Source: an uncultured Desulfuromonadales bacterium (GTDB lineage: Bacteria > Desulfobacterota > Desulfuromonadia > Geobacterales > Pseudopelobacteraceae). From it: DNA of 64,000 bases. A model generated the notes under the pieces. The model had not been told where the DNA came from and did not search any database. It worked only from the letters and a program-made list of their open reading frames with translations. The DNA is taken from the NCBI GenBank assembly GCA_903868145.1, contig CAIPTY010000010.1, positions 62,001 to 126,000 on the forward strand. Reading direction: 5' to 3'. The position numbers and the translations under genes were made by a program. Positions 1 through 64,000 of this stretch are shown in pieces (positions within the stretch are counted from its first letter, which is position 1; every line of letters begins with the position of its first letter).

Positions 1-205
1 AAACATCAGCCAACTCCATTCCCAACACATTGGTGATGAGAAAAATGCTGTAGACCGAGGCATTAACGCGGCCTCGTTCTATCTCGCTGATGTAGGTTGG
101 ATGCAGGTCTGCCAGTTCGGCAAGTTTTTCCTGCGACATCTCTCGCGCTTTTCGTCGTGCTCGTATCGAGCTCCCCAAGGCTATCAGAAAATTTTCTTGT
201 CTCAT
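1..205 (-). CDS. XRE-family HTH transcriptional regulator, 3' end outside window
   Basis: The first 68 residues are visible, reading leftward from an ATG at 205. They form a classic Cro/C1-type helix-turn-helix: an RARRKAREMSQEKLAE segment followed by LHPTYISEIERG, the recognition helix that contacts DNA in the XRE family. The rest lies beyond the left edge, so any effector domain is unknown. It is divergent from the lipoprotein genes starting at 341, with 135 bp of AT-rich DNA between them, so it could control them, but no operator is evident. Small regulators of this kind are common beside accessory genes. Confidence 0.85.
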   Translation of the reverse strand, partial: MRQENFLIALGSSIRARRKAREMSQEKLAELADLHPTYISEIERGRVNASVYSIFLITNVLGMELADV

Positions 206-340
206 AAATACTGAACATAAGCAAAATCTCGGATAAGGTAATAGGCTATTGGAGTTACTATTTGACATTTAAGTCTATATATGAAATTGTTCTGAAAAAT
301 TCAGCAAAAGATAGAACATTACTGTTACGAGGAGGGTACT

Positions 341-634
341 GTGAAAAAACTTTTGTGTTTCATGTTTCTGATGGGCGCTGTCTCTGGTTGTGCGAAGCCT
401 GTAGTAATTGAAAACGGAACTCAAAGCAGGGTGTTTACGCCATGCACGAGTGATAACCTGTGTTTCCGGGATTCGTATAACATCGCATGGGATTACTGGT
501 GCACCTCCAGCCAGCGTGATTATCCGATATCATACAGAACCAAACAGTCAGAATACGAGTCAAGCAGGGTTGAATATATTTTATTGCCAAAATCTGTCGT
601 GCTGGAACAGGGACACGCGGGGAGGGTAAGATGA
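341..634 (+). CDS. small putative lipoprotein
   Basis: A 97-residue protein with a type II signal peptide: MKKLL, a short hydrophobic core and an AVSGC lipobox with Cys17 as the lipidation site. The mature part has three further cysteines and no family I recognise. The GTG start is preceded by a good GAGGAGGG Shine-Dalgarno sequence about 5-6 nt upstream. Its stop overlaps the next gene's start (ATGA), so it is almost certainly translated with the two FlgO-like lipoproteins downstream. It is likely anchored in the outer membrane or facing the periplasm; its function is unknown. Confidence 0.75.
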   Translation: MKKLLCFMFLMGAVSGCAKPVVIENGTQSRVFTPCTSDNLCFRDSYNIAWDYWCTSSQRDYPISYRTKQSEYESSRVEYILLPKSVVLEQGHAGRVR

Positions 635-1311
635 ATTGTTTGTACGCTAAGCAGATTATCTCCTTTTTACTGTTTCTTATAATAGCCGTTACCGCTTCCG
701 GCTGTGTGAATTCTGCCTCGTATCCTCCTGCCCACGAATATCAGACGAGGCTACTCGACGCAAACCAGCGCTACATAGTGGATGAACCATTGAGAGTCCA
801 GCGTAGCCAGTCTACCGTTGGCCGTTTTAATGCGCAAATAATATTCATGGCTGACCAGATAGAACGGAACGCAGACCGAAAAAGTCTCGAGAACACCTTT
901 ATAGTGACCAGTTTTGCCAATCTCAACAAGCTATCGCAAACCAACGCTTTTGGGCGACTGGTGGCAGAGAATGTCATTCATGAGCTGCAAGTGAGAAAAT
1001 GGAAGGTTTTTGAAGTGCGGCTGACCAAGGACGTAATTATAAACGAAACCGGGGAATTTTCGCTGAGCCGTGATATCAATAAAATCAGGGAAATGTACAA
1101 GGTTGGCGGCATTGTAACCGGTACCTATTCGGTGGTGAACGACCATATAATGGTAAACGCGCGGGTAATTGACATAAACTCGGGTCTGGTGGCTTCGTCG
1201 GCACAGGCGAATATGCAGGTAAACTGGTTCACCGACGCGCTGCTGTTCAATGAAGACAATCTGAGGTCGATGAAGATTGTTGGTGATGTACCTTCAGGTG
1301 CTAAGCACTGA
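631..1311 (+). CDS. FlgO-like lipoprotein
   Basis: 226 residues. A signal peptide ends at a TASGC lipobox (Cys25). The body matches the FlgO domain pattern: a strand reading TFIVTSFANL, a helix with FGRLVAENVIHEL, then VGGIVTGTYSVVNDHIMVNARVID. In Vibrio FlgO is an outer-membrane lipoprotein needed for flagellar stability, but FlgO-domain proteins also occur outside flagellar loci, and no flagellar gene is present here. It overlaps its neighbours at both ends (4 nt upstream, 1 nt downstream), so the three lipoproteins form one translationally coupled unit. Confidence 0.8.
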   Translation: MNCLYAKQIISFLLFLIIAVTASGCVNSASYPPAHEYQTRLLDANQRYIVDEPLRVQRSQSTVGRFNAQIIFMADQIERNADRKSLENTFIVTSFANLNKLSQTNAFGRLVAENVIHELQVRKWKVFEVRLTKDVIINETGEFSLSRDINKIREMYKVGGIVTGTYSVVNDHIMVNARVIDINSGLVASSAQANMQVNWFTDALLFNEDNLRSMKIVGDVPSGAKH

Positions 1312-1949
1312 TGCAGCTGCGGCTCGTCATCCCAATTCTCGCGGGCATGTTACTGGTCCAGGTATTGGCGGGTTGCGCAATCTACCATCCCGATACATAT
1401 AGTGCCTGCTATGGAAAGTCGTTGTCGGTTTTGCTCGATTCAACGGATCTCAAAGCACTGTTTCAGGATATGGCCGCAGAACTCTGTGTAGATGTGTGTT
1501 CAGATTGTGCGGGACGAACTCCTGATGACAAAAAAAACGCATCAATCTGTGCGGATCGCGACGATGCAAGGCGTTTGTCCGTTCTTGTCACTGACTTTGC
1601 CGACATCCAGACCTTTATTCCAAATCAGTCCGGTTTGCTGATGGGGGAGCTGATGCGAGGCAGTTTGAACAAAGCCTGTTGCTACAAGATTATTCAGGCA
1701 GAGTTTGCAAAATACTTCAAGCTGTCTGAAAACGGATTGGTAGTACTGACTCGCAAAGTAAATGAAATCAAGAAAGATGAGTATTCCCAGTCAGAGGCGA
1801 TAGTAGGAACCTACAGCTATCTGGGCAACAACAAGGTTCTTGTGTTTGTTAGAAAGATCAATATGGAAACCGGTAAAATATCAAGCATGGTGACCCGTGA
1901 AATCGAGTATTCCTGTCTTGGGAGGTCGGTCAGTCACACAGTAAAGTAG
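1311..1949 (+). CDS. second FlgO-like lipoprotein
   Basis: 212 residues with a VLAGC lipobox (Cys22). The second half resembles the FlgO fold of the preceding protein: LSVLVTDFAD, then a segment with GLLMGELMRGSL, then AIVGTYSYLGNNKVLVFVRKINMETG. It is therefore probably a diverged paralogue of the gene before it. It is cysteine-rich (about ten cysteines after the lipobox), unusual for an exported lipoprotein unless disulfide bonded. Start and stop codons interlock with the upstream gene (TGATG), and a hairpin terminator follows 30 bp after the stop. Confidence 0.75.
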   Translation: MQLRLVIPILAGMLLVQVLAGCAIYHPDTYSACYGKSLSVLLDSTDLKALFQDMAAELCVDVCSDCAGRTPDDKKNASICADRDDARRLSVLVTDFADIQTFIPNQSGLLMGELMRGSLNKACCYKIIQAEFAKYFKLSENGLVVLTRKVNEIKKDEYSQSEAIVGTYSYLGNNKVLVFVRKINMETGKISSMVTREIEYSCLGRSVSHTVK

Positions 1950-1980
1950 TCTCGCAACGTCTTGATATGCAAAAAGAACA

Positions 1981-2011
1981 GGGCGGCCTACTCCGGGTCG
2001 CCCTTTCTTTT
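1981..2011 (+). terminator. rho-independent terminator
   Basis: GGGCGGCC and GGTCGCCC form an 8-bp stem with one G-T wobble around a 7-nt loop. The T-rich run TTTCTTTT follows directly. It closes the three-gene lipoprotein operon. Confidence 0.75.
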
Positions 2012-2062
2012 GCCTGTGGGCAGTCTGATAACCTTGCAGTTTGGAACAAGCGAAGGGGCCTA

Positions 2063-2158
2063 ATGATGGAACCGGAACCACTGCTGGATGATCTGCGGGA
2101 GATTATCCGCTTGATTGAACGGGAAGAGGGTGCAGATGCGAAGCAAAAATTCCGTTAA
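2063..2158 (+). CDS. very small ORF, possible short protein
   Basis: A 31-codon frame starting with two ATGs at 2063 and 2066 and encoding an acidic, helix-prone peptide (EPLLDDLREIIRLIEREE). A purine-rich GAAGGGG lies about 6 nt upstream of the first ATG. The frame extends upstream to an ATG at 1967, but that start lies in front of the terminator hairpin and has no ribosome site. It may be a genuine small protein, or the remnant C-terminus of an older gene next to the toxin-antitoxin locus. Weak call. Confidence 0.3.
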   Translation: MMEPEPLLDDLREIIRLIEREEGADAKQKFR

Positions 2159-2163
2159 ACCGA

Positions 2164-2192
2164 TTTACAGCACTTTTAACAGGTGCTATTAT
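2164..2192 (+). promoter_or_regulatory. promoter and likely autoregulatory operator of the toxin-antitoxin operon
   Basis: TTTACA, then 17 bp, then TATTAT, preceded by the extended -10 element TGC. An inverted repeat AGCAC/GTGCT separated by 9 bp (2169-2187) lies between the -35 and -10 boxes. Phd/YefM-type antitoxins bind such palindromes over their own promoter. The assignment as operator is inferred from position only. Confidence 0.55.
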
Positions 2193-2221
2193 CAGGTCAT
2201 CTGAATTGTCAGGGAGGCCAG

Positions 2222-2497
2222 ATGCAAACCGTAAAATTTTCGGAAGATGTAATTCCATTGACTGATGTCAAAATTAATCCTGGGAAACTGGTTAAACAGG
2301 TGGCCGATAATCACCGCCCTATTCTGCTTACCAGTCGTGGGCGCGGAGTTGCCGTGCTGCAAGGGATTGCCGATTTTGAGGCTCGCGATGAGCAACAACA
2401 GTTCATGCGAGCCATTGTCCAGGGACTGATAGAGTTGGAAGAAGGGCGTGAAATAAGCGTTGCCGATGTAAAGAAACAGTTGAACATGGGTGTCTGA
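2222..2497 (+). CDS. Phd/YefM-family antitoxin
   Basis: 91 residues from the ATG at 2222, chosen because AGGGAGG lies 4 nt upstream; a longer GTG-initiated frame from 2183 has no ribosome site. The N-terminal half fits the Phd/YefM DNA-binding fold: a stretch about PLTDVKINPGKLVKQV followed by RPILLTSRGRGVAVLQ. The C-terminal part is acidic and helical, as expected for the segment that wraps the toxin. It is followed 2 nt later by a ParE-like toxin gene, so the pair forms a type II module with the antitoxin first. Confidence 0.85.
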   Translation: MQTVKFSEDVIPLTDVKINPGKLVKQVADNHRPILLTSRGRGVAVLQGIADFEARDEQQQFMRAIVQGLIELEEGREISVADVKKQLNMGV

Positions 2498-2499
2498 GC

Positions 2500-2799
2500 A
2501 TGCCGAAAAAAACGACCGTTTCATTCGCTCCATCGGCCTTGAGCGATATTCAGGAGATGCGGGCATGGTATTCAGAGCAGGGTGTGCCGGAGATCGGGGA
2601 GCGTTTTGCCAGAGAGATCATTGAAAAGGTCGAGGTATTGCAGACACATCCTGACATGGGGCGAATTGTTCCTGAATTTGAAGTCGCTACACTCCGCGAG
2701 TTGATTCACCCGCCGTTCAGGATAGTCTATCGTCATGACGGGAACAGAGTACGTGTTGTGAGAGTGTGGCGCAGTGAGCAGTTGCTGAAACTGCCGTAG
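2500..2799 (+). CDS. RelE/ParE-superfamily toxin
   Basis: 99 residues, ATG two bases after the antitoxin stop. Family features include VSFAPSALSDIQEMRAWY at the N-terminus, a helix ending in THPDMGR, and the C-terminal strand pair LIHPPFRIVYRHDGNRVRVVRVWR typical of ParE toxins. RelE members cleave ribosome-bound mRNA and ParE members poison gyrase; the length and the PEFEVATLREL-HPPFRIVY pattern lean to ParE. It is convergent with the prfC-linked small gene, 11 bp away. Confidence 0.85.
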   Translation: MPKKTTVSFAPSALSDIQEMRAWYSEQGVPEIGERFAREIIEKVEVLQTHPDMGRIVPEFEVATLRELIHPPFRIVYRHDGNRVRVVRVWRSEQLLKLP

Positions 2800-2810
2800 A
2801 TACATAGCAA

Positions 2811-2993
2811 TTATCTGTGGGCGTGGACAACCAGACCCTTGCCGGTTCTGGTCACTTTGCAGTTTGAATAGCCGAGGCGCTTCAGTTGACGCAGGATAAA
2901 GAAGGCCGCGACAGGATGCACGCCGGGCAGGATCAGCGGAAAGGTTCCGACGGGGATTGACCTGATGGCATACCAGGTTGCTTTACAATTCAC
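2811..2993 (-). CDS. small hypothetical protein coupled to prfC
   Basis: 60 residues from a GTG that overlaps the prfC stop codon by 4 nt (GTGA), the signature of translational coupling. The protein is basic, with a [21 protein letters not shown] segment of moderate hydrophobicity and a KGLVVHAHR tail. I do not recognise a family. The overlap with prfC and absence of a competing frame are the main support. It may be lineage specific, or the coupling may be accidental. Confidence 0.5.
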
Positions 2994-4573
2994 GAGTGTT
3001 CGCTGGTTTCATGAAACTCCAGTTCCTTCCACTGCTCCCTGGTATTGTCGAGCCGCCACTGGCTGCCCGCCATGTAGGTCAGTTTGCCTTCACCGTCAAT
3101 GTAGACGTGCATGGCCTCTTTCTTCTCAAACTCTTCAATCCTCTTTTTCTCACCCGTAACCCAGCGCGCAGTCACATAACTGACCGGCTCAAAGGCCACC
3201 TTGACGCTGTATTCGTGCTCAAGCCGGTGCATGACCACCTCAAACTGAAGGAGACCTACGGCCCCGATAACCCAGTCCGCCCCCATCAGCGGCTTGAATA
3301 CCTGGGTTGCGCCCTCCTCGGCCAGTTGGACCAGACCTTTCTCCAGCGCTTTTGATTTCATGGGGTTCAGTAGCCGCACCTTGCGGAAATGCTCCGGTGC
3401 AAAGCTGGGAATGCCGGTGAACTTCAGTTCTTCACCCTGGGTAAATGTGTCGCCGATCTTGATGGTGCCGTGGTTGTGGATGCCGATGATGTCACCCGGC
3501 CAGGCCTCCTCGACATTTGTGCGATCCTGAGCCATGAAGATGGTTGCGTTGGCGATCTGGACTTCGCGTCCCAGGCGCACATGACGTACTTTCATGCCGC
3601 GGGTGAACTTGCCGGAGCAGATACGGAAGAAGGCGATCCGATCACGGTGGGCCGGATCCATGTTTGCCTGGATCTTGAAGCTGAAACCGCTGAATGGCTC
3701 TTCGTAGGGTGAGACCGCCCTCGTTACGGTTTCGCGCGGGAGCGGATGAGGGGCGTGCTGTACAAAGGCGTCCAGCAGCTGCTGCACGCCGAAGGTGTTG
3801 ATGGCGCTGCCGAAAAAAACCGGTGTCTGAATCCCGGCCAGATAGGCGTCGCGGTCGAAAGGGTGTGCGGCGCCTTCCAGCAGTTCCACGTCGTGGCGCA
3901 GTTCATCAACCTGGCTGCCCAGCAGTTGATCCAGTCGCGGGTCGTCAAGTCCGGTGATGGTGATACTATCTCCCGTACCGTTGGCTGCTTCGGCATCAAA
4001 GAAAATCAGCTCCCTTGTATGGAGGTGATAGGTGCCACGGAAGCGTTTGCCCATGCCGACCGGCCAGGTAACCGGCGCCGTCTGCATTTTGAGATTTTTC
4101 TCGATGTCATCCAGCAGGTCAAGCGGTTCCTGTCCCTCGCGGTCCAGCTTGTTCATAAAGGTCATGATCGGCGTGTGCCGCAGTCGGCAGACATCCAGCA
4201 GTTTCCTTGTCTGGCTCTCCACCCCCTTGACCGAGTCGATGACCATCAGCACAGAGTCTACGGCGGTCAGCACCCGATAGGTGTCCTCGGAAAAATCGTT
4301 GTGGCCGGGCGTGTCCAGAAGGTTTATCTCGCATCCGTCGTAGCTGAATTTCATGACCGATGACGTCACCGAAATGCCGCGCTGTTTCTCCAGTTCCATC
4401 CAGTCCGATGTGGCGTGCCGGGCGGATTTGCGGGCACGAACTTCGCCGGCCTGCTGGATGGCTCCGCCGAAGAGCAGCAGTTTTTCCGTGATGGTCGTCT
4501 TGCCGGCATCAGGGTGACTGATGATGGCAAAGGTGCGGCGTTTATCGACTTCCTGCGCATTAAATATTTCCAC
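2990..4573 (-). CDS. prfC: peptide chain release factor 3
   Basis: 527 residues, the usual length for RF3. The translational GTPase core is complete: SHPDAGKT (G1) near residue 19, RGISVTSS (G2), DTPGHNDF (G3) and NKLD (G4), followed by the RF3-specific domains ending in a C-terminal tail rich in charged residues. RF3 uses GTP to eject RF1/RF2 from the ribosome after termination in the cytoplasm. The start at 4573 fits the [20 protein letters not shown] beginning typical of the family. A 60-codon frame follows with a 4-nt overlap. No oddities in motif residues. Confidence 0.97.
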
Positions 4574-4599
4574 CGGTCCAACTCCTTGTGCAATTGAAA

Positions 4600-4617
4600 G
4601 GCGGGCATCAGCCCGCC
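4600..4617 (-). terminator. hairpin terminator after the hybrid kinase gene
   Basis: GGCGGGC and GCCCGCC form a perfect 7-bp stem around a 4-nt loop between the kinase stop (4653) and the prfC start. Read on the minus strand it is followed by TTTCAATT, a modest U tract. It probably insulates prfC from kinase transcription. Confidence 0.6.
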
Positions 4618-4652
4618 TGTATGATCACCATTTATCCTTGCTATTTTAATTA

Positions 4653-7292
4653 TTAAGCCAGTTTTTTCAATACATCACGCAGAACTGAGAGCTTGTACGG
4701 TTTCTGCACAAAGCCGGCAAGACCTTTGCCGACAAACCTCTGTGTGACATCCTGCTCGTTGTATCCGCTGGACATGATCACTTTAATGTCCGGTTTGATT
4801 TTGCGGAGTTCCTTGAAAGCCTCTTCTCCATCAAGTCGTGGCATGGTTAGATCCAGAAGCACTATGCTTATGCCGGTTCGACTCTGCATGATATCAAGCG
4901 CATCCTGCCCGTCGTTGGCGGTGATGACCTCAAAACCGAGCTCTTTGAGCATCTCGCTCCCAATGGAGCGTACAATTTCTTCATCATCAACGAGCAGGAC
5001 CGTGCCGCTGCCTTTCCAGTCGTCGCGACAAACTACATCCCCGGAAGATTCCACCGGCGATGTGCTTGCGGGAAGCAGTATCTTGAACACGCTCCCCTTG
5101 CCGGGTTCGCTGTATATCTTGATTGCGCCCTTATGGCCCCTGATTATGCCGAACACCGCTGCCATACCGAGCCCGCGGCCGGTGAATTTTGTCGTAAAAA
5201 AGGGATCGAATATTTTAGCCAGTGTATCCTTATCCATGCCGCAGCCGGAATCGGCAATGTCAAGCACGATGTATAAACCTTCCGGGAGATCCTCGGAAGG
5301 CCAGAGGCCGGCAAGGTAGCTCCGCTCGCAATGCATCTGACTGGTACTCACGATAATTGTGCCGTTATTGTCTCCAAGAGCTTCCGAGGCATTGATGATC
5401 AGGTTCATGACCACTTGATGAATCTGGGTTGCGTCGGCTTCAACGCGGAGCAGGGGCCGGGTAAGGTTGAGACTGAGAGCCGCCTTTTTCGATATGGATA
5501 CCTCCACCATATGGAGCATCTCCTCCAGCAGACAGTTCAGATCGATATTCTCTATCACAAACCTGCCCTTGCCCGAGTAAGCCAGCATCTGCCTTGCCAG
5601 ATCAGCAGCCCGGGCCGCGGCCTGCTCTATCTTGCGCAGATTGTCCAAAGCGGGCGACCCGGGATTGATGCGCCTGTTCGCCAGTTCCGCGTGGCCGATG
5701 ATCGAGGTAAGGATATTGTTAAAGTCGTGTGCTATGCCACCGGCAAGTATGCCAAGGCTCTCGAGTTTCTGGGAATGCTGGAGCTTCTTTTCGAGTTTGA
5801 TCCGCTCTTCTTCTGCATGCCTTCTCTCGGTAATGTCTCGCGTGATGCCAAGTATGGAGACAATGTCGCCCTGCTCATTCTTCAGGGGGACAACATGGCT
5901 CTCAAGCCATAACGAGCAACCTTTCAAACCTGTCATGCTGAATGAGAACGTACCGGGATTGCCATCAAAGGCATCCTCTGTAGCCTGTATGAATGCTTCG
6001 CGGTAATCCGGGTTAACCAGCTTGTAGGCATATGTTCCCTTGACCTCGTCGAATGTTTCAGCCTGGATCATGGCCAATCCGGCGGGGTTCATCATCAGGA
6101 GCGCCCCGTCACGATCAAGTATCTTCACGCAGTCGGGCACCGTTTCAATAATTGTCTTCAACTGTTGTTCCTGAACCCTGAGAACGTCTTCAACCCTCTT
6201 TCGCGCATTCAGTTCCAAGCGAAGCTGTTCATTGGCGGAGTTCAGTTCTGAAGTCCGCTCCAATATCTGCCCCTCCAGGTGCTCGTTGTGGTGATGAAGA
6301 GCAATTTCAGACAGTTGGGTCTGTTTCCATCGTTGAAACATCAGGCGTGCCGAGAAGAGAGAGCCCAGAGCAAACAGCAGGAGTAGAATCGATGTTTTCC
6401 AGATTTCATCGTACCAGTCAGCAAGATAATTTCCGGGCGACCGGCCGGCGTTGAGATAAAGCGGGTAGCCGGGAAGTTTTCGGAAAGAAAATGTTCGAGG
6501 CACTGTGTCAATGCTACCCCGGGTGCTATAGCTGCCGGTTTCTTCCCCACTTTTTACGAGACGGCGCAACTCTTCCGAAACGGTTTTGCTGCCTGTGGTA
6601 CTGCTGCCACCCGGAGATTCCGGGTGACGTGCTATCACATCCAGGTCAGAGTCCCGGAGTGTGATGACACCGTCTTTTCCCAGATCAAACGCAGAGAAGA
6701 GCTTGACCAGCGAATCGGTTGCCATGGTGGCTTGAACGATTCCCGCAAAAGAGCCGTCAGGGTTATTGATGCGACGGCCAGTGATCAGGATCCATTTATT
6801 ATTCACCCGCCCGAGTATCGGTTTTGAGAAGATCAGACCCGCGTGAGCATTTTGTTTCAATCTGATGAAATGTTCACGATCGGCTATGTTGACAACGACT
6901 TTAAATGCGCCGCCTTCAATGGCAACCATATCTCCATTGGGCTGGATGATCTGAATATTGGTTACTTCCGGGATTCGGGAATGCTGGCGATCTTCCAGCT
7001 CACACAGTTTTTTCCAGTCGATGGAGCCGTTGGCAAGCTGTTTTTCAGCTTCATCTATGATGGTAAGAAGAGTGAGATTGGCCCTGTTGAATATGCCGGA
7101 GAGAGTCAGTTCGAGTGCCATAACCAGGTTCTGAGTCTGCGCTTCGGCTCTGCTCACGTACTGCTGTCTGCTTTGAATCAAAAACAGCGCCGAGAGTGAA
7201 ACGACAAAGATATTGATCAGCATGAAACCGACAATAAGCCGTACGATGAAGTTGCGTCTTCGTGCAACGGATTCTGGTCTGTCGGGACTCAT
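4653..7292 (-). CDS. hybrid sensor histidine kinase (Cache-PAS-HisKA-HATPase-REC)
   Basis: 879 residues. Order: membrane segment about 15-38; a periplasmic double-Cache sensor (about 40-295) with the VVNIADREHFIRL and GRRINNPDGSFAGIV patterns; a second membrane segment about 297-315; a coiled linker; a PAS domain (about 370-497); a HisKA box with GGIAHDFNNIL, phospho-His near 523; HATPase with DSGCGMD and GRGLGMAAVFGI; and a C-terminal receiver with VLLVDDEE and the phospho-acceptor in VLLDLTMP near residue 812. It probably senses a small extracellular ligand and autophosphorylates. No separate response regulator is adjacent, so its output partner is unknown. A terminator hairpin follows. Confidence 0.93.
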   Translation of the reverse strand: MSPDRPESVARRRNFIVRLIVGFMLINIFVVSLSALFLIQSRQQYVSRAEAQTQNLVMALELTLSGIFNRANLTLLTIIDEAEKQLANGSIDWKKLCELEDRQHSRIPEVTNIQIIQPNGDMVAIEGGAFKVVVNIADREHFIRLKQNAHAGLIFSKPILGRVNNKWILITGRRINNPDGSFAGIVQATMATDSLVKLFSAFDLGKDGVITLRDSDLDVIARHPESPGGSSTTGSKTVSEELRRLVKSGEETGSYSTRGSIDTVPRTFSFRKLPGYPLYLNAGRSPGNYLADWYDEIWKTSILLLLFALGSLFSARLMFQRWKQTQLSEIALHHHNEHLEGQILERTSELNSANEQLRLELNARKRVEDVLRVQEQQLKTIIETVPDCVKILDRDGALLMMNPAGLAMIQAETFDEVKGTYAYKLVNPDYREAFIQATEDAFDGNPGTFSFSMTGLKGCSLWLESHVVPLKNEQGDIVSILGITRDITERRHAEEERIKLEKKLQHSQKLESLGILAGGIAHDFNNILTSIIGHAELANRRINPGSPALDNLRKIEQAAARAADLARQMLAYSGKGRFVIENIDLNCLLEEMLHMVEVSISKKAALSLNLTRPLLRVEADATQIHQVVMNLIINASEALGDNNGTIIVSTSQMHCERSYLAGLWPSEDLPEGLYIVLDIADSGCGMDKDTLAKIFDPFFTTKFTGRGLGMAAVFGIIRGHKGAIKIYSEPGKGSVFKILLPASTSPVESSGDVVCRDDWKGSGTVLLVDDEEIVRSIGSEMLKELGFEVITANDGQDALDIMQSRTGISIVLLDLTMPRLDGEEAFKELRKIKPDIKVIMSSGYNEQDVTQRFVGKGLAGFVQKPYKLSVLRDVLKKLA

Positions 7293-7358
7293 TCAGAATT
7301 TTCCTTAAGAAGTACGTTTTTGGAGTTCACAGCATTTACTTTATGGTGTGTCGGCGGG

Positions 7359-7808
7359 TCAGCCGCGAAAAATCAGCCTGTCCAGACACCATCTTCCGCC
7401 ACCGGCAATCAGCAGGTACAGCGCGATGCCGAGGAGCGCGAGATTGTATTCAATGCCGTGCCCGAGGCCCGGCCTGCAGGTCATGTTCAGGAAAAAGCCG
7501 TGGGCCCAATGTATTTTGTAGATACCCACCAGCATGACCGCAGAGATAGCAGCGGCGGAAAGGCGCGTCAGGAAACCGGTCAGAATGCCGAAACCACCGC
7601 CGAATTCAGCAATGATTGCCAGCAGGGTAAAAATGGCAGGGATGCCCAGATCCTTTTCAAAGCTTGCAAAGGTGGCGGTAAGGCCTCTTCCGCCGAAAAT
7701 TCCGAATAATTTCTGCGATCCGTGGGCCATGAAAATGAGTCCCAATGGTATGCGCAGCATTAAGGGAGCTATCAGTCCGGTTGCGTCAAAACTGCTTTTA
7801 GAAGCCAT
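7359..7808 (-). CDS. DoxX-family membrane protein
   Basis: 149 residues with four predicted hydrophobic helices. The family hallmarks are present: LMLRIPLGLIFMAHGSQKLF near the N-terminus, then a GFGILTGFLTRLSA loop and an LALLGIALYLLIAGGG final helix. DoxX/YphA proteins are inner-membrane proteins of mostly uncertain role; some are quinol-oxidase subunits or take part in redox and thiol stress. The ATG at 7808 has GAGG 6 nt upstream and lies inside the end of the GGDEF gene (11-nt overlap), so the two are co-transcribed. Confidence 0.85.
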   Translation of the reverse strand: MASKSSFDATGLIAPLMLRIPLGLIFMAHGSQKLFGIFGGRGLTATFASFEKDLGIPAIFTLLAIIAEFGGGFGILTGFLTRLSAAAISAVMLVGIYKIHWAHGFFLNMTCRPGLGHGIEYNLALLGIALYLLIAGGGRWCLDRLIFRG

Positions 7809-8676
7809 TCTCCACCTCGTCGGCGTTTTTGAAGACGAGCCTGTCCTTGCTGCTGTGCTTGGCCACGTACATCAGTGCATCAGCCTGTTGTATGACTTCG
7901 TCGATGGTTACAGGGGCGTTCTGGTATGAAATGGCGCCGATACTGAAGCTGACCGGCCAGCGGTTGTCATCCATTGCCTTCTGCATGCTGGCGTGCAGTT
8001 TCTCAAGAAACGTCCGGGCAGCATCGGTATAGGTTTCGGGCAAAAGCAGGACAAACTCGTCACCGCCCAATCGAGAAAGAATGTCGGTGCTTCGTATCTG
8101 TGACATGATGGTCGTAACGACTGTTGTCAGAAGCCTGTCTCCGGTGCTGTGTCCCAAATGATCGTTGATGCCCTTAAAATTGTCCAGGTCTATATAGGCT
8201 ATGGTAAAAGGCTGTTTGTAACGCCGCGATCTGTTGATTTCATATTCCGCCAGATCAAAAAAAGATCGCCGGTTGAGAGCACCGGTCAGCGGATCAGTGC
8301 TTGCCAGTGCCTTCTCCTTATCCAGATTGCTGCGAAGCGCCGAGAAAAGCAGGCTCATGACCAGCAGAAACAGAAACTCGACGGTTATGTTCCAGTAATG
8401 GAGTCTGGCGATTTTATCACTGAGAAGACCGGAGGCCCCATCAGCAGTGACCCGAGTGATCAGGGTAAGAAAGCAGAACAGCAGGCCGTACGACCGGGAA
8501 ACGAACCAGGCCACCAGAGAGACCGGAAAAAGATAAAAAACGATCAGAGAATAGTCACCGGTCACATAATCCAGATAACCCAGACAAAACAGAGTAACGA
8601 TGCTGAGGGCGACAAGCGTGATCCTGCTCTGAGTGGAGAAAAGGTTGATCATGGTGTTGTGGATACGTATCAGCAT
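7798..8676 (-). CDS. membrane diguanylate cyclase (GGDEF)
   Basis: 292 residues if started at the ATG at 8676, which has AGGA 6 nt upstream; a longer frame to 8760 lacks a ribosome site. The N-terminal half has about four membrane helices (LVALSIVTLFCLGYL, IVFYLFPVSLVAWFV and others) without a recognised sensor fold. The C-terminal GGDEF domain has DPLTGALNRR, the active-site loop RLGGDEF, and an intact RxxD inhibitory site (RSTD) nine residues before it, so it should make c-di-GMP from two GTP and be product-inhibited. It overlaps the doxX-like gene by 11 nt. Confidence 0.9.
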   Translation of the reverse strand: MLIRIHNTMINLFSTQSRITLVALSIVTLFCLGYLDYVTGDYSLIVFYLFPVSLVAWFVSRSYGLLFCFLTLITRVTADGASGLLSDKIARLHYWNITVEFLFLLVMSLLFSALRSNLDKEKALASTDPLTGALNRRSFFDLAEYEINRSRRYKQPFTIAYIDLDNFKGINDHLGHSTGDRLLTTVVTTIMSQIRSTDILSRLGGDEFVLLLPETYTDAARTFLEKLHASMQKAMDDNRWPVSFSIGAISYQNAPVTIDEVIQQADALMYVAKHSSKDRLVFKNADEVENGF

Positions 8677-8897
8677 TGCGATCCTGTGTGCGGGATGTGG
8701 CGGAAATTGTTGAAAACCTATAACATAATTCATCCTTAAATTGCAAATTATAGCGTTCATTCATGACGGATGCCGCCTGTTGGCTACATGCGGAGAGGGC
8801 TTCTGCAACAAAGTTTGATTAATTACAAATTCGCATGTATACTGACTCCTGGAAGATCGTTCACAATCACCCGTATGCGATCAGCGAGGATCCTGCC

Positions 8898-9104
8898 ATG
8901 TCCATGATTATGGAAGCTTTTATCATGACCTTCGGTATGCTTTTCATCTTCACCATGGCTTTTGTGATACTGTTTGTAATTGCCCTGGTGATTGCCCCCA
9001 TTGAACGTGGACTCTCGGAGTATATCTGGTCGCACACCAACCCACCCAAACCAAAGGCTCCCGCTCCTGCCGGCTCTTTCAAGGATTTCAGCAAAAAACA
9101 CTGA
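8898..9104 (+). CDS. small membrane protein
   Basis: 68 residues from the ATG at 8898, chosen over 8835 because GCGAGGA lies 7 nt upstream. One long hydrophobic stretch (about residues 5-37, FIMTFGMLFIFTMAFVIL onward) forms one or two membrane helices, followed by a proline/lysine-rich cytoplasmic tail (NPPKPKAPAPAGS). No family recognised. It is monocistronic and followed by a hairpin. Hydrophobic profile, ribosome site and terminator support a real gene. Confidence 0.6.
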   Translation: MSMIMEAFIMTFGMLFIFTMAFVILFVIALVIAPIERGLSEYIWSHTNPPKPKAPAPAGSFKDFSKKH

Positions 9105-9127
9105 GCCCGACCAAACCCCCTGTACAA

Positions 9128-9166
9128 CGAGAGGCTATCCCGTCAGGGGGCAGCCTCTCGCTCTTT
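9128..9166 (+). terminator. hairpin terminator
   Basis: CGAGAGGCT and AGCCTCTCG give a perfect 9-bp stem around a 15-nt loop, followed by the pyrimidine-rich CTCTTTCCTCC. It lies between two convergent genes and could serve the plus-strand small gene. Confidence 0.55.
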
Positions 9167-9187
9167 CCTCCCGGATGTTCGGAAATC

Positions 9188-10450
9188 TCAGAAACCGAAG
9201 ATCCCCTTGATAATCGAACCGCCGATGCCGGGACGCGACTTGTCTGAATCGCCGTCTGAAGATTCATCCCTTACCCGCGGGGCGCTGGAGTCATCATCGG
9301 CTGGCCTGCTCTTCCGGGGTCTGCTCTTTCGATCCCGTCCCTCATTCCCGTCCCTCAACATTGTCATTCCGGTTGATTTCAACCGCACCTTGACCGACCA
9401 TTGCGGATCCCACGGATGTCCGGGATTCTTTGGGCGGGGCGGGTGTACCAGGTTCAATTCTTCACCATAGGCTATAAACTGGAGCATGGCGCCCTGCACA
9501 TCCTTGAAAATCGGCGGCACCGTACAGGTTGTCCGTGAAGGATCCATGACAACCCTTTCCCTGATGAAGCGGCTCACGTCGGCAGGTGACAGGTAATCCT
9601 GCAATGCAAAACCGACCTCGGGCATCTCGCTTGCGGACCAGAAGATTGAATCCCCCGTTTTCTGGTCATGCGCCATTGCAGCGGCAAAATAGCCGATCGC
9701 AGTGGGTATGGACTGCCACTCAAGGATTGTCGCACCGGCGGGAGTGGCCTGAATCGATGAGAACGTGACCGGCGCCATGAAGTCGCGTTTCCGGTCCAGA
9801 GAGAAGCCGATGTCCGGCAGATAGTTGCCCCTGACGAGGTGACTGCCGACCAGTGAGCTATCCTTGGGGACATCTTTTTTATCATCTTTGTTTGGCCATT
9901 CGCCATACACCCAGCCTTTGTGAGCCGATGGCGGAGACTGGCGTGTCGGCGTGTGTCCCGTGAATGCCCGGCCGAAATCCTCGGGGCTCATGCGCGCTGT
10001 GTCGAGTACCCGTGGCTGGCCTTTGCCAATGTTTTCACCGCATCCCCAGTAGATCAACATCCGTGCCTTGGGCTTTTCGTATTCCATCCTGCGTCGCTCC
10101 TGCGGAACACGCTCGCTCTTCTCAACTATGGGAGTAATCAGCGGCAGCGTTGCCCCCATGTTCTGTCCGGGTGGTATCGCATGATCGGCCCGGGGAGATT
10201 CCGCGGGGGAACGGGGAGACTCGACCTGCAGAATCAGTTCCCTTTTTGGCCCGAAAGCGCCCCTGCCGCCAAACATGCCGCCCATGCCGGACATCTCGGC
10301 CGACATGCCGGGGATGCTCTGATTGCTTGTTGACACACTCATCCAGTAATGCGGATACGGTCTTACCTGTTCGGCAGCATGTACAGCAGCGCTATTTCCG
10401 GCCAGCAAACCACATCCGGCCATTGCTGCAACAACCCATAATCCCCTCAT
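9188..10450 (-). CDS. exported protein of unknown function
   Basis: 420 residues from the ATG at 10450, which has GGGAGGAG about 6 nt upstream; the frame extends to 10510 but without a ribosome site. The signal peptide ends around AAVHA-AEQ. After a Gly/Met-rich stretch (GMSAEMSGMGGMFGG) comes a domain with RMLIYWGCGE and a later DPQWSVKVRLKSTGM strand. The last 50 residues are highly charged and rich in Arg, Lys, Ser and Asp, ending in IGGSIIKGIFGF. I know no function for the family. It is isolated and divergent from the REC-GGDEF gene. Confidence 0.75.
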   Translation of the reverse strand: MRGLWVVAAMAGCGLLAGNSAAVHAAEQVRPYPHYWMSVSTSNQSIPGMSAEMSGMGGMFGGRGAFGPKRELILQVESPRSPAESPRADHAIPPGQNMGATLPLITPIVEKSERVPQERRRMEYEKPKARMLIYWGCGENIGKGQPRVLDTARMSPEDFGRAFTGHTPTRQSPPSAHKGWVYGEWPNKDDKKDVPKDSSLVGSHLVRGNYLPDIGFSLDRKRDFMAPVTFSSIQATPAGATILEWQSIPTAIGYFAAAMAHDQKTGDSIFWSASEMPEVGFALQDYLSPADVSRFIRERVVMDPSRTTCTVPPIFKDVQGAMLQFIAYGEELNLVHPPRPKNPGHPWDPQWSVKVRLKSTGMTMLRDGNEGRDRKSRPRKSRPADDDSSAPRVRDESSDGDSDKSRPGIGGSIIKGIFGF

Positions 10451-10690
10451 ATCATCTCCTCCCAGAGTCGTATTTTTTGTGAATCCTACCACAAAAATAA
10501 ATCTTCTCAAGCTTTCTTCATGCTCTATCGGAACGCACTATCTCAATTGTCATGCGGATGGAACAATTTTCCATGTATGCCGAATAAAACGTACGTCTAT
10601 AATGACAAGATTAAAACATGGTGTTATAGTACCGGCAAAAAATCGGTTTGGCATCAGCCGAGTTTGACCCTGACAGGAGACCAGCCAGAA

Positions 10691-11647
10691 ATGACGTCAG
10701 TTCACACCACATCAGAGGTACTACCCCGTATTCTGGTCGTTGAAGATGATCCTATCGCCAGAGCCATTCTTTCAGCAAGCCTGAAAAAGGATGGCTATCA
10801 GGTTGATGTTGCCTCCAATGGTCAGGCCGCCATCGACAAGTACAGCGAAGACTTCTTCCCCGTCATCATCACCGACTGGCTGATGCCTGAGATGGATGGC
10901 ATCGAGCTCTGCCGCATGATCCGCAGCATGAATATAGACCGATATATCTACATCATTTTCGTGACGAGCCAGGATTCCCGCGAAGATGTTATCAAAGGCC
11001 TGGATGCCGGCGCCGATGACTATATCATCAAGCCGATCCACCACTCCGAGTTGCGGGCGCGTATCAAAAGTGCATGCAGGATTCTGGATCTGGAAACGAA
11101 ACTCAAGAACAGTCTGGCCAAAAGCCACGAGCTTGCCATTCATGACCCTCTGACCGGGGCTTTCAACCGGGTCTACATGGATCAGCAGCTCCGGCTGGAG
11201 CTGATTCGCTGTGAACGCTATCACCGTCCCCTTTCGGTCATCATGTGCGATCTGGATCACTTCAAGGCGGTCAACGACACCCACGGACACCTGGCAGGTG
11301 ATGAGGTTCTCAAGTCGTGTGTCGAAAGCATCATGTCATCTCTGCGCAAGGGGATTGACTGGGTGGCGCGGTATGGCGGCGAAGAGTTCGTGGTGGTACT
11401 GCCTGAAACCGGGCAGGCCGTGATTGATGCTCTGGCGGAGCGGTTGCGCCTGAAGATTGCCAGCACACCGGTTGATGTGAACGGGTTCGAGATAAACGTT
11501 ACGGCGAGCTTCGGCGCGGCAACGCTCGTACCGTCTTTCACTGAGTCACGCCGCACCATCGAGCAGATACTTAAAGTGGCCGACTCCTGTCTCTACCAGG
11601 CCAAGGACAACGGTAGAAACCAGGCGGTATCCGGGATACTGGAGTAG
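10691..11647 (+). CDS. response regulator with GGDEF output (PleD-like)
   Basis: 318 residues from the ATG at 10691, preceded by AGGAGA at 10 nt; an upstream extension to 10520 is unlikely. The receiver domain has EDD at 18-20, phospho-acceptor Asp62 (TDWLMPEMDG), and the conserved Lys in YIIKPIHHSEL. The GGDEF domain carries DPLTGAFNRVYMD and the active loop RYGGEEF near residue 230. The inhibitory-site position reads KGID rather than RxxD, so product feedback is probably weakened. It should make c-di-GMP upon phosphorylation. No cognate kinase is adjacent. Confidence 0.93.
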   Translation: MTSVHTTSEVLPRILVVEDDPIARAILSASLKKDGYQVDVASNGQAAIDKYSEDFFPVIITDWLMPEMDGIELCRMIRSMNIDRYIYIIFVTSQDSREDVIKGLDAGADDYIIKPIHHSELRARIKSACRILDLETKLKNSLAKSHELAIHDPLTGAFNRVYMDQQLRLELIRCERYHRPLSVIMCDLDHFKAVNDTHGHLAGDEVLKSCVESIMSSLRKGIDWVARYGGEEFVVVLPETGQAVIDALAERLRLKIASTPVDVNGFEINVTASFGAATLVPSFTESRRTIEQILKVADSCLYQAKDNGRNQAVSGILE

Positions 11648-11733
11648 ATTTTTCCTGCGGAGCTGGAATGTACGGCAGGGTGAAGAAATCCCGTCCGAGG
11701 CAGACAGGGATGTTTATTTTTCGGAGGTACGTG

Positions 11734-12870
11734 ATGCACATCTCAACACGGGCGGTTCAGGTCGGGCTGGAGTGGGATACCAGAACCGGGGCGGTGACGG
11801 TTCCGATCTACCAGACCGCCACCTTCCGTCATCCTGGCCTCGGGCAGAGTACCGGTTATGACTACTCGCGCAGCGGAAACCCCACCCGCCAGACGCTGGA
11901 AGACGGTATCGCACTCCTGGACGGCGGCTCGCGGGGCTTTGCCTACTCATCCGGCATGGCGGCGATTGCAAATCTGCTGCACCTGTTCAAGAGCGGCGAT
12001 CACCTTGTGGTTACGGAAGATCTGTATGGTGGCACCTGTCGGCTGTTTGACAAGATATTCAGCCAGTATGGTCTGAGCTTCACATATCTGGATACCAGTG
12101 ACACCGCTTCAGTGCAGGCTGCAATAACTCCCGCTACGCGGGCGCTGTTCGTCGAAACGCTTACCAATCCGCTGCTGAAATTCGCTGACCTCCCAGCCTT
12201 ATCCGCGCTCTGCCGCTCAAGGGATCTGCTGCTGATCGCCGACAACACCTTCCTGACACCCTACCTGCAGCAGCCGCTTGAACTGGGAGCCGACATAACC
12301 GTCTACAGCGCCACCAAGTATCTGTCAGGGCACAACGACACCATCGCCGGACTGGTGGTTGTCAAGGATCCCCGGTTGGCCGAGCAGGTCTACTTTCAGC
12401 AGAATGCCGTCGGCGCCGTACTGGGGCCTCAGGATTCCTGGCTGGTGATCCGCGGCATGAAGACCCTGGGGGTGAGGCTCGACCGCCAACAGGAGAACGC
12501 AATCAGAATCGCCCGGTGGCTGAACGCCCATCCACGTGTGCGCACCGTTTTCTATCCCGGCATGGAGGAACATCCTAACCATGAGTTGATGGCACGAGAC
12601 GCCCGCGGCTTTGGCGCAATGATTGCCTTCGAGGTTGACAATCACGCGCTGGTTGAGCAGGTGCTGCTGAAAACACGCCTGATCTCGTTCGCCGAGAGTC
12701 TGGGGGGGGTGGAGAGCCTGATGACCTTCCCCGAGGTGCAGACTCATGCCGACATCCCCCCGGAACTGCGGGCCCGTTTAGGGATCAACAACCTGTTGCT
12801 GCGTCTGTCGGTGGGGATTGAGGATGTCAACGATCTCATTGATGACCTTCAGAACGCCCTGGAGGGGTGA
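11734..12870 (+). CDS. trans-sulfuration PLP enzyme (cystathionine gamma-synthase/beta-lyase type), copy 1
   Basis: 378 residues from the ATG at 11734, with GGAGG 6 nt upstream; the frame runs further 5' but without support. The fold-type I Cys/Met metabolism PLP enzyme signature is complete: YSRSGNPTRQTLE, SSGMAAI, DNTFLTPYLQQPLELGADI, and SATKYLSGH with the PLP-binding Lys195. Such enzymes join or split cystathionine in methionine/cysteine interconversion. Sequence alone does not separate gamma-synthase, gamma-lyase and beta-lyase here. The neighbour 11 bp downstream is a paralogue of exactly the same length, so the pair probably cover two consecutive steps. Confidence 0.9.
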   Translation: MHISTRAVQVGLEWDTRTGAVTVPIYQTATFRHPGLGQSTGYDYSRSGNPTRQTLEDGIALLDGGSRGFAYSSGMAAIANLLHLFKSGDHLVVTEDLYGGTCRLFDKIFSQYGLSFTYLDTSDTASVQAAITPATRALFVETLTNPLLKFADLPALSALCRSRDLLLIADNTFLTPYLQQPLELGADITVYSATKYLSGHNDTIAGLVVVKDPRLAEQVYFQQNAVGAVLGPQDSWLVIRGMKTLGVRLDRQQENAIRIARWLNAHPRVRTVFYPGMEEHPNHELMARDARGFGAMIAFEVDNHALVEQVLLKTRLISFAESLGGVESLMTFPEVQTHADIPPELRARLGINNLLLRLSVGIEDVNDLIDDLQNALEG

Positions 12871-12881
12871 GGACAGTTACC

Positions 12882-14018
12882 ATGAAACTCGCAACCAAAC
12901 TCATCCATGGCGGCCCGAACGTTGATCCCCAGACCGGGGCGCTGGGTGTGCCGATCTACCAGATTTCAACCTATCAGCAGACATCGGTCGAACATTTCAG
13001 AAAGTATGATTACGCCCGCGGCGACAACCCGACCCGTGAGGCGCTGGAGGATACCATTGCCGTTCTGGAGAGCGGAACCCGCTGCCTGGCCTTTGCCTCG
13101 GGCATGGCCGCCATCTCCACCACCCTGATGATCTTCTCTCCCGGCGATCACCTGGTAATCTGCGATGATGTCTACGGCGGGGCATACCGGGTGCTGTCCA
13201 CGATTTTCAGCCGCATGGGGATCGAATCCACCTTTGTGGATGCGACCGATCTGAGTGCCATCGAAGCAGCCGTCCGGTCGAGCACCAAAGGCCTTTATCT
13301 GGAGACCCCCTCCAATCCGCTGCTGAAGGTTACCGATCTGCGCGGCGCGGTGGAAATAGCCCGTCATCACGGCATCATAACCCTGGTGGACAATACCTTC
13401 ATGACTCCCTACCTGCAACGGCCCCTGGAACTGGGCTGCGACATCGTCCTGCACAGCGGCACCAAGTTTCTTAACGGCCACAGTGATGTCATCTGTGGTT
13501 TCGCGGTGGTCAAGGACACTGAACTGGGAAGCCGCATCCGGTACATCCAGAACGCTTTTGGTACCGGGCTGGGGCCGCAGGACTCGTTCCTGACACTGCG
13601 CGGAGTCAAGACCCTCAAAGTCAGAATGGATCGCAGCCAGCAGACCGCCATGAAGATCGTCGAATGGATGAATCGTCACCCGCTGGTAACCGCGGTGCAT
13701 TACCCCGGTCTTGGGAGTCATCCCGGGCATTTGGTTCACCACTCTCAGTCCGATGGCCCCGGCGCGGTTTTTTCCTTTGAACTGGATTGCTTTGAAACTG
13801 CCAGGAAAGTGCTGGAAGGAACGAGGCTTTCGGCATTTGCCGTCAGTCTGGGTGGCGTGGAGAGCATTATTTCCTACCCGGCCCGCATGTCACATGCCTC
13901 GCTTCCAGCAGACGAGCGGCTGCGCAAGGGGATAACCGATACACTGGTGCGGCTCTCTGTAGGGCTTGAAGATCCTGACGATCTGATAGCCGATCTGGAG
14001 CAGGCAATCGGCAGATAA
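12882..14018 (+). CDS. trans-sulfuration PLP enzyme, copy 2
   Basis: 378 residues from the ATG at 12882; a GTG at 12867 overlapping the previous stop is possible but has poorer spacing. Motifs: YARGDNPTREALE, ASGMAAI, DNTFMTPYLQRPLELG, and SGTKFLNGH with PLP Lys195, all at the same residue numbers as in the preceding gene, showing tandem duplication followed by divergence. Likely role is cystathionine beta-lyase or gamma-synthase/lyase. Together with the upstream gene it can form a homocysteine-generating pair; metF, in the same pathway, is 25 kb away. Confidence 0.9.
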   Translation: MKLATKLIHGGPNVDPQTGALGVPIYQISTYQQTSVEHFRKYDYARGDNPTREALEDTIAVLESGTRCLAFASGMAAISTTLMIFSPGDHLVICDDVYGGAYRVLSTIFSRMGIESTFVDATDLSAIEAAVRSSTKGLYLETPSNPLLKVTDLRGAVEIARHHGIITLVDNTFMTPYLQRPLELGCDIVLHSGTKFLNGHSDVICGFAVVKDTELGSRIRYIQNAFGTGLGPQDSFLTLRGVKTLKVRMDRSQQTAMKIVEWMNRHPLVTAVHYPGLGSHPGHLVHHSQSDGPGAVFSFELDCFETARKVLEGTRLSAFAVSLGGVESIISYPARMSHASLPADERLRKGITDTLVRLSVGLEDPDDLIADLEQAIGR

Positions 14019-14035
14019 CCAGGCCCTTCACACAT

Positions 14036-15571
14036 CTATGGGGGAGTTTTCTTCGGGTTGCGAATCTTGAACTCGAGGTACTGAATAGCTTTTCCCTGTT
14101 TATCACTGTCACCCACCTGACCGGCAAGCTGCTTCAGCGACTGGAGTATCCGCGACTCCTCCTCTTTGTGATCAAAGCAGCCCCCCTCAACCCTCTTTCT
14201 GACAAAGCCAAGAAGAGCCTTTCGCTCATCATCGGATACAATCCGTTCGGGAGCCGCTATGAACAGGATGTAGCGCGCCATTGAGCGGATGGAGTCATCC
14301 AGACTCATATCCTTCTGGAGCGACTCCATAACTGTCGCAATGCTGCCGTTTTCCGCGTAGTTGAGATTTTTTCTGACGGTGTAATAGTGCAGATAGGCCA
14401 GAGCGGCAGCCTGGCTCTCCCGGTCTCCCAGCTTGAACAGCATCAGATGGGCAACCTGCAGTTTGAGTGCATCCTCTTCTTCAGGCAACAGGAAGCAGCG
14501 CAGCATCAAGGCAATTTTTTCGCGAGCGGCAGGAGTCAGCGACTCGCCTTCAATCCTGCCCCTAATCTGTTCCAGCAGATCCCGCTTGTTGGCGGAATCG
14601 CCAAACCTGATCTTGACGATCAGGCTGCGCACCTCGCTGTCATCGGTAAAATCCCACAGGTGATCCACTGCCGAAATGATCCGGCGGGAGATCAGCTTGA
14701 TCTTGTCATCCTTCAGCGGTTCGTTCTGATTCCAGTAATCGGGGTAGGTATCAAGCACCGCATCCACACTCTCGCCGTCTCTGATTTTTTGCAGAACAAA
14801 ATGGAAGTAGGTCAGTATCCTGAGTTGATAGTTTGTACCGCCTTCGTTGAGAGGACGCAGCAGATCTTCCAGAAACGCGGGATTCAGGCCTGATGTCCCA
14901 TTGCACAGGAAGCGGTAGACCCCTTCGGCCTTATCAATCTGTTTTTCAACATATTTCTGGCGGAGCGCCAACCCCAGGTTGGTGGACTGCACCTTTTTGA
15001 AAAACACGCTCAGCAATGTTGAAGCATAGTGCTTCATGTTGTTATCGGCATCATCTGAGATAATGATGTCGAGACAGGCGTCAAATATCCTGACCTGCTC
15101 CAGTTCGTCCTGCGAGCAGTCGATGTATTCTTCGAGGATGGCAATAATTTCAGACATGTGAGCCCGGTTCCGGCTACTGAGAAGAGTCATGAAGGTGTCA
15201 CGCAGACTCACGGCGTCCACGACGCCAAAGAGGAACTTTACAGCCGCGTTACGCTTGCTGAAACCCTTGTTATCCGAGGATTTGAGAAGCTTCAGGATGC
15301 TCTCTGCCGGATCCGACACCCATCCAGGCACCAGCGCCTCCATCATGAACTCGGCCTTTTTGCGCACCCTGGCGTCCAGATCGTAAATGAAATATTTTGC
15401 AACCTCTATTTTGAATTCCCGCATGGCCGAAGATGTCGCAATGATCTCGAAGGCAACCGCCTTGTCCTTTGCGGAAAGCTGTGCAAGATCCTTCTTTGCC
15501 TTGGCGGCATCGTTTATTTTTATGTAGAAATTTACTATATCCTTGACGGATAATTCTGCATCAAAGTCCAT
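14036..15571 (-). CDS. large all-helical (HEAT-like) protein of unknown function
   Basis: 511 residues from the ATG at 15571, chosen because GGAGGG lies 8 nt upstream; an in-frame extension to 15628 lacks this. There is no signal peptide or membrane segment, so it is cytoplasmic. The composition is helical throughout, with recurring 35-45-residue helix pairs (for example AVAFEIIATSSAMREFKIEVAKY and DARVRKKAEFMMEALV) resembling HEAT/armadillo repeats, which usually act as protein-binding scaffolds. No catalytic motif seen. Convergent with the trans-sulfuration genes and divergent from the MuiA-like gene. Confidence 0.7.
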   Translation of the reverse strand: MDFDAELSVKDIVNFYIKINDAAKAKKDLAQLSAKDKAVAFEIIATSSAMREFKIEVAKYFIYDLDARVRKKAEFMMEALVPGWVSDPAESILKLLKSSDNKGFSKRNAAVKFLFGVVDAVSLRDTFMTLLSSRNRAHMSEIIAILEEYIDCSQDELEQVRIFDACLDIIISDDADNNMKHYASTLLSVFFKKVQSTNLGLALRQKYVEKQIDKAEGVYRFLCNGTSGLNPAFLEDLLRPLNEGGTNYQLRILTYFHFVLQKIRDGESVDAVLDTYPDYWNQNEPLKDDKIKLISRRIISAVDHLWDFTDDSEVRSLIVKIRFGDSANKRDLLEQIRGRIEGESLTPAAREKIALMLRCFLLPEEEDALKLQVAHLMLFKLGDRESQAAALAYLHYYTVRKNLNYAENGSIATVMESLQKDMSLDDSIRSMARYILFIAAPERIVSDDERKALLGFVRKRVEGGCFDHKEEESRILQSLKQLAGQVGDSDKQGKAIQYLEFKIRNPKKTPP

Positions 15572-15704
15572 GTTCGCCGCCCTCCAATAGAATATCCAAA
15601 CTATACCTGCATCTTTCGGCGAGTGCAAGTTTCAGAATGTTATCACTGGCAATTATCGACAGTCCTGTGACATAATCCGCCAAACATTCAATAAGGAGCT
15701 TCCC

Positions 15705-16688
15705 ATGAAACTGATAAGCATGCTCTGCCTGTTCCTGGCAGCTGCGTTTAACACCTCCGCTCTGGCAAGGAGTGTCACCTTTTTTTCGGATGGCGCCATG
15801 GTTGAAATGGACATGACTGCCGCCAAAGGCAGCGTTGATATAGCTCTGCCTGCCGGGATGATCGAGGGATCGCTGCGGGTGCGTCCGGACAGCGGAACGA
15901 GCATTCAGCGTGTTGATATTTTGCCGGCTTCGCCGGAAAGAGACGCGGGCGATAAGGATCTGGACTCTCTGGTCGAGCAGAAAAGCCGACTGAATGACCG
16001 GCTGCAGGCATTGGCAACCCGTGAAGCCATCTTTACAGCGGCTGCGAAATCCCAAAGCGGCAAGGCACCGCGGAAAACAAAAACAAATCCCGATCCGATG
16101 CAGTCCATCCGCCAGGGCACCGAATTTGCCATAGCCCAGCTTGAAGCTGTCTATACGGCGCGGCGTAAAGCGGAACAGGAGATCAGGCGGCTTGACGGTC
16201 GTATTGCGGCAGCAAAAGCTGGTCGGCGGGGTTCGGAGGCCATCGCGCGGGTTCTTGTATCCCCGGCCAAGGGGAAAGTTGTCGTCAGATACGCTCTTGC
16301 GCAGCAGGGTTGGGTGCCGCGCTACGATATTCATCTGAATGGTGACGGAACTGCCGTCATACAGATGTCGGGTCAGCTTCCCGGAGCCTTTACCGGTTTT
16401 CTGCTGAAGGCATCTCCTGCCCAGCTCTCTGATAATGCCACGGCCCCGCTGTTTCCGGCCCAGGCCGGGGCAGTAGCCAGGCTGGGCGGTTTTCGATTGC
16501 CGGTTACGGAGGAACGCTTCGGCACCGGGGTGCAGACATCCTCTTCATTCGTGCTTAATAATACAGCTTCAACGCATCTTCCTGCCGGGGAAGCCGGCAT
16601 ATATCGAAAGAGCGAATATGTGGGAACCTTCAGGTTTGAGGGGATATCGTCCGGGCGGATCAAACGGGTTTCAATGGGGACACAATGA
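15705..16688 (+). CDS. shortened MuiA-like (DUF4140/DUF4139) exported protein
   Basis: 327 residues with a signal peptide ending near SALA-RSV. Residues about 22-120 fit the DUF4140 N-terminal domain (VTFFSDGAMVEM, GSLRVRP), followed by a helical stretch and the start of a DUF4139-type domain (YALAQQGWVPRYDIHLNG). Full-length members of this mucoidy-inhibitor family are usually 500-600 residues, so roughly the last third is missing. The stop is embedded in a strong hairpin, so the short form appears to be the natural gene end. Function in the family is not established. Confidence 0.75.
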   Translation: MKLISMLCLFLAAAFNTSALARSVTFFSDGAMVEMDMTAAKGSVDIALPAGMIEGSLRVRPDSGTSIQRVDILPASPERDAGDKDLDSLVEQKSRLNDRLQALATREAIFTAAAKSQSGKAPRKTKTNPDPMQSIRQGTEFAIAQLEAVYTARRKAEQEIRRLDGRIAAAKAGRRGSEAIARVLVSPAKGKVVVRYALAQQGWVPRYDIHLNGDGTAVIQMSGQLPGAFTGFLLKASPAQLSDNATAPLFPAQAGAVARLGGFRLPVTEERFGTGVQTSSSFVLNNTASTHLPAGEAGIYRKSEYVGTFRFEGISSGRIKRVSMGTQ

Positions 16689-16724
16689 CTGCGGTTGACC
16701 GGATTCCGGCCAGCCGCAGTCATT
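16684..16724. terminator. long hairpin between convergent genes
   Basis: AATGACTGCGG and CCGCAGTCATT form an 11-bp outer stem with CCGG/CCGG inside. The hairpin includes the stop codon of the MuiA-like gene and lies 24 bp before the end of the convergent parvulin gene. There is no clear U tract on either strand, so termination is inferred from position. Confidence 0.45.
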
Positions 16725-16747
16725 GCATGGAAGGACGTGTTTGACAA

Positions 16748-17764
16748 CTATTTCTTTATGACTTCGATCCTGGCGCTCTTACTTGCGACGGCCAGATATT
16801 CCCCTATGGCAGCATTTACTTTCTGCTCCCTGAGAAGTTCAGTCAATTTTACGCGTATATCCTTGAATGGAGCGGTCTCGGGAGCCTTTTTTTCCACAAG
16901 TTTGATGACATGAAACCCGTACCGGGTTTCAACAACATCGCTAAGCTCACCCGGTTTAAGTGCAAAAGCAGCCTGTTCGAACGTCGGAGCCATATCACCT
17001 TTGCCGAAATACCCCAGATCACCGCCCTGTTTGTTGCTGGGGCAGGTTGAGTTCTCCCTGGCAAGTTTGGCGAAATCAGCTCCGCCTGCCAGTTCCTTGC
17101 GTAGTTTTTCAACCTTTTCCCGTGCTTTTTTCTTTTCATCCGCCGTAGCTTTTTCGTCTGCGCCGATCAGAATATGGCTGGCTCGCAGGGCTTCTTTCCG
17201 AGTGAACTTGTCCGGGTTCTGGTCATAGAATTTTTTTGCGTCCTCCTCGGTGACCGTGGCCTTGGGAACGAAGGTTTTGTCGACAAAATTGGCGATGATA
17301 ATGATGCGGCGCGTATAAACCTGCAATTGTTTCTCGTCCAGCCCCGCTTCCTTTATAGCCTTGGCGAAATCCTGTTCGCTGGTGTATCTGGCTTTGCCCT
17401 GGGCAAGTTTGGCATCAACCTGTTTGTCGAGGTCCTTGATTTCCAGTTTTTGACCTGCCTGGTAGAGGAGTTCCCCGGCAACCAACTGCTGGATGGCCTG
17501 TTTGTCAAACTCGTTCTGCTGTTCAGCAGTAAGCGTGGCGCCCCGCAATCCGGAAAGCATGGCCTTGCGGGCTCTATTGAGTTCGAGCTCGCCGATATCC
17601 ACGCCGTTCACACGGACTACCACATCGTTCTTGGTGGCAGTTGCTTCAACGTGGGGCGTTGTCGGTTTTACATCGGCTTCTGCTGCCCAGGCAACAGAGC
17701 CGCCTGAAACGAGCGCTGCGATCAATAATGCTGTAGCGCAATGCATTGTGCGTGATAGGTGCAT
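16748..17764 (-). CDS. periplasmic parvulin-type peptidyl-prolyl isomerase
   Basis: 338 residues from the ATG at 17764, preceded by AAAGGAG; the longer frame to 17836 lacks a ribosome site. A Sec signal peptide ends near VAWA-AEA. A SurA-like N-terminal helical region (VVRVNGVDIGELELNRAR, with ELLYQAGQKL) precedes one parvulin domain (about 215-310): ALRASHILIG, FAKLARENSTCPSNKQGGDLGYFGKGDM, FALKPGELSDVVETRYGFHVIKL. It should catalyse prolyl isomerisation and act as a chaperone for envelope proteins. It resembles the two parvulin lipoproteins at 51.4-53.6 kb but is soluble. Confidence 0.92.
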   Translation of the reverse strand: MHLSRTMHCATALLIAALVSGGSVAWAAEADVKPTTPHVEATATKNDVVVRVNGVDIGELELNRARKAMLSGLRGATLTAEQQNEFDKQAIQQLVAGELLYQAGQKLEIKDLDKQVDAKLAQGKARYTSEQDFAKAIKEAGLDEKQLQVYTRRIIIIANFVDKTFVPKATVTEEDAKKFYDQNPDKFTRKEALRASHILIGADEKATADEKKKAREKVEKLRKELAGGADFAKLARENSTCPSNKQGGDLGYFGKGDMAPTFEQAAFALKPGELSDVVETRYGFHVIKLVEKKAPETAPFKDIRVKLTELLREQKVNAAIGEYLAVASKSARIEVIKK

Positions 17765-17954
17765 CTCTTGGTTCTCCTTTGGTTTATTAGTCACTGAGCT
17801 CGTAGCATATTGGGGGAACCATGAAAAGGCAAACATAATTTTGACTTTTTGCTTTCTTTCGGATACATTCGCGCCACATTTTCAGGAATATCCAGATACG
17901 TTGTTTCCGGATCCTTGACACCTGCTCCATGCACCAAAGGAGGAACGTACAGCC

Positions 17955-18314
17955 ATGAAAAAGGTTCTGATCGTTGACGACAGCCTTTCTGTAGCCCGTC
18001 AGCTCGAAAAGATCATCGCTGACTCCGGCGATTTCTGTTGTGTCGGCCACGCGAAAAACGGTGCAGAAGCAATCAGGATGAATCACACGGAAAATCCTGA
18101 TTTAATCTGCATGGACATGAACATGCCCGGGATGGACGGTCTCACGGCTTTGCGCAGTCTGGTGGTGCTGGACAAGGAGGTCAAGGTGGTGATGATTACC
18201 TCACTGGGCGGGATCGGAGACAAATTTACCGAGGCGATCAAGCTGGGCGCCCGAAGTGTCATATCAAAACCTTTCACTACCGATGATGTCCTGCGGGTTT
18301 TGCGGAATTTATAA
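17955..18314 (+). CDS. single-domain CheY-like response regulator
   Basis: 119 residues, receiver domain only. Key residues: Asp8/Asp9, phospho-acceptor Asp54 (ICMDMNMPGMDG), Thr82 and Lys105 (VISKPF). A strong AAAGGAGG ribosome site precedes the ATG. The next gene, 42 bp downstream, encodes a CheX-domain phosphatase, which in other bacteria dephosphorylates CheY; the two are probably a matched pair. No kinase is nearby, so the input is unknown. Confidence 0.93.
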   Translation: MKKVLIVDDSLSVARQLEKIIADSGDFCCVGHAKNGAEAIRMNHTENPDLICMDMNMPGMDGLTALRSLVVLDKEVKVVMITSLGGIGDKFTEAIKLGARSVISKPFTTDDVLRVLRNL

Positions 18315-18356
18315 ACGCGTCAACGAATCAACTCGATACAAACAAGGGGACGTGAT

Positions 18357-19223
18357 ATGGCCGTCAAATTTTTCGGGCAGTTTCTGGTGGAAAATAGAAT
18401 AGTTTCCCGTGAAGCCCTTCTCAGGGCGATAAAGCTTCAGGACGAAAAAAACCTTAAATTGGGCGAGATGGCCATCAGCTTGGGGTTTGTCACACGGTCT
18501 GATATTGAACGGGCGCACGGTGCCCAGATGACAAAGGACATGAAGCTTGGAGATCTTCTGGTGGAAATGGGGTTCTTAACCCTGACCCAGCTCGATGAGG
18601 TTATAGTCCGCCAGAAAAGTACCCACCTGTACATCGGCGAGGCGCTGGTGCTGGTCGGGGCCTTGAGTAACGGGCAGCTTCAAAGGCATCTTGATGAGTT
18701 CAAACAGGATCAGGCACAGTATGTTTCCGAGCGGATTGAACTTCCCGATGGAGTCGCAAATGCCAGGATATGGGAGATGACTGCCGACCTGACGTACAAG
18801 ATGATCACCCGTGTTCTTGGTCTCCAGTTCCGGCCGGGTAAATGTCAGACCGTTGCCACCGTTGGGACCAACTTCATGATGGCGGCAATGGACATGACCG
18901 GAGACGCTGAGGCGCGCTACATCATCTCGGTATCGGAAGGCCTGCAGAAAGAGATTGCCAAGGCCGTCCTGCATGAAATGAACGTGGATGCGGAACCGGG
19001 CGAGGTACTCGAAGATACGGTCATGGAGTTTGTCAATGTTGTCTGCGGCAACGTGGCGGCCAAGGCCTCCCAGATGGGAAAAATCATCGACATCCACCCG
19101 CCCGTCACCATCCACCCGCCTGTGGATGGTTTGCCGGTTCCTGATGGGCAGACAGCCCTCTGCTTCCCCATTCACGTTGGAGAAGGCGACAGGATGGAGT
19201 TGATTCTCCTGATAACGAACTGA
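18357..19223 (+). CDS. MshEN-like/CheX fusion protein, probable CheY phosphatase
   Basis: 288 residues. The first 125 are four repeats of a 24-29-residue unit of the form xLGExLvxxGxLtxxqLxxal (KLGEMAISLGFVTRSDIER, KLGDLLVEMGFLTLTQLDEV, YIGEALVLVGALSNGQLQR, and a diverged first copy), resembling the N-terminal MshEN domain of type II secretion/pilus ATPases that binds c-di-GMP. Residues about 140-288 form a CheX domain with the phosphatase ExxN motif at Glu224/Asn227 (EFVNVVCGN). Paired with the upstream CheY. The c-di-GMP link is inference. A short HPPVTIHPPV duplication lies near residue 245. Confidence 0.8.
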   Translation: MAVKFFGQFLVENRIVSREALLRAIKLQDEKNLKLGEMAISLGFVTRSDIERAHGAQMTKDMKLGDLLVEMGFLTLTQLDEVIVRQKSTHLYIGEALVLVGALSNGQLQRHLDEFKQDQAQYVSERIELPDGVANARIWEMTADLTYKMITRVLGLQFRPGKCQTVATVGTNFMMAAMDMTGDAEARYIISVSEGLQKEIAKAVLHEMNVDAEPGEVLEDTVMEFVNVVCGNVAAKASQMGKIIDIHPPVTIHPPVDGLPVPDGQTALCFPIHVGEGDRMELILLITN

Positions 19224-19251
19224 TTCAGGCGAATATAGATTCATGACAAAA

Positions 19252-19282
19252 AACCTCCGAGGCTCCCCGTACCTCGGAGGTT
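19252..19282. terminator. bidirectional rho-independent terminator
   Basis: AACCTCCGAGG and CCTCGGAGGTT make an 11-bp perfect stem around a 9-nt loop. It is flanked by an A-run on the left and TTTTCTTCC on the right, so it can stop the CheY/CheX operon from one side and the long polysaccharide operon ending with trmN6 from the other. Confidence 0.85.
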
Positions 19283-19310
19283 TTCTTCCATTATCTGATT
19301 AACCCGCCTA

Positions 19311-20039
19311 TCACCGCCAGACTTCACTCGTATACTCTCCACTCATGTCCCGCACAAACAGGGGAGGCTCCACCACCGGTGAACTCCGTCTTCCCTTCGC
19401 CAGTTCAGCCATGAACATGGTGGCTGGCGCTCCGGCGTTATCGTGAATCATCCGGATACGCAGCACTGACAATTTCATCTGTCCTGCCAGCGCCATGAAT
19501 TCCGGCAGACGGGATGGGAGCTGAATGAAGCAGATCCTTCCCGATGGCCGCACCAGATATTTTGCAGCATCCAGAAAATCAGCGAGCCCGGCAGTCGTTT
19601 CGTGGCGTGCAGCATCACGTCCGGCACACGGGCTGACTTTCCCGCTCCCCGCTTTACGGAAAGGGGGATTGGATACGACCAGATCAAAGGTTGAATCAGT
19701 ATGGTTTTTTCTGAGATTGGCGACATCCTCCTGAGTCACGGAAACCCTCCCGGCAAGTTCGTTATGATGGATATTCCGTTCGATGAGCGCTGCCATCTCC
19801 AGGTTTTTTTCGACCGCAACCACCGAAGCCTCAGGGTTAATCCGAGCCAGCACCAACGATATGACCCCACACCCGGCCCCCAGGTCGATGATGCTCCCCC
19901 CCGCTTTCAACACACCGCAAAACCGTGCCAGAAGCAGAGCATCCAGTGAATAGCGATAGCCATGTCGAGGCTGAAATAGCTCCAGATCAAACAGTTTGAA
20001 CTCGTCCCGCGTCAAGATCTGCCTCTTTTTATGAGCCAC
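19311..20039 (-). CDS. tRNA1(Val) (adenine37-N6)-methyltransferase-like protein
   Basis: 242 residues. Class I SAM methyltransferase with IDLGAGCGVISLVLA (SAM-binding loop) and the NPPF catalytic motif typical of N6-adenine methyltransferases (DLVVSNPPFRK). The opening QPRHGYRYSLDALLLA is characteristic of the TrmN6/YfiC family, which modifies A37 of tRNA-Val. It starts at a GTG 28 nt inside the end of the YfhO gene and is the last gene of the long minus-strand run, although its function is unrelated to polysaccharide. Confidence 0.88.
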   Translation of the reverse strand: MAHKKRQILTRDEFKLFDLELFQPRHGYRYSLDALLLARFCGVLKAGGSIIDLGAGCGVISLVLARINPEASVVAVEKNLEMAALIERNIHHNELAGRVSVTQEDVANLRKNHTDSTFDLVVSNPPFRKAGSGKVSPCAGRDAARHETTAGLADFLDAAKYLVRPSGRICFIQLPSRLPEFMALAGQMKLSVLRIRMIHDNAGAPATMFMAELAKGRRSSPVVEPPLFVRDMSGEYTSEVWR

Positions 20040-22420
20040 TCACGGATCATCATCCCGGCGAACAGGGCGAAAGAGGCCAATGTCAGGAATCTGCCGATCC
20101 TGAAGGGGAGCGGGTCAAAGCGGAATTCGACTTTGTGGGTGCCGGGTGTCAGATAGACGCCGCGCAGGATATAGTTGACCCGTTGGATATCGACCGGCTT
20201 CTCATCCACCGTGGCCTGCCAGCCCCGATAGTATTTTTCACCCAAAACCAGCAGGGCATTCGCCGAAGGAGTGACCGCAAGCTCGATGCACTCGCCTTCA
20301 TATCGGGTGATCCGGACATTTCCCGTTCCAGCGGCAGAAGAAGCTGTGGGCTGTGGCAAGGCCAGTGGTGGCGGAGCCTCCACTACGGCAAGCTGGCGTG
20401 GATCGAACTGCTCACTCAGCATGACCCCCAAGACCTGCTGCGGCTGGGCAACAGTCAGAACAGAAGGGACCAGCCATGCCTTTGGCATGACCTTCCGATT
20501 CTCCAGCACCACCTCGCCACCGTCCGGTGACTGAAAGACCGGGGTGTATTTGGCCTCAAGCTGGGTACGCTCCCGGGCGTACTGCTCTGCCGGATAGACG
20601 AGGTAACGGACATTGATCAGATCAGGCAGTGCCGACATCAGGCCGAGTACTTCGAGATAATCCTGCCAGCGCTGCTGCTGGACCGGCATGGGAACGAACA
20701 TGACCGGAACCTGATTGGAAGAGTATGGCCCGGGACCGCTGCCGATCGGCAGAACCCGGTACTCCTTTGACTGCTTTTTGAGGTATTCAATGACCGGAGT
20801 GGTATAATTTTTTGCTGTCTCTTTGGGTGGATCGACAAGAAACATATACTTGGCATTGACGCGCCCGACATCCAGGACAAAAAGGAAAATCAGCGCGTAT
20901 CCGGCATAACGTGCCACAGCCCGATTGAGAGTTGCGGCAATAACTGTCACATACCCGATGGCAAAGGCCGCCGCAATGGCGGTTTCTGTCATCAGGTTGT
21001 TCCAGCGCTGCAGGATCAGCAGTGGACCCTGTTCGTAACGGGTCGGCTGGCCAAGATACTCCGCGAACCGCTGGACAAGGAAGTCTTTACCCCCGTACTC
21101 TGCGCCAAGCAGCACCAGCAGGGCAACAGCCAGCGAAGAAACCCCGTACAGATAGCGGCGAAATGTCCGGCTTTCCCGACACTCGTCATCACGGAGAAGA
21201 TCAAGACCCCGGGCCGTCAGAGCGGCAGCACCGATCAATGGAATAAAGAGAATCATCTTGGGAACGCGGAAGCGGTCGATACCCGGAAAGTGATCAAACA
21301 GGAAGTTGTAGAACGGGGTGTACTTTCCCATGGAAAAGAGCAGGCCGACGCCGATAGCCCCGACTGCAAGCCAGGTATAACGGTCACGGCGAAAGAGCAG
21401 CGGCAGCGGTATCAGAAACCAGGGGAGCAGCCCGAAATAGCTGACGGTCTGCGTGAACGTCATCCTTCCCCAGTAGTATGTGCCGATATTCGGCGGATTT
21501 TCACCCGCCTCCTGCCGCGAAAAGCCAAAGAAACCGGGGATGATAAACCCGGTCAACTCCTCGGGCGGCATGGACCACAACATCGCTTCCTCACGGTTCA
21601 GTCCACCTTTTCCCTGGTTAGCTCCGCTCATGGCGCCGCGATTGGTCTCTTTCGACCAGTTGGCAAGCGGGAGCAGATCGATGGCCACAGTTGATAGGAA
21701 GAAACAGAGCACCACCAGATTGAGTCCGACCAGCCGGAACGTGCGCCCCGAATCCTGTTCGGACACAGCAGCGCCGATGGTACGGAAGATGCCGTAACAA
21801 CCGGCGCAGAGACAGGTGTAGTAGGCGATCTGCCAGTGGGTGTAGAAAAATTGCAGGGCCAGCACGAGAGCGGTTGCCATGAACCAGACGAGCCGCCGGG
21901 TCTGAAATCCGCGCTCAAGCAGATAGAATGCCCAGGGGGCTACACAGATGGTGGCAATTTTGAGGACATGGCCGGCGTTGATAAGCGACGCCATCTCCGG
22001 CGCCAGAGAGAAAACAACGCCGCCGAGCAGAGCTGCCGACAGGCTTGCCCCGATGGCGCGGCAGAGCATGAAAACCCCGGCTCCGCCGACAAAAAAATGC
22101 AGTACGATGAACCAGCCGACGCTGGCTGGCGGCTTGATGAAGTAGTAGAGCAGTCCCTGCCAGAACAGGAAGTGATTGCCCAGTCCTCCCCCCTCCAGGG
22201 TGTTGCCGCTGTTGTTGTAAATGTCCCAGGCCGCCGTCAGCTTAAAACGGAAGATGTCTGCAAGGGACTGATTTGAGAGATTGATGACGGCCCAGTAGTA
22301 TTCGTTGATGATGTCAGGAGCGCGGATGATCCTCTCAGTAAAAAGGATTTTCCCGTAACAGAGTATGCAGATGGCCAGCAGGGCCGCCAGCAGGATACAA
22401 TTTTTTCTTCGTTCACTCAT
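20012..22420 (-). CDS. YfhO-family multi-spanning membrane protein
   Basis: 802 residues with about a dozen hydrophobic helices over the first 550 residues (ILLAALLAICILCYGKIL, WFIVLHFFVGGAGVFMLC and others) and a C-terminal extracytoplasmic domain ending with another helix. The C-terminal GTHKVEFRFDPLPFRIGRF segment is typical of YfhO proteins. They are GT-C-like membrane proteins implicated in glycosylation of teichoic acids or other surface polymers. The ATG overlaps the upstream glycosyltransferase stop (ATGA). A role in decorating the polysaccharide made by this operon is inferred. Confidence 0.85.
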   Translation of the reverse strand: MSERRKNCILLAALLAICILCYGKILFTERIIRAPDIINEYYWAVINLSNQSLADIFRFKLTAAWDIYNNSGNTLEGGGLGNHFLFWQGLLYYFIKPPASVGWFIVLHFFVGGAGVFMLCRAIGASLSAALLGGVVFSLAPEMASLINAGHVLKIATICVAPWAFYLLERGFQTRRLVWFMATALVLALQFFYTHWQIAYYTCLCAGCYGIFRTIGAAVSEQDSGRTFRLVGLNLVVLCFFLSTVAIDLLPLANWSKETNRGAMSGANQGKGGLNREEAMLWSMPPEELTGFIIPGFFGFSRQEAGENPPNIGTYYWGRMTFTQTVSYFGLLPWFLIPLPLLFRRDRYTWLAVGAIGVGLLFSMGKYTPFYNFLFDHFPGIDRFRVPKMILFIPLIGAAALTARGLDLLRDDECRESRTFRRYLYGVSSLAVALLVLLGAEYGGKDFLVQRFAEYLGQPTRYEQGPLLILQRWNNLMTETAIAAAFAIGYVTVIAATLNRAVARYAGYALIFLFVLDVGRVNAKYMFLVDPPKETAKNYTTPVIEYLKKQSKEYRVLPIGSGPGPYSSNQVPVMFVPMPVQQQRWQDYLEVLGLMSALPDLINVRYLVYPAEQYARERTQLEAKYTPVFQSPDGGEVVLENRKVMPKAWLVPSVLTVAQPQQVLGVMLSEQFDPRQLAVVEAPPPLALPQPTASSAAGTGNVRITRYEGECIELAVTPSANALLVLGEKYYRGWQATVDEKPVDIQRVNYILRGVYLTPGTHKVEFRFDPLPFRIGRFLTLASFALFAGMMIREWLIKRGRS

Positions 22421-23532
22421 ATCGGCCTCACAATTGATGAATAGACTGCCAGGGTCTCGCGGGCAGCCGTTTCCCAGGAGAAAAGCCGCGCCCTGTTCCG
22501 CCCTGCGACCCTCATTTGCGCAGTCAGCACGGGATCCGTCATTACCCGCAAGAGAGCAGATGCGACGGCATCCGTATCGGCAGGAGGTACGGTCATACCT
22601 GCATCACCCACGACCTCCGGCAGCGATGTCGTATTGGAGCAGATGACCGGAACCCCGCACGCCATTGCTTCGAGCGGCGGCAATCCGAAACCTTCAAAGA
22701 GGGACAGGTACAGAAAAACCCGCGCCCTGTCATAGATGTACGGCAGTTCCGCGTCCGGGACGAAACCGGTGAATATGATTTCCGACTCAAGACCCATCTC
22801 GCTTATATCGGCAAAAAGCTTTTCACAGAGCCACCCCGTGCGACCGACGATGACAAGCTTCAGGTCAGTCGAACCGCTAAGCTTCAAGCGGTAAAACGCC
22901 CTGATCAGAGTATCGAGGTTCTTGCGCGGCTGAATCGTGCCGACATAGAGCAGATATTCGGACGGGAGAACATATTTCCGGTAGATGGCATCGCCGTCGG
23001 CAACATTTCTCTGGCCGGTCATAAGCGGGTCAAATCCGAGCATTATGGCCTTGATTTTTTCCGGACTACAGCCGAACTGCTCCACTATTTCCTGTCTGGC
23101 ATGTTCCGAATCGGTAATGATGAAGCTGCTGCGACGTGCCGCAATGGGGATTTGAAGACGCCAGTACATCTGTGCGGCAAAGGTTTCAGTCTCCGGGTGC
23201 TTCAGTGGTATCAGGTCGTGCAGCGTCACCACAACCGGACAGGGTGAATTAAACGGAATAGCGCTTTTGGGGCAATGGAGAACCTCGACACATTCACGTC
23301 GACAGGCATTCGGCAGCAGGACATGTTCACGCCAGAGTCGGGCCAGCGGACTTTTTCCCGGCAACACGATCTCTTTGGTTTGCGGAAAACGTCCCAGATG
23401 TGCCGGATCGTTGTAGAAAATGACGTAGTCGTTATCTGTATCGATCCGCAGCAAGGCGTCAACCAAGCCCAATACGTATGTTCGCGGCCCCCCTTGGGTG
23501 GAGATGGTGGAGGCGTCAATGGCAATTCGCAC
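22417..23532 (-). CDS. glycosyltransferase family 4 (GT-B fold)
   Basis: 371 residues from a GTG. N-terminal MRIAIDASTISTQGGPRTYV is the donor-proximal loop of GT4 enzymes, with LHDLIPLKHP in the first domain. The C-terminal domain has YVGTIQPRKNLDTLIRAF and SLFEGFGLPPLEAMACG with the EX7E-type donor-binding motif. It transfers a sugar from a nucleotide donor to a growing lipid-linked glycan on the cytoplasmic face. It shares an ATGA overlap with the YfhO gene. The sugar cannot be told from sequence. Confidence 0.9.
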   Translation of the reverse strand: MRIAIDASTISTQGGPRTYVLGLVDALLRIDTDNDYVIFYNDPAHLGRFPQTKEIVLPGKSPLARLWREHVLLPNACRRECVEVLHCPKSAIPFNSPCPVVVTLHDLIPLKHPETETFAAQMYWRLQIPIAARRSSFIITDSEHARQEIVEQFGCSPEKIKAIMLGFDPLMTGQRNVADGDAIYRKYVLPSEYLLYVGTIQPRKNLDTLIRAFYRLKLSGSTDLKLVIVGRTGWLCEKLFADISEMGLESEIIFTGFVPDAELPYIYDRARVFLYLSLFEGFGLPPLEAMACGVPVICSNTTSLPEVVGDAGMTVPPADTDAVASALLRVMTDPVLTAQMRVAGRNRARLFSWETAARETLAVYSSIVRPI

Positions 23533-23535
23533 GGG

Positions 23536-24336
23536 TCAGCTCGTCTCCTGATGTTTTCTGAATTTGGGGTGCAGCCGGATGAGTCCGTGCAGCCCCAGTT
23601 TTCTCAACAGATTCTTGGTGATGTTCAAACATGTTTTCACCACGAACCAGCCGCATGCCCTCCAGCGGGGATAGCCTGCGGCAACGGTAACGCCGAATAT
23701 CTCACGCCGCGCCGCCAGAAAGCGCTCGTCGCTGGCTCCGCCGTAGCGCATGTTTGCCAGCACCCGCTCCAGATAGCAGAAACGGCAACCGGCTCGATAG
23801 AGGCGCAGCACCAGTTCATAATCCATGGCGACTGCAAGGTGCGTATCGAACAGGCCAACCTTTTCGTAGGTCTGCCTGCGGACAAAGGTTGCCGGATGAT
23901 TGACCGGCATGCCGTGCCAGACCCGATCGTCCACCGGAGCCGGTTTCAGCAGGAAGAGCGGGGTTTCACCCTGAAAGCGGAGCATGTCGCCATGCACCAC
24001 ATCGAGGGAGAGATCAGCAGAAAAAACCGCCGCTACAGCTTTGAGCGCACCGGCAGTATAGGTGTCATCGGAGTTGAGGATGCCGACTATCTCTCCCCGA
24101 GCCATCCCTATCCCCTTGTTGAAGGCGTCGGAGATACCTTCGTCCGGCTCGGAAATCCAGCGTATACGCGGGTCAGTTGCGGCATACTCCCTGATTGTCT
24201 CCAGAGTGCCGTCCGTAGAACCGCCATCGACGATGAGATATTCGAAGTCGCAGAAATCCTGGGAGAGAACACTCTCAATAGCCTCTGCGAGATATTCCCG
24301 GCTGTTGAAGGTGATGGTAATGATGGAAAAACACAT
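23536..24336 (-). CDS. glycosyltransferase family 2 (GT-A fold)
   Basis: 266 residues. N-terminal MCFSIITITFNSREYLAEAI, then YLIVDGGSTDGT and a DXD-type VGILNSDDTY metal-binding motif identify a family 2 inverting transferase. There is no membrane helix except a weak segment near the C-terminus. The ATG at 24336 shares one base with the stop of the upstream GT4 gene (TGATG), and the downstream gene starts 3 nt after its stop. Likely adds one sugar in the repeat unit. Confidence 0.9.
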   Translation of the reverse strand: MCFSIITITFNSREYLAEAIESVLSQDFCDFEYLIVDGGSTDGTLETIREYAATDPRIRWISEPDEGISDAFNKGIGMARGEIVGILNSDDTYTAGALKAVAAVFSADLSLDVVHGDMLRFQGETPLFLLKPAPVDDRVWHGMPVNHPATFVRRQTYEKVGLFDTHLAVAMDYELVLRLYRAGCRFCYLERVLANMRYGGASDERFLAARREIFGVTVAAGYPRWRACGWFVVKTCLNITKNLLRKLGLHGLIRLHPKFRKHQETS

Positions 24337-25490
24337 CAGGCCGCACCAACTGCACTGTACACCGCCATGGTTTTGAGTGCGGCAATGTCCCAGCTGAATA
24401 GTGGTGCCCTCTCGCGTCCTTTCCTACGCATCCCGGCCAGTTTTTCCTCATCGCTCCATGCTGTCCAGAGCGTTTCGGCCATTTCTTCCGGATCAAGCGG
24501 GTTGAAAAGCACTCCCGCATCGCCGACAACCTCAGGCAATGAGGTGGCATCGGCGCACACAACCGGACAACCGCTCGCCATTGCTTCAACCAGTGGGATA
24601 CCGAAGCCCTCGAACAGTGAAGGGAATACCATCATCCGGGCAGAATTGTAGAGGTACGGCAGGTCAGCGGCGGGGAGATAACCGAGAATCCTGACCGATC
24701 CGGCAAGCCCGGCGCGGCTGATGAGAGCCATAATTTCAGCCTGGGACTGCATTGCTATTCCGGTCAGTACGAGCAGTCCGTCGAAGCCATGACGCGTCCG
24801 CATTATTTTGAGCGCTTCCAGAAGGCGTGTGTGGTTTTTGTGCGGCCATGTGGCGGCCGGGTAGAAGAGAAACGGCCTGTCAATACCATATTTTTTGCGA
24901 ATCGCAGCCAACGATTCCGTGTCATTCAAAGGGCGATATTCGACCCCGCAGCCGGTATAAATGACTTCGATCTTCTTCGCATCAATACCGTATCGATTAA
25001 CGAGGCACTCTTTGGTGAAAGCGGCGCTGACAATGATCCGCGAAGCACATTCCGCTGAAGCCCGGTAAAGCCGCCGACGCTTGAGCAGTTCCATACGGCT
25101 GAAAAACCCGGGGAAGAATTCATGCTGCATATCCCAGAAGGTCAAGACGGAGGGGATTTTTATACCGGGTGGGGTGAGTACGGTGAAAGGGTGGTGAATA
25201 ATGTCCGCCTTCACACGGTTCATCCGGGCTGCAAGAATGTCCCGATTGAAAAAATTCCGGATTGCCCCGCGTAGAAACCAGGCAGGAGAAGGCTTGGCAT
25301 AATTGATATATTCCATCTGGAAAGCCGGATTGAACAGGTTGAATTCTCGGCGGAAGCGCTTGTCGCAGAGGAGCAGATAGTCATTCTCGTGATCATGGCG
25401 CTGCAAATGGTCAAGAAGGTTTCTGAAATAGGTCTCCATGCCACCCATGCGGCCAGGCAGAAAAGCAGTGGCATTGAGTCCGACCCTCAT
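24336..25490 (-). CDS. glycosyltransferase family 4 (GT-B fold)
   Basis: 384 residues. MRVGLNATAFLPGRMGGMETYFRNLL at the N-terminus matches GT4 enzymes of the mannosyltransferase type; the C-terminal domain has YPAATWPHKNHTRLLEAL and PSLFEGFGIPLVEAMASGCPV. It resembles the GT4 gene at 22417 (both carry the FEGFG donor motif and the CA/CS-xxTSLPEVVGDAG segment), so the two are paralogues. Given gmd next door, a GDP-mannose-derived donor is plausible but not shown. Confidence 0.9.
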   Translation of the reverse strand: MRVGLNATAFLPGRMGGMETYFRNLLDHLQRHDHENDYLLLCDKRFRREFNLFNPAFQMEYINYAKPSPAWFLRGAIRNFFNRDILAARMNRVKADIIHHPFTVLTPPGIKIPSVLTFWDMQHEFFPGFFSRMELLKRRRLYRASAECASRIIVSAAFTKECLVNRYGIDAKKIEVIYTGCGVEYRPLNDTESLAAIRKKYGIDRPFLFYPAATWPHKNHTRLLEALKIMRTRHGFDGLLVLTGIAMQSQAEIMALISRAGLAGSVRILGYLPAADLPYLYNSARMMVFPSLFEGFGIPLVEAMASGCPVVCADATSLPEVVGDAGVLFNPLDPEEMAETLWTAWSDEEKLAGMRRKGRERAPLFSWDIAALKTMAVYSAVGAA

Positions 25491-25493
25491 CCG

Positions 25494-26480
25494 TCAGCTC
25501 TCCGTACGCTGGCCCGAATGGAGTTTTATCTCGTGGTCCACCATTGAGGTGACAATCTCGGCAAAAGATCTGGTTCTGCCCCATCCAAGGCGGGTGATAA
25601 TTTTTTCCGGATTCCCGCACAGGTCGATCTTCTCTGTCGGCCGAAAAAACTGGGGATCAACGGTCACATGTTTTCTGTAATCAAGATCAAGGCACGAAAA
25701 GGATGTCTCCACAAACTCTCGAACGGTTCGGGTTTCCCCGGTTGCCACAACATAGTCATCCGAGATTTCCGACTGAAGCATCAGCCACATGGCATGGACG
25801 TAGTCCGGGGCATACCCCCAGTCGCGCCGGGCATCCAGATTGCCGAGAGTGAGGTATTCCTGCAGGCCGAGCTTGATTTTAACCGCCGAAGAGACGATCT
25901 GTCTTGTGACGAATTCGTAGCCGCGCCGGGGAGATTCGTGATTGTAGAGAATGCCGGAGCAGGCAAACATGCCGTACTGTTCGCGGTAGTTCTTTACCAG
26001 ATGATAGCTGGCGACCTTGGAGATACCGTAGATCGAACGTGGATTGAAAGGGGTTTGCTCATCCTGCGGTGCACGATCGACAGTGCCGAACATCTCACTG
26101 GTTCCGGCAAAATAGACCCGGCAGGAGGGGGCAAATTCCTTTACGGCGGCCAGCAGATAGTGGGTGCTGTTGACGTTGTTGTTGATGATGGATATTTCGT
26201 CCTCGAAGGAGTAGCTGACAAAACTCGAAGCCGCCAGGTGGTAGCACTCATCCGGAACGATGTCCTTGACGATCTTTATCAGGGAGAGAACATTGTCCAG
26301 CGATGCCACATGCAGTTGAATTCTGTCGAGCAGATGTACCAGGTTTTTCAGTTTGTGTTCGGTATCCTCAATGGCAGTACGCCGGACGAGGCCGTGCACT
26401 TCGTACCCCTTTTCAAGGAGCAGTTCCGCCAGGTATGATCCGTCCTGACCGGCAATGCCGGTAATAAGCGCTTTTTTCAT
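25494..26480 (-). CDS. gmd: GDP-mannose 4,6-dehydratase
   Basis: 328 residues from the ATG at 26480 (GAGG 5 nt upstream; the GTG at 26486 overlaps that ribosome site and is less likely). Extended SDR family: KALITGIAGQDGSYLAELLL NADP-binding loop, LAASSFVSYSFE, FAGTSEMFG with the catalytic Thr and Glu, YGISKVASYHLVKNYR with the Tyr-x3-Lys, and NHESPRRGYEFVTRQ typical of Gmd. It converts GDP-D-mannose to GDP-4-keto-6-deoxymannose, precursor of GDP-rhamnose, GDP-fucose or GDP-perosamine. No reductase or aminotransferase for the next step is in this window. Confidence 0.95.
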   Translation of the reverse strand: MKKALITGIAGQDGSYLAELLLEKGYEVHGLVRRTAIEDTEHKLKNLVHLLDRIQLHVASLDNVLSLIKIVKDIVPDECYHLAASSFVSYSFEDEISIINNNVNSTHYLLAAVKEFAPSCRVYFAGTSEMFGTVDRAPQDEQTPFNPRSIYGISKVASYHLVKNYREQYGMFACSGILYNHESPRRGYEFVTRQIVSSAVKIKLGLQEYLTLGNLDARRDWGYAPDYVHAMWLMLQSEISDDYVVATGETRTVREFVETSFSCLDLDYRKHVTVDPQFFRPTEKIDLCGNPEKIITRLGWGRTRSFAEIVTSMVDHEIKLHSGQRTES

Positions 26481-26487
26481 AGCCACC

Positions 26488-27282
26488 TCAGCTCAGTTTG
26501 CTACCGGAGAGCGCGCTAAAATCATCGTCCAACAGCGATGTATTACCTAAAAACGGGGCTATCAGGCTCGCTGTCCTGTGCCGGGCAAGCAGAAAAAACA
26601 AGGATGCCGGCAACTTTCTTTCAGTGAAAAGGTGGACGGTGGAACCGTTGGAATAAAAACGCAGCCCCTTCTTTTCCGCCAGCACCTCAAGGGATTTCCG
26701 TGTGTAAAATGAAACGTGCTGCCCGTGTTCAAGCCCGTAATACCACCATTGATGAGGATTTGGAGCAGGTTCGGGCAGCAGATCCGTCGTTAAAAGTATA
26801 CTGCCCGATAACCCCATCAGTTCATCCAGCCCGGTCAGCGGATCAACCAGATGCTCGAATACTTCAAACGCGGTAACGAGATCGTATGCGCCCCCATCAT
26901 CCATATCTGCCGCAAAGCCCCCCGCAAACAGGTTCGTACAGTAACGGTCAAACCAGCGAAAGTCAAATCCCCTGTCACGCATCATCCTGACAAACAGGCC
27001 GTAGCCTCCGGCAAAGTCAAGAAACCGGCCGGATGAACCGAAAAAAACGGCCAGCAGCAGATGAACAATGGTTGCCAGGCGGGAATTGCGCCTGACCAAC
27101 CCGACATCACTCCCTGTGATGACAGTCGAGTATGCCTCATCAAGCCAATAAGGATCTTCGGTACAGATAAAACCGCACGATCCGCACCGATAGAATTCAG
27201 CCTGATACCTGCCGAGTACGAGAGCTCGGGCGAAAGGCTCAGTAGGATGTGAACAAATCTTGCAGGACATGAATTCGCTCAT
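26488..27282 (-). CDS. class I SAM methyltransferase with N-terminal zinc-ribbon-like cysteines
   Basis: 264 residues. An N-terminal CKICSHP...YRCGSCGFI pair of CxxC motifs (about 7-10 and 33-36) precedes a methyltransferase core with FLDFAGGYGLFVRMM (SAM loop) and AFEVFEHLVDP. The arrangement is seen in Methyltransf_23-type enzymes of sugar and glycan pathways. The SAM loop FDFAGG/GYGLF lacks the usual DxGxG acid order, but the fold is clear. The ATG overlaps the upstream gene stop by 4 nt. Substrate unknown; probably a sugar of the surface glycan. Confidence 0.8.
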   Translation of the reverse strand: MSEFMSCKICSHPTEPFARALVLGRYQAEFYRCGSCGFICTEDPYWLDEAYSTVITGSDVGLVRRNSRLATIVHLLLAVFFGSSGRFLDFAGGYGLFVRMMRDRGFDFRWFDRYCTNLFAGGFAADMDDGGAYDLVTAFEVFEHLVDPLTGLDELMGLSGSILLTTDLLPEPAPNPHQWWYYGLEHGQHVSFYTRKSLEVLAEKKGLRFYSNGSTVHLFTERKLPASLFFLLARHRTASLIAPFLGNTSLLDDDFSALSGSKLS

Positions 27283-28448
27283 GATCCAGGCAACAGGGAA
27301 GCAACGGCTTCTTCCATCTGGCGGGAAAACAGGGCGCGCGAATAGGTTTCCAGGGCAAACTGCCGAGTGTTCTCCGCCATGCTGTGCCAGGAGTCATCAT
27401 TCATGCAGACAATAGACTGCACTGCGCTTTCGATTGTGCTGATTGAACAGTCGTCCAGCAGAATTCCAGAGTGATCCGGCAGCGTAATCCCGCAATTTCG
27501 ACTTATGATCGGAACGATCCCGGCTTGCATGCAGGTAATTGCGGCTGTCGAAATGCCCTCACTGCACGACGGACTGACAAAGGCTCGCACCCGCGCGGCG
27601 ATTTCCTGAAACTTCCTGCTCGCAGGTAAAAGAAACCCGTGGTTTCGGATATTCGGCATCGCGAAAAGTTCCGTCCGGTAGACCGCCACGAAATCACGTT
27701 CCCGCAGGTAGGGCCCCACGACATGCAGGATCAGTTCCTGGTGTCCTGCAAACACCTCCAGCACCAGATCGAGACCTTTCAGAACAGCCCCTTTACCGTT
27801 GAACCAGAGGAATTCCTGCGGCCTGGAGCAGACCGGCGTGCTCTCCAGGGTCGAAGGAAGTCGGGCGCCGGTGGCTACGACTCGCCTCAACTTTGCCTGG
27901 ACACTGTCGGGAAAAGTCGCGGCCGTCACATTGTTACCTATCAGAGTGACCAGGTCAGCCCTCGCAAGGTTTTCTGAAAAAAGCCGCATGTCATCATCGC
28001 CCACAGCACGGCGGGCAGCAACCACTGCGCCGCGCCGCGCCCGGAGTTCGTCAAGCCGTAACGCTTCTGCCCGATTGGAAAATTCGGGATTGCTTCCGGT
28101 AATATGGAAGATTGCCTGTGTATCATCACCGCTACAGCGGACGAGATTGCGGTGGATGTCGAATACCAGATCATAGCCGCTCTCGGGCATGAATGAACTA
28201 TCGTTCCAGGCTATCAGGTCAACGCTGTAGCCGAGCCGGTTGAAAATGCCTACTATTTCAGAACTTTCCCAGACATTGGAGTGTCCGCGAAATTCGGCTG
28301 GATCGCCAAAAAGCGGAAGTGGCAGATAGCTGACCAGCACCCGCCCTCCCGGCTTGCCCTTTCCCTCGGGATAGATGTTCAGGGTGCGCTGCGGCAGATA
28401 CTGTTGACAGGCGCTCTGCACCTTGTATGTGAACTCTTCCAGTCCCAT
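27279..28448 (-). CDS. GT4-like glycosyltransferase
   Basis: 389 residues. The second half has FLWFNGKGAVLKGLDLVLEVF and FVSPSCSEGISTAAITCMQAGIVPIISRN, the GT-B C-terminal domain with an EG-type donor site. The N-terminal domain carries RVLVSYLPLPLF and WESSEIVGIFNRLGYSVDLI. It is more divergent than the other two GT4 proteins and lacks the FEGFG consensus, so the class assignment is by fold pattern. It sits between two methyltransferases with a 4-nt overlap and a 3-nt gap. Confidence 0.75.
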   Translation of the reverse strand: MGLEEFTYKVQSACQQYLPQRTLNIYPEGKGKPGGRVLVSYLPLPLFGDPAEFRGHSNVWESSEIVGIFNRLGYSVDLIAWNDSSFMPESGYDLVFDIHRNLVRCSGDDTQAIFHITGSNPEFSNRAEALRLDELRARRGAVVAARRAVGDDDMRLFSENLARADLVTLIGNNVTAATFPDSVQAKLRRVVATGARLPSTLESTPVCSRPQEFLWFNGKGAVLKGLDLVLEVFAGHQELILHVVGPYLRERDFVAVYRTELFAMPNIRNHGFLLPASRKFQEIAARVRAFVSPSCSEGISTAAITCMQAGIVPIISRNCGITLPDHSGILLDDCSISTIESAVQSIVCMNDDSWHSMAENTRQFALETYSRALFSRQMEEAVASLLPGS

Positions 28449-28451
28449 CTC

Positions 28452-29114
28452 TCAGCGCCTTTTCAATTTGACGATAAACTGCACCGCAAGCAACGGATAG
28501 AAGATGCGCAGCAGGGGGCCGGAGAAACGGGAGATAAATGTCCGCTTTTCGACGAAAAAACCGCACCGTGAAATCAGTTCAGCAAAAGTGTTCCAGGTGA
28601 AGAAACGGAGATGGGTTCGATCCATGATGCCGGTTTCCGTGTAGCGGAACTCACCGAAGAGCAGGCGCAGCCGGATGCTGTAATTGGCAATGTTCGGGAC
28701 CGAGACGATGACGCCACCACCGGGAGACAGGTGGTCGTGCATTCCTGTCAGAAAAAGGTCAGGCCGCTTCAGATGCTCAAGAATATCTCCGAGAATAATC
28801 AGATCATACTTCAAGCTGGTTTCAGGGAGAGGCGACAGATCCAGATCGATGCACCAGAACGCGTCAAGGCGCTCCGTCGCAGCTCTACCCGCTTCCGGAG
28901 ACATGTCCATGCCGTTAACCACCGCCTGCGGGTTTTCTCGCTTGATCCATGCCCCAAGCGCACCCGATCCGCAGCCGATATCCAACACGGTGCTTTCGCC
29001 TGCGTAGAGGCCGGCGATCTTGGGGTTCACATTTTCATACACGTCACGACCGGCAAAAGCTGGATCATAACAGGCATCAGCTTTCTTCCCGAAGTTGCCA
29101 TTTGTTTCCGTCAT
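28452..29114 (-). CDS. class I SAM-dependent methyltransferase
   Basis: 220 residues from the ATG at 29114, which overlaps the upstream glycosyltransferase stop as ATGA; an in-frame start at 29153 would lie well inside that gene. Core motifs: TVLDIGCGSGALGAWI, NGMDMSP and DLIILGDILEHLKRPD, then VSVPNIANYSIRLRLLFGEF, typical of Methyltransf_11/23 enzymes in glycan clusters. Predicted to methylate a glycan or sugar precursor in the cytoplasm. Confidence 0.85.
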   Translation of the reverse strand: MTETNGNFGKKADACYDPAFAGRDVYENVNPKIAGLYAGESTVLDIGCGSGALGAWIKRENPQAVVNGMDMSPEAGRAATERLDAFWCIDLDLSPLPETSLKYDLIILGDILEHLKRPDLFLTGMHDHLSPGGGVIVSVPNIANYSIRLRLLFGEFRYTETGIMDRTHLRFFTWNTFAELISRCGFFVEKRTFISRFSGPLLRIFYPLLAVQFIVKLKRR

Positions 29115-29971
29115 GAGTCTTTTCCCTGGTCGACACTGCTGCCACTCCGCCAAAATGAAAAAGGAACGGCACTGCTTATGGCAACGGGGAAAATGGCATT
29201 GACTCTCAACTGGAAATCACGGTCAGAAAAAGGTACCAGCCGTTTGCGCTTGTCAGGGTAGTATCCACCAACCTTCTCCCAAGCAGACTTCAGGAAGCAG
29301 CACCCCGAGTGGGTCATGTTCAGGTCGTTGTAATGGCGGTAATTCACAACGTCAGGCGGCCGGCGGACGGTCAGAACCACCGGAGCTGCGTATCCCATGG
29401 ATTGACAGCGCCTCGAGTGCACCCCCAGGTCCTCGTTGGTGCGGAAATGAATGCTGGTTCCCCCAACCATCACGGTGTCGGAATACCGTTCAAAAAGTTC
29501 GAGCATGGTGGCAACGGCATCATGCATCAGGTAATCATCGTCGTTAAGGACCATGATCAGTTCGCTTTCGGCAGCAGCAATAGCACGGTTAAGGCTGAAG
29601 GCCTGTCCCCTGTTTCTGTCATTGGAAAAAAGGGTACAGTGAATTTTTTCCTGTTCCCGGAGCCGTGAAAACTGTTCTTCCAGAACAGACATTGAACCAT
29701 CCGGCGAATGATCATCAACTGCGATAACCTCATCCGGCAGCCTCGTCTGGCTGGCAATGCTTTCCAGGGCGGTCGGCAGAAACGATGCATGACCATAACA
29801 GGGAACTACTACCGCTAACGAAGCAGGTGGGAAGTCATTCCGCAGTGGTTCAATAGTGCCGGCGGCTTTATCCAGAAAACGTACGATGCGTTGTCGGGAA
29901 ATCTCCGGAACTCCCAGCAAACGGGATATCTTGCGGTAGAGGTTGCCCGCACGATCATTCAAACGCTTCAT
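29111..29971 (-). CDS. glycosyltransferase family 2
   Basis: 286 residues. ASLAVVVPCYGHASFLPTAL, DEVIAVDDHSPDGS and MVLNDDDYLMHDAV give the nucleotide-binding and metal-binding (DDD) motifs of a GT-A family 2 enzyme, followed by CCFLKSAWEKVGGYYP. Preceded by about 50 residues of helical extension. The start shares a base with the stop of the upstream gene (29971). Sugar specificity unknown. Confidence 0.9.
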   Translation of the reverse strand: MKRLNDRAGNLYRKISRLLGVPEISRQRIVRFLDKAAGTIEPLRNDFPPASLAVVVPCYGHASFLPTALESIASQTRLPDEVIAVDDHSPDGSMSVLEEQFSRLREQEKIHCTLFSNDRNRGQAFSLNRAIAAAESELIMVLNDDDYLMHDAVATMLELFERYSDTVMVGGTSIHFRTNEDLGVHSRRCQSMGYAAPVVLTVRRPPDVVNYRHYNDLNMTHSGCCFLKSAWEKVGGYYPDKRKRLVPFSDRDFQLRVNAIFPVAISSAVPFSFWRSGSSVDQGKDS

Positions 29972-30909
29972 TATAAAATCCCTGTGGCGGGCCAGACTTG
30001 ACGCGCCCGTTTCCGCACGAACGTCTCAAGACTGCGGACAATCGTAGCAGGCTGCATCCTGAACTGTTCTTTAAAAAACTGCTGATCGTACAACCGGTTC
30101 GGGCCTATAAACGTCGGGTGAACCAGACGTTCCACCTCGCAGGGGAAAATTGCAAAGTGATTATTGGCTGAATACCCGCCAGCGTGCGCCCCTGTCGTAC
30201 CGATATTGGAAATCATATTTCGTCCGGGAATGATGCTTAGTCCATTATTGAAGAGGCACGCAAAGAACCACTGGATGTCCCAGGTGTTGATGCGACCGCT
30301 ATGCGCGCCATCAAAAGCGGACGCGAGAAAGCGCCGCATATAGCCGTCGGCATAATAGCCGCACATCTGCCGCTCTTTCCTGAACCGAGGCCATTCCTGC
30401 ATTTCGACATCGTAATTTCCCCATGCCCTTCGCCATGAGGCCCATCCCCAGATCGGAAAGTATCGGGAAAAGACATAGCTCTCCTCGACCTGTAGGCGAT
30501 CGATGAGATAGTTAGTGCCTCCGATCATCATCACCCGTTCATCATGCCGGTACCGCTCTAAAATATTTTCACAGAAGGGGAAAAAATCCGGATGTGGCAG
30601 GCAGTCATCCTCAAGGATAATCGCTTCTTCAACTTCGGAAAAAACCCAATCAAGGCCGCTTGATACCCGCCCTTTACACCCCATATTCACATCCGAATAA
30701 TTTTTGCGCACGGTGCACGGCCAGTCAACGCGCTCGATAATGGCGCGCACTTTTGAGCAGGCATCCGCATCGCCGGGGGAGTCGAGGCGCGGGCCGTCAG
30801 CCACAACCAGCAGAGTTTCCGGCTGTGCCTGTCGTATGGCGGCGAAGACCTGCTCCGTGGTGTCGGGACGGTTGAACACCAGAAAGGCTACGGGAGTTTT
30901 CAGGCTCAT
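29971..30909 (-). CDS. GT2-like glycosyltransferase (HlpA-like type)
   Basis: 312 residues from the ATG at 30909, with GGGAGGAA upstream; the frame extends to 30954 but without a ribosome site. VAFLVFNRPDTTEQVFAAIR followed by LLVVADGPR and EAIILEDDCLPHPDFF places it in the GT-A family whose members are often labelled hemolytic protein HlpA-like in polysaccharide clusters. YFPIWGWASWRRAW is a conserved signature of that group. Probably transfers a sugar; no haemolysin role is implied. Confidence 0.85.
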   Translation of the reverse strand: MSLKTPVAFLVFNRPDTTEQVFAAIRQAQPETLLVVADGPRLDSPGDADACSKVRAIIERVDWPCTVRKNYSDVNMGCKGRVSSGLDWVFSEVEEAIILEDDCLPHPDFFPFCENILERYRHDERVMMIGGTNYLIDRLQVEESYVFSRYFPIWGWASWRRAWGNYDVEMQEWPRFRKERQMCGYYADGYMRRFLASAFDGAHSGRINTWDIQWFFACLFNNGLSIIPGRNMISNIGTTGAHAGGYSANNHFAIFPCEVERLVHPTFIGPNRLYDQQFFKEQFRMQPATIVRSLETFVRKRARQVWPATGIL

Positions 30910-30910
30910 G

Positions 30911-31744
30911 TCAATTCCTCCCGTTGGCAGTCTGTCGGCTGCCACGCCGGACAAACAGGAGATTCTGGAAAGCGAACAGCTCGCACAGCCTCGGTCGATA
31001 TGTGCTCAGGGGCAGGAGAGCGTTTGGCAGTAGTCGATACACATCAAACGCATCACCCAGTAACTGCATGAAATCCCTGAAAAAAACATGACTGACAACA
31101 TTCATCTCATTGAATTCGATCTGGATCAGGTCTATCCGGTCCTCAGCCAGCGCCCGCCGTGCGCCGAGCAGCGCCTGATACTCATGTCCCTCGGTATCAA
31201 TCTTGAGCAGGGTGATGTGATCAATGCCGCGATCCGCCATGAACCTGTCTATTGTGCCGATTTCTACATCGAGGGCAGAAGCGCTTGACTGGTGAATGTC
31301 TTCGATAACCTCACGATACAGGGTGGCATGTTCGGTTCCTTCATCATCCGGTTGTCGGTCGTACAATGTGAGAGTTCCCGTTTCGGCTCCCATACCGCAA
31401 TTGATTGCCTCGAAGCCGTATTGCAGGCCTGCCTGTTGCAGGACCCGGAACGTCGCCGGGTGGGGCTCAAAGGCGTACAGAAGAGCGCCGGGAGCATGTT
31501 GCATAATCTTCCGGGCATAGGTGCCGCGATTCGCGCCGACATCAAGTACCAATGGCTTGTCGTAGCGCTTCAGAATTTCCCGGAGGAAATATGATTCACC
31601 GCTGACCAGATCATTTTCATAGTTGAGCAGACCCAGCCCCCGGAGACTCAGGTCGAAAAGCAGTTTATTGAAAAGGTAGCATGACGGTCGGGCAAATATC
31701 GCCCGATATGATGCCGCAATGATTCTTTCAAGTCTTTTCTTCAC
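30911..31744 (-). CDS. FkbM-family methyltransferase
   Basis: 277 residues. LVLDVGANRGTYARKIM (SAM-binding), YAFEPHPATFRVLQ, and LLKIDTEGHEYQALLGAR are diagnostic of the FkbM family, which O-methylates hydroxyl groups, frequently on sugars of surface glycans. It ends 2 nt before the HlpA-like gene and follows the flippase gene by 26 bp. The specific acceptor is unknown. Confidence 0.92.
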   Translation of the reverse strand: MKKRLERIIAASYRAIFARPSCYLFNKLLFDLSLRGLGLLNYENDLVSGESYFLREILKRYDKPLVLDVGANRGTYARKIMQHAPGALLYAFEPHPATFRVLQQAGLQYGFEAINCGMGAETGTLTLYDRQPDDEGTEHATLYREVIEDIHQSSASALDVEIGTIDRFMADRGIDHITLLKIDTEGHEYQALLGARRALAEDRIDLIQIEFNEMNVVSHVFFRDFMQLLGDAFDVYRLLPNALLPLSTYRPRLCELFAFQNLLFVRRGSRQTANGRN

Positions 31745-31769
31745 GTGTACTCCCGAATGTGTACAAGCG

Positions 31770-33116
31770 TCACAGTCCGCGCAGGTAGCGATGGAATAAC
31801 AGTGATTTAATCTGGCAGTAGAAAATTGGCCTGGTCTTCTTGTGCATCAGATTCAGGAACACCGCTGCCAGCGCCTGGGAAACTACCGTGGCCACCGCCG
31901 CCCCCAGCGCACCATGCACGGGAATGAGCCACAGGTTGAGCAGTATGTTTACCGTCGCGCCGATGACGATACGCACCATGGCCAGGCGGGTCAGGTTTTC
32001 AGTCAGATCCCACGGCCCCTGGGCAACACCGTAAAAGACGAAAAGCGACGCCCATATATGTACCGCCAGCACCGGTCCCGCCGCCCGGAAGGCAGCTCCG
32101 TAGATTGTGGTCACCATCCAGTTCGAGCATAATGAAATCGGTGCGGCGATCAGCAGCGATATGGCAGCCATCAGACTGAATAGACGGGTGATGCGTCGAT
32201 GGTACAGGCTTTCGTCCTGCTCCTTGGACTGAACGATGGCCGGAAAAACCGACGACACCACAATTATCGGGATCATGTACCAGATTTCCGACAGCTTGGT
32301 TGCCGAGGTATAGATTCCAACGGCGTCGTTTCCCGCCAGGTTGCCCAGCATAATCTGGTCAATCTTCATGTAGACGGCAATCGAGAGCCCGCTCAGAATC
32401 AGTGGCCAGCTATCGCTCAACAAGTGACGGCATCTACTGAAAGTGCCCAGCCAGTCTGTGAGCCTGTAGCCATGTCTCTTGTAGGAAAGCACCATCCCCA
32501 CAGCTCCCAGAAATATTTCAAGTGCTGCAGCCCAGGCAAACATGATCAATGGTGCATGGAAAATAATTAGTCCAACTTTTGTAAGAGCCGTTACCAGAAA
32601 TGCGCTGTTTTTGGCGATTACCGTGGAGCGCGACTGCATCTGTGACTGAAACCAGAAATCGATGACATCAAAAGCCTGAAATACCATCCCGCCCGCAATG
32701 ATTGCAACAAGCACCGTACCGGAAGAGTCGCCCTGTCGCACAACAAAAAAGGATACCGTGCAGACAAAAAACGCGGTGATTCCACCGGCGAGCCTCAAAA
32801 ACAATGCTGATCCCAGAATTTCATGCGCGGCATCAGGCTTGCGGACAATCTCCCGAATAACGATTCCGTCGAGTCCCAGCGTTGCAAAAGTGCCGAAAAG
32901 GGCAACGAATGCCGTTGCATAACTTAATTGGCCAAATTGATCCGGCCCAAGGTAACGAACCACCCATATATTGACGAAGAGCCCCACACACATGCGCAGT
33001 GCCTTGTCAAAAAACAACCAGCCGCTATTGCCGATAATCTTTTGCAGGGTCTCGCGCCCCTCCACCCGCTTACGGATGAAAGTCGGCAGATATGTGAGCC
33101 AGCCGCTGTTCAGCAC
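31770..33116 (-). CDS. Wzx-type polysaccharide flippase
   Basis: 448 residues with about 12-14 hydrophobic helices, starting with GNSGWLFFDKALRMCVGLFVNIWVVRYLGPDQFGQLSYA, the usual opening of MOP-superfamily O-antigen/exopolysaccharide flippases. It should move lipid-linked oligosaccharide from the cytoplasmic to the periplasmic face. The annotated GTG start lies directly against the nikR stop codon with no gap; a shorter start inside the first 25 residues cannot be excluded. No Wzy polymerase or Wzz is seen in the window. Confidence 0.9.
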   Translation of the reverse strand: MLNSGWLTYLPTFIRKRVEGRETLQKIIGNSGWLFFDKALRMCVGLFVNIWVVRYLGPDQFGQLSYATAFVALFGTFATLGLDGIVIREIVRKPDAAHEILGSALFLRLAGGITAFFVCTVSFFVVRQGDSSGTVLVAIIAGGMVFQAFDVIDFWFQSQMQSRSTVIAKNSAFLVTALTKVGLIIFHAPLIMFAWAAALEIFLGAVGMVLSYKRHGYRLTDWLGTFSRCRHLLSDSWPLILSGLSIAVYMKIDQIMLGNLAGNDAVGIYTSATKLSEIWYMIPIIVVSSVFPAIVQSKEQDESLYHRRITRLFSLMAAISLLIAAPISLCSNWMVTTIYGAAFRAAGPVLAVHIWASLFVFYGVAQGPWDLTENLTRLAMVRIVIGATVNILLNLWLIPVHGALGAAVATVVSQALAAVFLNLMHKKTRPIFYCQIKSLLFHRYLRGL

Positions 33117-33533
33117 TTACAGGTCTTCGCCCGTAGTCGTCAGGACCAGTTTGCCGTGTTTGACCCCTTTGACCCCGATCAACTCGTTGGCAATGTTTTT
33201 GATGACTTTCACCTCACCGCGGATTATCAGCACCTCGAGACAGTTGTGGGCGTCAAGGTGAACATGCACGGCCGAGACGATCTGCTCATAATGCGAGTGC
33301 TGGTGCTCGGTCAACTTGTCGGCAAGATCCCGCACATGATGGTTATAAACCAGCGTAACCGTTCCGACCGCCTGCTGGTCCTCCGATCCGAGCCGCTCCT
33401 CCACCAGTGACGCGCGGATAAGGTCGCGGATCGCCTCGGAGCGGTTCATGTAGCTTTTCTGCTCAATCAGTTTATCAAAGTTTTCCAGCAGCTTTTCATC
33501 AAGCGATATGCCGAACCTGACGGTATTCCCCAT
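33117..33533 (-). CDS. nikR: nickel-responsive transcriptional regulator
   Basis: 138 residues from the ATG at 33533 (GAGGGGGG 8 nt upstream; the frame continues to 33677 without support). The ribbon-helix-helix DNA-binding domain ([30 protein letters not shown]-type) is followed by the ACT-like nickel domain with ligands His79, His90, His92 and Cys98, matching E. coli His76/87/89/Cys95 after a shift of three. With nickel bound it represses nickel uptake genes; the nikMNQO operon diverges 195 bp away. It abuts the polysaccharide operon downstream. Confidence 0.95.
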
Positions 33534-33646
33534 TGTCTGCGCCCCCCTCAATGAAGATGTGGCAATTTGGATATGATGCTGTTTATAGTCGATTCCGGCC
33601 CGGATTGAAACCGCTTTGTGCAGACGATACTCACCTGAAATACTCC

Positions 33647-33707
33647 TTGACACCTGTTTTTTCATATTGCATAACAATCGTGCTACTAAATTTATAATCG
33701 TGTCTAC
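33647..33707 (+). promoter_or_regulatory. putative nikMNQO promoter with a 20-bp-spaced direct repeat
   Basis: TTGACA (33647-33652), 17 bp, then CATAAC (33670-33675) form a sigma70-like promoter. Directly downstream AATCGTGCTAC (33676) and AATCGTGTCTAC (33696) are repeated with a 20-bp period. The position suits repression by NikR, although NikR sites described in E. coli are inverted rather than direct repeats, so the assignment to NikR is uncertain. Confidence 0.4.
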
Positions 33708-33727
33708 AATGCCGGGAGGATTCCATC

Positions 33728-34816
33728 ATGCATATGGCAGACGCACTGCTGTCACCCACCGTTGGAGTTGCGCTGTGGGGGGCTTCTGCGGGGACCATCG
33801 CGTACTGCTCGCAAAAAGTCAGCACAGAGATGGACAGCGGGAAGGTTCCGCTTATGGGGGTATTGGGAGCATTCATTTTTGCGGCACAGATGATCAACTT
33901 CACTATACCGGTCACCGGTTCCAGCGGCCATCTTGGCGGAGGTCTCATCCTGACGATTCTGCTTGGCCCGTACGCGGCCTTTCTCACCATTGCCTCGGTG
34001 CTGGTGGTTCAGGCTCTCTTCTTTGCCGATGGCGGCTTGCTGGCGCTGGGTTGCAACATCTTCAATCTCGGTTTTTTTCCTGCATTCATAGCGTACCCGC
34101 TCATCTATAAAAAAATAATCGGTCGCGAACCTACGTCGGCAAAGATAACGGCTGCCTCAATTGTTGCCGCCGTCATCGGGTTACAGATGGGCGCGTTCGG
34201 GGTGGTACTGGAAACAGTTTTCTCCGGAATTTCCGCACTCCCATTCTTAACCTTTGTTGCAATGATGCAACCGATTCACCTGGCCATCGGCATTGTTGAA
34301 GGTGTTGTCACTGCGGCGGTTGTCTCGTTTGTCTACAAAGCCCGACCGGAAATCATCCAGAGCACTCTTGAGTTATCCCCGATGGGCAGTCATCCGATGC
34401 GGAACATCCTGCTGGCGTTCCTGGTGATGGCAATGCTAATGGGAGGATTTGTTTCCCGGTTTGCCTCAAAAAATCCCGACGGTCTGGAATGGTCCATAAC
34501 CAAAGTGACGGGAAAGGTTGGGATGAAGGGGCCTGAACAGGGTTTGCACGCAACCCTCACTGCGCTGCAGGAGAAGATCGCTCTCCTGCCCGACTACTCA
34601 TTCAGAAAAAATTCCGAGTTACGTAAAGAAGAATCAAAACCGGAAGCAGCGCAGCCTTTTCAAAAAACTGAAGCAAAGAAAACGGAAGATCAGAAAAATC
34701 TTGCTGGAACCAGCGTTGCAGGGCTTGTGGGGGGTACTATGACCCTGGGGATTGCATTTTTGATCGGTTTTGCGCTGAAGCGCCGACGTCTCCCGCAGCG
34801 GATAGTGCTCTCCTGA
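33728..34816 (+). CDS. nikMN: nickel ECF transporter substrate-binding component, NikM-NikN fusion
   Basis: 362 residues. N-terminal MHMADALLSP provides the metal-binding Met1-His2 type motif of CbiM/NikM; six membrane segments follow (GVLGAFIFAAQMINFTIPV and others) with the conserved TGSSGHLGGG loop. After about residue 225 comes the NikN-like part (helix, NPDGLEWSI, long soluble loop, final helix GTMTLGIAFLIGFAL). NikM captures Ni2+ and NikN is required for transport. GGGAGGA precedes the ATG. First gene of an operon with nikQ and nikO, divergent from nikR, which argues for nickel rather than cobalt. Confidence 0.9.
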   Translation: MHMADALLSPTVGVALWGASAGTIAYCSQKVSTEMDSGKVPLMGVLGAFIFAAQMINFTIPVTGSSGHLGGGLILTILLGPYAAFLTIASVLVVQALFFADGGLLALGCNIFNLGFFPAFIAYPLIYKKIIGREPTSAKITAASIVAAVIGLQMGAFGVVLETVFSGISALPFLTFVAMMQPIHLAIGIVEGVVTAAVVSFVYKARPEIIQSTLELSPMGSHPMRNILLAFLVMAMLMGGFVSRFASKNPDGLEWSITKVTGKVGMKGPEQGLHATLTALQEKIALLPDYSFRKNSELRKEESKPEAAQPFQKTEAKKTEDQKNLAGTSVAGLVGGTMTLGIAFLIGFALKRRRLPQRIVLS

Positions 34817-34878
34817 CTTAATTTCTATTTAAACACAAATAGATACAGATCATCAGCCCTTCCGGTAAAGGACACTCC

Positions 34879-35691
34879 ATGGCTTCACTACAGCAAGCGG
34901 TTCTGGATCTCAAAAATCTGGATCTGCTGGCAAACGGCAACTCACCCATTCATCGGCTGGACGCACGGGCCAAAGTTCTGGTTTCGTTTGTGTTCATCAT
35001 CTGTGTTGTCTCCTGCGACAGGTACGAAGTGGCCGCGCTGTTTCCCTTCTGTGTCTTTCCGGTCGTCATGATCTCCCTGTCAGATCTCCCGCCGCTTTTT
35101 ATCATAAGAAAAATCGCATTAATCTGCCCGTTCGTTCTGGCCGTCGGCATCCTGAACCCCGTTTTTGACCGCGAAATACTCATGCAACTCGGCCCTCTAG
35201 GCATCTCCGGCGGCTGGATGTCCTTTGCCTCCATCCTGATCCGCTCCACCCTGACCGTTGGAACCGCATGCATACTGGTGGGGGTGACCGGTTTTACCGC
35301 AGTCTGTCAAGCCCTTGAACGACTGGGGGTTCCACAGATCTTTGCGGTGCAGTTGCTGTTTCTCTACCGCTATATCTTTGTGCTCACCGAGGAGTCCGAC
35401 CGGGCTTCCCGTTCACGGGCACTGCGTTCCTGCGGGAAGAGTGGGAAGGGGATACGCAGCTTCGGCTCACTGACCGGGCACCTGTTATTGAGGACGTGGC
35501 AGCGGGCGGAGCGCATCCATATTGCCATGCTCTCCCGTGGCTTCCGGGGAGAATTCCGTTCTCCCAAAACATCACGATTCGGTACACCGGATCTGGTATT
35601 CGTACTGGGATGGACAGTATATTTTGCCATCATCCGCAGCTTTGATATTCCCCGGTCGATTGGAGCATTGCTTACAGGAGGCGGTCTGTGA
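34879..35691 (+). CDS. nikQ: nickel ECF transporter transmembrane component
   Basis: 270 residues. CbiQ/EcfT family: the N-terminal SPIHRLDARAKVLVSFVFII, several hydrophobic helices, and the two Arg-rich coupling motifs ESDRASRSRALRSCG and HIAMLSRGF in the cytoplasmic part, which dock the ATPase. It scaffolds the substrate-binding NikMN to the NikO ATPase in the inner membrane. Overlaps nikO by 4 nt (GTGA), so the transporter genes are translationally coupled. Confidence 0.92.
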   Translation: MASLQQAVLDLKNLDLLANGNSPIHRLDARAKVLVSFVFIICVVSCDRYEVAALFPFCVFPVVMISLSDLPPLFIIRKIALICPFVLAVGILNPVFDREILMQLGPLGISGGWMSFASILIRSTLTVGTACILVGVTGFTAVCQALERLGVPQIFAVQLLFLYRYIFVLTEESDRASRSRALRSCGKSGKGIRSFGSLTGHLLLRTWQRAERIHIAMLSRGFRGEFRSPKTSRFGTPDLVFVLGWTVYFAIIRSFDIPRSIGALLTGGGL

Positions 35692-36467
35692 GTCACCATA
35701 TTGTTGAAGTCAAAAATCTGAGCCATATCTATCCCGATGGCACCGCCGCACTTTTTGATGTGTCATTCCGCATCACCCACGGAGAATCCGTGGCGATCAT
35801 CGGCGCAAACGGAGCCGGCAAATCGACCCTGCTGCTGCACCTGAACGGCTGTTTATCCGCCACCAGCGGTGAGATACGGATAGGAGACACACGTTTGACT
35901 GCAGGCACGCTGCCTGATATCCGCCGCACCGTCGGCATGGTTTTTCAGGATCCGGACGACCAGCTCTTCATGCCAACCGTCTTCGAAGATGTCGCCTTTG
36001 GCCCCTGCAATCTCGGCCTTTCCGGCATGGATGTCGAACAGCGTGTTTCAGATGCCCTAGAGCGGGTAGGCGCCGCTCATCTGCGCGAAAAGCCCCCCTA
36101 CCATCTTTCCGGTGGTGAAAAGAAGCGCGTTGCAATTGCCACCGTGCTTTCCATGATGCCTGACATCCTGGTAATGGACGAGCCGACCAGCGGTCTTGAT
36201 CCATTCGCCCGTCGGCAGCTGATCGGTCTGATGAGGGATTTTCAGCATACCCGCATCATTACCAGCCATGATCTGGACATGGTCTATGAAGTCTGTGATC
36301 GCACAATCATTCTGAAGCGGGGGATGGTAGCCGCAGACGGTTCTACCGGAGATCTGTTCGAAAATGGGGAACTGCTGAAGGAGTGCCAGCTTGAAAGACC
36401 CCTGTCGCTTCAGGGTTGCCCGGAATGTGCAGCACGGATCAGAAGCTGTGGCACAGCGAAGTGTTGA
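35688..36467 (+). CDS. nikO: nickel ECF transporter ATPase
   Basis: 259 residues from a GTG inside the nikQ stop. Complete ABC ATPase: Walker A GANGAGKST, Q-loop in MVFQDPDDQLF (the doubled DPDDQ is typical of CbiO/EcfA ATPases), signature LSGGEKKRVAIA, Walker B ILVMDEPT, and the H-loop THDL-like SHDLDM. Powers nickel import. It ends 11 bp before the convergent cytochrome gene. The C-terminal tail carries four cysteines (LQGCPECAARIRSCG), unusual and possibly metal-binding. Confidence 0.93.
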   Translation: MSHHIVEVKNLSHIYPDGTAALFDVSFRITHGESVAIIGANGAGKSTLLLHLNGCLSATSGEIRIGDTRLTAGTLPDIRRTVGMVFQDPDDQLFMPTVFEDVAFGPCNLGLSGMDVEQRVSDALERVGAAHLREKPPYHLSGGEKKRVAIATVLSMMPDILVMDEPTSGLDPFARRQLIGLMRDFQHTRIITSHDLDMVYEVCDRTIILKRGMVAADGSTGDLFENGELLKECQLERPLSLQGCPECAARIRSCGTAKC

Positions 36468-36478
36468 CAGCAGACGTG

Positions 36479-36856
36479 CTATTTGAATGTTTTCAGCACG
36501 TATCCGGCGATCGCCCGCGCCTCGCTGTCGGGAAGCATTGCCGCATCAAAGCGGATCATGCGTGAGATCGGATTACGCAGGATTCTAACGATATCTTCAG
36601 AAGAAGTGATGTGGTTTGCCCGCAAGGTCGAACCACGAAGATTCCTTTTCGGGTCATTCACATTACCACCGTCGGGGTGACACGTGGCGCAGTACTGCTT
36701 AAAGAGCGCCTCGCCGTCAAGAGCCCGCCCCTGGGGGTCGGGTTCAGGCTTAACCGCACCGGTACCCGTTTTTTGAGGAACCTCTCTGGAACACGCGCTT
36801 GTAAAGCATACCGCACAAACCATACTCATGCATATCGCAACTGCCCGTCTGGTCAT
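36479..36856 (-). CDS. monohaem cytochrome c lipoprotein
   Basis: 125 residues from the ATG at 36856, preceded by AAGGA 7 nt upstream; a longer frame to 36883 has no ribosome site. The signal peptide ends in a FTSAC lipobox, so the protein is probably lipid-anchored. One haem-binding CATCH motif and a distal AAMLPDSEARAIAGYV region that supplies the Met ligand make a class I cytochrome c (cytochrome_CBB3 type). It would move electrons in the periplasm. Convergent with nikO, 11 bp apart, and 29 bp downstream of folD. Confidence 0.9.
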   Translation of the reverse strand: MTRRAVAICMSMVCAVCFTSACSREVPQKTGTGAVKPEPDPQGRALDGEALFKQYCATCHPDGGNVNDPKRNLRGSTLRANHITSSEDIVRILRNPISRMIRFDAAMLPDSEARAIAGYVLKTFK

Positions 36857-36885
36857 GGATTTTCCTTGCAAAGAGAGAGTCATGA

Positions 36886-37758
36886 TTACGCCAGGTTGAA
36901 GTTATTCTGATACGCCATCAGCGTATTTATCATCAGAGCCGCCACAGTCATCCGCCCCACCCCGCCCGGCACCGGTGTGATCCAGGAGCACTTCGGAGCA
37001 ACGTTTTCAAAATCCACATCCCCCACGAGTCTGCCGTTCTCCAGACGATTGATCCCCACGTCGATCAGGACAACCCCATCCTTGACCATATCTTTGGTCA
37101 CAAATCCGGGGATACCCACCGCCACGATCACAATATCGGCACGCCGGGTCTCATCCAGCAGCAGCGCGCGGGGTGTTTCGATGTGGGTCAGGGTAACGGT
37201 GGCGTTGCCGATATCAAAATCATTTGCCAGCATGATCGATATCGGCTTTCCGACGATGTTTGAACGGCCGATAACCACGCAGTGGCGGCCTTTGGTGGGG
37301 ATTTCATAGAATTGCAGCAGTTTGCAGATACCGTAGGCTGTGGCGGGACGGAAGGCCCTCTGCCCCAGAGTCATGCGGCCGAAATTGGTGGGATGAAATC
37401 CGTCGATGTCCTTTTCGGGGGCAATGGCATTGATGATATTCTGCTGGTCGATGTGTTTCGGAACCGGAAGCTGCACGATCAGGCCGTCCGTGCCCCGGTC
37501 AGTGTTGATGGCGCTGATCCTGGCCAGCAGTTCGGCTTCGCTGATATCATCCGTCAGCCGGATCAGGTTGCCCTCAAAACCGGCCTTCTCGCAGGAGATG
37601 ATCTTCGATTTGACATACGATTCACTGGGTGCATGGTCTCCCACCAGGATGATGGTCATATGGGGCTTGCGCAGACCGGAGGCCACATACCCGGCGACCT
37701 TTAACGAAATATCGGCAACCAGATGTTCAGCACATTTCTTGCCGTCCAGCAGTTTCAT
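36886..37758 (-). CDS. folD: bifunctional methylenetetrahydrofolate dehydrogenase/cyclohydrolase
   Basis: 290 residues from the ATG at 37758 (GAGGAG upstream), close to the usual 280-290; the frame runs on to 37863. Motifs: [19 protein letters not shown] with the catalytic Lys, [43 protein letters not shown], and [15 protein letters not shown]. It interconverts methylene-THF, methenyl-THF and formyl-THF, feeding purine and methionine synthesis; metF is 1.3 kb away on the other strand. Followed by the cytochrome c gene. Confidence 0.96.
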
Positions 37759-37863
37759 CGGTGTCTGGCTCCTCATCTGTCCGCCAAATGGCGCTGTATT
37801 TATTGCCGAGTGTGCGTTTGTATCATAAAACCGGACCCGCCGCAACGGAGTCTGTCGCGGCAA

Positions 37864-38850
37864 CTACTCCAGCTCCAGCGGGGGTTCCGCCAGCAGCGCC
37901 AGCTGTTCGCGCAGTTCAAGGATCTGTTCCCCCCAGTAACGAACGGTATTGAACCAGGGAAAGGTATCGGGGAAGGCCGGGTCATCCCAGCGACTGCCAA
38001 GCCAGGCGCTGTAGTGAAGCATGCGCAGGGTTCGCAACGCCTCCACCAGATGCAGCTCACGGGGGTCAAAGTCACGGAATTCGCGGTAGCCTTCGATCAG
38101 GGACTCCAGTTGGGCGGTGCGTCGCTGGCGGTCACCGGAGAGCATCATCCAGAGATCCTGAATCGCCGGAGCCATGCGGGCATCGTCGAAGTCGACGAAA
38201 TGCGGCGCATTGTCACGCCAGAGGATATTGCCGGCATGACAGTCGCCATGGCAGCGAATGAAACGGATCGGAGCGGCAGCGCCCAGAATGTCGTCAATGG
38301 TTTCCAGCAACCGGCTGGTTACGGCCTCGTAGCTGGGCAGATAGTCGGCAGGGATGAACCGCTCTTTGATCAGGGCAACGCTTTCGTACCCGAAACTCCG
38401 GCAATCAAGAACCGGGCGGTGCAGGAACGGCTGCACCGCTCCGATGCTGTGGATGCGCCCCAGCAGGCGGCCCAGTATCGGCAGATTGTCCAGATTGTCG
38501 AACTCGGGGGCATGCCCCCCCTGGCGTTTGTAGAGGGTGAAACGGAAACCGCCATAATCGAACAGGCTTTCGCCGGAACCGTTGCGCCAGGGTGCCACCA
38601 CCGGCAGTTCGTGTTCTGCCAGCTCGAAACAGAACCGGTGCTCTTCCATAATCTGTTCGCTGTTCCAGCGGGCGGGACGGTAAAACTTGGCGATCAGCGG
38701 CTGCTCTTCATCAATGCCGACCTGATAGACCCGGTTTTCGTAGCTGTTCAGGGCAAACGTGCGACAATCACAGTGAAAGCCCTGGCTTTCCACGGCATCC
38801 ATTATGAAGCCGGGGGTAAGATTCTGGAAAGGGTGCCGGGATTCGGTCAT
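37864..38850 (-). CDS. srkA: SrkA/YihE-type stress-response protein kinase
   Basis: 328 residues from the ATG at 38850, exactly the length usual for SrkA. Protein-kinase-like (APH superfamily) fold: NSYENRVYQVG (ATP site) with LIAKFYRP supplying the Lys, FRFTLYKRQGGHAPE, catalytic IRCHGDCHAGNILW, and metal-binding FVDFDDARMAPAIQDLWM. In E. coli SrkA counteracts the MazE/F-linked death pathway and helps recovery from envelope/oxidative stress. It lies between folD and metF, with no evident operon link to either. Confidence 0.9.
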   Translation of the reverse strand: MTESRHPFQNLTPGFIMDAVESQGFHCDCRTFALNSYENRVYQVGIDEEQPLIAKFYRPARWNSEQIMEEHRFCFELAEHELPVVAPWRNGSGESLFDYGGFRFTLYKRQGGHAPEFDNLDNLPILGRLLGRIHSIGAVQPFLHRPVLDCRSFGYESVALIKERFIPADYLPSYEAVTSRLLETIDDILGAAAPIRFIRCHGDCHAGNILWRDNAPHFVDFDDARMAPAIQDLWMMLSGDRQRRTAQLESLIEGYREFRDFDPRELHLVEALRTLRMLHYSAWLGSRWDDPAFPDTFPWFNTVRYWGEQILELREQLALLAEPPLELE

Positions 38851-39064
38851 GGCTGCGCGGTTCTCCGGGAGAAGATATGTGTAGGGTGCGGACACCATAT
38901 CATCAATTGCATCGTGAGCCAAGCGTAAGAGCTGAAGGTTTGTCCGGTTCTTCCTGTCAGGTTATACTCAATTATCCCATGATTTTTTAAAAAAATGTGC
39001 TACCATGCCGCCGCCTGGCCGCTATCCCGCCGGGAGAACAACGAGAACAGTTCAGGAGAGATCC

Positions 39065-39940
39065 ATGCGCATCATCGACGCCATCGCAACCGGAAAACCA
39101 TTCATCTCACTGGAGTTTTTCCCCCCAAAGGAACGAACTGAGTGGGACGCCTTTTTCAAGACCGCCGAGCGGCTGACACAGTTGAACCCCCTTTTCGCCT
39201 CCGTAACCTACGGAGCAGGCGGACGCAGCCACCGCGACACACTGGAGATCGTATCGCGCCTCAAACGTGAACAGGGGCTGGAGAGCATGGCTCACCTGAC
39301 CTGCATCGGCTCCCATCATGACGAACTTCAGCGGTTTCTCGATGATCTGGCAGAGACCGAGGTTCATAATGTACTGGCTCTGCGCGGTGATATCCCCACT
39401 GACGCGCCGCCGGAATACGAGACCTGCCCGAGCCTTCTGCACGCCTCAGACCTGGTTTCATTCATCAGGCAGGCGCACCCCGATTTCGGCATCGGTGTTG
39501 CCGGCTATCCCGAGACGCACCCCGAGGCGGCAAGCCCGGAGAGCGACCTCTCCTTTCTCAAACTCAAGCTGGACCACGGGGGCGATTTCATCATCACCCA
39601 GCTTTTCTTCGACAACCGCCACTATCTTGATTTTGTGGATAAAATCCGTTCCATCGGCATCGACAAACCGGTTATCCCCGGAATTCTGCCGGTGATCAAC
39701 CTGAAGGTAGTCCGACGGATCATGTCGCTGTGCGGCGCCGGTCTGCCACCTGCCTACATGGCTGAACTGGAAGAGGCTGACCGTCAGGGGGGCGCGTCTG
39801 CCGTACAGAAGGTCGGAATCGACCATGCCCGGCAACAGGCACGGGAATTACTGGCCGCCGGCGCCCCCGGCATTCACCTTTACACCCTCAATCGTGCAGA
39901 CGCCATCCTGGAGATCGCCGACGGACTGCTGCCATGCTGA
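39065..39940 (+). CDS. metF: methylenetetrahydrofolate reductase
   Basis: 291 residues from the ATG at 39065 (CAGGAGAG directly upstream); an upstream extension to 39005 is unlikely. FAD-dependent TIM barrel: FISLEFFPPKERTEWD with the catalytic Glu, FASVTYGAGG, HLTCIG, NVLALRGD, VAGYPETHPEA, and FIITQLFFDNRHY. It reduces methylene-THF to methyl-THF for methionine synthesis, linking to folD and to the trans-sulfuration pair at 11.7-14 kb. The upstream region shows no recognisable SAM riboswitch. Confidence 0.95.
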   Translation: MRIIDAIATGKPFISLEFFPPKERTEWDAFFKTAERLTQLNPLFASVTYGAGGRSHRDTLEIVSRLKREQGLESMAHLTCIGSHHDELQRFLDDLAETEVHNVLALRGDIPTDAPPEYETCPSLLHASDLVSFIRQAHPDFGIGVAGYPETHPEAASPESDLSFLKLKLDHGGDFIITQLFFDNRHYLDFVDKIRSIGIDKPVIPGILPVINLKVVRRIMSLCGAGLPPAYMAELEEADRQGGASAVQKVGIDHARQQARELLAAGAPGIHLYTLNRADAILEIADGLLPC

Positions 39941-39992
39941 AGGTACCTCACCTGTTCCAGACTCACATCATCAGACTTGAAGGAGAATCAGC

Positions 39993-40478
39993 ATGAGCAT
40001 CTGTCCCTGCGGAAGCGGTATTGCCAGCGCCGAGTGCTGTGAACCGATCATCAATGGCTCACGTCCGGCCGAAACGGCGGAACAGCTGATGAGAGCCCGC
40101 TATTCCGCGTACGTTGGCGTCAGGATGGATTTTATTTTTGAAAGCACCCATCCCGAACATCGCACGGGCTATGACCATGCGGGCACAAAGGAGTGGGCCG
40201 AAAACTCGGAATGGCTGGGACTGGAGATTATCAGCACCCGGAGGGGGAGTGCGGACGACAGTATCGGCGAGGTTGAATTCATTGCGCGCTTCGGCAATAA
40301 GGATGGCGAGGCCCTCGAACACCACGAATGCGGCCAGTTCAAGCGCTCCAAAGGCGCCTGGTTTTTCACCGAAGGCACCATGGTAAAGCCCAGGCCGCTG
40401 ACGGTCGACAAAATCGGGCGCAACGACCCGTGCAGGTGCGGCAGCGGCTTGAAATTTAAAAAGTGCTGCGGAAAATGA
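39993..40478 (+). CDS. YchJ-family SEC-C protein
   Basis: 161 residues. Two SEC-C zinc motifs: [17 protein letters not shown] at the N-terminus and [17 protein letters not shown] at the C-terminus. The middle domain ([35 protein letters not shown]) is the NTF2-like YchJ core. Such proteins are cytoplasmic, and their precise role is not established; SEC-C domains bind zinc and often mediate interactions with SecB- or ribosome-associated partners. A clear terminator follows, so it is likely its own unit. Confidence 0.92.
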
Positions 40479-40500
40479 CTATTATTGGAAAATAAAGATT

Positions 40501-40523
40501 TCCGGTACACCGTACCGGATTTT
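40501..40523 (+). terminator. rho-independent terminator
   Basis: TCCGGTAC and GTACCGGA form a perfect 8-bp stem with a 3-nt loop, followed by TTTTCC. It terminates the ychJ-like gene 23 bp after its stop. Confidence 0.85.
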
Positions 40524-40540
40524 CCGGGGGAATTTCATCC

Positions 40541-41020
40541 GTGAACAAAATAAAAAAAGATGCGTCTCACTCTCTAACCGTTGATCTTTCTGGCGAAACC
40601 GGCTGGACCCCGTTTGACGCCCCCTCGCTGGTGGGGGAATCACTGCGTTTTGTTTCCGGCGATCCGGAAGGCAACCGCTTCCGGGTGAAATATTACCGTG
40701 ACCCTGAGCAGCAGCTCAAGGCGCGTATCTGGTTCGGACCTGAAACGGGAGGGCCTCCGGGGAGTGCACATGGCGGCTCGGTAGCCGCTGTGATGGACGA
40801 AGTGCTGGGTCTGACGGCCTGGGCTGCCGGTTATCCGATCGTGGTCGGCAACCTGAATGTCAGCTTTCGCAACCTGCTGCCACTGCAAAAAGTTGTGACG
40901 GTCGAGGGAAAGGTCATCTCGATAGAAGGACGCAAGATCATGGTGCACGGCAGGATTTTTTGCGGAAAAACGATATACGCCGAAGGTGAGTGCCTCTGTA
41001 TCACCATTCCGGCGACGTGA
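40541..41020 (+). CDS. PaaI-type hotdog thioesterase
   Basis: 159 residues from a GTG with CCGGGGGA upstream. The hotdog fold carries PPGSAHGGSVAAVMDEVLGLTAWAAG, where HGG and the following Asp/Glu are the catalytic pattern of PaaI-like acyl-CoA thioesterases, and NLNVSFRNLLPL / VEGKVISIEGRKIMVHGRI as the sheet core. The N-terminal 40 residues are a charged extension. Substrate acyl chain unknown. It lies alone between a terminator and an intergenic repeat element. Confidence 0.88.
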   Translation: MNKIKKDASHSLTVDLSGETGWTPFDAPSLVGESLRFVSGDPEGNRFRVKYYRDPEQQLKARIWFGPETGGPPGSAHGGSVAAVMDEVLGLTAWAAGYPIVVGNLNVSFRNLLPLQKVVTVEGKVISIEGRKIMVHGRIFCGKTIYAEGECLCITIPAT

Positions 41021-41040
41021 GATTGATCCTGGAAAAAGCA

Positions 41041-41186
41041 TTTGAAACACAGAGGGCACAGAGAACACAGAGTAAAACGGAGAGGTATAAGCTGAAAAAC
41101 GGGTTTTATGGCTCACCCGAAAGGGTCACGGCATTTTTGTCTTAAGCCGTTTATTTCTCTGTGCTCTCAGTGTATCTGTGTTATTG
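41041..41186. repeat. intergenic inverted-repeat element of the CAC(A/G)GAG family, copy 1
   Basis: The left arm (41043-41084) consists of tandem 9-nt units: ACACAGAGG, GCACAGAGA, ACACAGAGT. The right arm (about 41151-41186) is its reverse complement, CTCTGTGCTCTCAGTGTATCTGTG, with a few mismatches. Arms of about 30 bp enclose about 65 bp and could fold into a long hairpin. It lies between a thioesterase and the convergent glmU gene. A second copy is at 58531-58695. Confidence 0.75.
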
Positions 41187-41224
41187 AACTGCCGTTTTTG
41201 ATTCAGAATAGGCGCGGTCGGAGG

Positions 41225-42598
41225 CTACTTCTTTTTTAGACGCCAGCCGATCTTGTTCGTCTGGGGGGTGCGGGAGATTGCCAGTGAATCAGGCGGGATA
41301 TCGACCGTCACGGTTGTACCGGCAGCCACCAGCGAGTTGCGCCCCACCACAACCGGAGCCACCAGTTGCACATCGCTGCCGATGAAGACGTCATCGCCAA
41401 TGACCGTGCGGTGCTTGTTGACGCCGTCATAATTGCAGGTGATGGTTCCGCAGCCGATGTTGACATTGCTGCCGATCTCCGCATCTCCCAGATAGGTAAG
41501 ATGGGATGCCTTGGATCCTTCGCCCATAACCGCCTTCTTTGTCTCCACGAAGTTACCCACCTTGACATGATCGTGCAGAACCGTGCCGGGGCGCAGGTGG
41601 GCCATGGGCCCGATGCTGACGTCCGCGTGCAGTTCCGAACCCTCCAGAACCGATCCGGCCTTGATATGGCAGTCGTCGCCGATGCGGCAGCCGACGATTG
41701 AAACACCGCTGTCGATGGTGCACCCGCAGCCGATGACGGTCTCTCCTCCGATGGAGCAGTTGGGGTGGATGATCGTATCAGGGCCGATGGAAACCCCGTA
41801 ATCGATATAGGTGTGGTCAGGATCCGTCAGCGATACCCCCGAACACATCAGCTCACTGTTGATGCGTCCTCGCAGTATACGGGAAGCCGCAGCCAGCTGG
41901 GCGCGGTCGTTGACCCCCATGATCTCGTCTGCATCGTCCGTGCGAAGCGCCAGACAGGTAAGCCCCTTGCTCACGGCAATCGAGAGCAGGTCGGTCAGGT
42001 AGAATTCGTTCTGGGCATTATCGCTGCTGATCTGGTCGATATGGGCCAGCAGGAAGCCGGATTCCATGCAGTAGATGCCGCTATTGATCTCACAGATGGC
42101 CTGTTCTTCCTCTGTGGCGTCCTTCTGTTCGACGATGCGCAGCACGCTGTCTTTCTGGTCCCGCACCACCCTTCCATAGCCGAATGCATTATCGACGCTG
42201 GCGGTCAGGACGGTCAGTGATGCACCGTGTGACCGATGAAACGAAATCAGTCGTTTAAGCGTCGTATCCGTCAAGAGCGGCGTATCTCCGCACAGTATCA
42301 GCACCGTGCCGCTGAATCCGGCCAGTTCTTCCCGTGCACAGCCTACGGCATGACCGGTTCCCAGCTGCTGTTCCTGCATGGCGCACCGGATATCCGTTGC
42401 GCCCCGGAACGTGTTTAGCACTGCATTGGCCTGATGACCCACCACGAGGACAACCGGCGCTGCCCCTGCAGTCCGGGCAGCATCCACCGGCCATGCGATC
42501 ATGGGACGTCCTGCCACAGGGTGAAGCACCTTGACCAGCTCGGATTTCATACGGGTTCCCTTGCCCGCGGCAAGTACGACAGCTGCGATATGTTCCAT
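41225..42598 (-). CDS. glmU: bifunctional UDP-GlcNAc pyrophosphorylase/GlcN-1-P acetyltransferase
   Basis: 457 residues, usual length. N-terminal domain: VVLAAGKGTRMKSELVKVLHPVAGRPM, QLGTGHAV, LILCGDTPLL. C-terminal left-handed beta helix of hexapeptide repeats (for example IGPDTIIHPNCSIGGETVIG) with HLTYLGDAEIGSNVNIGCGTI and NYDGVNKHRT for the acetyltransferase site. It makes UDP-N-acetylglucosamine for peptidoglycan and LPS. Monocistronic in this window; no glmS follows in the direction of transcription because a thioesterase gene converges on it. Confidence 0.97.
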   Translation of the reverse strand: MEHIAAVVLAAGKGTRMKSELVKVLHPVAGRPMIAWPVDAARTAGAAPVVLVVGHQANAVLNTFRGATDIRCAMQEQQLGTGHAVGCAREELAGFSGTVLILCGDTPLLTDTTLKRLISFHRSHGASLTVLTASVDNAFGYGRVVRDQKDSVLRIVEQKDATEEEQAICEINSGIYCMESGFLLAHIDQISSDNAQNEFYLTDLLSIAVSKGLTCLALRTDDADEIMGVNDRAQLAAASRILRGRINSELMCSGVSLTDPDHTYIDYGVSIGPDTIIHPNCSIGGETVIGCGCTIDSGVSIVGCRIGDDCHIKAGSVLEGSELHADVSIGPMAHLRPGTVLHDHVKVGNFVETKKAVMGEGSKASHLTYLGDAEIGSNVNIGCGTITCNYDGVNKHRTVIGDDVFIGSDVQLVAPVVVGRNSLVAAGTTVTVDIPPDSLAISRTPQTNKIGWRLKKK

Positions 42599-42731
42599 CG
42601 GATCAGACTCCTCTCCGGCTCTTGTCGTTCAGATGTATGCTGCTTCACATACTCCAACAGCGCTGCATTTTATTCGATGCGTCGGATGCCGTCAAGTCAA
42701 TAGAGAAAATAAAGTAGTAAAATATTAGCGC

Positions 42732-42760
42732 TTTACAAATATTACCGGTTTGGATATATC
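42732..42760 (+). promoter_or_regulatory. sigma70-like promoter of the mfd operon
   Basis: TTTACA (42732-42737), exactly 17 bp, then TATATC (42755-42760), 40 bp before the first start codon at 42800. The intervening region is AT-rich. No second strong promoter was seen before mfd, whose start overlaps the first gene. Confidence 0.55.
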
Positions 42761-42799
42761 TAACGCCTCGAAAGTACGCACGGCACTCAAGGACTGTTC

Positions 42800-43360
42800 A
42801 TGGCAATCGCAGACGATCTTCAACTACTGGAACAGTCACTGGCTGAGCTGGTCATCCGTTACGATCAATATTTCAGCGGACTTGAAAAACGTGAGCCTTT
42901 GAAACTGATGCAGGACGTTGAGAGGATGGTTCGGCGCTATGCCGGTGTCCCCATCAACAACACCATGTACAAGCACAAATACACCATGCTCGTCGCGCGC
43001 CTCGGCACCTACCGTGAGCACTGGAACCGCATCCTGCGCCTGATTGAAGACGGCAAGTACTCCCGCGACCGTTTTATCAGCGATCTTCGACGACGTCAGC
43101 AGTCGACTGCCGGGGCGCCCAAAGAGTCTGTCCAGCAGCCTGCGAAGCACGATACGGAGCTGGACCGAATTTACCACGAATTTCGCGAAGCCCGCAGAGC
43201 ATGTAATCTTCCCGTTGAATCACTGAGTCGCGAACTGGTGGCAGCCACCATAGAAAAGAACAAGGCACAACTGGTTGCCAGGCTGGGAACCGACAAAATT
43301 AATTTCCGCGTTGTGGTGGAAGACGGCAAGCCAAAAATTAAAGCAAGCCAGAGCAAATGA
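42800..43360 (+). CDS. conserved hypothetical protein upstream of mfd (MXAN_5187 C-terminal-like)
   Basis: 186 residues, charged and mostly helical, with no signal or membrane segment. MQDVERMVRRYAGVPINNTMYKHKYTMLVARLGTYREHWNRI and, near the C-terminus, LVARLGTDKINFRVVVEDGKPKIKA resemble a small family found in myxobacteria and geobacters named after MXAN_5187. Function unknown. The stop overlaps the mfd ATG (ATGA), so the two are translationally coupled, suggesting a role around transcription or repair. Confidence 0.75.
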   Translation: MAIADDLQLLEQSLAELVIRYDQYFSGLEKREPLKLMQDVERMVRRYAGVPINNTMYKHKYTMLVARLGTYREHWNRILRLIEDGKYSRDRFISDLRRRQQSTAGAPKESVQQPAKHDTELDRIYHEFREARRACNLPVESLSRELVAATIEKNKAQLVARLGTDKINFRVVVEDGKPKIKASQSK

Positions 43361-46300
43361 ACCTGAATAACCTGCCGCACCATCTCCCCGGTAACTCTGT
43401 GTTCAAGGAGTGCGAGATCCCCCAGTTTTCCCAGCTACCCCCTGTCATGGCGGCTCTACAGCAGACTGGTCAGCACCTTACCATTCCCGGTCTCAAAGGG
43501 TCGGCTCCGGCCTGTATTCTTTCAGAGTTGCTGCGTTCAGCCTCCCAAACCGTTCTGGTCCTGACTGCGGATCACGATTCTGCGGAGGAATTCCGGCGGG
43601 AACTGGCTTTTTTCAGCGGCACCGAAGCGCCTCCCCTGCTGTTTCCCGCCTGGGACTGCCAGCCCTTTTCTCCTTCTTCACCTCACCGCGACATCTCCGG
43701 GGCGCGTCTCGATGTGCTTTTCCGTTTGCAGAACAATCTGGCTCGAGTCGTCATCATACCCCTTGCTGCCGCCCTGCAGAGGGTTCTGTCCCGCAGGGTA
43801 TTCAGTGAGGCCTCCTGCTACCTGGTGGCCGGTGAGGAGATCGAGCATGATAAACTGCTGAAGAAACTCGTAAAAATGGGCTACGCCAATGTCCCCCTGG
43901 TCGAGGATCGGGGTTCATTTGCCGTTCGTGGCGGGATTCTGGATATTTTCCCCCCAAATCTGACCGCGCCGGTACGCATCGAATTCTTCGGCGATACGCC
44001 AGAAACCATCCGCTCATTCGATCCGCTCACCCAGCGTTCGCTGCACCCGCTGGAAGAGCTGGTGCTGCTCCCATCCCGCGAGATACTGCTGACTGATGAG
44101 GTGCTGGACGGTATCGCCCCGCGTTTCAAACAGTGCTGCGACAACCTTGAAATCAAGGCCGACCGGCGGCGTAATATTCTGACAGACCTGCAGAATGCCG
44201 TCTATTTCCATGGAGTCGAATACCTTCAGCCGCTGCTGCATCCCGGACTGGAAACCATCTTCGATTACGCACCCGGCTGTCCAGTGGCGCTACTGGATTA
44301 TGACGCGATCTTCGATGCGGCTGCCGGATTCAATGCTGAAATATCCGGCGGTTTGACAAAGGGAAAAGTCGCCTGCCTGCCCCATTCTTCACCTGAAGAG
44401 CTCTTTCTGGAACCAGATGACCTGGCAGCTCTTATTGCCCAGCGCAGCCGGATCGAACTATCCGGGCTTATGCTCGACAGCACTGGAAAAACCACCATTA
44501 TATCAGTACCTTGCGAGGGTTCCTATGGACTGCGGGTGACAGTCTCGAAGGAAACCACCCATGCCCTGGCGCCACTTTCCCGCACCCTGCGTGAATGGCT
44601 TGACCAGGGCTTCCGTGTTCTTGTCGCCTGCCATCAGCGCCCCCAGGCCGATCGGCTTAAAGAGTTGCTGACCCCCTACGGGATTCCCTGCGTCATAAGT
44701 GAGAATTCCTTTCCCGATGCAATGTCCGGGCATCCAAACGGACAGGTAACACTGCTCCTCGGAGATATCACGCGCGGATTTCGCCTGCCCCAGTCCAAAC
44801 TGGCGCTGATCGCCGAAGAAGAGCTTTTCGGCAAACGGGTTAGACGCAGCGGCATTTCCGAGGTACGCAAGAAACAGATACTTTCATCGCTGGCCGAGCT
44901 CAAGCCGGGTGATTACATGGTGCATATTGACCATGGCATCGCTCTGTATCGAGGTTTGCAGCATATCAGCGTTGCCGGCGTTGGCGGGGATTTCCTCCTG
45001 TTGGAATACTCCGGCAACGACAAACTCTACCTGCCGGTTGACCGCCTGGGACTGGTTCAGCGCTATGTGGGGCCGGAAGGAAGCCAGCCGGCGCTGGACA
45101 AACTGGGTGGTGCGGGGTGGGAGAAGTCGAAGGGCAAGGCGCGTAAGAACATCGAGGAGCTGGCCGGCGAACTGCTGGAGATTTATGCCCGCCGCCAGAT
45201 TTCCGATGGATTTTCTTTTTCGCCGCCGGACGAAATGTACCGCGAGTTCGAGGCATCCTTTGCCTGGGATGAGACTCCGGATCAACTCTCGGCCATCCAG
45301 GATGTGCTGGCCGACATGCAGCATTCGCGCCCCATGGATCGCCTGGTGTGCGGTGACGTGGGCTATGGCAAGACGGAGGTCGCCCTGCGGGGCGCCTTCA
45401 AATCCGCGCTGGACGGTAAGCAGGTCGGCATTCTGGTGCCCACCACCATCCTTGCCCAGCAGCACTATGAAACCTTCCACGAGCGATTGAAGGAGTATCC
45501 GGTCACCGTGGAGGTTCTTTCCCGCTTCCGCTCTCCGAAGGAACAGAAGAGCATTTTGGAGCGGCTAAAAAAAGGTGATATCGACATCGTCATCGGCACT
45601 CACCGCCTGCTCCAGAAGGACGTGGCCTTCAAGGATCTTGGGCTTTTGATCATCGATGAAGAGCAGCGTTTCGGGGTCAAGGACAAGGAGCGACTCAAGG
45701 CATTCCGTGCCGTTGTGGATGTCATGACCCTGACCGCCACCCCCATACCCCGCACGCTCTATATGTCCATGATGGGCATCCGGGATCTCTCCATCATCGA
45801 TACGCCCCCGGTTGATCGTCTGGCGGTCAAAACCTTCGTCTCACGCTTCTCCGAAGAACTGATCCGCGAGGCGGTCATGCGCGAACTGCGCCGGGGGGGG
45901 CAGATATTCTTCGTGCACAACCGGGTGCAGACCATCGCCAAGAGAGCCGAACTCCTGGCTGAAATCGTACCGGAAGCAAAGATTGCCGTGGGTCATGGCC
46001 AGATGGATGAACATGAGCTGGAAAAGGTTATGCTCGGCTTCATGCACGGCGAAACCAACCTGCTGCTCTGTACCACCATCATCGAATCCGGGCTGGACAT
46101 CCCCAATGCCAATACCCTGATCGTCGATCATGCCGATAAATTCGGCCTGTCCCAACTGTACCAGCTGCGCGGACGGGTCGGGCGATCGACGCAGCGCGGC
46201 TACGCCTACCTGCTGATCCCGGGTGAGGCATCAATAACCTCGGACGCTCGCGAACGGCTACGGATTCTGCAGGATATCTCCGAGCTGGGAGCCGGTTTCC

Positions 46301-46905
46301 GCATCGCAACCCACGACATGGAGATACGGGGCGCAGGGGATGTGCTGGGCAACCGCCAGTCCGGCACCGTCACCGAAATCGGTTTTGAGCTGTATACCCA
46401 GATGCTTGAGGAGACGATCTGCCGCCTGCGCGGCGAAGAAATGACCGAACGCGTGGAACCGGAAATCAACCTTAAAGTTCCCGCCTTCATTCCTGAGACA
46501 TACGTCAAGGATCCCGGCCAGCGCCTGGTGGTCTACAAAAAGCTGACCCAGGCTGAAAACGTGGATGATGTCCTGGAGGTGCAGAACGAAGTCAGCGACC
46601 GCTTTGGCAGCTACCCGATGGCTACCGCGTATCTGTTCGAGATCATGAAGCTACGGGTGCTGCTCAAACGGCTGCTTGTGCGGCAGATCGATTTTGACGG
46701 GAAAGCCGTGGTCATCTCGTTCCATCCCCGCACTCCGGCGCCACCGGACACCATCATTGCCATGATGAGAAATGAACCGAAAAAATTCCTGTTTACCCCT
46801 GACTTCAAGCTGGTCTGCACCCTCAAAAACACCTCATTCGAAGATATTCTGGAGATGTCGAAGAGTGTACTGCAACGGTTGCTGCCGGTTGAGCAGACCG
46901 GCTAA
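43357..46905 (+). CDS. mfd: transcription-repair coupling factor
   Basis: 1182 residues, normal length. The UvrB-homology region lies at the N-terminus (VLTADHDSAEEF, PAWDCQPFSPSSPHRD), then the RNAP-interaction domain (KPGDYMVHIDHGIALYRGL), and a RecG-like helicase: GDVGYGKTEVALRGAF (Walker A near residue 665), DEEQRFGVKDKE, TATPIPRTLYMSMMG, GQMDEHELEKVMLGF, QLRGRVGRSTQRGYAY, and a TRCF C-terminal domain. Mfd removes stalled RNA polymerase and recruits UvrA. The last 30 codons (TSFEDILEMS onward) are duplicated in diverged form at 51300-51383, beyond the inserted island. Confidence 0.97.
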   Translation: MNLNNLPHHLPGNSVFKECEIPQFSQLPPVMAALQQTGQHLTIPGLKGSAPACILSELLRSASQTVLVLTADHDSAEEFRRELAFFSGTEAPPLLFPAWDCQPFSPSSPHRDISGARLDVLFRLQNNLARVVIIPLAAALQRVLSRRVFSEASCYLVAGEEIEHDKLLKKLVKMGYANVPLVEDRGSFAVRGGILDIFPPNLTAPVRIEFFGDTPETIRSFDPLTQRSLHPLEELVLLPSREILLTDEVLDGIAPRFKQCCDNLEIKADRRRNILTDLQNAVYFHGVEYLQPLLHPGLETIFDYAPGCPVALLDYDAIFDAAAGFNAEISGGLTKGKVACLPHSSPEELFLEPDDLAALIAQRSRIELSGLMLDSTGKTTIISVPCEGSYGLRVTVSKETTHALAPLSRTLREWLDQGFRVLVACHQRPQADRLKELLTPYGIPCVISENSFPDAMSGHPNGQVTLLLGDITRGFRLPQSKLALIAEEELFGKRVRRSGISEVRKKQILSSLAELKPGDYMVHIDHGIALYRGLQHISVAGVGGDFLLLEYSGNDKLYLPVDRLGLVQRYVGPEGSQPALDKLGGAGWEKSKGKARKNIEELAGELLEIYARRQISDGFSFSPPDEMYREFEASFAWDETPDQLSAIQDVLADMQHSRPMDRLVCGDVGYGKTEVALRGAFKSALDGKQVGILVPTTILAQQHYETFHERLKEYPVTVEVLSRFRSPKEQKSILERLKKGDIDIVIGTHRLLQKDVAFKDLGLLIIDEEQRFGVKDKERLKAFRAVVDVMTLTATPIPRTLYMSMMGIRDLSIIDTPPVDRLAVKTFVSRFSEELIREAVMRELRRGGQIFFVHNRVQTIAKRAELLAEIVPEAKIAVGHGQMDEHELEKVMLGFMHGETNLLLCTTIIESGLDIPNANTLIVDHADKFGLSQLYQLRGRVGRSTQRGYAYLLIPGEASITSDARERLRILQDISELGAGFRIATHDMEIRGAGDVLGNRQSGTVTEIGFELYTQMLEETICRLRGEEMTERVEPEINLKVPAFIPETYVKDPGQRLVVYKKLTQAENVDDVLEVQNEVSDRFGSYPMATAYLFEIMKLRVLLKRLLVRQIDFDGKAVVISFHPRTPAPPDTIIAMMRNEPKKFLFTPDFKLVCTLKNTSFEDILEMSKSVLQRLLPVEQTG
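46830..46860 (+). repeat. left direct repeat (inside mfd 3' end)
   Basis: 31 bp starting CACCTCATTCGAAGATATTC that match 51321-51351 with one mismatch (T/C at the 21st base). The similarity continues outwards with more differences on both sides (46810-46905 against 51300-51383). It marks the left edge of the inserted island. Confidence 0.85.
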
Positions 46906-46924
46906 GATTGACCGGGCGTTGAGC

Positions 46925-47530
46925 TTATTGTCTCGTGCTAAAACCAGTGAGACCATTGTCCCTGGAGTTTATAAATCCAATGGGCTCTTCGGCTCTTTCA
47001 CTGTCCTGACCGGCACACAATGTGTATAGATCATGGTAGTTTTCAGACTGGTATGTCTTCAGCGTCTTGCGTGAATAATGACGAACCTTTATCTCTGCCG
47101 CCATGCTGGTAAGCACCCCATCCCACTCCGGCGAGTCCGATTTTTCCTGATAGCCTGCGTCCGAATATTGTGACCCATAACGTGCAGGAACGTGAGGCGG
47201 TACAGATGAAGGTACAGTAGCCATCGGCGGCATATCATGAGCGAATTCATTTGGTGGCTTTTCCGATGTCTCTTGTTTCTGAACAGTAATAAAGGCTAAA
47301 ACAGCGTAGGCAGCTTGCCTGCACTGAAGCTCAGTCTGCTTCTTTGCCTTGAGTTTCTCAATAAAAAGAGGCAACTGCGCCGCTTGGGAGATCGATGCCG
47401 GGTACTTGACGCAATAATCAAGAAAATAGCGACACCACTTGATGCATTCCGCAAAACTGGCAACCGGAACGCCCCGCTTTTCAAGCAGTTTCAAATAGTC
47501 GGGAAGCAACGGCTTTGGGAAGTCGATCAT
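46925..47530 (-). pseudogene. integron-type tyrosine recombinase, catalytic domain lost
   Basis: The 201-codon frame opens with a SAM-like N-terminal extension (LPDYLKLLEKRGVPVASFAECIKWCRYFLDYC) of the type carried by integron integrases of geobacters. After a linker comes a second SAM-like start, EIKVRHYSRKTLKTYQ. From about 47046 down, similarity to integrases ends and 40 unrelated residues follow before the stop, 19 bp from mfd. All catalytic R-H-R-Y residues are missing, so it cannot recombine. The gene was cut at the junction with mfd. Alternative: an active shortened DNA-binding protein, unlikely. Confidence 0.7.
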
Positions 47531-47638
47531 AATGTAATTCCTTGAACAATTTAATTTACATCTTACAAAAGCTTCCGTATATTTTCGAGCAAATCTTTTT
47601 CAACCACACCAAATGGCTGCTTGGCTTTCTGGAGTTCC

Positions 47639-47986
47639 ATGTTAAAGGACATGAAATCATATAATCACCTGAAGCCAGGTCAGAAGGGAACTCGTCGCCT
47701 GGTTGAGAAATATGGTGAATCTCTCCTTTGCGTCCGCTACCGTTATGACGAGAAGCGTGGCGTTCGTCTCAAAACGGTAGAGATTATAGTTGAGGAAAGG
47801 CCCGTCATCAATCCCAGATTCAAAGCTACGGACATCGTTCCTATTTCTGTTAGCTTTGATGAAATGGAACTGCGTGAGCAGCTCCGAGTGTTGCACGCAC
47901 GATGGGATTCACAAGCGAAGTTGTGGTATCTGCCATATCGCAAGGTACAAGGCACGGCACTTGAACCACGAATTGCAGCAGAGTAG
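47639..47986 (+). CDS. hypothetical protein, mobile-element associated
   Basis: 115 residues from the ATG at 47639 (GGAG 4 nt upstream); the ATG at 47651 is an alternative that gives MKSYNHLKPGQKGT. The protein is basic with GTRRLVEKYGESLLCVRYRYDEKRGVRLKTVEIIVEERP, a pattern I recall in small unnamed proteins next to transposases and integrases in geobacter-like genomes; that recollection cannot be checked here. No functional motif identified. First gene after the integrase remnant. Confidence 0.6.
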   Translation: MLKDMKSYNHLKPGQKGTRRLVEKYGESLLCVRYRYDEKRGVRLKTVEIIVEERPVINPRFKATDIVPISVSFDEMELREQLRVLHARWDSQAKLWYLPYRKVQGTALEPRIAAE

Positions 47987-47997
47987 ATGACAGGAAA

Positions 47998-48083
47998 GGT
48001 AACTTATATAGGTAACTATTTGGGGCACCTATATAAGCAACAAATGACCTATATAGGTGATAAGTTACCTATATAGGGTTACC
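47998..48083. promoter_or_regulatory. cluster of four ACCTATATAGGT-like boxes
   Basis: Four boxes centred on TATATA: 48004-48013, 48027-48037, 48047-48058 and 48067-48077. The last three are exactly 20 bp apart, two helical turns, and the first 25 bp upstream. The outermost boxes extend into an inverted repeat GGTAAC(n)2ATATAGGTAAC (47998-48016 against 48064-48083). The arrangement suits cooperative binding by a dimeric regulator, or iterons. It is 88-170 bp upstream of the 204-residue gene. Confidence 0.6.
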
Positions 48084-48170
48084 GCATATAAACGAGTTAT
48101 ACCAAGAATAATAAAACCCGAAAAGCCGAGTGTTCCGCAGTGGGCACTATTACCCAAGAGGAGGTTTAAA

Positions 48171-48785
48171 ATGGTTGCGCCACTTGCAAACAAAAACTCA
48201 CTTGAAAAAACTGGGTTCAAATTAGCGAATGATGGATTTGTATATCATGGCTCATCATACAAATTTGATAACGTCATCCAGACTAAATATATTCGGACTG
48301 TATTTCAGAGAAAACAGCCTGGTTTTGGCGTACTCAGTACTCTTCATGGAATAGCTTTTGAACTTTTGATGAACACTGGTCAGGAAATAAAAGTAATTGA
48401 CCAACCAACTTGGACATCAGGTAATACATTGGCAGACGTAGAACATGTACAAAAAATATTTGATGAAATTTCACAAAAAAGCTGGAATATCAGAGTTCAA
48501 AAGTATGAAAATCAAATTAAAGAGCGTGGCTATTACTCCTATGCTGGATGGGACTTTTACCCAAAAGAAAAAAAGATTTTTCATGTCAAAACAAATAAGC
48601 CTTACTTCATAAATACTACTAATTTTTCCAGAGAGTTCGGCTTTGTTCATGTTGCAAGCAAAGATGAAGGCATTGGTGCAAAGCTTCTTAAAAAAGTTGT
48701 AGGTAGCAGAGGCATTGACACAATTATTGATACAGATGTCTTCTTCGCATTGTTCAAACATTACTTTGGCATTCAATGGAATTAA
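48171..48785 (+). CDS. hypothetical protein of the island, low GC
   Basis: 204 residues from the ATG at 48171, chosen for the strong GAGGAGG 6 nt upstream; a frame from 48057 would read through the box cluster. Rich in Lys, Ile, Phe, Tyr and Asn with codon use far more AT-rich than the flanking core genes, so acquired. It has no signal or membrane segment. YHGSSYKFDNVIQ near residue 25 and a C-terminal GIDTIIDTDVFFALFKHYFGI are the only distinctive segments; I recognise no family. Controlled presumably from the ACCTATATAGGT cluster. Confidence 0.7.
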   Translation: MVAPLANKNSLEKTGFKLANDGFVYHGSSYKFDNVIQTKYIRTVFQRKQPGFGVLSTLHGIAFELLMNTGQEIKVIDQPTWTSGNTLADVEHVQKIFDEISQKSWNIRVQKYENQIKERGYYSYAGWDFYPKEKKIFHVKTNKPYFINTTNFSREFGFVHVASKDEGIGAKLLKKVVGSRGIDTIIDTDVFFALFKHYFGIQWN

Positions 48786-48809
48786 ATAAGGCTATTTTTT
48801 AAGCCACTT
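48784..48809 (+). terminator. weak hairpin after the 204-residue gene
   Basis: ATAAGGCT pairs with AGCC(A)CTTAT around an ATTTTTTA loop, with one bulged base. It overlaps the stop codon region. No U tract after it, so the assignment is tentative. Confidence 0.3.
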
Positions 48810-48923
48810 ATCCATACAAGGGAAAACCAATTTAGCGAGAATAAGCAACCCAGTGAGGCCGCCAGCAATTATCTGTAAAAACCAACCAAGATGACTACGC
48901 ATAAAGGAGGTCCACCAATTATC

Positions 48924-49424
48924 ATGTGCGGCATCTCTGCCATATCTACATACACCCCGTATATCACCGCCATAGGAGGCGTAATCGCCGGAGGATTTGG
49001 CTCCTATTTTGTCGGCGTCAAATTGTCCCAGAGGAACCATGCTAACGCGCTCGCTTTGGCCGAACGTAGTGAATTCAATAAAGCTGCCACGGAGTTTCGA
49101 TGTGCTTTCATCGACGAAATTTGCAAACTCGAAGACTCCATTGACGAGCCTCCTGGGTTTACATTTGATGTCATCAAGAATGCTTTTTCTAAACACTTCA
49201 AGGCGTACATTACCTTCCGCTCTACTCTCCCCGAATCCGAAAGCCGAATTTTGACAAAGAAGTGGGAATACTACTGCGAAGTAGAAGACAAGCAAGGCGT
49301 GATGCTTCCCTCTGAAAGAAAAGATTATCTGTTTGCGAAGTATGTTTCCAGTTCCAGAGAAGAAGAGCGCACCAAAAGGCAGTTTGCAATTCATGATATT
49401 AATTCTATGTTTAGCTTGCATTAA
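48924..49424 (+). CDS. hypothetical single-pass membrane protein of the cassette array
   Basis: 166 residues from the ATG at 48924, with a full AAGGAGGT anti-16S match 12 nt upstream. One N-terminal membrane segment (TPYITAIGGVIAGGFGSYFVGV, about 10-31) precedes a cytoplasmic helical domain containing AERSEFNKAATEFRCAFIDEI, typical of a small conserved but unnamed family of integron and island proteins. An attC-like hairpin begins 36 bp after the stop, so it looks like a gene cassette. Opposite-strand frame 48792-49478 is a shadow. Confidence 0.65.
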   Translation: MCGISAISTYTPYITAIGGVIAGGFGSYFVGVKLSQRNHANALALAERSEFNKAATEFRCAFIDEICKLEDSIDEPPGFTFDVIKNAFSKHFKAYITFRSTLPESESRILTKKWEYYCEVEDKQGVMLPSERKDYLFAKYVSSSREEERTKRQFAIHDINSMFSLH

Positions 49425-49459
49425 CTCCCTTTCCTGCCCCGCCAGAGAAGAAAGGCGAG

Positions 49460-49529
49460 GCATAACTAACGGCAGCACCGGTCAGCGGGGAAAAGCCCCC
49501 GCTAGCCGGTGTGCCTTGTCACGTTGGAC
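49460..49529 (+). other. attC-like recombination site 1
   Basis: 70 bp beginning GCATAAC (RYYYAAC with one mismatch) and ending GTTGGAC (perfect GTTRRRY). Between them GGCA(G)CACCGG pairs with CCGGTGTGCC leaving one bulged G, and AGCGGGG pairs with CCCCGCT. This reproduces the R''-L''-hairpin-L'-R' order and extrahelical base of integron attC sites. The recombination point would be 49523/49524. Confidence 0.6.
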
Positions 49530-49800
49530 CAAAAGCATAAAAAGGCGGAAAAATCTGAAGTGGCGGCGGTTCGTGGCGTTGGTGGCAGGAGGAGAAAAAG
49601 AAACCGAGGGCTACAAATGTGCGCCGGCGAAGGAAACTGGCGGAGTAGCAAGGAAATGCGGAAAAGGCCACGAAAAGTCAGAAACAAAAGTACCGGAGAA
49701 GCCGCAGATTTAGTAACTTAACAGAGTTTTTGCTTCAAGACACACCCGGAAAAACCTATTTTAAACCAAAAAAGAAGTGTAGCTAAGCGAGTTGGAGAGT
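49530..49800. other. non-coding interval in the cassette array
   Basis: About 270 bp, strongly purine-rich on the plus strand. Open frames cross it but have repetitive charged translations, no ribosome site and no family match. I see no gene, only the leading part of a cassette whose gene (mqsRA) is inverted. Confidence 0.5.
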
Positions 49801-49822
49801 TTTGCGGCGAGGGCGCCGCAAA
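49801..49822 (-). terminator. hairpin at the end of mqsRA
   Basis: TTTGCGGCG and CGCCGCAAA form a perfect 9-bp stem with a 4-nt loop, 7 bp past the mqsA stop. There is no long U run, so termination is inferred from strength and place. Confidence 0.5.
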
Positions 49823-49829
49823 TATAAAT

Positions 49830-50243
49830 TTAAGCAGCTTTACGGTGCGTTTTGAGCACCGACAACGCCTTAGGATCGTGACCCAACAAAGCGAGAGCAC
49901 TGCTGGCGGCACGGCTAGGCAATAAATCCCCACTTTCGTACTTTTGAAAAGCACGCGGCCCACCACCAATCATAAGGCCTGCTGCTTCCTGTGAGAGATG
50001 AAGTTTTTTGCGAATGCAGCGAATTTCTTCAGGCTCAAGCAAGCCCTCGCTTCGTGCTTTCAGGCGATTTAGCATACGGTCAGATACTTTCATATCCTCA
50101 CCGGTATGAATACTTTCCTCTGATTGGTCACAATACCAACCAGGCATATCAAAAGTAATGTTCTCGCCTTTGTAGGTAAGAGTCATGGGGCGCACCCCGC
50201 GATACATTGGTGCTCCCGTTTCTGGACAGACAGGATTAGTCAT
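49830..50243 (-). CDS. mqsA: MqsA-like antitoxin
   Basis: 137 residues. The C-terminal HTH_3-type DNA-binding domain (EIRCIRKKLHLSQEAAGLMIGGGPRAFQKYESGDLLPSRA) matches MqsA. The N-terminal domain has GWYCDQSEESIHTGE, aligning with the zinc-binding region, but each CxxC has lost its second cysteine (Cys6-Pro-Glu-Thr9; Cys38-Asp-Gln-Ser41), so it may fold without zinc. MqsA neutralises MqsR and represses the operon. Starts inside the toxin gene end (8-nt overlap), toxin first, as in E. coli mqsRA. Confidence 0.85.
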   Translation of the reverse strand: MTNPVCPETGAPMYRGVRPMTLTYKGENITFDMPGWYCDQSEESIHTGEDMKVSDRMLNRLKARSEGLLEPEEIRCIRKKLHLSQEAAGLMIGGGPRAFQKYESGDLLPSRAASSALALLGHDPKALSVLKTHRKAA

Positions 50244-50553
50244 TGTCTTTCTCCTTAAATGACAACAGCAAAAACTCAGTTATGGCATCGACAGTAAATT
50301 TTACATAAAGCGTACCCACCGGAGACGGGACGTGATACACGTCCTGCCACAAACGGGAGTCGGCATAAGCCGTCATAGATTTATAGAAATGTCCTCGTTG
50401 CATCGTCTGGATTGTGTTCACTATTTCGGCACGTCCACATCCAATCGAGGCAGCACTACGAAGTGCTGAGCCTGTAACAGCAAGCCTTTCGACACTAACA
50501 AAAGTGGCCTTAAACGCATCGAGATCGTATGTCGGTTTCCGTTTTTCAGTCAT
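50236..50553 (-). CDS. mqsR: MqsR-like mRNA interferase toxin
   Basis: 105 residues from the ATG at 50553, matching the family length of about 100; the frame extends to 50754 but crosses the operator palindrome. HFYKSMTAYADSRLWQDVYHV is the MqsR signature, followed by GTLYVKFTVDAITEFLLLSFKEK. In E. coli MqsR cuts mRNA at GCU and promotes persister formation. It is first in a two-gene operon with mqsA on the minus strand, inside the cassette between the two attC-like sites. Confidence 0.88.
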   Translation of the reverse strand: MTEKRKPTYDLDAFKATFVSVERLAVTGSALRSAASIGCGRAEIVNTIQTMQRGHFYKSMTAYADSRLWQDVYHVPSPVGTLYVKFTVDAITEFLLLSFKEKDND

Positions 50554-50562
50554 ATCAATCCA

Positions 50563-50583
50563 TTTACACCATTGTGGTGTAAA
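50563..50583 (-). promoter_or_regulatory. palindromic operator of mqsRA
   Basis: TTTACACCA and TGGTGTAAA form perfect 9-bp half-sites separated by 3 bp, 10 bp upstream of the mqsR start. E. coli MqsA binds a palindrome of the same layout (two short arms around 3-4 bp), although the arm sequence differs. It is the obvious autoregulation site. Confidence 0.7.
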
Positions 50584-50748
50584 ACACAACAAGTTTAACA
50601 AATGAATTTTTGACCAGAAGAACGAATCCAGAGGATATGAAGAACAACAACCCAGAGACTCCACCGTGGCGCGGAGAACCAAAGAACCGAGGAGTAACCG
50701 CTGTAGCAGTATGGCGGAGTGATAGCAACGAAAAGAGAGAAAAGCAAG
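50584..50748. other. non-coding interval
   Basis: About 165 bp between the mqsR operator and the second attC-like site, purine-rich on the plus strand like 49530-49800. No open frame with support was seen. It probably holds the mqsRA promoter, but no convincing -35/-10 pair could be placed. Confidence 0.4.
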
Positions 50749-50828
50749 TTCCAACCAACGCCTTGCACCTGCCCTAAAACCGGCAGGTGAAGGCTCACCA
50801 CGTGCCGCGACACGATGTCACGTTGAAG
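50749..50828 (+). other. attC-like recombination site 2
   Basis: Starts TTCCAAC (RYYYAAC with one mismatch). GCCTT(G)CACCTGCC pairs with GGCAGGTGAAGGC over 13 bp leaving a single bulged G in the same place as in site 1. The right core GTTGAAG is one base off GTTRRRY and lies 27 bp beyond the stem, further than usual. Both sites share TGTCACGTTG at the right core. Confidence 0.5.
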
Positions 50829-50957
50829 ACTGTCTGGCTGAATTCCGCGAGGTTCTGACCAGACCCCGTGTTACCACCGACAATCAGAGCAGTCACAGCA
50901 TGAGAAAACGGGCTATAGATTGACGAGCTGGAAATCCAATCAGAAAGGATCAAATCA

Positions 50958-51290
50958 ATGCAAAAATGGTTGTATCTTGTGGTGGCAATTATAAGTGAGG
51001 TTGCAGCAACATCGGCACTAAAATCAGCAGATGGCTTTACAAGGTTTTGGCCTTCAACCATAGTTGTTTTGGGCTATGCTTCAGCTTTCTACTTTTTATC
51101 CCTAACTCTTAAATTTATCCCTGTTGGCATCGTATATGCCATCTGGTCAGGCGCCGGAACAGCACTTATTGCCTTGATTGCCTGGTTATTCATGGGGCAG
51201 AAACTGGACTTACCTGCAACTGTCGGAATTTTGCTCATTGTGTTAGGTGTGATTGTAATAAATGTATTCTCAAAATCAGTAGCTCACTGA
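50958..51290 (+). CDS. small multidrug resistance (SMR) efflux protein, Qac/EmrE type
   Basis: 110 residues, four membrane helices. Glu14 in [11 protein letters not shown], the essential proton/drug-binding residue, is present, along with [22 protein letters not shown]. The overall sequence resembles the QacE/QacF/QacH group found in integron cassettes (SALKS, GFTRF, PVGIVYA, GQKLD, FSKS-AH ending). AAAGGA lies 8 nt upstream. Probably exports quaternary ammonium or other cations in exchange for protons. It follows attC-like site 2 and ends 10 bp before the duplicated mfd 3' end. Confidence 0.93.
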
Positions 51291-51299
51291 AAGTCTGGA

Positions 51300-51383
51300 C
51301 TGGTCTCCACACTTCAATAGCACCTCATTCGAAGATATTCCGGAGATGTCGCGCACTGTGCTGCTGCGTCTGCTGCCGGGCTA
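51300..51383 (+). pseudogene. duplicated, diverged 3' end of mfd
   Basis: The segment is alignable with mfd 46810-46905 for about 80 bp. The central 31 bp (51321-51351) match with one mismatch. In frame it reads TSFEDIPEMSRTVLLRLLPG then stop, against TSFEDILEMSKSVLQRLLP in mfd. One base is inserted upstream of the core (51300-51321), so it cannot be read from further left. It probably is the original host mfd end, displaced by the island, which carries a replacement. Confidence 0.8.
51321..51351 (+). repeat. right direct repeat (mfd 3' end copy)
   Basis: Matches 46830-46860 in 30 of 31 positions, defining the right edge of the island. The gene after it (the parvulin lipoprotein) starts 86 bp later. 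Confidence 0.85.
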
Positions 51384-51468
51384 AAACTAGTTGCACTTGA
51401 TGCCCGTGGTATGGTACCGTTCCAAAGTTTATTACACTACAAATCAAGAGTTAAAAAAGGAGCTTTAC

Positions 51469-52422
51469 GTGAAAGCAACGTCCATAACACCAATCATTGC
51501 TGCCGCCCTGTGCGCAGCGACACTTTTTGGCTGCCAGGGAGGTACATCCTCATCCGGTTCCAAATCGGAAGTTAAGAAGGAAGGTCAGGTTCTCGCCGAA
51601 GTCAATAGCGGCAGCATCACCACCGGCGACTTCAGCCGCGAACTGAAAAATCTGCCAGAATATCTCAAGGCAATGGCCGCAACTCCCGAGGGACGCAAGG
51701 AAATGCTGGACACCATGATCATCCGCGAGCTGATCCTGCAGCAGGCATCCAAGGATGGATTGGACAAGAGCCCCGAAGTTGAGGAGAAACTGCAGGATCT
51801 CAGGAAACGGCTGGTTGTCGAATCCTTCCTCAAAAAGAAAGTCGAGGCAGAGTCACAGCTTTCCGACGCCGATCTGCAGAAGTTCTATGATCAGAACAAG
51901 GATAAATTCAAAGCTCCTGAGCAGCTTAAAGCCAGCCACATACTGGTAAAAAGCGAAGCTGAGGCCAAGGACATCCTGGCAAAGATCAAGGCAGGCGGAA
52001 ATTTTGAGGAGCTGGCGAAGAAAAACTCTTCCGATTCATCGGCCGCCAAAGGTGGAGATCTGGGCTGGTTTGGCAAGGGTGCCATGGTGCCCCCCTTTGA
52101 AAAGGCCGTATCCGCGCTTAAAGAAGGACAGGTTTCTGAGGTTGTTAAGACCGATTTCGGTTTCCACATTATCAAGCTGACCGGTAAACGCGACGCCGGC
52201 ATCCGTCCGCTGGAGGAAGTCAAGGATCAGATCAAGGGCGCTATCATGCCCCAGAAACAGCAGGAGGTTTTCCAGAAAATAAAGGAAGAACTCAAGAAGA
52301 ACGCCAAGATAAGCGTTAAAGAGGACGTCCTGAAGAGCGTCGGTGAAAAAAAGAACGATGACAAGGGCGAGGTAAAAAAAGCGGCTGATCCCGTCAAGCC
52401 GGTTGCTCCGGAAAAAAAGTAA
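51469..52422 (+). CDS. parvulin-type peptidyl-prolyl isomerase lipoprotein (PrsA/PpiC-like)
   Basis: 317 residues from the GTG at 51469 (AAGGAG 6 nt upstream); the earlier in-frame ATG at 51391 would put an extra segment before the signal peptide. The signal peptide ends in a LFGC lipobox (Cys22). A SurA-like helical region (LAEVNSGSITTGDFSRELKNLPEYL) precedes one parvulin domain: LKASHILVK, SSDSSAAKGGDLGWFGKGAMV, FGFHIIKLTG. The tail is Lys-rich. It assists folding of exported proteins and lies directly before a second such gene. Confidence 0.93.
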   Translation: MKATSITPIIAAALCAATLFGCQGGTSSSGSKSEVKKEGQVLAEVNSGSITTGDFSRELKNLPEYLKAMAATPEGRKEMLDTMIIRELILQQASKDGLDKSPEVEEKLQDLRKRLVVESFLKKKVEAESQLSDADLQKFYDQNKDKFKAPEQLKASHILVKSEAEAKDILAKIKAGGNFEELAKKNSSDSSAAKGGDLGWFGKGAMVPPFEKAVSALKEGQVSEVVKTDFGFHIIKLTGKRDAGIRPLEEVKDQIKGAIMPQKQQEVFQKIKEELKKNAKISVKEDVLKSVGEKKNDDKGEVKKAADPVKPVAPEKK

Positions 52423-52460
52423 CACCTCTGTCCCTTGATGATGACGTTAATAACCAATGA

Positions 52461-52490
52461 AGAAGAGCGGGCTCCTCTGCCCGCTCTTCT
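52461..52490 (+). terminator. long perfect hairpin between two parvulin genes
   Basis: AGAAGAGCGGGC and GCCCGCTCTTCT form a 12-bp perfect stem with a 6-nt loop, 39 bp after the first stop and 26 bp before the next start. No U tract follows, so it may be an attenuator or mRNA processing/stability element rather than a full terminator. Confidence 0.55.
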
Positions 52491-52515
52491 GTAATCGCAC
52501 AACCAAGGATAGAGT

Positions 52516-53595
52516 ATGATCATGCATCAAAACCGTTCTGCTCTGCTTTTCGCAGCCCTCACCATGGTTCTGGCCGCCGGATGTTCAAAAAAGGCCGTTG
52601 TGGTGAAAAAAGAACCGGCTACGGTCAGGACGGAAAAACCGAAGGTCACTGAACCGCCGCCACGGATCGTCTCTTCCGGAAATGTGATCAACTCGATTGC
52701 CGCCATTGTTAATGATGAAATCATTTCCATGACCGAGGTCAACCGTGAAGCTCAACCAATGATCCGTGATGCTGAAAGGAAGTCTTTTCTGGATGAGGCT
52801 GCCCGTAGCCAGATAAAGCGCATGGCTCTTGAACAGCTTATCGAGAAGAAGCTGGTAGCCCAGAAGATCAAGGAACTGAAGATCAAAGTGGGCGATGAAG
52901 AGGTGCGGCAGGCCATTGAGGATGTCAAGAAACAGAATAATTTACCTTCACAGGAAGCTTTTGTTTCCGCCCTCGCCAGCCAGGGCATGACCTTTGAAAA
53001 ATACAAGGTGCAGTTGCAGGAACAGATCGAAAAGCTCAAACTGATCAGCATGGAGGTCCGGTCAAAAATTCAGGTCGCCGATTCCGAGATGCGCGAGTAT
53101 TATCAGGCCAATCGTGCCAAATATTCTGAGGAGGAGACATTCCGGGGGCGACATATTTTCATCCGCATCAGCGAAAAGGCGCCCGCTGACGACATCAAAC
53201 GTTCCATGACCACGGCGCTGATGGTGCTGGCTGAAGCCAAGAGCAGCAAGGATTTTGCGGAGCTTGCCAGGCTGTATTCGGAGGATCCGGCGGCGCGTAA
53301 GGATGGCGGCAGTCTGGGTGTATTCAAGAAAGGGGATATGATGCCCGAGCTTGAAACGGCCATCATGTCCATGAAACCGGGTGATGTCAGTGAACTGGTT
53401 TACACCCCGGCCGGTTTTCATATCGTAAAACTGGAGGAGCGTAACACCGGCAGAATGAAACCTTTTGACAAGGTCAAAGCGGAAATTGAAGAGGCGGTCT
53501 ATCGAAAGAAGTCTGAAGAGCGCTTTAATCAGTGGGCCAGGGATCTGCGCAGTAAATCAAGTATAGAAATCAAGGATCTGAACGGAATACTATAA
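52516..53595 (+). CDS. SurA/PpiC-like peptidyl-prolyl isomerase lipoprotein
   Basis: 359 residues from the ATG at 52516 (AAGGA 6 nt upstream). A VLAAGC lipobox gives a lipid anchor; a Val/Lys/Pro-rich linker follows. SurA N-terminal domain: INSIAAIVNDEIISMTEVNREAQPM with LEQLIEKKLVAQKI, then a parvulin domain with FRGRHIFIRIS, LYSEDPAARKDGGSLGVFKKGDMMPELETAI and YTPAGFHIVKLEE. Likely a chaperone for outer-membrane proteins. Tandem with the preceding parvulin gene; a third, soluble one is at 16748. Confidence 0.93.
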   Translation: MIMHQNRSALLFAALTMVLAAGCSKKAVVVKKEPATVRTEKPKVTEPPPRIVSSGNVINSIAAIVNDEIISMTEVNREAQPMIRDAERKSFLDEAARSQIKRMALEQLIEKKLVAQKIKELKIKVGDEEVRQAIEDVKKQNNLPSQEAFVSALASQGMTFEKYKVQLQEQIEKLKLISMEVRSKIQVADSEMREYYQANRAKYSEEETFRGRHIFIRISEKAPADDIKRSMTTALMVLAEAKSSKDFAELARLYSEDPAARKDGGSLGVFKKGDMMPELETAIMSMKPGDVSELVYTPAGFHIVKLEERNTGRMKPFDKVKAEIEEAVYRKKSEERFNQWARDLRSKSSIEIKDLNGIL

Positions 53596-53634
53596 GCCTG
53601 CAGCCATGGAAAAACCGGCAGCAAGCCTCCCCTG

Positions 53635-54372
53635 TCAGCGCCGTCGCAGGTATTTCAGAAACTCATCACACGAAAGCTGCTTCTTACTTACCAGATGGGC
53701 GATCTCACGGCTCATGGCTCTCTTTTCTCCCTCCTTCATTTCCTCTTTCAGAAGCACAAAGACCGGAGTATTACTACAGTAGGGATTGAGCCGGAACTTT
53801 TCATGCAGGCCGAAAGCAGACGCATCGGGAAGCATCAGGTTCACAAAAATCATGTATACCGGATGAATGGAAGTGAGCGCCCGGGCCTCTTTTGCGGTGT
53901 ACGCCTTGATGACTTCAAAACCAACCGCCTCGATTGCCTTTGACAGCTTTTCCTCGCCCAGGCGAGAGACCACCAGAGCCTGAAGATCCCAGGTTTCAGC
54001 CTCTTCGGTCAGGCCGTAGATTGCCAGCCGCTCCACCAGATAGTGTTCATCAATCGGCAGGGTGAAAAATCCTGCCACCGGGAAAACGCCACCCACCTTC
54101 CCTTTTTCACTGAGGAATACCACCAGCACGGGGATATTGCGTGTGGCAGGATCGCGCTTGATCCGCAGCAAGAGTCCCCAACCGTCATCGGAGAAGGGGG
54201 AAATATCCAGGATCACGCCCAGAGGACGGCCCTCGGCAAGGTTATCCGCCCGTTCAAGACGACCGCGGTAGCCCCCTTTTTCAAGGTAGAGGAGAATCTG
54301 TTCCTCCCGCCCCGTATCAGGTCCGATCCCGAGTACCCACAACTCCCGCCCGGAGGCAATCTCTTCTGACAT
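53635..54372 (-). CDS. two tandem degenerate receiver-like domains
   Basis: 245 residues from the ATG at 54372 (CAGGAG upstream; an in-frame extension to 54432 is unlikely). Residues about 10-115 and 125-240 both follow the receiver pattern: VILDISPFSDDGWGLLLRIKRDPATRNIPVLVVFL and YMIFVNLMLPDASAFGLHEKF with SNTPVFVLL. In the second, the phospho-Asp position reads Asn (FVNLMLPD), and neither has the N-terminal acidic pair, so phosphorylation is doubtful. Probably a protein-protein interaction module. Convergent with the parvulin pair. Confidence 0.7.
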   Translation of the reverse strand: MSEEIASGRELWVLGIGPDTGREEQILLYLEKGGYRGRLERADNLAEGRPLGVILDISPFSDDGWGLLLRIKRDPATRNIPVLVVFLSEKGKVGGVFPVAGFFTLPIDEHYLVERLAIYGLTEEAETWDLQALVVSRLGEEKLSKAIEAVGFEVIKAYTAKEARALTSIHPVYMIFVNLMLPDASAFGLHEKFRLNPYCSNTPVFVLLKEEMKEGEKRAMSREIAHLVSKKQLSCDEFLKYLRRR

Positions 54373-54447
54373 ACCCGCTCCTGTTGTCATCAATGCCGTC
54401 TGCATACCAGAATTTACGGGAAATAACCACACAAATTCAGTGATGAA

Positions 54448-55914
54448 TCAAGAGTATCGTTCCAGGATCCGATCGATGATAGTTGTCGTTGACTTGCCAT
54501 CCACAAACGACACCAGTTCCACACTGCCGCCGTATGATTCGACCAGCTCTTTTCCCACGACACCGTCAGCCGTGTAATCTCCACCCTTGGCCAGGATGTC
54601 GGGTCTGAGGGCGGTGATCAACTCCAGCGGAGTATCCTCGTCGAAAAGCACAACGAAGTCGATGCAGTCCAGAGCAGCCAGAATGTGCGCTCGTTCTTCT
54701 TCGTTGATTAAAGGCCTTTTGTCTCCCTTGAGGCGACGCACCGAGGCATCACTGTTCAGCCCCAGAACCAGCAGATCGCCAAGGCTCCGGGCCTTCTGCA
54801 GGTACTTGACATGACCGGCGTGCAAAAGGTCAAAGCAGCCGTTGGTAAAAACGATCCGCCGGCCCTGGTTTCTTACCGCATCGATGATGCCGGCCAGCAC
54901 ATCGCGGTTTTTGATCTTGGAGTCGCTGTCGCTGTGGGTCAGGGCAATGGCCGCAATGATTTCGTCCGGCACAACGGTTGATGTTCCCAGCTTGCCAACC
55001 GCTATACCTGCGGCGATGTTTGCCAGCCAAGCCGATTCTGCCATGCCCAGTCCGGCGGCCATCCCGACGGCAAGTGACGCCAGCACCGTATCTCCTGCAC
55101 CGGACACGTCGAAGACCTCGCGGGCCAGGGTGGGAATATGCACCGCCGCGCCGGAGCGTGAGAACAGTGACATTCCCTCTTCGCTACGGGTAATCAGCAG
55201 GTGTTCCAGCCCCGTTTTCTCCATGATCAGGCCAGCGGCACGCACCAGCGAATCAATATCGCGGATGGCGATACCGGCGGCAGCTTCGGCCTCCTTGCGG
55301 TTGGGGGTGAGCAGGGTAGCTCCGTGATAGCGGGCGAAATCGGTACCCTTCGGATCCACCAACACCGGTATGGCGCCCTCTCGGGCGGCTGAAATGACTG
55401 TATTAATAACCTTCGGGGTGAGCACCCCCTTGAGATAATCCGAGAGCAGGATGACGCTGTAGGAGGCGGCGTTAGATGAAATCCAGTCGCATACGGACAA
55501 CTCCATCTCTGGTGAGATCGGCTCACGGGACTCGCGGTCGATGCGCACAATCTGCTGGTTGGACGCCACCACCCGTGTTTTGCGGCTGGTGCGGCGGGTT
55601 TCATCCCGAAAAATCGCATCTATCGCCAAGCCGCGACGACTGAAATCCTTGAGCAGCGCCCAGCCGTTCTCGTCGTCGCCGATCACCGAACAGACCGACA
55701 CCTGCGCCCCCAGTGAGACCAGATTATTGACCACGTTGCCGGCACCACCCAGCCGCAGTTCCTCACGCAGCACATCCACCACCTGCACCGGTGCCTCGGG
55801 GGAGATGCGCTCCGCCTTTCCCCACAGGTACTCATCCAGCATCAGGTCGCCGATCACCAGGCAGCGAATGCCTCCAATATGGTTGAACAGTGATTCTATG
55901 GTTTTTCGATCCAT
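54448..55914 (-). CDS. hldE: bifunctional heptose kinase/adenylyltransferase
   Basis: 488 residues from the ATG at 55914, one base after the preceding stop. The N-terminal ribokinase-type domain (about 1-320) has VIGDLMLDEYLWG, LLTPNRKEAEA and FDVSGAGDTVLASLA (catalytic Asp). The C-terminal cytidylyltransferase-type domain (about 345-488) has IVFTNGCFDLLHAGHVKYL and LVLGLNSDASVRRLKG, and KSTTTIID near the end. It converts sedoheptulose-derived heptose-7-P via the 1,7-bisphosphate to ADP-heptose for the LPS inner core. Forms an operon with gmhA. Confidence 0.96.
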   Translation of the reverse strand: MDRKTIESLFNHIGGIRCLVIGDLMLDEYLWGKAERISPEAPVQVVDVLREELRLGGAGNVVNNLVSLGAQVSVCSVIGDDENGWALLKDFSRRGLAIDAIFRDETRRTSRKTRVVASNQQIVRIDRESREPISPEMELSVCDWISSNAASYSVILLSDYLKGVLTPKVINTVISAAREGAIPVLVDPKGTDFARYHGATLLTPNRKEAEAAAGIAIRDIDSLVRAAGLIMEKTGLEHLLITRSEEGMSLFSRSGAAVHIPTLAREVFDVSGAGDTVLASLAVGMAAGLGMAESAWLANIAAGIAVGKLGTSTVVPDEIIAAIALTHSDSDSKIKNRDVLAGIIDAVRNQGRRIVFTNGCFDLLHAGHVKYLQKARSLGDLLVLGLNSDASVRRLKGDKRPLINEEERAHILAALDCIDFVVLFDEDTPLELITALRPDILAKGGDYTADGVVGKELVESYGGSVELVSFVDGKSTTTIIDRILERYS

Positions 55915-55915
55915 G

Positions 55916-56866
55916 TCAGTGTCCAATCCGATCCAGTATCCCGGCAGCCAAAAGCGGGATCATGATCTCGTGGTGACCGGTAATGCTCAGGCCACGGCTG
56001 TTGCCAGCCGTCGGGCGCCTGACCACGTTCTGGAGCGGCCGGTAATGCTGGGTCATGTCGAAATTCGCCGTGGTGAAGCCGTCCACATGGAAGCCCATGT
56101 TCTGGGCGACGGAGAGCGCTTTGAGGAATACCTCCGGCATGATGACGGCGCTGCCGATGTTGATGAACACACCACCGTCTCCCAGGGTCGAAACCAGCGA
56201 TGTGAACAGGCGGAAATCGGTAAATGTGGCCTGGCCGAGCACGGCGCCGTCGCATTCAGGGTGCTGGTGAATTATGTCGGTCCCTACCGCCACATGCACG
56301 GTTGCCGGAATACCCTTGTTGTGGCAGGCGGCCAGAAGGCTGGATGAAACATGCGGATTGCTGCTCTCAACGATAAAACGACCCAGCGCCTCGCCGTATC
56401 CCAACCCCTGAGCGACTCCGGCCTTGAGGGCACGGTTGATATCTCGTCCGGTCTCCTCAGCCATGCCGAAGGTGCCGCAATGCAGCACGGCACACACATC
56501 CTCGCTGGTTTCGCCGATCAGGGATATTTCGTAGTCGTGGATCGTGGCGGAACCGTTCATGGCAACCGCCGTAATAATATCTGCCTCAATCAGTTCCTTC
56601 AGCACCGGCTGCAGGCCACACTTGATGACATGCCCACCAATGGCAATCACTACCGGTTTATCCCGTTCGCGAGCCTCCACCACAGCATTTATGACGGCGT
56701 TGAGACTCTCTGCTCCCAGTTGATTCGGAAGGATAGCCAGCAGCGCGGCAACGCTCATCCCGGAGGAGACCTTCCCGGCAAAATTCCGCTCCAGCAGCAC
56801 CTTGTTAGTGCGTTCGGCAATCGGGTAGGTTGTCACCCCGGAAAGATCAATCGGCTCGATTTTCAT
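55916..56866 (-). CDS. conserved protein of unknown function in the heptose cluster
   Basis: 316 residues, cytoplasmic, with no signal peptide. It has a Rossmann-like core with KPVVIAIGGHVIKCGLQPVLKELIEADIITAVAMNGSA followed by HDYEISLIGETSEDV and VHVAVGTDIIHQHP; the pattern reminds me of a deoxyhypusine-synthase-like NAD-binding fold, but I cannot assign an enzyme. It overlaps gmhA by 4 nt and abuts hldE, so it is probably in the same pathway (heptose or LPS assembly). Function stays open. Confidence 0.75.
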   Translation of the reverse strand: MKIEPIDLSGVTTYPIAERTNKVLLERNFAGKVSSGMSVAALLAILPNQLGAESLNAVINAVVEARERDKPVVIAIGGHVIKCGLQPVLKELIEADIITAVAMNGSATIHDYEISLIGETSEDVCAVLHCGTFGMAEETGRDINRALKAGVAQGLGYGEALGRFIVESSNPHVSSSLLAACHNKGIPATVHVAVGTDIIHQHPECDGAVLGQATFTDFRLFTSLVSTLGDGGVFINIGSAVIMPEVFLKALSVAQNMGFHVDGFTTANFDMTQHYRPLQNVVRRPTAGNSRGLSITGHHEIMIPLLAAGILDRIGH

Positions 56867-57432
56867 GAGAACAGGGCCTTTTCCACCAGGTCGCAGACGA
56901 TATGGATAATAGCGATGTGAGCCTCCTGGATGCGGGGAGTGTCATCTGACGGGACTATCAGTGACAGACCGCAGACGTTTCGGATACTGCCGCCATCCCT
57001 TCCCAGCAGGCCGACCGTACGGCAGCCGCGCGCCCGGGCCAGGGCCAGAGCCTTCTCCACGTTGACCGAATTGCCGCTGGTGGAAATGCCGACCACCATG
57101 TCTCCGGCTGCGGCCAGCGCCTCGACCTGACGGCTGAAGACCGATTCGAAGCCGTAATCGTTGCCGATTGCTGACAGGATCGATGTATCCGTGGAAAGGG
57201 CCACCGCCGGAAGCGCTCTCCGCTCCATCCTGAAACGGCTGACTATCTCGGCAGCAAAGTGCTGGGAGTCTGCGGCAGAACCGCCATTTCCCATGACCAG
57301 CAGCTTGTTGCCACGATTGAATGTATCCGCAAGCAGAACTGCCATTTCTGTGATCTGCGGCAGCATCTGGCGCTCGACAGCCTCCATGACCGATCGATGA
57401 GACTGCAGCTGGCTCGTGATGTCATCGATCAT
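56863..57432 (-). CDS. gmhA: sedoheptulose 7-phosphate isomerase
   Basis: 189 residues, the typical length. SIS domain: LLVMGNGGSAADSQHFAAEIVSRF, ALSTDTSILSAIGNDYGFESVF, VVGISTSGNSVNVEKAL, and LIVPSDDTPRIQEAHIAIIH with the catalytic Glu/His. It makes D-glycero-D-manno-heptose 7-phosphate, first step of ADP-heptose synthesis, the substrate of hldE two genes downstream. ATGA overlaps on both sides (with the glycosyltransferase upstream and the conserved unknown downstream). Confidence 0.95.
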   Translation of the reverse strand: MIDDITSQLQSHRSVMEAVERQMLPQITEMAVLLADTFNRGNKLLVMGNGGSAADSQHFAAEIVSRFRMERRALPAVALSTDTSILSAIGNDYGFESVFSRQVEALAAAGDMVVGISTSGNSVNVEKALALARARGCRTVGLLGRDGGSIRNVCGLSLIVPSDDTPRIQEAHIAIIHIVCDLVEKALFS

Positions 57433-58496
57433 ACGGCCTCCGCTGAATGAGTGGGTGGAATGTTGACGCGTTCATGCTTCAGCGAATCGGCAACGTCGTT
57501 GAATGATATAGCCGAGCCGATGCCCGGAAACATGATTTCATCTCTGCCCCGTACCGGAATAACATCCGGGGACTCCGCTTTAAGCCTGGCATACTGACGG
57601 AGAAGATCACGCTCGGCCCACAGCAGTGACAATGGGTACAGTTCCACCCCGGTGTGCAGTCCGTTCCAGCCGTGTCGCTGGAAATACCGCTGTTGCTTGT
57701 GGTGAAGAAACAGGGTAAACCGGTGACCGCGTCGGGCTGCCGACAGCACCCTGTCCATGGTGCCGCTCAGGTCGCCGGCCTCGGTCCCTCCGCCAAAATA
57801 AACCACGTAGTGCCGGGCGAGTCCCCAGCGTGAGAAATAGCGCGCCTCACTGGCGCTTGACTGTTGACGGCGCCGTTCCGCTGATCCGAACACCGGCTCC
57901 TGTCCGCAGACAAGCTCGGGACGTGAGCTGATGTATGTGTGATACCCTGCAACTTCAGCCCGGCGAATGTAGTCGCGCAGGCACCATTCTCCCCCATCGA
58001 GCTCTTCATCAAAACCGCCGACAGCCCTGTGCATCTCACCCCGCAAAAGAAGAGCCGCAAACGAGATCGAAAAAGTTTCAGCCCGGCTGCATCCCCGCGC
58101 CGGCGGCAGCAAACGGGGGACTCCGTCACCACGAAAAAGCGGCGATACGATACCGGCGTGGCCATCAGCGGCTGACTCCAGAAGCGCTTCCAGCCAACCA
58201 CTACAGATCTTTACGTGCGGTTTGACGATCACAACGATATCAGATTCGGAACGCGACAGGCCCAAGTTCAGAGCCGGCACCAGTCCGATGTTACGGGGAG
58301 GGGTAATGAACAGGCTCTGTTCGCCGAGCCGCTCGGAAAATTCCTCCAGCATCCGCTCGGTCTCACGGCTGCTGCCATTATCGATGACGATCAGACGGGC
58401 TTCAGGAGAATGGTTGAGAATTGCCGCAAGACAGGCGCGAGTTTCAAAGGGGCTGTTCCAGACCGGAACGATTATGTCAACAGTGGGTGAGGGCAT
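57429..58496 (-). CDS. glycosyltransferase family 2, first gene of the heptose cluster
   Basis: 355 residues. VDIIVPVWNSPFETRACLAAI and RLIVIDNGSSRET, followed by SRSESDIVVIVKPHVKI in place of the usual DXD, mark a GT-A family 2 protein; the metal-binding aspartates are partly replaced (IVKPH instead of LDxDx), so the activity may be altered. The C-terminal third (about 220-355) is helical with no recognised fold. It starts the operon gt-gmhA-unknown-hldE, so it probably acts in LPS core assembly. Confidence 0.8.
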   Translation of the reverse strand: MPSPTVDIIVPVWNSPFETRACLAAILNHSPEARLIVIDNGSSRETERMLEEFSERLGEQSLFITPPRNIGLVPALNLGLSRSESDIVVIVKPHVKICSGWLEALLESAADGHAGIVSPLFRGDGVPRLLPPARGCSRAETFSISFAALLLRGEMHRAVGGFDEELDGGEWCLRDYIRRAEVAGYHTYISSRPELVCGQEPVFGSAERRRQQSSASEARYFSRWGLARHYVVYFGGGTEAGDLSGTMDRVLSAARRGHRFTLFLHHKQQRYFQRHGWNGLHTGVELYPLSLLWAERDLLRQYARLKAESPDVIPVRGRDEIMFPGIGSAISFNDVADSLKHERVNIPPTHSAEAV

Positions 58497-58530
58497 CGTA
58501 CGTTATCAGGGGAAAAATATGGATCGTATC

Positions 58531-58695
58531 TCTACCACGGAGACACGGAGACACAGAGGAAAACTGGTCAAGCCGGAACGTCGTGAAAAGGCATAGTTGT
58601 GACGGAAAATACAATTCATATTACTGGTTCTGTTTTTCATCGCCAATCCATCTTTTATGAATTTCTCCGTGTTCTCCGCGCCTCCGTGGTGAGAA
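58531..58695. repeat. intergenic inverted-repeat element of the CAC(A/G)GAG family, copy 2
   Basis: Left arm 58533-58562 reads ACCACGGAG, ACACGGAG, ACACAGAGG; right arm 58660-58693 is the reverse complement with a few changes (CTCCGTGTTCTCCGCGCCTCCGTGGT). Arms of about 30 bp enclose about 100 bp. It fills the gap between a glycosyltransferase start and the end of mreB. Same repeat unit as 41041-41186. Confidence 0.8.
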
Positions 58696-58701
58696 AATGC
58701 T

Positions 58702-59751
<1,050 letters not shown>

Positions 59752-59980
59752 CTATCCTTTCATATACATCACACAGTATCGAGCAGAAAAGACTGTGAGA
59801 GTACCAGAGCATGGTTCCGAATGCAAGCCGGAAATGAGTCATGTCGGCAGGATGTTTAGCCGCTTGATTCAGCATGATTTACGTGGTATTCATGCTTCCG
59901 TTGAATACACCGATGTTTTTGTACCATGCATACGACGCCAGCAGCGTCCCACCAAACCCTGTCTTCAAACGGAGGAAACG

Positions 59981-60958
59981 ATGGAAAAGCAGAAGGTTCA
60001 CTACAGCGAACTGGGGCTTGTCAACACAAAGGATATGTTTGCCAGGGCCATGGCAGGCAAGTATGCCATCCCGGCCTACAATTTCAACAATCTTGAACAG
60101 CTCCAGGCCATTATCACCGCGTGCTCGGAAACCGGTTCTCCGGTCATTGTCCAGGTTTCCAAGGGCGCCCGCAGCTACGCCAACGAGACCATGCTCCGCT
60201 TCATGGCCATGGGGGCTGTCAAAATGGCCCGTGAAGCAGGATCGACCATCCCGATCTGCCTGCACCTGGATCACGGCGACTCCCTTGAACTCTGCAAATC
60301 CTGCATTGACAGCGGTTTCTCATCCGTCATGATCGACGGTTCACACCTCCCCTACGAGGAAAATGTGGCACTGACCCGTCAGGTTGTGGAATACGCCCAT
60401 CAGTTCGATGTCAGCGTTGAAGGTGAACTGGGCGTTCTGGCCGGCATCGAGGACGAGGTTTCTGCCGAACACTCAACCTATACCAAACCGGAGGAGGTGG
60501 AGGATTTTGTCAAGAAAACCGGCGTCGACTCCCTGGCCATATCCATCGGAACCAGTCACGGTGCCTACAAGTTCAAGGCCGGCCAGCCGGTGCCCCCGCT
60601 GCGCTTTGACATCCTGGAAGAGTGCGAGAAGCGGATCCCCGGATTCCCGATTGTTCTGCACGGAGCTTCGTCAGTCGTTCAGGAATATGTGACACTGATC
60701 AACATGTACGGCGGCAAGATGGAAGGGGCGGTGGGAATCCCCGAGGAGCAGTTGCGCAGGGCGGCGGCAAGCGCCGTCTGCAAGATCAATATCGATTCCG
60801 ACGGACGGCTGGCGGTGACCGCCAAGGTGCGCGAGTACTTTGCCAAGGATCCAAAGGAGTTCGATCCGCGCAAATATCTGGGAGAGGCCCGCAAGGAGCT
60901 GGTCAAGCTCATCAGGCACAAGAACGAAACCGTTCTTGGCTCGGCCGGAAAGGCATAG
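59981..60958 (+). CDS. fba: class II fructose-bisphosphate aldolase
   Basis: 325 residues from the ATG at 59981 (GGAGGA upstream); a longer frame from 59795 is unlikely. Class II zinc aldolase: YAIPAYNFNNLEQLQAII, CLHLDHGDSLELC (zinc His and the catalytic Asp), SSVMIDGSHLPYEEN, VEGELGVLAGIEDEV (metal Glu), IGTSHGAYKFK, and KINIDSDGRLA. It cleaves fructose-1,6-bisphosphate in glycolysis/gluconeogenesis. Divergent from mreB across 235 bp with no operator seen. Followed 49 bp later by a PilZ gene. Confidence 0.95.
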   Translation: MEKQKVHYSELGLVNTKDMFARAMAGKYAIPAYNFNNLEQLQAIITACSETGSPVIVQVSKGARSYANETMLRFMAMGAVKMAREAGSTIPICLHLDHGDSLELCKSCIDSGFSSVMIDGSHLPYEENVALTRQVVEYAHQFDVSVEGELGVLAGIEDEVSAEHSTYTKPEEVEDFVKKTGVDSLAISIGTSHGAYKFKAGQPVPPLRFDILEECEKRIPGFPIVLHGASSVVQEYVTLINMYGGKMEGAVGIPEEQLRRAAASAVCKINIDSDGRLAVTAKVREYFAKDPKEFDPRKYLGEARKELVKLIRHKNETVLGSAGKA

Positions 60959-61007
60959 ACTTGATGCTTGATATTACTCCCGGCGCTACTCAGGAGACAC
61001 CAACACC

Positions 61008-61379
61008 ATGAGTACCAGAAAGTTTTCCCGTGTCAACTTTCGAGTCGATGCGACCATCAAAGCAGCAGACCGCCAGTTCAGCGGCAGTGTTGACAACCTC
61101 AGCATGAGCGGCATGTTCATGGTAACTGACAAGCGTCTGCCACTGAACGAGCCTGTTGACATTACCATCGCCATAACCGGTACGGAGCCTCAGATCAGTG
61201 TCAATTTCAGCGGTAAGGTCGGCAGGATCATTGAAAATGGCATGGCATTCATCTTCGAGAAAATCGATCTGGATTCCTACACGCACCTAAAGAACATCAT
61301 CGCATATAACATCGACGATTCCGAAAAGGTGATGGAGGAAATCTACCATTCAATCGATGAGAAGCGTGCAAGAGAATAG
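61008..61379 (+). CDS. PilZ-domain protein (c-di-GMP receptor)
   Basis: 123 residues, essentially one PilZ domain. The c-di-GMP-binding RxxxR motif (RKFSR, Arg4 and Arg8) and the (D/N)xSxxG motif (DNLSMSGMF, residues 28-36) are both intact. Its likely role is to bind c-di-GMP made by enzymes such as the two GGDEF proteins in this window and pass the signal by protein contact. Its ATG follows fba by 49 bp and the methyl-accepting gene follows 34 bp later. Confidence 0.9.
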
Positions 61380-61413
61380 TACTACTTACCTGACCGTCCT
61401 CAAGGGTGGCATC

Positions 61414-63390
61414 ATGAGAAAACAATCGACCGTTTTTTCCATAGCCGGTTTTCTTCTCGGAAGCGGTGCGCCGATCGGATGGGTCTTCATCAGGATTCTG
61501 TTTTTCTACGAAACCAAAAAGTCCGTTTTTGATCAGGTAATTGGAGATATTTTCCTGAACCGTGAGCATCTGGCTTTTTACTGTTACATGGCACTCGGGA
61601 CAGCGGTTGTCCTCTCCATTCTGGGTTATCTGATCGGGAAAAACGGGGATGAGCTTCGGGTACGGGCTACCGAGCTGGCGATCCTGCACAGGGAGGTCGC
61701 CTCCCAGAAAGAGATTTTCGAGAACCGTTACAAGGTTCTGGACAGCAACATCAAAAACTTTCACCACATCAGCAGTAAAATGCAGATGTCGCTTGATATT
61801 GAAGAGATCCTGCTGCTGTGCGCAGAAGGCCTGCACGAGGTGTTGGGATACGAAAGAGTCAATATCCTGATGACCGAGGATGGCAAGAATGTCCGTTTTG
61901 TGGTTGCTCTGGGCACGGATGCCTTCAATATATCCGGCGTCACCATGCCCCTGGACGAACGAATCGGCGTTATCTACAAGTGCTTCAATGAGAAAAAGGT
62001 CTATCTGATTGATGATATTTCACGGCATCCCGATGATTATCATCTACAGGCGCCGTATAACAAACTGACTCCGCTCCGCTCGAAAAGCTTTATTCTCTGC
62101 CCGATCATCGTCAAGGGGCAAAGCATCGGCGCATTCGCCATCGATAACAAATCAAGTAAACGCGCCCTTAACGATTCCGATGTTGATACCATCATGCTGT
62201 TTGCCGACCAGGTTGCCTCGGCAGTCACCCGCATCAATCTGCTCAAATCGATCGATACCCTGACAGGTGAGATGGAAAACTCGTTTACCTCGCTGCTGGC
62301 CAGCCGCGAACAGTATTCCCGTAATGTAACGGACCTCAAGGATAACGTGGATTCACTGGCCGACGGCACTGCCGTTATCGCTTCGGCCTCTGAAGGCGTG
62401 ATGGCCTCTGTGGATGAAACCAGCAGTGCAGTCAACGAAATCTCCGTCGCCATCGAACAGGTTACCCGCAACCTGGATCACCTGGCAGGCATCGTTCAGC
62501 AGTCCGCCTCGGCCATGGAAGAGATAAACACCACCATCAGCAGCGTGGAGCAGAATGCGGCGATTTCCCACGAAGTTTCGAGCCAGGTCAAATCTCAGGC
62601 TGACGAAAGCCTGAACGTCGTTGCGGAGACCATCAACTCTCTGGCAGAGATCCAGGTCTCGGTCGGTCTCTCCTACGATGCCATTACACGTCTTTCAGAA
62701 AACAGCAGCCGCATAGAAAACATCGTCAGCGTTATCAATGACATCACCAAACGCACCAATCTGCTGGCCCTCAACGCCTCGATCATTGCCGCCCAGGCGG
62801 GAGAGTACGGCAAGAGCTTCGGGGTTGTCGCCGATGAGATCCGCAACCTCTCGCTGCAGACGGGACAGTCCACCGGCGAGATCACCGGCATCATCGAAGA
62901 GATCATGAGCGAATCCAGCACCGCCGCCAGCAACATTACGGCCACAAAAAGCCTGGTTCAGCGCGGGGTTGAGCTTGGACACGGTACCGGCAAGACCCTC
63001 AAGGCAATCTACGACAGCTCGGTCTGCTCCATGGACATGACCCAGCAGATTAAACAGGCAACCGCAGAACAGGTTTCCAGTGTCCAGATGGTCTCCCGTT
63101 CCATGGAGGATATCAGCTCCATGACATCCCAGATTTTTGCCGCCTCCACCGATCAGGCCAGGGCGACCAGGAGCATTGCGCGTTCGATAGAGGCTATCAA
63201 GGACATGGCCCACGAAATGGTCAGATCCACAACCCACCAGGTTGAAGACGGTCGTCAGATCCGCCGAACGGTGGAATCGGTCAGCATGATGGTGACAGAA
63301 ATGTTCGACAATATGGAACGGCGCCGCACCGAAAGCGCTGCGGTAATCATGGAGCTTGAGTCCATGAAGAATCGCACCAGCCAGATATAG
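61414..63390 (+). CDS. GAF-containing methyl-accepting chemotaxis-type protein
   Basis: 658 residues from the ATG at 61414 (AAGGGTGG upstream); the frame extends into the PilZ gene end (61357). Two membrane segments (about 10-30 and 60-80), a coiled linker, a GAF domain (about 130-285, with [23 protein letters not shown]), then the signalling domain. The hairpin tip reads [38 protein letters not shown], differing from the canonical AAIEAARAGEQ. The input is therefore probably an intracellular GAF ligand, and the output a CheA pathway not encoded here. Confidence 0.9.
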
Positions 63391-63405
63391 GTTTTTGGAG
63401 ACACA

Positions 63406-64000
63406 ATGCGCAAAAAGAAGATTACCATACCGGATATCCTTCAGATGAAACAGGAGCACAGCAGGATCAGCATGCTGACATCCTACGACTACCCGTTTAC
63501 ACGCATTATGGACGCGGCCGGTGTGGACATCATCCTGGTCGGAGATTCCGTCGGCGTCGTGGTTGCCGGACATGAAACAACCCTGCCGGTGACAATGGAC
63601 GAGATGCTGTATCACGTCCGGGCGGTCAGGCGGGCTGAACCCAAGGCGCTGGTGGTGGCCGATATGCCGTTCATGTCGTACCAGATCAGCATCGAGGAGG
63701 CCTGCCGCAACTGTGGACGGATGATCAAAGAAGGGGGTGCAGAGGCGGTCAAGATCGAGGGGGGCATGAACATGGCCCACGTCATCCGTGCTGTTTCCTC
63801 CATTGACATCCCGGTAATGGGCCATGTCGGCCTTACCCCCCAGTCGATTCACCGCATGGGGGGGTATAAGGTGCAGGGACGCATGGGCCAGGCAGATCGG
63901 ATCGTGGAGGATGCCCATGCTGTTCAGGCAGCCGGGGCATTTTCCGTTGTGCTTGAGGGAATCCCTGCCAGGCTTGCAGCCCGGATCAGTTCCGAACTCT
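63406..64000 (+). CDS. panB: 3-methyl-2-oxobutanoate hydroxymethyltransferase, 3' end outside window
   Basis: At least 198 residues, running off the right edge. Start ATG at 63406 with GGAG 5 nt upstream. PanB signature: ISMLTSYDYPFTRIMDAAG, ILVGDSVGVVVAGHETTLPVTMDEM, VVADMPFMSYQ, EAVKIEGGM, and GHVGLTPQSIHRMGGYKVQGR, all around the Mg-binding Asp and substrate His. It makes ketopantoate for coenzyme A. panC would be expected next. It may share a transcript with the methyl-accepting gene, 15 bp upstream. Confidence 0.95.
   Translation, partial: MRKKKITIPDILQMKQEHSRISMLTSYDYPFTRIMDAAGVDIILVGDSVGVVVAGHETTLPVTMDEMLYHVRAVRRAEPKALVVADMPFMSYQISIEEACRNCGRMIKEGGAEAVKIEGGMNMAHVIRAVSSIDIPVMGHVGLTPQSIHRMGGYKVQGRMGQADRIVEDAHAVQAAGAFSVVLEGIPARLAARISSEL

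Follow-up and report, generated by a model that had tools for sequence, protein, structure and literature searches.

Can a second messenger determine how long a chemotaxis-type receiver stays phosphorylated? The question is raised by a two-gene locus within the window (the whole 64-kb stretch of DNA that was analyzed), in which a gene for a CheY-like receiver (REC) is followed by a gene joining four MshEN-type repeats, similar to the c-di-GMP-binding motifs of MshE, to a CheX-type phosphatase domain (here MshEN4-CheX). The features of the locus are as follows, with amino acid (aa) positions counted along MshEN4-CheX and conservation counted over the orthologue rows defined below:

17955-18314, plus strand: CheY-like single-domain receiver (REC) gene, 119 aa; Pfam Response_reg, E 2.9e-25
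18345-18350, plus strand: Shine-Dalgarno-like AGGGGA, 6 nt 5' of the ATG at 18357
18357-19223, plus strand: MshEN4-CheX gene, 288 aa; ATG at 18357, stop at 19221-19223
18369-18440, plus strand: motif unit 1, aa 5-28 (FFG...L...I..Q); F5, F6, G7 and Q28 invariant, 79/79
18456-18527, plus strand: motif unit 2, aa 34-57 (KLG...I...H..Q); forms an MshEN-like bundle with unit 3 in the model
18543-18614, plus strand: motif unit 3, aa 63-86 (KLG...L...I..Q); bundled with unit 2 in the model
18630-18701, plus strand: motif unit 4, aa 92-115 (YIG...L...L..F); ends in Phe instead of Gln, F115 invariant, 79/79
18744-19220, plus strand: CheX domain, aa 130-288 (start approximate); Pfam CheX, E 7.5e-15
19026-19037, plus strand: ExxN motif, E224-F-V-N227; E224 and N227 invariant, 79/79 and in 13/13 diverse members

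Architecture and distribution of MshEN4-CheX

The earlier note had read an open reading frame at 18357-19223 as four repeats followed by a CheX domain with an intact ExxN motif, with a CheY-like gene directly upstream. Position, motifs, CheX assignment (Pfam match, invariant E224 and N227) and upstream receiver all hold, the two genes lying on the same strand with a gap of 42 bp. An artefact of frame or chance was considered for this reading frame and ruled out by its NCBIfam and Pfam matches together with its conserved relatives.

A scan of a genome collection yielded 94 confirmed relatives, the best 80 of which are 44-77% identical over nearly the whole length and are labelled mostly Geobacter, Geobacteraceae, Desulfuromonadales and their genera, or "Deltaproteobacteria", with two Nitrospirae. 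Conservation counts rest on 79 rows, i.e. the window and 78 of these 80 relatives (L049 and L083, with frames of 197 and 138 aa, were excluded), and the alignment used for modeling has 77 rows, the window and 76 relatives, L073 and L076 being excluded as well. Sampling of the window's family found the gene in 31 of 36 genomes, and it occurs in 5 of 21 other genomes of the order. When a profile of 13 diverse members was run against 395 genomes drawn evenly from the phylum, 52 matched at E 1e-12 and the full-length protein was found in 13. A search for the same domain order in other genomes, which had been suggested as a check, therefore succeeded both among the best 80 of the 94 relatives and in these 13 phylum genomes.

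The array comprises four 24-residue motif units (aa 5-115), each linker being exactly 5 residues long, which follow to varying degrees the motif consensus (R/K/L)LGxx(L/V/I)(L/V/I)xxG(L/V/I)(L/V/I)xxxxLxxxLxxQ. The NCBIfam model NF053729.1 (c-di-GMP_motif, MshE-related) recognizes it at 84.2 bits (cut-off 38, E 3.9e-24) in two stretches and matches all 77 of the 77 aligned members; among the 7 families returned by the Pfam search at E up to 1 there was no MshE/GspE N-terminal domain model. Glycine at motif position 3 (G7, G36, G65, G94) is present in 79/79 rows in every unit, as is glutamine at position 24 in the first three (Q28, Q57, Q86), where unit 4 has F115; the position-24 Gln pair is thus available to unit pairs 1+2 and 2+3 and absent from 3+4. 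At position 1, K34 and K63 fit the extended Arg/Lys/Leu consensus, unlike F5 and Y92. Departures from consensus are found in units 1 and 4, namely FFG, YIG and, in unit 4, the exchange of the final Gln for Phe. The leucine pair that contacts guanine is fitted by L21/I25, L79/I83 and L108/L112, and in unit 2 its place is taken by I50/H54, position 54 being His in 75 and Asn in 4 of the 79 rows.

The C-terminal part matches Pfam PF13690 (CheX) at 55.2 bits against a cut-off of 27, and its E224-F-V-N227 aligns with ELGN of Thermotoga maritima CheX; the role of the Glu and Asn of ExxN in CheX catalysis is described in PMC3035606. An AlphaFold2 model built on the 77-row alignment (pLDDT 87.7, pTM 0.64) is in keeping with both halves of this assignment. 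Residues 134-287 of the model superimpose on T. maritima CheX (1squ_A; Z 20.2, rmsd 2.1, 151 aligned), and the CheX part also fits CheX from the CheX-CheY complex of Borrelia burgdorferi (Z 18.4), with Foldseek and VIA-align both placing it on 1squ and 3hzh. Like the T. maritima and B. burgdorferi proteins, MshEN4-CheX has the CheX fold, the ExxN motif and a REC partner; unlike them, it carries a 120-aa N-terminal array, and its phosphatase activity is predicted. Five CheX-type matches occur in the genome, four of them on other contigs, so MshEN4-CheX is not its only CheX-type protein. Tran et al. 2008 (PMC2577667) examined three Geobacter genomes and counted a single cheX per genome.

A receiver in three arrangements

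A REC gene lies directly upstream and on the same strand in 78 of 80 loci (the best 80 of the 94 relatives), against a background of 0.052 REC-like matches per kb of the remaining flank; these loci are related by descent and are not independent. In the two others, the sequence upstream of L047 stops after 173 bases, and L061 lacks a REC match nearby though the flank is present. L061 belongs to a genome (G348) that holds two full-length MshEN4-CheX genes, the second being L072, with a REC gene upstream of one only. Other neighbors are less constant: a divergent peptidyl-prolyl isomerase gene is found at 42 of the 80 loci and a convergent methyltransferase gene at 39, many loci being cut by contig ends. 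The receiver has D8, D9, D54 and K105, which are invariant in 9 diverse RECs.

By itself, an upstream REC gene in close orthologues could be mere inheritance. Among the 13 full-length members from the phylum, REC is adjacent in 12, upstream in 9 and downstream in 3 (G264, G327 and G443, all of one family), and the thirteenth (G012) has 173 bases of contig upstream. A third arrangement comes from a plasmid collection in which 2 of 72,556 records match, both from Lachnospira eligens: a 435-aa chain (L096:6001-7308, NC_012780.1), annotated only as "response regulator", combines array, CheX-like domain and REC (E 3.5e-31). It aligns along the full length of MshEN4-CheX with 23% identity (287 aa, E 8e-8), and L097 is 29% identical to L096. 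Pfam CheX scores fall below the 27-bit cut-off in L. eligens (19.2), L097 (24.7) and L098 (19.4), and the CheX assignment in these three rests on full-length alignment and the conserved E and N. Binding of c-di-GMP is least certain in L. eligens, since no single unit pair reaches the NF053729 cut-off (26.8, 35.6 and 19.9 bits) and Q28 is missing along with the Gly of unit 4.

That the order of the two genes varies between lineages, and that they are fused in one, is good evidence that REC and MshEN4-CheX work together, and since REC is found downstream or fused in distant members, we consider it very probably the substrate of the CheX part, as far as sequence and gene order can tell. The pairing of MshEN with CheX is not itself new: Wang et al. 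2016 (PMC5013675) name REC, CheA, CheX and others as partners of MshEN and state that MshEN_N can also occur as (MshEN_N)2. That mention has the same domain combination and takes up one sentence; in the sections of the text covered (PMC5013675) no protein of the MshEN4-CheX family, no REC partner and no mechanism is described. A full-text search of open PMC papers, subscription papers being outside its scope, found MshEN and CheX together only in PMC5013675 among the matches listed, and no work on MshEN4-CheX itself among them. What is new here, and well supported, is the REC partnership in three arrangements (upstream, downstream and fused). CheA-CheC/CheX fusions of Leptospirae likewise join CheX to a signaling domain, in their case a kinase and not a cyclic-dinucleotide receptor, according to PMC10542144.

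Contacts of the putative c-di-GMP site

Within the predicted model, aa 32-89 form the four-helix bundle of MshEN_N. This segment superimposes on residues 7-64 of c-di-GMP-bound MshE (5htl_B) with Z 11.3 and an rmsd of 1.4 A (58 aligned, 34% identity; VIA-align), and Foldseek places it on 5htl at 0.9 A over 56 columns (36% identity). Every one of the nine MshEN/GSPII-type entries among the listed matches falls on model residues 28-90, i.e. units 2 and 3. Profiles of the PDB entries land on units 2+3 (MshE) or 3+4 (PilF GSPII-B). Picking the ligand pair by NF053729 profile score failed: neighboring pairs 1+2, 2+3 and 3+4 taken singly all match, at 51.1, 44.2 and 46.1 bits. Units 1 and 4 might form a second bundle with each other. 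The MshEN_C subdomain is absent from the protein.

Alignment equates R9, L10, G11, L25, L29 and Q32 of MshE with K34, L35, G36, I50, H54 and Q57 here, and R38, L39, G40, L54, L58 and Q61 with K63, L64, G65, L79, I83 and Q86. Seven of these twelve contact positions are identical, four are conservative and one (H54) is neither. The Gly and Gln corresponding to G36, Q57, G65 and Q86 are polar ligand contacts in MshE (PMC5013675), and all four are invariant here in 79/79 orthologue rows and in 13/13 diverse members, down to 22% identity. Exchange of both Gln for Glu abolishes binding in PilF GSPII-B, a domain that has Lys and Leu at position 1 and binds c-di-GMP at 6 nM; such nanomolar binding with Lys makes K34 and K63 compatible with binding. 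The resemblance of the array to MshEN of Vibrio cholerae MshE and to GSPII-B of Thermus thermophilus PilF thus extends to the 24-residue motifs, the 5-residue linker, the predicted four-helix bundle and the contact Gly and Gln. It differs from them in having four units in a row, no MshEN_C or ATPase, His54 for Leu29 and Phe for the last Gln, and its binding is putative. Leu29 of MshE stacks on guanine, and replacing any one such hydrophobic residue cost MshE more than 10-fold (PMC5013675). Loss of the ligand-contacting residues, which the earlier note had named as evidence against its reading, is accordingly seen in part: most contacts are kept and four are invariant, whereas Leu29 has become His54 and units 1 and 4 are off consensus. 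On balance, we expect that the array probably binds c-di-GMP.

The same departures suit another explanation, in which the CheX part dephosphorylates REC and the array is a nucleotide-free, rigid scaffold for protein-protein contact or dimerization that places the phosphatase. The changes that speak for it are all conserved (Phe or Tyr stands for the first Arg in units 1 and 4, unit 4 ends in Phe where others have Gln, and His54 takes the place of a contact Leu), the PilB N-terminal domain in complex with PilZ (7lkm) is among the structure matches listed, and GSPII domains that do not bind are known: XpsE has a GSPII domain without c-di-GMP binding (PMC5013675), and PilF GSPII-A illustrates that a good motif by itself is no guarantee of binding. 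A scaffold would not obviously need exact ligand contacts, however, and the invariance of Gly3 and Gln24 throughout units 1-3 and of the four polar contacts among diverse members makes this explanation rather unlikely. Conservation among the orthologues is less easily placed. In units 2+3 the ligand-type positions exceed the remainder in conservation only slightly (permutation 0.043), and in units 1 and 4 they rank highest of all (0 of 20,000 permutations). The ligand site may therefore be located in another place, or structural needs may account for the conservation.

His54 also bears on which cyclic dinucleotide would be bound. The half-sites of units 2 and 3 are unlike (His54 against I83), 3',3'-cGAMP is bound weakly by MshE (PMC5013675), and cGAMP signaling through Hypr GGDEF enzymes has been described for Geobacter. 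The same mechanism with cGAMP as the physiological ligand is nevertheless quite improbable in our estimate, His54 being present also in distant members of the phylum. Arrays that lack CheX differ at this position. Of 25 such stretches, 18 cover at least 95 of 120 columns, and 17 of these 18 have Leu there; unit 4 ends in an aromatic residue in 12 of the 13 whose final position is occupied. It therefore seems that a terminal aromatic residue is typical of four-unit arrays as a class, and that His or Asn at position 54 distinguishes those fused to CheX.

A proposed phosphatase circuit and its surroundings

In the proposed mechanism, REC would be phosphorylated by CheA or another kinase encoded elsewhere, and the CheX domain would hydrolyze the phosphoaspartate by inserting E224 and N227 into the active site of REC. 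The four-hairpin array would bind c-di-GMP, units 2 and 3 being the likeliest to hold it between them, and ligand binding would alter the phosphatase through its activity, its oligomeric state or its placement; c-di-GMP would thereby set the duration of REC phosphorylation. The dephosphorylation of CheY under c-di-GMP control that the earlier note had suggested therefore has one well-supported part, the pairing of CheX with REC, and one conjectural part, the coupling. We lean slightly toward c-di-GMP controlling the CheX phosphatase, and we regard the complete two-gene module, a phosphatase of the neighboring CheY-like REC that is set by c-di-GMP, as an evenly balanced proposition. A wider formulation is tentative: a cyclic-dinucleotide-gated CheY phosphatase module, separate or fused, might exist in the window's phylum and in Bacillota, its array reading c-di-GMP or, in the Geobacter relatives, cGAMP through the His54-altered site, and so setting the lifetime of phosphorylated REC directly, bypassing transcription or kinase.

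Information might also flow in reverse, with CheX binding phosphorylated REC and controlling an array that acts on another machine, e.g. the ATPase of a type IV pilus or secretion system that has MshEN domains itself. Four-unit arrays without CheX occur alone (frames of 129, 136, 162 and 170 aa) or with REC-REC-PAS (548 aa), which suggests that an array may have an output of its own, and the 19 matches of the c-di-GMP motif model in the window's own genome mark MshEN-type motifs as common in this organism. The intact ExxN, however, speaks for turnover beyond docking alone, and no other gene is as constant a neighbor as REC; we therefore hold this direction of control to be improbable. The 548-aa protein (L095:1438-3084), with its array, two REC domains and PAS, comes from another family of the same phylum. 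At L109 (G385:C417:7619-8530), array-only frames of 129 and 136 aa, with four MshEN units each, are neighbors. Outside the window on the same contig (G000:C10:47260-48042), a 783-aa frame has three c-di-GMP motif stretches, including the genome's best match.

If the preferred reading of a c-di-GMP-set phosphatase is true, the second messenger of the motile-to-sessile switch would have a direct effect on the off-rate of a chemotaxis-type receiver, and the "settle or move" messenger may be connected to a signaling switch within a single molecule, whose gene is common to many metal-reducing bacteria. Small proteins (119 and 288 aa), found in most sampled genomes of the family, make binding and phosphatase assays direct, and the fused Lachnospira protein is a single-chain version of the proposed circuit.

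Two GGDEF enzymes had been cited as a link to c-di-GMP. They are indeed encoded in the window, 6-10 kb away (7798-8760, minus strand, and 10520-11647, plus strand); the link is rejected, as they are neither in the operon nor conserved neighbors and no evidence connects them to it. GGDEF proteins match at 5 and 17 of the 80 loci with median identities of 33 and 32%, a scatter to be expected of a common domain. An Rfam scan of the 64-kb window at gathering scores gave no match and hence no sign of riboswitch control, and promoter and terminator scans near the operon returned 3 against a shuffle mean of 1.5 and 3 against 1.6, not far from the shuffles. Elsewhere in the window, a hybrid sensor kinase (Cache, PAS, HisKA, HATPase, REC) lies near a GGDEF gene (4653-8760), the gene at 10520-11647 encodes REC-GGDEF, and a chemoreceptor with GAF and MCP signaling domains is encoded at 61357-63390, 42 kb from the MshEN4-CheX gene. 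Long frames at 9188-10510 and 14036-15628 have no Pfam match at E 1e-5, and positions 11668-14018 hold a tandem overlapping pair of Cys/Met metabolism PLP enzyme genes.
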